IMG/VR virus record: IMGVR_UViG_3300021957_000337
Location: 1-22,657 of that record
From: a virus
DNA length: 22,657 nucleotides
Strand: one strand, 5' to 3'
In this document: piece after piece, positions 1 to 22,657 of the stretch
Layout: each line of letters starts with the position of its first letter
How positions within the stretch are numbered: the first letter of the stretch is position 1
Notes under the pieces: model-generated
Told to the model about the DNA's origin: nothing
The model's input: only the letters and a program-made list of their open reading frames with translations
Databases searched by the model: none
Program-made: the position numbers and the translations under genes

Positions 1-594
1 TGCTGCCTCATTCTCCAGTTTAATAACTTCATTAAGTTCTAAATCATTAACAGTCTGTAGTTGTAGTTCTCTAAGCTTGATTAGATTAGCAGTATCATCG
101 ATACCATAAAATAACTGTGCTTTAGTGAACGTACCCTTGTGTCCTATAAATGAAGAACGTGTGTTCTTATCCATAAATATGTCTAAATACCTCTCTAAGA
201 GCGCTTGTAACGAATTCTTAAGAGATGTCTTTCCACAATTAATGACTTGTTCTACCAGCATAGTATCATATGTATTCTGACATGTAATACCTGCTTGTTT
301 TAAGAACTTGTAGTCAAACTTGACGTTGTGTGCTATTTTAATTACATGTTTAGACTCAAACAGCCCTTTGATTGGTGTAATGTCAACAGTTTGTGCGTCA
401 ATTAAATAGTTGTGATCATTAGACGATATTTGAACAAGCAACAACTCTTCGCTATCAAACCTTAAACCTGTAGTTTCTGTGTCAAATCCTACAATGTCTT
501 GTTGTTTAAGATGAGGTATAGCGTCGTCAAGTGTAGTGGAGACTAATCCTGGATACACCTCTTGTTTAGGGTTGTTGCTTATCAAATAATTCAT
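1..594 (-). CDS. DNA polymerase I (family A), N-terminal 3'-5' exonuclease part, truncated by window edge
   Basis: The 198 visible residues form a DnaQ-like DEDDy proofreading exonuclease. Exo I is VGFDTETTGL with D38 and E40; Exo II is N90-x3-D94 in KIAHNVKFDYKFL; Exo III is Y163-x3-D167 in LFYGIDDTANLIKL. The last visible residues (KLENEAA) are where the polymerase domain usually begins in PolA proteins, so the rest should lie left of position 1. The role would be phage genome replication with proofreading. The ATG at 594 follows the stop of the upstream gene by 2 nt, so it is the distal member of a minus-strand operon. The exonuclease is seen directly; the polymerase part is inferred. A stand-alone exonuclease is the alternative if the frame closes soon after the edge. 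Confidence 0.85.
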   Translation of the reverse strand, partial: MNYLISNNPKQEVYPGLVSTTLDDAIPHLKQQDIVGFDTETTGLRFDSEELLLVQISSNDHNYLIDAQTVDITPIKGLFESKHVIKIAHNVKFDYKFLKQAGITCQNTYDTMLVEQVINCGKTSLKNSLQALLERYLDIFMDKNTRSSFIGHKGTFTKAQLFYGIDDTANLIKLRELQLQTVNDLELNEVIKLENEAA

Positions 595-596
595 AG

Positions 597-899
597 TTAA
601 TTAATTAAGTTTTTAACTCTTATTGCTTGTCTTTTAAACCAATTAGGTTTATATCCTACTTTAGGATCGTTGAGTAGCTCATTTACCATTCTACAAATAG
701 TTGATGTGCTTCTAATCTTACCAGTAATAGCATGCATTGCGCTTTGTAGTTCTAATACACTAAAGCGTGCGTTTTCTTTTACCATCGTATCAACAAACTT
801 GTAAGCAAAATTGTATTCTGCTTTAGTTATTGGTCCTCTTGTAAAATTTGTTCTTGGTCTACCTGACCGCTTAACGGTTGTTATAAATAGTTCAGACAT
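597..899 (-). CDS. Hypothetical protein, basic, possible helix-turn-helix
   Basis: A 100-residue basic protein of unknown function. It starts with a short basic segment (KRSGRPRTNFTRG, residues 10-22), followed by what reads as three or four helices; residues about 60-85 (KIRSTSTICRMVNELLNDPK) have the spacing of a helix-turn-helix, though no family is recognised. It ends 2 nt before the polymerase start and begins 2 nt after the stop of the small membrane protein upstream, so it is in the replication operon and could be a DNA-binding accessory protein. That role is inference from charge and position only. Confidence 0.65.
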   Translation of the reverse strand: MSELFITTVKRSGRPRTNFTRGPITKAEYNFAYKFVDTMVKENARFSVLELQSAMHAITGKIRSTSTICRMVNELLNDPKVGYKPNWFKRQAIRVKNLIN

Positions 900-901
900 A
901 T

Positions 902-1132
902 CTATTGATCTTTATTAAATTGAGTTAATTGTAATCTTGATTCAAATACTCTTATGTTTAAGAGCAGATTCTTGTTAATTCTTTTTAGTTTTATTATGTA
1001 CCAACACATCACAAAGAATATGAGAGGCTCGATAATAATAAATATCCAAATGTTGATTTCTTGGTAGCTCATACCAAAGTATGGCTTAAGCCAGTGTAGG
1101 AATTCTACACAGTAGTCAAATAATTCATTCAT
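902..1132 (-). CDS. Small single-pass membrane protein
   Basis: A 76-residue protein with one strong membrane segment at about residues 28-47 (isoleucine, phenylalanine and tryptophan rich), flanked on the C-terminal side by KLKRINK, so a cytoplasmic C-terminus is likely by the positive-inside rule. The C-terminal 25 residues look helical. No family is recognised. It belongs to the minus-strand operon between the candidate ssDNA-binding protein and the 100-residue protein. It is one of several tiny membrane proteins in this early region, which may act on the host envelope or membrane-anchor replication; nothing in the sequence decides between these. A holin is possible but holins normally sit with lysis genes, and none is seen here. 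Confidence 0.6.
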   Translation of the reverse strand: MNELFDYCVEFLHWLKPYFGMSYQEINIWIFIIIEPLIFFVMCWYIIKLKRINKNLLLNIRVFESRLQLTQFNKDQ

Positions 1133-1199
1133 AATGCTGTGGTGTTAAATAAAATAAGGAGAACAGCAACGATTAGTCACCATTCCCCTTAAAGATTAA

Positions 1200-1742
1200 T
1201 TAAAATTGGTCTTCAATATCACCAGCTACCTCTTCTGCAGAGACTTTAGCTAGGTCTTCTATTTGATTAACCATGTCGATTTGCTCACCTGCTTTATTAG
1301 CAGCAATGTGTTCCTTAGCAATCTCTTGCTTTGGAATAGCATTTTCTGAAGTTTCACGTCCAGCTGATTTAAGCATTGAAGTAATAAGAGACTCAAAGTT
1401 TGCATCTTCACTAGTTCCGTCAACGAAACCTGTGTAAGTGCTAACTGTTCTCTCTACACCGTCGCTTCCAGTAATTGTATACTCATCTGTTTGAGCTGTT
1501 ACAATTGTACCGTAAACTGCTTGACCATTGGTCGCGTCATAAAGGTAGTGCTTGGTGTCATCTAAATAAGATGCTTCCCACACACATTTCTTTGTGACTT
1601 TAGGTGCAGCTAATGCATAAACAATTTCTCCTGTCATTGGATCAGCTACTTCTCTGAAACCTGGAGATTCTAATGTTACTACTTTGAAGTTTTTTCCGTT
1701 TGTGTCTTGATAAACTTCTGAAATTGATTGTACTCGTACCAT
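1200..1742 (-). CDS. Candidate single-stranded DNA-binding protein
   Basis: A 180-residue protein. Residues 1-120 are beta-rich with short polar turns (QDTNGKNF, DPMTGE, TGSDGVER), as in OB-fold proteins. Residues about 125-170 are polar and probably disordered. The extreme C-terminus is acidic and ends in phenylalanine (AGDIEDQF), which resembles the acidic tip by which SSB proteins bind partner replication proteins. It lies upstream of a DNA polymerase in the same orientation. crAss-like phages generally encode an SSB. The OB fold is inferred from pattern, not proven; another abundant early protein is possible. The 77-105 nt upstream of the start hold inverted repeats that may control it. 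The small protein at 3376-3567 resembles its first 30 residues. Confidence 0.55.
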   Translation of the reverse strand: MVRVQSISEVYQDTNGKNFKVVTLESPGFREVADPMTGEIVYALAAPKVTKKCVWEASYLDDTKHYLYDATNGQAVYGTIVTAQTDEYTITGSDGVERTVSTYTGFVDGTSEDANFESLITSMLKSAGRETSENAIPKQEIAKEHIAANKAGEQIDMVNQIEDLAKVSAEEVAGDIEDQF

Positions 1743-1777
1743 AATTGATAATTTATTGTATTATAATTGCGGTCCTA

Positions 1778-1833
1778 ATAACTTAGGCAGAACCATAAAC
1801 CAAAGTATCTGCCGTTAGACAGACACAAGTTAT
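1778..1833 (-). promoter_or_regulatory. Nested inverted repeats in the leader of the candidate SSB gene
   Basis: An outer 7-bp pair (ATAACTT 1778-1784 with AAGTTAT 1827-1833) encloses an inner 6-bp pair (GGCAGA 1786-1791 with TCTGCC 1808-1813). Both arms are perfect. It lies between two minus-strand genes, about 36 nt upstream of the 1742 start. It has no T-tract, so it is not an obvious terminator. Single-stranded DNA-binding proteins of some phages bind their own mRNA leader, so an autoregulatory structure is possible, but that is inference. Confidence 0.3.
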
Positions 1834-1847
1834 ACTAATTTTACATA

Positions 1848-2093
1848 TTAACCAAATATTCTTTTAGGTTTAGACAGATTAAATGGTGTCTTAAAACTTG
1901 CTGAATATGTGATTAACTCTTCGATCATATCACTACACTGCATTCTAAATGCATGTTTAATGTGTGAGTGCCATGATTTAGGATACACTTGAATTAAATC
2001 ATTGTATCTCTGATCTGATTCCAATTTTAAAACACTGAAACGTCCTGTCTCTATGCTCTGAAGAATGGTGTCTTCTGAAAGGTTTGTAAACAT
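1848..2093 (-). CDS. Hypothetical protein, 81 residues
   Basis: A short soluble protein with no recognised family. It has an N-terminal helix (LSEDTILQSIETG), a short central segment with tryptophan and histidines (PKSWHSHIKHAF) and a basic C-terminus (KPKRIFG). It begins just after a minus-strand terminator (2118-2151) and is followed by the structured leader of the candidate SSB gene, so it may be the first gene of the transcript that goes on to the polymerase. The start ATG at 2093 is preceded by an A/T-rich tract with no Shine-Dalgarno sequence, as is normal for Bacteroidota. Confidence 0.6.
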   Translation of the reverse strand: MFTNLSEDTILQSIETGRFSVLKLESDQRYNDLIQVYPKSWHSHIKHAFRMQCSDMIEELITYSASFKTPFNLSKPKRIFG

Positions 2094-2117
2094 GTTATTT
2101 ATTGATTTAAAAATTGA

Positions 2118-2151
2118 TTTAAAAAGAAAGAGAGTAGCCTGATCTACTCCC
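2118..2151 (-). terminator. Rho-independent terminator, minus strand
   Basis: Read on the minus strand, GGGAGTAG (2151-2144), a 6-nt loop, then CTACTCTC (2137-2130) make an 8-bp stem with one G-T pair, followed by a T-rich tract (TTTCTTTTT). It closes the operon of tiny genes running from 3069 to 2190 and separates it from the gene at 2093. Confidence 0.75.
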
Positions 2152-2189
2152 TTGTTTCTCTCATCACTATACTGTTATCAGGACAGTTG

Positions 2190-2336
2190 TTACGTTGTTT
2201 TGTGTACTCTTAGCTTTGTGATGAGACGAGCTAATAGTTTATACATTGCGTAGATATATGTTATCATAAATGTTGCAAGGCATAACACATACAATACAGC
2301 TCCTAGAAACTGTAAAGCATAGATGATGTTTGTCAT
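2190..2336 (-). CDS. Tiny single-pass membrane protein, 48 residues
   Basis: The ORF reads MTNIIYALQFLGAV and continues with one long hydrophobic helix (residues about 4-32), then a basic tail (KLLARLITKLRVHKTT). The N-out/C-in orientation is predicted from the basic tail. Its start lies 3 nt after the stop of the coiled-coil gene, and a terminator follows 38 nt after its stop, so it is the last gene of the operon. No family is recognised. Support comes from tight packing with neighbours and a clean hydrophobic/basic layout. Confidence 0.55.
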   Translation of the reverse strand: MTNIIYALQFLGAVLYVLCLATFMITYIYAMYKLLARLITKLRVHKTT

Positions 2337-2339
2337 ATT

Positions 2340-2516
2340 TTAAATGTTAAGGTTAGACGATGATATTACTGTTGGTTTGATTTTACTAATCTCCTCTCTT
2401 AGTCTTACTGTAGACTGAAGCAGTAATATATTCTCTTTCTCAAGCTGTTTGTTCTCAGCCTGAAGCTTTGTTAGTTCTTTTCGCAAAGCCTCAATTGCAG
2501 CAGCATTATAATCCAT
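2340..2516 (-). CDS. Small coiled-coil protein, 58 residues
   Basis: Residues 8-47 form a heptad-like coiled coil (LRKELTKLQAENKQLEKENI and onward with leucines at regular spacing), followed by a short polar tail. The N-terminus is MDYNAAAIEAL. The start overlaps the end of the two-pass membrane protein gene by 11 nt and the stop precedes the next gene by 3 nt, so it is translated within the operon. It probably oligomerises; partner and function are unknown. It might be a cytoplasmic partner of the membrane proteins on either side, which is inference from position. Confidence 0.6.
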   Translation of the reverse strand: MDYNAAAIEALRKELTKLQAENKQLEKENILLLQSTVRLREEISKIKPTVISSSNLNI

Positions 2517-2712
2517 ATCTTTTATCTAAATCGGTTATAACAGGAATGACAGGTAACCAACCAAACATCATCATGAACATGATAGTAGCAGTACTTGTCA
2601 AGCATTGCTTGATTGTGAAATCGTTAGATAATAAATAACCAACGACTGCTATGAATAGCCATGTTAATAGAAAGGTTGAGATACCTGCTAGCATTAGTTT
2701 AGTATGTTTCAT
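2506..2712 (-). CDS. Two-pass small membrane protein, 68 residues
   Basis: Two hydrophobic segments (residues about 7-28 and 40-60) are separated by a polar loop (NDFTIKQC); the second is methionine and proline rich (FMMMFGWLPVIPV). The C-terminus is DLDKRYGL. Size and topology would suit a holin-like or envelope-modifying protein, but no lysis enzyme is in the window and no family is recognised. Its ATG overlaps the stop of the preceding gene (ATGA type), showing translational coupling. Confidence 0.6.
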   Translation of the reverse strand: MKHTKLMLAGISTFLLTWLFIAVVGYLLSNDFTIKQCLTSTATIMFMMMFGWLPVIPVITDLDKRYGL

Positions 2713-2930
2713 GATGCTGTGGATTTACGGGTTATACCTATACTTTGTAAATAGTTCTTGACTTTGATCCAAAACTGTGAGTGTTGGTAAGCCGGTTGTG
2801 GATGCTCAATAGCAAAGGCTCTGTAATCAGAATATACTTTGACTTCTTGACTGTTGTGATAATGAACACACACTACACCTGTATCTAATAAGATATGATG
2901 TTTGTACTTTAATGTTATTGGTTGTGACAT
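2709..2930 (-). CDS. Hypothetical protein, 73 residues
   Basis: A small soluble, histidine-rich protein (eight histidines in 73 residues) with alternating beta-like stretches at the N-terminus (ITLKYKHHILL, VVCVHYH) and a C-terminal helix (FWIKVKNYLQSIGI). No family is recognised. The histidines are not in a recognisable zinc-binding arrangement. It overlaps the next gene by 4 nt and follows the 42-residue membrane protein by 10 nt, so it is within the tiny-gene operon. Confidence 0.55.
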   Translation of the reverse strand: MSQPITLKYKHHILLDTGVVCVHYHNSQEVKVYSDYRAFAIEHPQPAYQHSQFWIKVKNYLQSIGITRKSTAS

Positions 2931-2940
2931 GTTATAAGGA

Positions 2941-3069
2941 TTAAACTAGATTAAACAAATGAAGTATCATAAATGTGATACCACTGAATGCAAGCATTGC
3001 AAGTATTGCAGCCCACGTTAGGAATACATTCTCGCTGTACTTATGTAAGATTGATGTTAATTGTTTCAT
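2941..3069 (-). CDS. Tiny single-pass membrane protein, 42 residues
   Basis: Residues 1-14 are polar and basic (MKQLTSILHKYSEN) and residues 15-42 form one hydrophobic helix ending in LFNLV at the C-terminus. It is the first gene of the minus-strand tiny-gene operon. No family is recognised. Because it is so short, its reality rests on its position in a tightly packed operon and on the clear membrane helix. Confidence 0.5.
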   Translation of the reverse strand: MKQLTSILHKYSENVFLTWAAILAMLAFSGITFMILHLFNLV

Positions 3070-3249
3070 TGAATTGTAATTTAAAGGGTGAATTAAAGTG
3101 ATTATTGTAAGGTGTTATTTAAGGGCAGAACAGAATAATGTCTATATAATTAATAGTCAGTTGTGTGTTGTGTCGTTAAATAGGGTTGAAATGCATTGTA
3201 TAGTCCTGGTTGCTGTAAATACACCCACACCCAAGTTGTTTGGTGGAGA

Positions 3250-3342
3250 TTACAGTAGGTTGTTTAGGAGTTTACAGTAGGTTGTTGTTTAGGGTAGGAC
3301 AGGACAGAACAGAACAAGGTTGTTGTATAGGACAGGGCAGAA
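3250..3342. repeat. Short direct repeats, C-poor on the plus strand
   Basis: The region 3070-3343 has no convincing gene. Its right half holds TTACAGTAGGTTGTTTAGG at 3250-3268 and a variant with GTT inserted at 3272-3293, then GGTTGTTGTTTAGG (3280-3293) and GGTTGTTGTATAGG (3318-3331), each followed by copies of GGACAGaaC-like heptamers (GGACAGGACAGAACAGAACA, then GGACAGGGCAGAACA). The plus strand is nearly free of C in the first half. It may be a protein-binding cluster or part of an origin; the sequence does not say which. Confidence 0.5.
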
Positions 3343-3343
3343 C

Positions 3344-3370
3344 AAAGAAAGAAAAGGGGCGTTAGCCCCT
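3344..3370 (-). terminator. Rho-independent terminator, minus strand
   Basis: On the minus strand AGGGGC (3370-3365), loop TAAC, GCCCCT (3360-3355) give a 6-bp GC-rich stem followed by TTTTCTTTCTTT. It starts 6 nt after the stop of the gene at 3376 and ends its transcript. Confidence 0.75.
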
Positions 3371-3375
3371 ATTCG

Positions 3376-3567
3376 TTACTCAGCCACTACTTTCCCGCCG
3401 ACTTTGAACTTACCATGATTAGCAGTATCTCTAAGGAAGAGAGATTGACCCATGTAGTACACGTCATCTTTGTCAAAGTATCCTTCAGTAGATACTAAGA
3501 AGTAGTCGTTTCCGTTTTTATCCTGACGGATTTCAGTTACGTTGGCAATAATTAATACATTTTCCAT
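3376..3567 (-). CDS. Small OB-like protein, 63 residues, resembling the N-terminus of the candidate SSB
   Basis: The protein MENVLIIANVTEIRQDKNGNDYF continues for 63 residues of beta-rich sequence. Its segment VTEIRQDKNGNDYFLVSTEGYF matches in spacing ISEVYQDTNGKNFKVVTLESPGF of the 180-residue protein at 1200-1742, so the two may be paralogues or share a fold. The ATG at 3567 was preferred because the alternative start 42 nt upstream (3609) adds residues with no fold and lies in the GC-rich leader; that longer form cannot be excluded. It is a single-gene unit closed by the terminator just after it. Function unknown; possibly nucleic-acid binding. Confidence 0.55.
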   Translation of the reverse strand: MENVLIIANVTEIRQDKNGNDYFLVSTEGYFDKDDVYYMGQSLFLRDTANHGKFKVGGKVVAE

Positions 3568-3686
3568 AATAATGAGAGTTTTTAAGGCTCGGGGTAGTTC
3601 CTCCGCCATATTTAGGAGGGGGAGTTTACATTAGGTGGTATATGCATTCACAATTTTAGATAGTAAAAATTTTTTATAGAATTTTG

Positions 3687-3758
3687 TAGCCCCACCAGGA
3701 ATCGAACCTGGAACTAAACTTTAGAAGAGTTTTGTTATATCCGTTTAACTATAGGGCT
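3687..3758 (-). tRNA. tRNA-Arg(UCU)
   Basis: Complete 72-nt cloverleaf: acceptor AGCCCTA pairs with TGGGGCT (one G-T pair), D stem GTTA/TAAC, anticodon stem AAACT/AGTTT with loop CTTCTAA giving anticodon UCU, T stem CCAGG/CCTGG with TTCGATT loop, discriminator A. CCA is not encoded. UCU reads AGA/AGG; AGA is the dominant arginine codon in the genes of this window, so the tRNA would supply late-gene translation. It is on the same strand as the early genes. Confidence 0.93.
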
Positions 3759-3764
3759 TACTAT

Positions 3765-3846
3765 GTAGACCTCTTCCTGAATCTTTAACTATTTAAACTG
3801 TGTGCTACCATGTAAGTATAATATCTGAGGTCTACCGAAAGATTCA
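3765..3846. ncRNA. Pseudoknot-like element next to tRNA-Arg (candidate structured RNA or paired binding sites)
   Basis: Two perfect 9-bp inverted repeats are interleaved: GTAGACCTC (3765-3773) with GAGGTCTAC (3827-3835), and TGAATCTTT (3778-3786) with AAAGATTCA (3838-3846). The left arms are 4 nt apart and the right arms 2 nt apart, so both stems together would form a pseudoknot around a 40-nt loop. On the minus strand the element ends 6 nt before the tRNA-Arg. No known RNA family is recognised. It could also be two DNA sites for dimeric proteins. Orientation is unknown. The rest of 3759-4193 is AT-rich without a convincing gene. Confidence 0.4.
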
Positions 3847-4076
3847 AAGGTGATACTGCTTTTCATGGGAGTCTTAGTTTGCCTGATCCAACAAAGGGTG
3901 TGTTTGAAGTGTAGAAAATTAATCAGATTCTCAACTGAGCGGTGCAATATACAGAAGAATATTTTATTTAAACAACAGTAAACAAGTAATTATAATTTAG
4001 ATAAAGACACATAAACAGTTATATAATAGGAATAGAAAATAGGCTAATGCGCTATGGAATAGTAAGTTATAGTGTT

Positions 4077-4120
4077 TTAAAGGTGACTGAGATGTACCTT
4101 AAAGGTGACTGAGGTGTACC
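4077..4120. repeat. 22-bp tandem direct repeat, two copies
   Basis: Copies at 4077-4098 and 4099-4120 are perfectly adjacent and differ at one base (GAGATG versus GAGGTG). The core AGGTGACTGAGRTGTACCT begins and ends with the inverted tetramer AGGT/ACCT. The pair lies 40 nt upstream of a promoter-like site and 74 nt upstream of the first gene of the 4194-5065 operon, which suits an operator or activator site; an iteron-like origin is the alternative. Confidence 0.65.
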
Positions 4121-4159
4121 TAACTTATCAACAAAACTGAATATAAGAAACGAAATTAT

Positions 4160-4189
4160 ATTGTGCAAGGATTATTTTTATTATTTTTG
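4160..4189 (+). promoter_or_regulatory. Bacteroidota-type promoter candidate
   Basis: TATTTTTG at 4182-4189 matches the -7 consensus TAnnTTTG exactly. The upstream element is weak: ATTG at 4160-4163 with an 18-nt spacer against TTTG with 19-21. The match lies only 4 nt before the ATG at 4194, which would give a nearly leaderless message or imply the downstream ATG at 4218. Confidence 0.3.
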
Positions 4190-4193
4190 GTAA

Positions 4194-4340
4194 ATGAATG
4201 ACTGGTCTGTATTAGAGATGAACGGAGCAGAGGGTTACATAAAAGTAGTATTTGAACAGACACATGCAAAGGAACATGTAGATATAGAAGTTATCTATTC
4301 GCGTTCCGGTAAACTGAAAGGTTTAGTCATAATAGAGTAG
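4194..4340 (+). CDS. Tiny hypothetical protein, 48 residues
   Basis: MNDWSVLEMNGAEGYIKVVF and onward to a C-terminus GKLKGLVIIE; it reads as a small beta-rich protein. Its stop codon is directly followed by the ATG of the winged-helix gene, so it leads that operon. An internal ATG at 4218 would give 40 residues and fits the promoter candidate better. No family is recognised; the reality of the gene rests on its position and on ordinary codon use. Confidence 0.45.
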   Translation: MNDWSVLEMNGAEGYIKVVFEQTHAKEHVDIEVIYSRSGKLKGLVIIE

Positions 4341-4793
4341 ATGAAGAATTATAAAATAAAGTACATGACAGGTATAAAGCACAAGGACGGTATCACTGTT
4401 CCTATTTACAAATACAAAAGCATCCCCTGCAGAAGTACGAGAAGATACCACGGTAGCATGTATGCACTAGCTGGTCTGGCGTCTTGCCCTCGTGATTTAA
4501 TAGACTACCTCTGTGAGAGAATGGATTCCAATAATATTGTTTTTTCTAATGCAAAAGTACGAGACAACTTCAAAGAGATCATTTATAAAGTAAGTGGTTT
4601 CGAAACAGTCTACCAGGACGCAACAATCAAACGTGCCTTCTATGCATTAGTCCAAAAGAACCTCCTCATCAAAGGAGACAAACGAGGAACTTACATAGTC
4701 AATCCTTTATATTATTCTAAAAACGAAAACAAAGAAAGAATACAACTAATAGAAAACCTCGTTCGAGAGGATATGTTAAAATTTAAATTATGA
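4341..4793 (+). CDS. Winged-helix protein, RepL-like
   Basis: Residues 68-125 look like the winged helix of the RepL replication-initiator family: a recognition-helix region (YQDATIKRAFYALVQKNLLI, residues 91-110) followed by a beta wing KGDKRGTYIVNPLYY (111-125), with the characteristic ending 'NP'. The N-terminal 60 residues are basic and less familiar. The role could be replication initiation or transcription control near the integrase. The gene overlaps its downstream neighbour by 4 nt (ATGA) and follows the 48-residue ORF without gap. The gene at 6765-7118 has a related layout, on the other side of the integrase and att region. Fold is fairly sure; function is inference. Confidence 0.6.
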   Translation: MKNYKIKYMTGIKHKDGITVPIYKYKSIPCRSTRRYHGSMYALAGLASCPRDLIDYLCERMDSNNIVFSNAKVRDNFKEIIYKVSGFETVYQDATIKRAFYALVQKNLLIKGDKRGTYIVNPLYYSKNENKERIQLIENLVREDMLKFKL

Positions 4794-5065
4794 GAAAAGC
4801 AGGAGTAAATCAAACACCCTACCAGACAAACAAGAAAATAAGAAAAGCAATTGATAAAGTATTAGAACGTAATGCAAACAATTGGGCAAACTTAGGAACG
4901 GGTACACCATTAGATCTAAAGACTAAAGAAGCTACAGAAGAAGCTTGGGTAAATATGAGTAAAATTATTTACAAACTTGATCCAGAGTTTTGGGTTTCTA
5001 TAATGAAACAAACACCAGGTAGTTTAGTAGACAAAGTTCTAAAATTATCCGAACTTACAGAGTAG
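4790..5065 (+). CDS. Hypothetical protein, 91 residues, downstream of winged-helix protein
   Basis: A predominantly helical soluble protein; the N-terminus is basic (KKIRKAIDKVLERNANNW) and the centre and C-terminus form two further helices (ATEEAWVNMSKIIYKLD, SLVDKVLKLSEL). No family is recognised. The start overlaps the previous stop by 4 nt (translational coupling). Its 3' end overlaps the 3' end of the integrase gene by 11 bp, convergently, with no terminator between them, so opposing transcription could interfere. Confidence 0.6.
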   Translation: MRKAGVNQTPYQTNKKIRKAIDKVLERNANNWANLGTGTPLDLKTKEATEEAWVNMSKIIYKLDPEFWVSIMKQTPGSLVDKVLKLSELTE

Positions 5066-6146
5066 GCATGTCTTCAATCTTAAGGTTATCCATATGCACG
5101 TTCAGTGTTTTAAGATAATCCATAGTTATTCTAATACTAGAGTGATCCATAACTGTAGAGACTAGTTGTAAATTCTGTGTTTTATTATACAGGGATACTG
5201 CGGCGGAGTGTCTTACACTGTAAAGCTTCTGGTTATCTTTAATAATATACTTCTCAAGCATCAGTGGTTTTAGTCTTTTCCATTTCTGTAAAAAATAGTT
5301 TCTATCATATTGTTTAGACATTTGCGACCAAAGGTTGAGTGTGCCGGGTACATTGTATGTAAAACTAAGCAGTTCATCTGCAAGTTCTTTGTTTATAGGG
5401 ATCTTACGTCCTTTACCATTCTTAGTAAATCCTTTGGGCACAGATATATGCGTTTGTGTTATGTAAAGAATTTTAAGTTTTCTTATCTCTTGGTGGGGTC
5501 TTAGTAAAGTAAAGTACATAATCTTAGCACATAGGTATAACTCATAGTCTTCTAGCTTAAGCCATAAAAAAAGAGCTTTCAGCTCATCTTCTGTAAATGG
5601 AGTAGGGATTTCTTTACGTTCTTTTAGTTTGGGAATACTTTTGGAAGTGATCAAGTGGATGTTAGCTTTGTTAAGCAGAATAGACAAATGTTTTCGGTTA
5701 CGATTATATTTTGAGGGTGAATCAAATGTATCCAGGAAAGATCTTATATGATCAAGAGTCAAAGCGCTCACGGTCATCTGTTTAGAAGTAAGAAATTTTT
5801 TAAACCTTCCTAACGTCAGGTTTAGAGAGTCTATGTGCTGTCTACCATAAGATTGTTTTACTCTAAGGAGTACAGAATTAAGTACAGAAATAAGTACGTT
5901 ATCTTGCACGCGTTCATATTTACCATCAGAGGGATTCCAGCCTTTCATCATACATGTAGTAAGTTCATCACGAAGTATTTCTAATTGTCTAAGCCTTTCT
6001 GTTCCTTTTTGTCTGTTAGGATAAATATGCAAACCTATGATAGAGCCATTGTACACTCGTTCTCGTTTTGGCGAGCCTATGTAAGATATTTCTATGAAGG
6101 ATCTTTTATAGTTTCTAACTTTAGGAAGTTTGAAATTTGTTCTCAT
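5055..6146 (-). CDS. int: Tyrosine recombinase (phage integrase)
   Basis: A site-specific recombinase of 363 residues. Numbering from the ATG, residues about 85-165 form the SAM-like core-binding domain and 180-350 the catalytic domain. The catalytic set is R216 (LLRPHQEIRKL), a beta-hairpin lysine in GFTKNGKGRK, R312-H313 in YSVRHSA (the usual box II histidine is a tyrosine here), H335 in MDHSS and the nucleophile Y344 in ITMDYLKT. ATG at 6146 was chosen over the GTG at 6158 because the AAAAGG motif lies at usable distance only from the ATG. The gene faces a tRNA-Asp-derived att site 49 bp upstream, with arm-site-like repeats overlapping its start, which suggests autoregulation. It would integrate the phage at a host tRNA-Asp gene. 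Confidence 0.93.
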   Translation of the reverse strand: MRTNFKLPKVRNYKRSFIEISYIGSPKRERVYNGSIIGLHIYPNRQKGTERLRQLEILRDELTTCMMKGWNPSDGKYERVQDNVLISVLNSVLLRVKQSYGRQHIDSLNLTLGRFKKFLTSKQMTVSALTLDHIRSFLDTFDSPSKYNRNRKHLSILLNKANIHLITSKSIPKLKERKEIPTPFTEDELKALFLWLKLEDYELYLCAKIMYFTLLRPHQEIRKLKILYITQTHISVPKGFTKNGKGRKIPINKELADELLSFTYNVPGTLNLWSQMSKQYDRNYFLQKWKRLKPLMLEKYIIKDNQKLYSVRHSAAVSLYNKTQNLQLVSTVMDHSSIRITMDYLKTLNVHMDNLKIEDMPTL

Positions 6147-6147
6147 C

Positions 6148-6160
6148 TGTGTTATCACCT
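6148..6160 (+). repeat. Arm-type-like repeat, copy 1 (TGTGTTATCACC)
   Basis: TGTGTTATCACC covers the leader immediately upstream of the integrase ATG. The same GTTATCAC core recurs twice on the other side of the att core, in the same orientation. Integrase arm sites are typically such short direct repeats on both sides of the core. Confidence 0.5.
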
Positions 6161-6194
6161 TTTAAGTAACACAAATAAAAACAGCTTAAATAAG

Positions 6195-6261
6195 CGGGAT
6201 GGACGGGATTCGAACCCGCGACCTCCTGCGTGACAGGCAGGCATTCTAACCAGCTGAACTA
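6195..6261 (-). other. attP: Phage attachment site (attP core) = tRNA-Asp(GUC) from position 8 to the 3' end
   Basis: The minus strand carries TAGTTCAGCTGGTTAGAATG, the anticodon loop CTGTCAC (GUC), the T arm GCGGG-TTCGAAT-CCCGT and the acceptor 3' strand CCATCCC plus discriminator G. A complete tRNA would need GGGATGG before position 8, but the sequence there is TGTTAAG, which cannot pair. It is therefore not a working tRNA but the 3' part of one, the usual crossover region of tRNA-targeting integrases; insertion would restore the host gene. The integrase gene starts 49 bp away. Confidence 0.85.
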
Positions 6262-6300
6262 CTTAACACTGGTTATAGACCTACATATTTAAATAAATTT

Positions 6301-6322
6301 GTTATCACTTGTGTTATCACTT
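6301..6322 (+). repeat. Arm-type-like repeats, copies 2 and 3 (tandem GTTATCACTT)
   Basis: GTTATCACTT occurs at 6301-6310 and 6313-6322, 12 bp apart, on the far side of the att core from copy 1 (6148-6160) and in the same orientation. Regular spacing of about one helical turn fits cooperative binding by integrase or an excision factor. Confidence 0.55.
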
Positions 6323-6373
6323 ATGAAGTTAATAAATAAACATTAATTGTTAATAACTACAGCAGATTCTATT

Positions 6374-6407
6374 ATTTTATCATAAAATGTCCCTATAATA
6401 CACGTGT
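6374..6407. promoter_or_regulatory. Two palindromes upstream of the rightward promoter (operator candidates)
   Basis: ATTTTATCATAAAAT (6374-6388) is a perfect 7+1+7 palindrome, and ACACGTGT (6400-6407) is a perfect 8-bp palindrome. Both lie just upstream of the promoter-like site at 6421-6451 and beside the att region, where a lysogeny repressor could act. The binding protein is unknown. Confidence 0.4.
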
Positions 6408-6420
6408 TCATAAAAGATTC

Positions 6421-6451
6421 TTTCGTTTTATATGATTTCTTGATATATTTG
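6421..6451 (+). promoter_or_regulatory. Bacteroidota-type promoter candidate for the rightward operon
   Basis: TATATTTG at 6444-6451 matches TAnnTTTG exactly. TTTC at 6421-6424, 19 nt upstream, is one mismatch from TTTG. It is 39 nt before the first plus-strand gene (6491), after which genes run without gaps into the packaging module. Confidence 0.55.
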
Positions 6452-6490
6452 TAAATATGATTACGATTATTAAGGCAAAAAAAGAAATCA

Positions 6491-6790
6491 ATGAAAATAA
6501 TAAAACCAGGAGTTGAATATCAAGTTACTGACTTTTCCAATAACGAGAGATTTCAAACTATAAAATTCACAGAGAAGCTAGCAGGTACATTTCAAGAGGG
6601 GACTACTAATGAAGAAGTAATCAATATACTTATTGATCGTTTTTACACTTTACAAAAAAAGAACTTCAGTGCAGAAAACCAGTGTATCATTCTCCTACTA
6701 AAGAATGTCAGACAATTGATGGCTAAAAGGTTATCAAGAAAAATAGAAAAAGTAATTAAGTACAATGAAGATACAAATTCCAACAACTAA
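6491..6790 (+). CDS. Small helical protein, possible Acb2/Tad1-type nucleotide sponge
   Basis: A 99-residue protein. Residues about 24-84 have the layout IKF-x6-GTF-x-EGTTNEEVINILIDRF then LQ-x3-F-x2-EN-x3-I-x2-L-x6-L-x3-R-x2-R, which resembles the phage Acb2/Tad1 family: small proteins that sequester cyclic nucleotide signals made by CBASS or Thoeris defences. The family's usual C-terminal RGVEGT-like segment is not seen (RKIEKVIKYNED instead), so the match is partial and the function uncertain. It is the first gene after the att region and rightward promoter and overlaps the next gene by 26 nt. If not Acb2/Tad1, it is an unknown helical protein. Confidence 0.45.
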   Translation: MKIIKPGVEYQVTDFSNNERFQTIKFTEKLAGTFQEGTTNEEVINILIDRFYTLQKKNFSAENQCIILLLKNVRQLMAKRLSRKIEKVIKYNEDTNSNN

Positions 6791-7118
6791 GCAAAGAATC
6801 CGAAGAGACTACTTATCGGCTATTAACGGATTACTGAAACTAACAAAAACAGAACTAGATGTAGTATATGTTTTATGTAAAGTAGATAAAACCAATCCAT
6901 GTACAAAAGACAACCGTATTAAAGCTGCCTCAACATTGGGGTGGAGCAGAGCAGTATTAAATAATGCGATCAAAGCATTAAAAGATAAAAATGTACTTCT
7001 GTATGATAAAGAGACTAGAAAGTATTCTTTTCATCCACTAGTACTTAGAGTTCCTGAAGAAGACACAACTCTTGTAAGTTATCTTTTAAGTTTTGAATTC
7101 CAAATACATGCAGAGTAA
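6765..7118 (+). CDS. Winged-helix DNA-binding protein
   Basis: 117 residues. After a basic N-terminus, LTKTELDVVYVLCKV (residues 26-40) and the helices at 48-58 (KDNRIKAASTL) and 62-74 (RAVLNNAIKALKD) form a helix-turn-helix, followed by a wing NVLLYDKETRKYSFHPLVL (76-94). This is the same plan as the RepL-like gene at 4341-4793. It may regulate the rightward operon or take part in replication. It overlaps the upstream gene by 26 nt and the downstream one by 11 nt, so all three are co-translated. The fold is well supported by pattern; the target is unknown. Confidence 0.6.
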   Translation: MKIQIPTTKQRIRRDYLSAINGLLKLTKTELDVVYVLCKVDKTNPCTKDNRIKAASTLGWSRAVLNNAIKALKDKNVLLYDKETRKYSFHPLVLRVPEEDTTLVSYLLSFEFQIHAE

Positions 7119-7287
7119 TGAGTATTTTATTGAAGTCTCGATTGATACGCTGGAAGCAGTCTTCACGTTTATCGAAATTCAGGAGGTGGAGCTTACTAAA
7201 CTCGGTATTGATTTTGACTACACTATTTATGCGATTGTTGATAGCAGTGACGAGTGGGCTATAAGGTATTACATAAAATATAAATAA
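7108..7287 (+). CDS. Small acidic hypothetical protein, 59 residues
   Basis: MQSNEYFIEVSIDTLEAVFT opens an acidic protein with alternating strand-like segments and many glutamate and aspartate residues. The ATG at 7108 is preferred to a TTG at 7093, which would only add residues inside the upstream gene. It overlaps that gene by 11 nt and ends 1 nt before the next. No family is recognised. Confidence 0.5.
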   Translation: MQSNEYFIEVSIDTLEAVFTFIEIQEVELTKLGIDFDYTIYAIVDSSDEWAIRYYIKYK

Positions 7288-7288
7288 A

Positions 7289-7432
7289 ATGGCAAAAAAA
7301 GGAGGACTAGCAGTTAGTACGTACGTTTTAGAATCTAAAAAGAAAAGACCGGGAGTTCATGCTAAGAGTAAAACATCTAATAGCACGAAGAGCAAAAACT
7401 ATAAAAAGAAATATAGAGGACAAGGAAGGTAA
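7289..7432 (+). CDS. Tiny, very basic protein, 47 residues, conserved style in Bacteroidota phages
   Basis: MAKKGGLAVSTYVLESKKKR leads a lysine/arginine-rich sequence with a serine/asparagine-lysine repeat (KSKTSNSTKSKNYKKKYRGQGR at the end, in two parts KSKTSNSTKSKN and YKKKYRGQGR). Roughly one residue in three is lysine or arginine. Proteins of this style occur just upstream of the packaging genes in crAss-like phages as I recall them; function is unknown, nucleic-acid binding likely from charge. Its TAA stop overlaps the ATG of the next gene by one base (TAATG). Confidence 0.6.
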   Translation: MAKKGGLAVSTYVLESKKKRPGVHAKSKTSNSTKSKNYKKKYRGQGR

Positions 7433-7680
7433 TGGCACAGAATAAGATCAAAGAAAAACTAATAAAAGAAATCAAAGAGGAGATGGGAGGCACAACTAAA
7501 GAGTTGAAGTCTATTATTGAATCACAGTTTGAGTATGTAGCATACAGAATGGGCAAAGGTGAATTCGAAGGTATAAGACTTCCTTATTTTGGTTTATTCC
7601 ATTGTAACCCAAACCGAGTTAAAAATTTAAATCATGAAGCTTTTCAAAGAAGAAAATTTCCAAATAGTAATAGAGACTGA
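7432..7680 (+). CDS. IHF/HU-like DNA-binding protein
   Basis: 82 residues. Two helices (residues 2-18 and 22-38, the second ESQFEYVAYRMGKGEFEG) are followed by the strand-turn IRLPYFGLFHCNP, equivalent to the 'FGxF' signature of the HU/IHF family, then RVKNLNHEAFQRRKF. The family's long beta arm and its final helix are missing or shortened, as in the IHF-like proteins of crAss-like phages. The probable role is bending phage DNA, in packaging or near att. It overlaps the start of the next gene by 47 nt. Fold assignment is moderate; a divergent non-bending homologue is possible. Confidence 0.5.
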   Translation: MAQNKIKEKLIKEIKEEMGGTTKELKSIIESQFEYVAYRMGKGEFEGIRLPYFGLFHCNPNRVKNLNHEAFQRRKFPNSNRD

Positions 7681-8200
7681 GGCTAGACTTATACCTGAGT
7701 TCAAAAAAATAATAGTAAATGACAAAGACAGAAAAAAAAGAACCGCATTTAAGTATCTCTCCTTCATATATTTTATGTGCGACTACAGATCGCCCTATTC
7801 AATATATCCAGAAGCAGAGCGAAAAAGAAGACTCCTTGAAGACCTCAAAATTGATACCGCTATCACAGATGATGTTAAGCGAGGGATGGACAAGTACAAT
7901 AACTTACAGCGAACACCTACAATATCAGCATTAAAGGCAATCAAAGAAGGGCTATTAACCTCATCAAGAGTTATAAACGCTTTGAATGAACAAATACAAA
8001 TAGCTTTAGACACTGTCGATGGAGACGAAGAAAGAGATGTAGGTAGTATAATGCGTGACGTAAAAAGGCTTTTAGAAGTATCAGAACAATTACCAAAAGC
8101 CATTGACACTATAAATTCTTTAGAGGAGAAGGTTAAAAAAGAAGTAGCAAATGATTCTAAGATTCGCGGAGGAGGAACTAAAGGGTTATTTGAAGATTAA
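7634..8200 (+). CDS. Conserved phage protein, possible small terminase subunit
   Basis: 188 residues, mostly helical. The N-terminal part (RTAFKYLSFIYFMCDYRSPY then PEAERKRRLLEDL) is typical of an unannotated protein next to the terminase in Bacteroidota phages; the C-terminal third (about 130-175) is a predicted coiled coil (RDVKRLLEVSEQL, INSLEEKVKKEV) ending in GGGTKGLFED. Position just before the large terminase and the coiled-coil oligomerisation segment would suit a small terminase subunit that recognises phage DNA, but there is no clear helix-turn-helix. The 47-nt overlap with the IHF-like gene is long, but no later in-frame ATG exists near the start. Confidence 0.6.
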   Translation: MKLFKEENFQIVIETEARLIPEFKKIIVNDKDRKKRTAFKYLSFIYFMCDYRSPYSIYPEAERKRRLLEDLKIDTAITDDVKRGMDKYNNLQRTPTISALKAIKEGLLTSSRVINALNEQIQIALDTVDGDEERDVGSIMRDVKRLLEVSEQLPKAIDTINSLEEKVKKEVANDSKIRGGGTKGLFED

Positions 8201-8209
8201 AATAAAACA

Positions 8210-8611
8210 ATGAAAGAAGATATCAAATTAACTGCAAATTCAGACCAACTATGTAAGTGCGAGCAAAGCAACTTAAATATTACAGAAATAAATGAAGGTA
8301 ATATATTATTAGAAAAGTTTTGCCCCGCATGTGGTGCAACAACTATCATTTATAAAGAAATGCCCAAAGCAACAGAGCCTGAACATCGTCCTTATGGAGC
8401 TGCGCATTTTATGTATCCTGATAATGAGGGTAAAAACTTTAGCGGCACAATTGAAAGAGAATCCGACTTAAAAGGATTAAAAGAATATTGTCATTACCAA
8501 TATGAACACGGTGAAAGCTTTTATTTAGTTATATCTACAGTAAAAGGCGGTAAACACACTGTGGAGAAAAAAGATTATACACAAGAAAAAAGAAAAACTA
8601 CAAAAGAATAG
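8210..8611 (+). CDS. Zinc-ribbon-type hypothetical protein
   Basis: 133 residues with four cysteines in a zinc-ribbon arrangement: C15-x-C17 in QLCKCEQ and C38-x2-C41 in FCPACGA, about 20 residues apart. Residues 60-120 form a second, probably alpha/beta part (HRPYGAAHFMYPDNEG ... YHYQYEHGESFYLV in style) and the C-terminus is highly basic and acidic mixed (KKDYTQEKRKTTKE). It ends 1 nt before the large terminase start, so it probably works in packaging or is co-expressed for stoichiometry; that is inference. Confidence 0.6.
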   Translation: MKEDIKLTANSDQLCKCEQSNLNITEINEGNILLEKFCPACGATTIIYKEMPKATEPEHRPYGAAHFMYPDNEGKNFSGTIERESDLKGLKEYCHYQYEHGESFYLVISTVKGGKHTVEKKDYTQEKRKTTKE

Positions 8612-8612
8612 A

Positions 8613-10574
8613 ATGTTTGTTAATACAAATGAGTTTAAAAGAGAAGGACTTAATTTTTTAAAATACGGACTATATTGTGGAGACCCACCAGGTAGTGCGC
8701 CTTACTATGAGTACTGGTACGAACAGCTGAGAAGATGCCGAGAAGGGTATACAGTTGGAGATATTCGTATAACAGGACATCATTATTTTTACATGAATTT
8801 TTGTCAAATAAAACTAACTGAAGCCGTTGAAGGTAAAAAAGCAGGTGGTTTTAAAACTGTTTCCTTTCCAGGATTCTGGGATGGGGACTATGAGTATTTT
8901 CATGCTATGGAAAAAGCCGCTGCCGAAGGCAAGCACCTTATAGTTGCTAAAGCTAGGCGTAAAGGTTTCTCATATAAAAACGCAGCTATTGCAGCTAACA
9001 TATACAACACAAGAAAAAATTCTTACACGCTATTATGTGCTCATGATAAAAAGTATTTGTACCCAAAAGGAATTATGACTATGGTTACAGACTACATGAA
9101 CTTTCTAAACGAGCATACAGGATGGCAAAAAAGAAGACAGGGTGTAGATAAAATCAATCACAAGCGCGCTAGCTATCTTGAGTACATTAACAAACAACCT
9201 GTAGAAAAAGGCTATAAGTCTGAAGTAGAGGCAATTACATTTAAAGATAATCCAGATGCTGCTAGGGGAAAAGATGCAAGTCTTGTAATCTTTGAAGAGT
9301 GTGGAGCATTTGATAACTTAAAAGCATCATATCTTGCAACACGTCCCTGTGTGGAAGATGGGGGTGTAGTAACTGGTCAAATTGTATTGTTTGGAACAGG
9401 TGGTGATATGGATGGCGGTACAATAGATTTTGAATCTATGTTTTATAATCCTGAAGCCTACGATCTATATCCTTTTGATAACATATGGGACGAAGGAGCA
9501 CAGGGAAGTAATTGTGGTTTCTTTTTTCCATCTTTTCAAAATAAAATTGGATATATGGATAAAGAAGGTAACTCTTTATCTAAACAAGCAAAACAAGAAG
9601 AAGAGGCAAAAAGAGATCAGCTCAAAAGAGAAGCTAAAGATGCATCTACATTAGATAAGTATATTACAGAATATCCTTGGATGCCTAAAGAAGCTTTCTT
9701 ACAGCAACGTGGTAACATGTTCCCGGGAGCATCTTTAGTAGATTGGCGTAACCAACTTATGCGAACAGGTTTACATAAACAAATGGCTGTAGCTGGTGTT
9801 TTAGTAGAAGCGCCCGAAGGCATTGAGTTTAGACCTGATCCTCGCGTGCGACCGATAGAAAAATTTCCATTAAACAAAACAGATGATTCTACAGGGGCTG
9901 TAGTAGTTTATCAATCACCTGCTTACAAACAAGAATCTATACCAGATGATTTATATTTTATTGTTCATGATCCATATGCATCAGATGGGTTTGGAGCCTC
10001 TCTTGGTTCTGCTTATGTAATGAAACGAATTAACAATATGTCAAAACCAGATGATATGATTGTAGCTTCGTATGTAGGTAGACCAGAATCACAGGATGAA
10101 TATAACTATAATTTATTTCTGCTAGCCCAATACTACAATGCGCGTATAGGGTTTGAGAATGATCGAGGAGAAGTTATACCCTATGCAAAACGAAAGAAAC
10201 TTCTGCATTACCTTATGCCGGAAGCAGAGTTGTTTGACAAAACATCAGGGGTTAGAATACGAAAACTAAATAGAACCTATGGTACATCTATGGGATCTAA
10301 GCAAAGAAAGAACCAAGCCGAAATATATTTGCGTGATTGGTTAAAAACCCCTAGGGGTCAGCAAGAAAACGGCGAAAGAAAGCTTAATTTGCATTATATT
10401 TATGATATCGCTTTAATAGATGAGTTAATTAAATATAATACTAAGGGGAATTTTGACCGTGTGTCATCTTTATTAGTTGGTATGTTTCATATGAAAGATC
10501 TCTATAATAAAGAGTTTGAATCTAAAATGGACGAAACAGAAGATTCTTTTTTTAATAGGAGATTTTTTACGTAA
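8613..10574 (+). CDS. terL: Large terminase subunit (crAss-like)
   Basis: The 653-residue packaging motor. The N-terminal segment YYEYWYEQLRRCREGYTVGD and ITGHHYFYMNFC (residues 31-63) is characteristic of crAss-like large terminases. ATPase: variant Walker A VAKARRKGFS (111-120), Walker B LVIFEE (224-229), coupling motif LFGTGGD (259-265). RNase H-like nuclease: D453 (VHDPYA), E515 (GFENDRG) and D615 (NFDRV) are the expected metal ligands. It pumps and cuts DNA at the portal, whose gene follows after 12 nt. All motifs are intact and length is normal for the group. Assignment is secure. Confidence 0.95.
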   Translation: MFVNTNEFKREGLNFLKYGLYCGDPPGSAPYYEYWYEQLRRCREGYTVGDIRITGHHYFYMNFCQIKLTEAVEGKKAGGFKTVSFPGFWDGDYEYFHAMEKAAAEGKHLIVAKARRKGFSYKNAAIAANIYNTRKNSYTLLCAHDKKYLYPKGIMTMVTDYMNFLNEHTGWQKRRQGVDKINHKRASYLEYINKQPVEKGYKSEVEAITFKDNPDAARGKDASLVIFEECGAFDNLKASYLATRPCVEDGGVVTGQIVLFGTGGDMDGGTIDFESMFYNPEAYDLYPFDNIWDEGAQGSNCGFFFPSFQNKIGYMDKEGNSLSKQAKQEEEAKRDQLKREAKDASTLDKYITEYPWMPKEAFLQQRGNMFPGASLVDWRNQLMRTGLHKQMAVAGVLVEAPEGIEFRPDPRVRPIEKFPLNKTDDSTGAVVVYQSPAYKQESIPDDLYFIVHDPYASDGFGASLGSAYVMKRINNMSKPDDMIVASYVGRPESQDEYNYNLFLLAQYYNARIGFENDRGEVIPYAKRKKLLHYLMPEAELFDKTSGVRIRKLNRTYGTSMGSKQRKNQAEIYLRDWLKTPRGQQENGERKLNLHYIYDIALIDELIKYNTKGNFDRVSSLLVGMFHMKDLYNKEFESKMDETEDSFFNRRFFT

Positions 10575-10586
10575 ATTTGTAAAGAT

Positions 10587-12854
10587 ATGAGTAGAATCCC
10601 AAAACAAAAAATTCCTCGTAGTCGCAAGACTAAAGAGTGGGGAAAAAATACAATAGAGGCTTTTATTGACAGAAGTTCTTTTTCTAGTCAGCATAAAGCA
10701 TCATTGCATAAATACTACGACGCATATAACGGAAATTTAGTAGAAGCTGATTACAACTACGTAATAAACCCGTACAATTCAGAAAAACATAAAGTAAAAG
10801 GATTTCCTGCTAAACTTAGAAGCTACAACATTATTAAACCTGTTGTAGATTTATTATTAGGGGAAAAATCTAAACGTCCTTTTGCACATCAAGTTGTTAT
10901 CCGTAATTCTGATATGAAGGATAACCAACAAAAACTTTTACAACAAGAACTAAAAAAATACCTAGAACAGAAGTTCATTAATGAACTAAATGAAATGGGT
11001 ATGCAAACCGGGGAACCTTCACAAGAGCAGATGCCATTAGAAGAGTTAAAAGAAGAAATTCTTACAAACTACAAAGATGCAAGAGCTATTATGGGACAAG
11101 AAGCCTTGGATTATATGATAGATAAACTAGAACTTCCAGATCATTTACAAATGGGGTTCTTTGACTGGCTAGTTTCTGGTGAAGTCTATTCATATAAAGA
11201 CATTTGCATGAATGAGGTAGAATATGAAATAGTATCTCCACTTGATCTTGATTATGAAAAATCTCCTGACATTCAATTTATTGAAGATGGTGATTGGGCA
11301 ATCAGAAGAAAGTTAATGAGTGTAAATGCTATTGTTGATTCTTTTTATGATGTACTAAAACCAGATGAAATAGATAGACTGGAAAATCCTAGTGGTAAAA
11401 CGATGAATGGTGTATTATCACCGTTTAATCGTGATTCTAGATCTATGGATACAGAAAGGTTTGCAGAAGTACTACATGTAGTATGGAAGTCATTTGCTAG
11501 AATTGGTATCTTAACTTATTACGATGAGGTAGGACAAGAGCAGCAAATGATAGTAGACGAAAAATACAAAATAGATTCTGACGCAGAAGAGTCTATAGAA
11601 TATTATTGGGTTAATCAGGTTTGGGAAGGGTATAGAATAGACGGAGATATCTTTGTTAATATTCGTCCTCATCAAGTACAAAGAAACGAAATGTCAAACT
11701 TGTCCGTTTGTAAACTCCCTTATAACGGTCGTATCTACTCTAATCGACATTCAGATCAAATATCAGTCGTTTCGATGGGGGTACCCTACCAAATCTTATA
11801 TAATATCTTCCACTATAGACTAGAACTTTCTATTGCTAAGAATAAAGATAAAATCATGTTAATGGAAATGAACACAATTCCTAAAAGACATGGTTGGGAT
11901 GAAGAAAAGTTTATGTACTACGCAGACGCGATGGGATACGCTTTTATTGATTCTACAGCAGAAGGTAAAAGAGGGGAAGCTGTTACGTTTAATCAATTCC
12001 AAGTATTGGACATGAGTTTAGGACAGTATATAGCCGCTCAGTTTCAATTGCTTCAGTCTGTTAAACAAGAGTGGGAAGAACTTATTGGTATCTCTAGACA
12101 GAGAAAAGGACAAGTGCAAGCATCTGATGGTATTGGAGCCACAGAAAGAGCGGTCTTCCAAAGCTCTGTAATGACGGAAGAATTGTTTAGACGTTTCGAT
12201 AAATATGTAGAAAGAGAGTTTAATGGTCTCTTAGATACATCTAAAGTTGCTTGGAAAGACGGTAAGAAAACACAATACATTACCGGAGACTACAGAGAAG
12301 CTATATTAGATATAGATGCTGAGTTATTCCAAGAAGCTGAGTACGGAGTGTTTGTTAAGAACAACTCTATTGAAAATGATAAAATACAACAGCTTAAACA
12401 GCTTACATTATCATTTGCACAAAATGGATCACAACCTGGTACAATTGCAGAGATATTAGACTCTAGCAACTTTGCACAAATTAAAGAGAAGCTTAATGAA
12501 GTTGATGCTGCTGAGAAAGCAATACAACAAGCTCAACAACAACAGGCTCAACAAATGCAATCACAACAACTTGAAGCTCAGGCGGCAGCCGCGCAAGCAG
12601 CTCAAGATTTTGAAGCTAATCAAAATCAATTAGACAGAGATAACAAAATCGAAGTTAAAGAACTTGAGATAGCAGCGAAGACTGTAGACCAGGATATGAA
12701 TAACAATGGCATTAATGATGCAGTAGATCTTGAGAAAGTTAGAATCGAAAGAGAGAAACTATCACAGAAAGAAAGAGAAATGCAATCAAAAGAACGCCTT
12801 GAAAACAAAAAATTAGACCTTCAGAAGAAGGCATTAAGTAAGAAACAAACATAA
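10587..12854 (+). CDS. Portal protein (crAss-like)
   Basis: 755 residues. The N-terminus has KTKEWGKNTIEAFIDR, YYDAYNGNL, YVINPY, and KLRSYNIIKPVVDLLLGEKS (residues 14-90), the signature opening of crAss-like portal proteins. The middle is the clip/stem/wing portion; the C-terminus from about 645 is glutamine/alanine rich and then a long charged coiled coil (to 755), a likely barrel extension. Within it DMNNNGINDAVD (703-714) matches a calcium-binding loop D-x-N-x-N-G-x-x-D-x-x-D. It forms the dodecameric DNA channel at one capsid vertex and docks the terminase encoded upstream. Confidence comes from sequence style, size and position. Confidence 0.92.
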   Translation: MSRIPKQKIPRSRKTKEWGKNTIEAFIDRSSFSSQHKASLHKYYDAYNGNLVEADYNYVINPYNSEKHKVKGFPAKLRSYNIIKPVVDLLLGEKSKRPFAHQVVIRNSDMKDNQQKLLQQELKKYLEQKFINELNEMGMQTGEPSQEQMPLEELKEEILTNYKDARAIMGQEALDYMIDKLELPDHLQMGFFDWLVSGEVYSYKDICMNEVEYEIVSPLDLDYEKSPDIQFIEDGDWAIRRKLMSVNAIVDSFYDVLKPDEIDRLENPSGKTMNGVLSPFNRDSRSMDTERFAEVLHVVWKSFARIGILTYYDEVGQEQQMIVDEKYKIDSDAEESIEYYWVNQVWEGYRIDGDIFVNIRPHQVQRNEMSNLSVCKLPYNGRIYSNRHSDQISVVSMGVPYQILYNIFHYRLELSIAKNKDKIMLMEMNTIPKRHGWDEEKFMYYADAMGYAFIDSTAEGKRGEAVTFNQFQVLDMSLGQYIAAQFQLLQSVKQEWEELIGISRQRKGQVQASDGIGATERAVFQSSVMTEELFRRFDKYVEREFNGLLDTSKVAWKDGKKTQYITGDYREAILDIDAELFQEAEYGVFVKNNSIENDKIQQLKQLTLSFAQNGSQPGTIAEILDSSNFAQIKEKLNEVDAAEKAIQQAQQQQAQQMQSQQLEAQAAAAQAAQDFEANQNQLDRDNKIEVKELEIAAKTVDQDMNNNGINDAVDLEKVRIEREKLSQKEREMQSKERLENKKLDLQKKALSKKQT

Positions 12855-12918
12855 AAAGACTCTATATAAACACATCAAGTATAGAAATGTTTATGTATTG
12901 AAATTTAGTATAATTTAA

Positions 12919-13086
12919 TTATTTTTAGATGATCAACCAGCACCGGCAGCAGAAACTACAGAAGAAACACCAGAAACCGTAGAAACTGAAACTCCAACAA
13001 CTGATGAAACAGTTGAAGAAACTGCAGAAGAAACCTCAGAAGAAATTCAAGAGGATGACACAGAAGCACCAGCTCCTAATGATGAT
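12919..13086 (+). other. Open-frame acidic N-terminal extension of the scaffold gene without a start codon
   Basis: From a stop at 12916-12918 the frame of the next gene is open and encodes DDQPAPAAETTEETPETVET and further Glu/Thr/Pro-rich sequence, clearly coding in style and continuous with the protein downstream. It has no ATG, GTG or CTG in frame; the nearest ATG (12929) is one base off and would stop after 17 codons. The true start may be hidden by a small sequencing or assembly deletion near 12925-12931, or initiation may be unusual. Confidence 0.55.
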
Positions 13087-13998
13087 TTGCAAGAAGCTGC
13101 AGATGCATTAGAAGCAGATACTGAAACAGAAGAAACAGAAGCTAGTATTATATCTACTCTTAAAGAAAGATTAGGATATGATGTAGAGGGAGAGTTCGAA
13201 GATGACTACGACGGCATAGCAGGTTTAACTAAAGCTATGGCAGAAAAAATTGCAGAGGAGCAATTTGCATCTGTGTTTCAATCATTTCCTGATATTCAGG
13301 AATATTTAAATTACAGAGTATCTGGAGGAGATCCAGATAAGTTCTTTAAAGTAGCAGCTAAAGAAATAGATTTCGGTAAACTGCAATTAAGCAAAGAAGA
13401 CAAAGGAATGCAGCGTAAGGTAGTAGAAAACTTTATGCAAATGCAGGGATTTGAGCCAGAGGAAATTTCAGAAACAATTCAAGATTATGAAGACGCTGGG
13501 CTCTTACTCAAAAATTCAGAAAGAGCAGTTAAGAAATTAGCAGCTCATCAAATCAAAGAAAAGGAAAGTTTAGTAAAAAAGCAACAAGAGCAGGCTCAAG
13601 AAAATGCAAGACAGACTCAAGAGACTTGGGGTCAGATTGGAACTATCATTAACAAAGGTAGACTAAGAGACTTTACAATTCCAGAGAGCGACAAAAAGAG
13701 ATTTTATAGTTGGATGGCAACACCAGTTGATAACAAAGGTAGAAGCCAACGACTTATAGATAGAGAAAAGTTAGATCAAGAATCCATATTAGCAATGGAG
13801 TACCTTATGTATAAGGGTCTTGATATCTCAAAGTTAGTAAGCGCCAAAGTAAATACAAAGCAAGCGGCAAGTTTGAAGGCTAAATTAAAATCAAGCAAAC
13901 CAACTGCTTCTAGAAGAATGAAGGGCAATAAAGGAGGATATAACAAGTCTAGTAATGGACGACCTAATATTCCAACTTTAGACAAGCTATTAGGGTAA
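13087..13998 (+). CDS. Scaffold-like capsid assembly protein
   Basis: 303 residues from the only usable in-frame start, a TTG; the real protein probably begins about 55 residues earlier (see 12919-13086). The layout is that of scaffolding proteins: an acidic, low-complexity N-terminus, a helical centre (FASVFQSFPDIQEYLNYR, RKVVENFMQMQGFEPEE), a charged coiled coil at about 150-200 (KEKESLVKKQQEQAQENARQ) and a strongly basic C-terminus (KLKSSKPTASRRMKGNKGG). It lies between portal and major capsid genes, as scaffolds do. No direct homology is claimed. It would line the inside of the procapsid and be removed or degraded on maturation. A basic C-terminus could bind the capsid protein's acidic face (inference). 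Confidence 0.7.
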   Translation: MQEAADALEADTETEETEASIISTLKERLGYDVEGEFEDDYDGIAGLTKAMAEKIAEEQFASVFQSFPDIQEYLNYRVSGGDPDKFFKVAAKEIDFGKLQLSKEDKGMQRKVVENFMQMQGFEPEEISETIQDYEDAGLLLKNSERAVKKLAAHQIKEKESLVKKQQEQAQENARQTQETWGQIGTIINKGRLRDFTIPESDKKRFYSWMATPVDNKGRSQRLIDREKLDQESILAMEYLMYKGLDISKLVSAKVNTKQAASLKAKLKSSKPTASRRMKGNKGGYNKSSNGRPNIPTLDKLLG

Positions 13999-14008
13999 AC
14001 GCAAATTT

Positions 14009-14039
14009 TTTAATTTTTAATCTTTAATATTTATTTATC
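14009..14039 (+). promoter_or_regulatory. Capsid-gene leader, identical to the leader at 17486-17516
   Basis: The 31 nt before the major capsid ATG are AT-only except for two C's and are identical, base for base, to the 31 nt before the gene at 17517, including ATGGCA after it. This is the translation enhancer/ribosome entry region (A/T-rich, no Shine-Dalgarno) of two probable high-output virion genes, and may include a promoter element. Confidence 0.6.
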
Positions 14040-15479
14040 ATGGCAGCAGACAACGCAAAAAGACTTCGTTTATACGAAGATTTCTTCAACGCAGAAGGAA
14101 TGACAGATGAGAACTCGTTAGCGAGTGCTCTTCTAACTCAGCCTGATGTACTTTCACCTGTGATCACTCACTTGGCAGGAAAAGAAGACAAGAGGTTTCC
14201 TCTTTCTTTTCTTACTGAAGGAACTGGTTCAGTAAAGTATATCAACGACATTGAGTACGATTATCCAGTAATGGGTAGACTAAACAAAGCAGTTAGATCC
14301 AGTGCATTAGTTTCTGGAACAGGTGCAAATTACACACGATTTAAAGTAGCATTTGATAGCAAGTGGTTTATCAAACAATACATTATTGAAAGTGAAAACG
14401 GAATCCAGGCAAGAGTAATGGATGATCCATATGAAAACGCAAGTGGACAGTGGGTTTATACTCTACAATTAGTTACTGCAGATGAAAGCGATTCAATCGG
14501 AGCATCTGACGTAGCTGGTAAAAACTGGGTACAATTATTCGCGCCAACAGCGATCTCTGGATCAGTTGGTAACGAAAGCAACTGGGTTGCTCCATCTAAA
14601 ATGAGAAACCAGATTTCTCTTATCAGAAAGTCTTACCGTTATGAAGGTAATGCTCCTGATAGAGTTGTAAACTTTGAATTTAACGTAGACGGTAGAAAAA
14701 CTGCTTTATGGTATGACTTCGAAGAATATCAGCACATGCTAAGATGGAAAGAAGAAACTGAATACGCTCTTTGGTATTCTAAATACAACAGATCTTCTGA
14801 AGGTGTTATTCACATGAAAGACGACAACGGAAAACCAATTCCACTTGGTTCTGGTGTATTAGAGCAAATTCCTAACGTAGATACTTACTCTACATTAACA
14901 GCTACAAAAATCAAGTCTGTAGTAAGAGACGCATTATATGGTGCTTCTGATGCTCAAGACATGAACATTGTATTGTTTACAGGTTTAGGTGGTATGGAAG
15001 AATTCGATAACGCAATGAAATCTGAACTAAGTTCTGGTACTTATATCAAGAACACAGATCCTTCTAACTTTGTTACAGGGTCAGGTTCAACATTGCAATT
15101 AGGAGGTTTCTTTACTTCATACAGACATATTGATGGTCACACAGTAACAGTGAGACACTTACCTTTATTTGATCATGGTGCAAGAGCATTGAATAGTCCA
15201 AAACACCCAGTGACTGGATTACCAATGGAATCTTACAGAATGATTTTCTTAGACATGTCAACTTACGACGGTGAAACCAACGTACAGATGGTGTCTAGAA
15301 AAGGTAGAGAATTAGTAAGATGGGCAGTTGCAGGTGCTTCAGTACCTCCAGGATTCAACAGCGGTAACTCTTTAAGAGCTAACGACGTTGATGGTGCATC
15401 AGTTCACTTTATGAAAGAATGTGGTATCGCAATTAGACGAGCTACAAACTGTCTACACTTAGAATGTGTAAAATCATAA
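14040..15479 (+). CDS. Major capsid protein (crAss-like, HK97-fold expected)
   Basis: 479 residues, the typical size of crAss-like major capsid proteins. The opening RLYEDFFNAEGMTDENSLAS, then LTQPDVLSPVITHLAG and FLTEGTGSVKYINDIEYDYP with MGRLNKAVRSS (residues to about 90) is the characteristic N-terminal region. The C-terminus (MSTYDGETNVQMVSRKGREL, residues about 400-430) is also of this family. HK97 fold is known for the group, not derived here. It follows the scaffold-like gene after 41 nt, has the special leader shared with 17517, and is followed by a terminator, as expected for the most heavily expressed gene. It forms the icosahedral head. Confidence 0.9.
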   Translation: MAADNAKRLRLYEDFFNAEGMTDENSLASALLTQPDVLSPVITHLAGKEDKRFPLSFLTEGTGSVKYINDIEYDYPVMGRLNKAVRSSALVSGTGANYTRFKVAFDSKWFIKQYIIESENGIQARVMDDPYENASGQWVYTLQLVTADESDSIGASDVAGKNWVQLFAPTAISGSVGNESNWVAPSKMRNQISLIRKSYRYEGNAPDRVVNFEFNVDGRKTALWYDFEEYQHMLRWKEETEYALWYSKYNRSSEGVIHMKDDNGKPIPLGSGVLEQIPNVDTYSTLTATKIKSVVRDALYGASDAQDMNIVLFTGLGGMEEFDNAMKSELSSGTYIKNTDPSNFVTGSGSTLQLGGFFTSYRHIDGHTVTVRHLPLFDHGARALNSPKHPVTGLPMESYRMIFLDMSTYDGETNVQMVSRKGRELVRWAVAGASVPPGFNSGNSLRANDVDGASVHFMKECGIAIRRATNCLHLECVKS

Positions 15480-15493
15480 ATTTATAAGCAGTC

Positions 15494-15528
15494 AGGGGAG
15501 TAGAAATGCTCCCCTTTACTGTTTTGTT
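15494..15528 (+). terminator. Rho-independent terminator after the capsid gene
   Basis: AGGGGAG (15494-15500), an 8-nt loop, and CTCCCCT (15509-15515) form a perfect 7-bp stem followed by TTTACTGTTTTGTTT. Located 15 nt after the capsid stop codon. It probably attenuates rather than fully stops transcription, since the next genes have no clear promoter of their own. Confidence 0.8.
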
Positions 15529-15547
15529 TAACATAGAAAATAAAATC

Positions 15548-16357
15548 ATGAGTTCAAGAAAAGTAGTTTTAAAACGAAAAGCTAACGCAACAAATTTACC
15601 GGAACACGTTTATGCAGAAGCAAAACGAAAAATAGGTTCCACTTTTTCTAGCAATGGAGATTCCCAAACGGGTTTAACTTTTGCAGAACAAAAAAAATAT
15701 ATGCCTCAAATAATTGGTGTCGACGCATCTGACATTAATTTTATGAAAGAGGTAAAAAAATATTTTCATAACATGACTGTTACTATTGAGTCTAGAGGAA
15801 CTGATCTAGAAGTAGGAGTAGATGAAAATGGAGAGCCATTAAATTTAATGGATTACATAAGATGGAAATTCGCATGTGCGCACCCTTACGTAGCGCAGGA
15901 TGAAAAAGAAATGAAATCTAATAGAGGTTATAAGTATTTTATCTATGATACCAAAATTGAGAAAATCAAAAAACTCGCTGGAGTTACGAAAAGAAAAGAA
16001 GCTTACAAAGAGTTTATAAAGGTAACCGCTAATGTATCCAAGATGGATCAATTATTACAAGTTTATGGGTATGAGCCTAAGACAATGGATGAGGCACAAA
16101 AGGAAATTACACTAGAAGGAGAAGTAGAAGCTGATCCTACACAGTTCCTTGGTTATGCTACAGACAAAAACTTAGAGCATCAAGCTTTCATTAACGATTG
16201 TATTACAAGAGAAGTACTACGTAAAGTAGGTAACACTATATTAAATGGAGATGTGTCTTTAGGAGACTCTATAGAAGAAGCTATCTTGTTTATAAAAGAC
16301 AAGAAAAACTCTGATGTATTAACTACCTTAAAAGCGCGTCTGAAAACTTTTAGTTAA
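15548..16357 (+). CDS. Conserved virion/assembly protein of unknown function
   Basis: 269 residues starting MSSRKVVLKRKANATNLPEH; an upstream in-frame ATG at 15506 lies in the terminator loop and was not used. The segment KYMPQIIGVDASDINFMKEV followed by KKYFHNMTVTIES and LMDYIRWKFACAHPYVA (about residues 50-120) reads like a protein found after the capsid gene in crAss-like phages. The C-terminal half is helical and lysine-rich. It lies 2 nt before the neck protein gene. The function is unknown; a head-completion or capsid-associated role is suggested by position only. Confidence 0.65.
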   Translation: MSSRKVVLKRKANATNLPEHVYAEAKRKIGSTFSSNGDSQTGLTFAEQKKYMPQIIGVDASDINFMKEVKKYFHNMTVTIESRGTDLEVGVDENGEPLNLMDYIRWKFACAHPYVAQDEKEMKSNRGYKYFIYDTKIEKIKKLAGVTKRKEAYKEFIKVTANVSKMDQLLQVYGYEPKTMDEAQKEITLEGEVEADPTQFLGYATDKNLEHQAFINDCITREVLRKVGNTILNGDVSLGDSIEEAILFIKDKKNSDVLTTLKARLKTFS

Positions 16358-16359
16358 TT

Positions 16360-17481
16360 ATGACGGTAGCAGAAATGCATTTTGCTGTAGAGCAAGGTCT
16401 ACAAAAAGTAGGTTCTAATTCCTTTGATACTTTTTTACCAGAGGAATTGGACTTTGCTTTAAATAAAATGCAAGAGCGTTTTATAAAACAACGCTTTTGG
16501 TCAAAATCAGATCCAAAACAATCAGGGTATTACGGTACACAAAAACGTATTGACGATTTACGTGTACTTACTGTATTAGATTATACAGATGATGTATTAA
16601 CTCCTGATGTTTATGCGGATTATGAAGACTTTGATCTACCTACTAATTATTTGTTTTTAATAAACAGCAGAGTTAAAATACTACATAGTGATTGTGAAAT
16701 AGATCCTGAGTTAATAACTAATGGTGATTTTTCAACAGCTACAGATTGGAAATTAGGAGACGGTACAGAGGATAAATGGACTATTGCAAATGGGTATATT
16801 AAACATACACCAGGTCATTCAAGTTCTACAGAATCTATGAGTCAGGGTATTAGAATAAGTAAAGGTAAAAAATATCTTATTTCTATAATAGTTGAAGGAG
16901 CTGCTGGTGGAGCTACTACTTATGCAGGTACTTTTACTATATCTTTAGGACCTCCAGGAACGCCTAGTAAAGGTAACACCTCACCTACATTTGATTTTAT
17001 TACAAATGCTTATCCTAGACCTTATTATCAAAGTACCCATGCTACTGTAGCAAAACAATTTATATTAGAAGCAAATGCAGATAATGTATCTTTTCAAATT
17101 AATCCTAGTAACGACTATGATGGTAGGTTAGATAAGATATCTGTACGCCCTATAAAAGAAATACCATTACGAATTGTTGAGCCCGATGATGCTTACAATT
17201 TGCTTTCGAGTCCTTTCTCAAAATCATCACATAAAAGCCCAATGGGTATAATTTCTGATACTTTTATAAAGGTGTTTACCGACAAAAGGTTCCTATTAAA
17301 AGGTGTAGCCCTAGATTACATTAGGGTACCTTCAGAAATTGCATTATCTTCGAACCAAGATTGTGAGCTAGCAGAACACACACACCAAGAAATAGTAGAT
17401 TTAACAGTTAAACATTTATTAGAAGCCACAGAAGCTCCGAGGTACCAAACTAATTCAATAGAGGGATCTCAATCTGAGTAA
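16360..17481 (+). CDS. Neck/ring protein with inserted carbohydrate-binding-like domain
   Basis: 373 residues. Residues 1-111 (MTVAEMHFAVEQGLQKVGSN, EELDFALNKMQERFIKQRFW) and 267-373 (PLRIVEPDDAYNLLSSPFSK, FLLKGVALDYIRVP) together look like the head-tail ring protein of crAss-like phages that attaches to the portal. Between them residues about 112-266 form a foreign-looking domain beginning ELITNGDFSTATDWKLGD, with W130, glycine/serine-rich loops and aromatic residues near YPRPYYQ, in the style of beta-jelly-roll carbohydrate-binding modules (CBM4/9-like). The two halves join smoothly if the insert is removed. The ring role is by resemblance and position; the insert's fold is inferred from the opening motif. 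Confidence 0.65.
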   Translation: MTVAEMHFAVEQGLQKVGSNSFDTFLPEELDFALNKMQERFIKQRFWSKSDPKQSGYYGTQKRIDDLRVLTVLDYTDDVLTPDVYADYEDFDLPTNYLFLINSRVKILHSDCEIDPELITNGDFSTATDWKLGDGTEDKWTIANGYIKHTPGHSSSTESMSQGIRISKGKKYLISIIVEGAAGGATTYAGTFTISLGPPGTPSKGNTSPTFDFITNAYPRPYYQSTHATVAKQFILEANADNVSFQINPSNDYDGRLDKISVRPIKEIPLRIVEPDDAYNLLSSPFSKSSHKSPMGIISDTFIKVFTDKRFLLKGVALDYIRVPSEIALSSNQDCELAEHTHQEIVDLTVKHLLEATEAPRYQTNSIEGSQSE

Positions 17482-17485
17482 TTAA

Positions 17486-17516
17486 TTTAATTTTTAATCT
17501 TTAATATTTATTTATC
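17486..17516 (+). promoter_or_regulatory. Leader identical to the capsid-gene leader
   Basis: The 31-nt sequence before the ATG at 17517 equals that at 14009-14039 and the coding sequence begins with the same ATGGCA. Exact conservation at two otherwise unrelated genes points to shared control of translation or transcription of abundant proteins. Confidence 0.6.
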
Positions 17517-18302
17517 ATGGCAAAAAAAGAAGTCCTAATCATCAACAGTGACGCAGCCGCATCTAGTGCTTTTGAAGCAGCAAAATTCGGTTACGTTAAA
17601 GATGGAGCTACAAGAGTAGCAACATTAACAAGCGGCGACGACAATGTATCATTATTCTACGGTACTAAAAACGTTGGTCCAATTAGCGAAGGTGACATCA
17701 AGAAAGTTACCGTTATCGCGTACAGTGCTGGAACAGCTCAATCATCTGCAGCAACAGTTGCATTAGATTCAGGTAGCGCGTATATCAAAATTATTAATAC
17801 TACTAAAGGTACTATGAACCTTCCAGTAAAGACTTTTGAAGGTGCAAGTGCTGCAGCTATCAAAGCTCTTATGGATCTTGAGTTTGCAAAAAGCGCTTCT
17901 GAGTTTTTCGGATTTGGTGCTTCTATCTCAGGTGCTGTTATTACAATTACAGCTCCAATTGATTCTCACTTTAGATTAGCTGGAAATGACGCTAGTTCAT
18001 TTGTTTACACTACTGCTGCTGTTCCTTCTGTAGGAACTGAAGCTAAAGTAGCTGAAGCAGAAAAAGGTGGATTCATTGATGGTGCATTATTTGGTCTTGG
18101 TGGTACAAACATCAAGCAACCGGTATCTCAAGTATCTGGAAACTATGACTTAGTTCTAATTGAAGGAACAAAAGTATCTCAATCAAAAGCAGTTGGTAAT
18201 GCTAAAAATTACGATAATTTCATTATTGAAGTATTTGTAAAAGACGGCAACTCTACTGTAACACCAGCGGCTATCCAAACGCAGGTTGTAAAACTTAAAT
18301 AA
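17517..18302 (+). CDS. Probable abundant virion protein, 261 residues
   Basis: The protein is alanine/serine/valine rich and beta-like throughout (IINSDAAASSAFEAAKFGYV, NVSLFYGTKNVGPISEGDIK, VVTPA-type ending), with no recognised family. Composition is that of a structural protein. Three signs point to a high-copy virion component: it shares the capsid gene's leader, it is followed by a strong terminator, and it lies in the structural module after the neck gene. Candidates are a head decoration protein, a second ring protein or a tail component. Which one cannot be told from the sequence. Confidence 0.65.
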   Translation: MAKKEVLIINSDAAASSAFEAAKFGYVKDGATRVATLTSGDDNVSLFYGTKNVGPISEGDIKKVTVIAYSAGTAQSSAATVALDSGSAYIKIINTTKGTMNLPVKTFEGASAAAIKALMDLEFAKSASEFFGFGASISGAVITITAPIDSHFRLAGNDASSFVYTTAAVPSVGTEAKVAEAEKGGFIDGALFGLGGTNIKQPVSQVSGNYDLVLIEGTKVSQSKAVGNAKNYDNFIIEVFVKDGNSTVTPAAIQTQVVKLK

Positions 18303-18353
18303 GCATAATTATATAATATAATTGTTTGTTAGTTTTTATTGTTAGTTCAAGGA

Positions 18354-18383
18354 GGGGGCGGTCAAAAACTGTCCCCTTTTTTT
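18354..18383 (+). terminator. Strong rho-independent terminator
   Basis: GGGGGCGGT (18354-18362), loop CAAAA, ACTGTCCCC (18368-18376) give a 9-bp stem with two G-T pairs, directly followed by TTTTTTT. It ends the head-protein transcript about 50 nt after the stop of the gene at 17517. Confidence 0.9.
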
Positions 18384-18412
18384 GAATTAAAAATTAGGTA
18401 AACAGAAGAAAA

Positions 18413-18445
18413 TTTGGTATAGAACCTATATTTTTCTTATTTTTG
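18413..18445 (+). promoter_or_regulatory. Bacteroidota-type promoter for the metallophosphoesterase/tail-fibre operon
   Basis: TTTG (18413-18416), 21-nt spacer, TATTTTTG (18438-18445) matches the Bacteroidota consensus TTTG-N19-21-TAnnTTTG without mismatch. It is 30 nt downstream of a terminator and 23 nt upstream of the GTG start at 18469, so it is well placed to restart transcription. Confidence 0.75.
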
Positions 18446-18468
18446 AGAAAATCATAAAACAATCAATC

Positions 18469-19692
18469 GTGAAATTAGAAGACGTAATAAGACAGATTTT
18501 ACAAGCAAATCCAGAATCAAGTTTTAGTAAAGTAGCAGAAATAGTACAAGACCACCACATGGGAAATATATTTTCTCATCGTACTTTACGAAGGAAGGTA
18601 GCTAAAGTAGCAAAGCAAAGCGCAGTAGAAGACACAAGAGTACCGACAACGTATAATTATAAAGGTGAAAAACCTATAACTTCTTTAGCAGAGGCAGTAG
18701 AGTTTTTTAGAATAGACCTTACAAAATTTGAAGTAACTGGTTACACATGTAACGCGTGGGATGTTACTTCACAAAAAGGAAAGAAGACTAACTATCAAGT
18801 TAAGCTTACTTTAAAACCACGTGAAAAAGAAATTGACTATCAAGAAATTAGGAAGAACCTAGATTCTGCGATATCTACTGCAAATATAAAAAGAACGCCT
18901 GGCACTAATCACGGAGTTCTTTGTCTGGCAGATCTACATATTGGAGCAGATATACAGAAACTAGCAAAAACCCAAGACTTTAATTACAAAACTGTAATTG
19001 AATACTTAAGACAGATAGCCGATAAAGTAAACCAGCGAGGATATGAAAAGGTATCTATAATCTTCCTAGGAGACTTTATAGAGTCTTTTACGGGACTTAA
19101 TCACATTAACTCATGGAAAAGCATGGGGAAAGGATTATATGGGCACCACGTCGTTATTTTAGCTTATGAGATAGTAAGAGACTTTTTAGCATCAGTTAAT
19201 AATTTAACTAACGTGTATATGGTTGCGGGTAATCATGATAGATCTACCTCAGACGCAAAACACGATAACGAAGGAGATGTTGCTGGACTGTTATCTTACA
19301 TGGTTAAACAAAGCTATTTAAATAGCAATGTTAACGTAGAGTTTTCTTCTATTATTTTAAATAGAATGATAGATGGCATATTTTACGTAATGACGCATAA
19401 CCATCACGGAGTATCAAAAGGAGACATAGGAAAAGTATTTTTTGAATACGGAGATCAAAAATCATATAATGTTTTACTAGGAGGGCATTGGCATTCTAGA
19501 AAATCTAAAAAGGTTTTTCATACTTTAAACGAAACATACTTAGATCAAGCAAATTATAGAGCTGTAGATATTGCCCCATTGTTTACCGGGAATTTTTATA
19601 GCGAATCAAATGGATGGACCAGTAATGCTGGATTTAGTTTGATTGAAAACAACGGAAACGGTAAACCTAATATTTTTGATTATTCATTATAA
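18469..19692 (+). CDS. Calcineurin-like metallophosphoesterase with N-terminal DNA-binding-like region
   Basis: 407 residues from a GTG start. The metal-binding motifs of the superfamily are all present: D155-L-H157 (LCLADLHIG), G201-D202 (FLGDFIES), G254-N-H-D257 (VAGNHDR), H310 (THNHHG) and G339-H-W-H342 (GGHWHS). Residues 1-55 (ILQANPESSFSKVAEIVQDH, HRTLRRKVAKV) look like a helix-turn-helix, and 60-140 like a linker beta domain. Members of the family act as nucleases or phosphatases; related phage genes are found amid structural genes of Bacteroidota phages. Here it is the first gene after a terminator and a consensus promoter and overlaps the next gene by one base. The substrate is unknown. 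Confidence 0.88.
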   Translation: MKLEDVIRQILQANPESSFSKVAEIVQDHHMGNIFSHRTLRRKVAKVAKQSAVEDTRVPTTYNYKGEKPITSLAEAVEFFRIDLTKFEVTGYTCNAWDVTSQKGKKTNYQVKLTLKPREKEIDYQEIRKNLDSAISTANIKRTPGTNHGVLCLADLHIGADIQKLAKTQDFNYKTVIEYLRQIADKVNQRGYEKVSIIFLGDFIESFTGLNHINSWKSMGKGLYGHHVVILAYEIVRDFLASVNNLTNVYMVAGNHDRSTSDAKHDNEGDVAGLLSYMVKQSYLNSNVNVEFSSIILNRMIDGIFYVMTHNHHGVSKGDIGKVFFEYGDQKSYNVLLGGHWHSRKSKKVFHTLNETYLDQANYRAVDIAPLFTGNFYSESNGWTSNAGFSLIENNGNGKPNIFDYSL

Positions 19693-20036
19693 TGGCTGCA
19701 GGATCTCACAACTTTAAAATTGAACAAGGCACTACTTTTAATAACACTATAACCTATACACAGGCAAATGGTTCGGCTGTTAATCTTTCAGGTGCCGCTA
19801 TTACTCTTAAAGCTAAAGACAATAGAAGTGATAGTCTTTTAGTTGTGGATTTAAGTGTGGGAAATGGAATAACAATTACAAACGCAACAGGAGGTATTTT
19901 TACTATTAGTATTGCATCTGCAGTAACAGCGACCTATACTTGGAATAGAGCAGACTATGATTTAGATATAACAATTTCTAGTGTTACAGAAAGAATACTA
20001 ACGGGTCAAATACAAATTTTAAAATCTGTAGCGTAA
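19692..20036 (+). CDS. Tail/baseplate-associated Ig-like protein, 114 residues
   Basis: FKIEQGTTFNNTITYTQANG followed by VNLSGAAITLKAKD and near the end RADYDLDITISS with GQIQILKSV matches a common small phage protein with an Ig-like beta sandwich, also seen as the N-terminal domain of phage baseplate upper proteins. The pattern 'qGtTf...i.y...dG..vnLsGa.i...' is clear. It is joined to its neighbours by one-base TAATG overlaps on both sides, so it is coupled to the metallophosphoesterase upstream and to the next fibre-related gene. It is probably a tail-tip or fibre attachment protein. Confidence 0.6.
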   Translation: MAAGSHNFKIEQGTTFNNTITYTQANGSAVNLSGAAITLKAKDNRSDSLLVVDLSVGNGITITNATGGIFTISIASAVTATYTWNRADYDLDITISSVTERILTGQIQILKSVA

Positions 20037-20371
20037 TGAGTAAAAAATATGTACAAATTAGTAAACCAGCAAGTAAAGAAGTACACATAAATACTTCTAC
20101 TAATAATAAAGTTGTAACTTCGCAAAATCAAGTAGTTGTTACAAGTGTTGGCTTACAGGGACCCGCGGGGTCTTCAAGCACAAACGAAGTTTTTACCCAA
20201 GCGAACGCTTCTAATCAATGGGTTATTAATCATTCTTTAGAAAAAAAACCAAGTGTAACAGTAGTAGATTCAGCAGATACAGTAGTTGTAGGAGAGGTTT
20301 CGTATCAATCGGACTCTCAATTAACAGTAAAGTTTGAGGCAACGTTCTCAGGTAAAGCTTATTTAAACTAA
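20036..20371 (+). CDS. Small tail-fibre-associated protein with collagen-like motif
   Basis: 111 residues. A short collagen-like GLQGPAGSS (residues 39-47) precedes a C-terminal domain FTQANASNQWVINHSLEKKP, with PSVTVVDSADTVVVGEVSYQ and a closing FSGKAYLN (residues 53-111), a unit that recurs in phage tail fibres and their accessory proteins. It begins on a TAATG overlap with the previous gene. It probably forms or caps a trimeric fibre section. Certain at the level of 'tail-fibre related', not for exact place in the virion. Confidence 0.65.
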   Translation: MSKKYVQISKPASKEVHINTSTNNKVVTSQNQVVVTSVGLQGPAGSSSTNEVFTQANASNQWVINHSLEKKPSVTVVDSADTVVVGEVSYQSDSQLTVKFEATFSGKAYLN

Positions 20372-20400
20372 ATGTATAACATATATTAAAATAATTAATC

Positions 20401-21723
20401 ATGGCTGAAATAAAACATCTTGTTGATATTAACCTATCGGGTAATCAACTACAAAACGCATCAATACACCCATTAGGTACGGCTCCTTCATCAAACCTAC
20501 AAGCAGGTCGTATATACTTTGATACTTCTCCGTCGGCTCAGGTTGATTATAGACTTATGGTTTATAGTGGATCTACTGGAGGATGGTTAGAGGTAGGAGA
20601 TCCGGTTTATGATACACAAGTAACTATTACTGCTGGAACTCTTTTAAGTTTTGGGTCAGGACAAAATGGAACTTTTACACTAAACCAAAATAGTGCTAAA
20701 AACTTTACAATTAATCACGACTCTGTAACAACTAGTACCGCAACAGGTACTGCAGCAACTTTAGGGTTTGGAGAAAGCTTTAATAACATTTCTACAACTT
20801 ACACAGCACAAGGTCACGTAAACACAGTTACAACTACTGCTATTACTCTGCCTAGTTTAGGTACAACCTCAACTACTGCTCTTGCTGGTAATACAGATGT
20901 ACAAAATGTTTCTAATGCGCATTTACTCACAGCTTTAGCAGGTCTTGAATCAACTGGAGGTGCTGCAGATCAAAACATTACTATAGGTACTGATTCTGGT
21001 GATACTATTGTTATAACTGGAAATTTAATTGTATCAGGTACAACTACAACAGTTAACTCTGAGACAGTTAATTTAGCGGATAATATTATTACTTTAAACA
21101 GTAATCTCGCAGGTAACGTTGCGCCTTCGCAAAATGCAGGTTTTGAAATAAATAGAGGTAATGCTTCTGATGTACTTCTATACTGGAATGAGACTACAGA
21201 CAAATGGATGTTAAACGATGGTGCTGCAAAAGTAATCGCTACAGAAGGAAACATTGCATTAGGCACACACACTACTGGAAACTATGTTGCTACTATTACA
21301 GGTAGTACAGGTATTGATTCTTCAGCTGCAACATCAGGTGAAGGAACTACCCACTCTTTAACTTTAGATTTAAATGAGTTAACAGCAGCTACGGGTATTG
21401 TAAGTTTAGCAGGGGTAGGTGCAAGTAGCGCTACTAAGAAATTTCCTATAGCTACTGTAGTCGCAGAAATTCTTAGTGATGTAAGTGCAAGCATTGAAAT
21501 AGGAGATGGCAGTGCAACTGATTATTACATTGATCATGGGTTTAATACAAAAAAATTAATTGTACAAATGTACGACGCTGGTGGAGATACGGTTATTGCA
21601 GATGTAAAAAGAGGCATAAGCGACGCAAGTAATACTGCATCAAACGATCATATAAAAGTAAGTTTTAATTCAGCGCCTGCAGCAGATGCAAAAATTACAG
21701 TTTTAATTCACAAAATAGCGTAA
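20401..21723 (+). CDS. Tail fibre protein
   Basis: 440 residues, beta-rich, threonine/serine/asparagine repetitive. The start DINLSGNQLQNASIHPLGTA and QAGRIYFDTSPSAQVDYRLM with a closing WLEVG is a common N-terminal part of marine phage fibres. The central ITGNLIVSGTTTTVNSETVN followed by LADNIITLNSN and FEINRGNASDVLLYWNE is a widespread fibre module. The C-terminal domain (about 355-440) again resembles a fibre-tip domain (YYIDHGFNTKKLIVQMYD). A trimeric fibre that binds the host surface is expected. It lacks an intramolecular chaperone segment. Confidence 0.8.
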   Translation: MAEIKHLVDINLSGNQLQNASIHPLGTAPSSNLQAGRIYFDTSPSAQVDYRLMVYSGSTGGWLEVGDPVYDTQVTITAGTLLSFGSGQNGTFTLNQNSAKNFTINHDSVTTSTATGTAATLGFGESFNNISTTYTAQGHVNTVTTTAITLPSLGTTSTTALAGNTDVQNVSNAHLLTALAGLESTGGAADQNITIGTDSGDTIVITGNLIVSGTTTTVNSETVNLADNIITLNSNLAGNVAPSQNAGFEINRGNASDVLLYWNETTDKWMLNDGAAKVIATEGNIALGTHTTGNYVATITGSTGIDSSAATSGEGTTHSLTLDLNELTAATGIVSLAGVGASSATKKFPIATVVAEILSDVSASIEIGDGSATDYYIDHGFNTKKLIVQMYDAGGDTVIADVKRGISDASNTASNDHIKVSFNSAPAADAKITVLIHKIA

Positions 21724-21749
21724 TACCGCTATTAAAATATTAGTAAATT

Positions 21750-22657
21750 ATGGCTCAAAAATTCTTAACGGATATTGATGTTTCAGGTAAAGCAGTTATT
21801 GGTGGCAGTAATTTTACTAGTAGTTCTACTGTTTTAGATGTAGGAGGATCTAACGGTCAATTGTTTTCTGTTACTAATAGTTTAACAGGAGATTTATTTG
21901 CTGTTTCTGATATATCAGGTGTTCCTATAGTAGTTGTTAACTCAAGTGGGTTAATGACTATAGACGGTAATCTTAATTTACCAGATCAGAAAAAAATATT
22001 ATTAGGAACAGGCAATGACCTTGAAATCTACCACAATGGTACTCATAGTTACATAAGAGACAACGGTATTGGTTCTTTTTATTTACAAACAAATGGCGCG
22101 GCTATATACCTGCAAGATACAGACGGTAACGCTATGGCTCAGTTTACCGACGGAGGCGGTAGTTTTTTATTCTATAATGGTAATTTAAAATTATCAACTA
22201 CAAACACAGGTATTAGTACAAATTCAATAAGTTCTGGTGCTATTACAGCTTCGGCAAAAGGAGGTGAATTTAGTAGTACTGGTTACTATGTAAACTCTAC
22301 ATTTAAAGATGTTGCTGATAATTGCGGTGTTATATTAGGGCATAACGATACTGCTAATGGTGTTGGTGTTATAGCCGGTATCAATCAATTAGCATTTTTA
22401 ACCTACGGTACAGCCTGGACTCAAGCATTATTGTTAGACGGCAATCAAGACGCAGTTTTTTCAGGGAAGGTCAATACACCACAATTAAAAGTTTATCCTT
22501 CAAGTTCTTCAGACACAGCGGGAACAGCAACAATTGAACTTGGTGTTGGTAGTACAAAATATTGGAGTTTAAGACAAGCCGCTACAGCAGAAGGAGATTT
22601 AGTTATAGATAGAACATATTCAAGTGCAAATACTGAAGCCTTTAGAATAGCGAGGTC
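21750..22657 (+). CDS. Tail fibre protein, truncated at the right edge
   Basis: About 302 residues are visible from the ATG at 21750 and the frame is open to the window end. MAQKFLTDIDVSGKAVIGGS opens the shaft; LPDQKKILLGTGNDLEIYHN then SYIRDNG and a following segment (YLQDTDGNAMAQFTDGGG, LFYNGNLKLSTTNTGI) is the fibre module widespread in marine phages. A second module near 240-300 (TIELGVGSTKYWSLRQAATA, GDLVIDR) is also of this kind. The product is a second fibre or the distal part of the same appendage as the previous gene; its 5' end starts with the same MA(E/Q)-DI(N/D)-SG pattern as gene 20401, so they are paralogues at the N-terminus. Confidence 0.8.
   Translation, partial: MAQKFLTDIDVSGKAVIGGSNFTSSSTVLDVGGSNGQLFSVTNSLTGDLFAVSDISGVPIVVVNSSGLMTIDGNLNLPDQKKILLGTGNDLEIYHNGTHSYIRDNGIGSFYLQTNGAAIYLQDTDGNAMAQFTDGGGSFLFYNGNLKLSTTNTGISTNSISSGAITASAKGGEFSSTGYYVNSTFKDVADNCGVILGHNDTANGVGVIAGINQLAFLTYGTAWTQALLLDGNQDAVFSGKVNTPQLKVYPSSSSDTAGTATIELGVGSTKYWSLRQAATAEGDLVIDRTYSSANTEAFRIAR

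Follow-up and report, generated by a model that had tools for sequence, protein, structure and literature searches.

A tRNA-Asp-derived segment lying beside a tyrosine integrase gene in a 22.7-kb viral contig (22,657 nucleotides, hereafter the window), a fragment of a crAss-like phage genome, most likely represents the core of a lambda-type attP site directed at a host tRNA-Asp gene, at which integration would restore the tRNA; we put the probability of this reading at roughly 0.86. The preliminary description had proposed such an attP next to the integrase gene, and this proposal is now strongly supported by an invariant core, a drifting 5' flank, arm-type repeats at fixed offsets, an integrase under selection, and phage DNA on both flanks (Table 1). 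Judged from the sequence, the tRNA-Asp attP and its integrase are probably functional.

Table 1. Coordinates of the int-attP module and associated features (window positions unless a contig is named)
Feature	Position	Strand	Evidence
attP core: tRNA-Asp(GUC) from G7 to discriminator G73, plus C74; without the 5' acceptor strand	6194..6262	-	sequence; RF00005; invariance in four contigs
Predicted strand-exchange (overlap) region	6230..6236	-	7-nt anticodon loop CTGTCAC between inverted stem CCTGC/GCAGG
Putative arm-type site P1, AGTGATAACACA	6310..6321	-	repeat search
Putative arm-type site P2, AGTGATAACAAA	6298..6309	-	repeat search
Putative arm-type site P'1, GGTGATAACACA; overlaps integrase GTG start	6148..6159	-	repeat search
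Putative arm-type site P'2, GATGAGAACAAA; overlaps integrase ATG start	6136..6147	-	repeat search
Tyrosine integrase, 367 aa from GTG (363 aa from ATG at 6146)	5055..6158 (5055..6146 from ATG)	-	PF00589, E = 8.8e-12; phrog_1, E = 1e-22
int-attP cassette, approximate extent	5066..6383	.	in window and three contigs; absent or deleted in relatives
Deletion scars, two different junctions	L100 5690-5770; L101 5650-5740; L102 5687-5780		
Terminase large subunit	8613..10574	+	phrog_6681, E = 1.8e-141; 38.7% identity to Flavobacterium phage FpV4
Crassvirus-type major capsid protein, phage identifier	14040..15479	+	PF23898, E = 4.4e-88; 30-35% identity to most Crassvirales capsids listed

On the minus strand, positions 6261 down to 6195 read TAGTTCAGCTGGTTAGAATGCCTGCCTGTCACGCAGGAGGTCGCGGGTTCGAATCCCGTCCATCCCG, corresponding to tRNA-Asp positions 8 to 73 with the anticodon GTC. 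The Rfam model RF00005 matched the core over model positions 7 to 64 of 71 (49.9 bits, E = 1.2e-9), indicating that the resemblance to a tRNA is not due to chance, while the seven bases that precede the core, TGTTAAG, could form pairs with CCATCCC, the 3' acceptor strand, at only 2 of 7 positions. Both the sequence and RF00005 thus bore out the content and coordinates given in the preliminary description (tRNA-Asp from position 8 to the discriminator, with TGTTAAG as the 5' strand), although the block common to the four contigs that carry the cassette, here termed carriers, spans 69 bp instead of the 67 bp described, adding G7 and C74. The carriers comprise the window and three other contigs, whose integrases are 95 to 96% identical to that of the window and which have the same att site. 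Among these four contigs, two of which are nearly identical and which therefore amount to three distinct sequences, none of the 69 core columns was variable, compared with 57 of 269 columns in the flanking intergenic DNA (Fisher p = 9e-7). The acceptor positions immediately upstream of the core, in turn, drift among the carriers (TGTTAAG, CGTTAGG, and CATTAGG). The D-arm half (window 6237-6261, minus strand) was as invariant as the rest of the core; by our own estimate from the column counts, about 5 variable columns would be expected for positions 8 to 31 at the flank rate, and 0 were seen. ARAGORN did not call the core as a tRNA in the window, where its sole call was a complete tRNA-Arg(UCU) gene at 3686-3758 on the minus strand. 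That tRNA-Arg gene was also present in L002, L004, L100, and L103 to L105, and was not called in L101, L102, and L106 despite these contigs spanning the region.

Direct repeats of 12 bp with the consensus RRTGAKAACAMA occur as two tandem copies on each side of the core in all four carriers, at offsets of -60, -48, +102, and +114 from the core start that are identical in every carrier. Each carrier contig holds exactly four copies, with none elsewhere in these contigs on either strand. The 35-nt P and P' arms are 83% identical, with a score of 23, whereas none of 500 shuffles exceeded 20, and a scan of the viral contigs for the paired-arm pattern gave matches only in the carrier group. Judging by their sequence and arrangement, these repeats look like putative arm-type sites of the integrase; pairs of arm sites around a tRNA core are typical for lambda-like integrases (PMC10865867). 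In addition, the P' pair overlaps the start of the integrase gene, which makes self-regulation plausible. The arm offsets place the midpoint near +33, and the anticodon loop occupies +25 to +31 from the core start. Since the arms are roughly centered there and the two halves of the anticodon stem are inverted repeats 7 nt apart, the anticodon loop appears to be the likeliest point of exchange, and crossovers centered on the anticodon form a recognized class (PMC4383910).

Several observations speak against the attP reading, namely, that a core of 69 bp exceeds the usual 30 to 45 bp (PMC10865867), that its D-arm half is superfluous for an exchange at the anticodon loop, that no excisionase was recognized in the cassette and no repressor in the fragment, and that the searches described below found neither a matching host tRNA-Asp in the genome collection nor an integrated copy in the viral contigs. 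That the D-arm half is invariant even so could possibly reflect a recent capture, gene conversion with host tRNA genes, or an exchange point located farther 5'.

The distance of 49 bp between the tRNA-like segment and the integrase, as given in the preliminary description, holds for the ATG start, while it shortens to 36 bp if translation begins at the GTG. Residues R220, R316, H339, and Y348 are in place, with Y313 at the position of the first HxxR His in the HP1 integrase, as read by eye from a weak alignment to HP1 (E = 0.98). The dN/dS of the integrase was 0.04 to 0.10 in the carriers, indicating purifying selection and no decay. Close relatives of this integrase were found neither among phages, where Riemerella phages gave the best match (22% identity, E = 1e-4), nor among plasmids, where the best match was a Persicobacter plasmid (24% identity, E = 1e-5). 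Pfam yielded no N-terminal domain, and the quality of the predicted structure (pLDDT 37) was too low for an arm-binding domain to be recognized from the fold.

The cassette is about 1.3 kb long and holds only int and attP; no excisionase was recognized within it, and no repressor was recognized in the 22.7-kb fragment. Contigs L103 to L106 (L104 being the same contig as L013), whose flanks share ∼79 to 83% nucleotide identity with the window over most of their length, are cleanly without the cassette: they contain no integrase, core, or arms, and the upstream gene's stop codon is followed directly by a conserved CTATAATACACG sequence. A conserved CCCTATAATACACGTGT-like sequence at window 6390-6412, upstream of the structural genes, is kept with or without the cassette, which sits just upstream of this promoter-like element. 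Closer relatives, namely, L100 and the pair L101/L102 (∼88 to 92% identity beside the site), bear scars in which the last int codons lie on one side and sequence from the P-arm side on the other. In L100, window position 5081 is joined to about 6320; L101/L102 instead join 5093 to 6312, a junction found in two separate metagenomes. In a tree of the adjacent 1.7-kb region, the cassette-free contigs fell outside the clade with 100/100 support and the scars occurred in two places, so that three changes suffice to account for the distribution of the cassette. Most simply, its history would be one of a single gain followed by at least two losses. Because phage genes border the site to its left and right and its surroundings are collinear with those of the cassette-free relatives, it is identified as attP rather than attL or attR. 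A PF00589 integrase was found only in the carriers among 38 and 11 related contigs, many of which are fragments, and in 0 of 18 complete crAss-like and related phage genomes.

The assignment of the window to a crAss-like phage, also made in the preliminary description, was backed by the Crass_capsid family match, by terminase and portal PHROGs of matching families, and by the capsid identities to named Crassvirales, which provided the best capsid matches in the phage collection (up to 34.7% identity). By analogy with relatives, the 22.7 kb probably correspond to about a quarter of the full phage genome. Its relatives, together with the opinion of the preliminary description, point to a marine phage with a bacteroidote host.

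On the basis of these features, we propose that the phage has the 3' portion of a tRNA-Asp(GUC) gene of its host beside its own tyrosine integrase, which would bind the four 12-bp arm sites (two per side) as well as core sites around the anticodon stem. Strands would then be exchanged near the anticodon loop with the identical sequence in the host tRNA-Asp gene, and the circular phage genome would thereby be inserted into that gene. As a result, the 3' part of the tRNA from the phage copy would join the host 5' acceptor strand, giving one functional tRNA-Asp beside int. The predicted attB is a host tRNA-Asp ending in CCATCCCG. It had been claimed that this host tRNA must begin with GGGATGG; this sequence does pair, but so does GGGGTGG, in which G at position 4 would form a wobble pair with T69, so that the start is less constrained than was claimed. 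No tRNA-Asp starting with GGGATGG, whether by the exact pattern or by one with free positions in the D arm, was matched in a collection that represents each of 84,980 species by a single genome, in which uncultured marine genomes are in many cases absent or incomplete, and with patterns whose fixed acceptor and anticodon stems would miss hosts with GGGGTGG or more divergent sequences. Among the core copies in viral contigs, no attL or attR was found, every copy standing in an attP context. The tRNA body is nearly identical to that of a tRNA-Asp in an Enterococcus record, from which it differs mainly in the acceptor stem; thus, the body alone does not identify the host. The record holding that tRNA-Asp (L091, NZ_CP143580.1) is an Enterococcus faecalis "plasmid" of 747 kb, unusually large for a plasmid.

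What this module does for the phage may be viewed in two ways. First, the cassette could drive rare and transient integration in the course of lytic infection, with no stable lysogeny, an account to which we give somewhat less than even odds; it concerns the lifestyle and is compatible with the attP reading, but would make the term "temperate" wrong. In the T7-like cyanophages, an integrase and a tRNA-derived attP lead to integration in these marine phages and yet form no stable lysogens (PMC8776855), and a similar habit here would agree with the exclusively unintegrated attP forms among the sampled copies, with the window having neither a recognized repressor nor a recognized excisionase, and with the loss of the cassette on two occasions from a locus that otherwise remained intact. 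The regulators, however, may lie outside the 22.7-kb fragment, and the strong selection on int and core argues that integration matters in some lineages. Second, this clade of crAss-like phages may be truly temperate, having acquired integration at tRNA-Asp in one step with the uptake of a minimal int-attP cassette, which some sublineages then deleted, returning to a non-integrating life; to this we give nearly the same odds. If it is true, lifestyle would have switched among close relatives within one crAss-like group. With a complete int-attP module, conserved arm sites, a defined tRNA target, and both carriers and deletion variants occurring naturally within one clade, the question of lifestyle can be tested directly.

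Other explanations concern the module itself. The two different deletions in close relatives and the failure to find integrated copies among viral contigs might suggest a decaying, now nonfunctional remnant of a temperate past, but this is improbable given an integrase that remains intact under purifying selection in all four carriers, a core with no variable site, and the retention of all four arm sites. Even less probable is a separate small mobile element within the phage genome. Although the 1.3 kb are cleanly present or absent relative to the sister contigs, they comprise only int and a single att site and are not bounded by a second one, a related copy elsewhere in the viral contigs was not found, and the junctions left by the two losses differ and lie away from the core, which is not what precise excision would leave; on this junction evidence, an independent element was considered unlikely. 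Finally, a functional phage tRNA-Asp gene, serving perhaps in translation or in tRNA-dependent lysogeny, was rejected as highly improbable, because, despite a body that is complete as a tRNA-Asp body and odd 78-nt tRNA-Asp calls by ARAGORN in L002 and L004 (with none in the window or L003), in each of the four contigs no more than 2 to 3 of the 7 acceptor positions are able to pair, the 5' strand drifts next to an otherwise constant sequence, and tRNA-dependent lysogeny demands that the phage encode a complete tRNA and have a core of ∼10 bp (PMC10865867).

As a probable tRNA-type attP, the site can be placed among known systems. Isolated crAss-like phages have been described as non-lysogenic, without lysogeny modules or related prophages (PMC8375218, PMC8042965, PMC10354031). 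A subset of crAss-like phages has been reported to encode integrases (PMC9980608), so that their occurrence in this group has precedent, and the novelty, as far as our searches show, lies in the complete and conserved attP combined with a series of gain and loss; the module is mechanistically ordinary, while the lineage is unexpected. Within the Crassvirales, the window shares its capsid, terminase, and portal families with crAss001, crAss002, Carjivirus communis, phi14:2, and the epsilon group. Epsilon crAss-like phages have likewise been proposed to be temperate, but the case for them was built on repressor genes and related incomplete prophages rather than on an int-attP module (PMC11054128).

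Similar to the lambda-type systems that target tRNA genes, such as mycobacteriophage attP sites and Islander islands, the window has the 3' part of a tRNA beside int and paired arm-type repeats on both sides, and restoration of the tRNA would be expected; it differs from them in that its core is nearly a whole tRNA, well beyond the usual length, and in being carried by a crAss-like phage. The T7-like cyanophages P-SSP7 and S-TIP37 offer a parallel in an otherwise lytic group with an integrase and a tRNA-derived attP, in their case from tRNA-Leu, although they belong to an unrelated lineage and use a different tRNA. Moreover, the cyanophage att motifs correspond to the first half of tRNA-Leu, whereas the core in the window lacks only the initial six or seven bases of tRNA-Asp. 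Lastly, tRNA-dependent lysogeny as in mycobacteriophage Fionnbharth likewise involves a tyrosine integrase, a tRNA attB, and paired arm sites. In Fionnbharth, the core is ∼10 bp and the phage makes up for the disrupted tRNA with a complete one of its own, whereas in the window the 69-bp core extends to the discriminator, the sole complete tRNA is the tRNA-Arg, and the core itself would rebuild the host tRNA-Asp.
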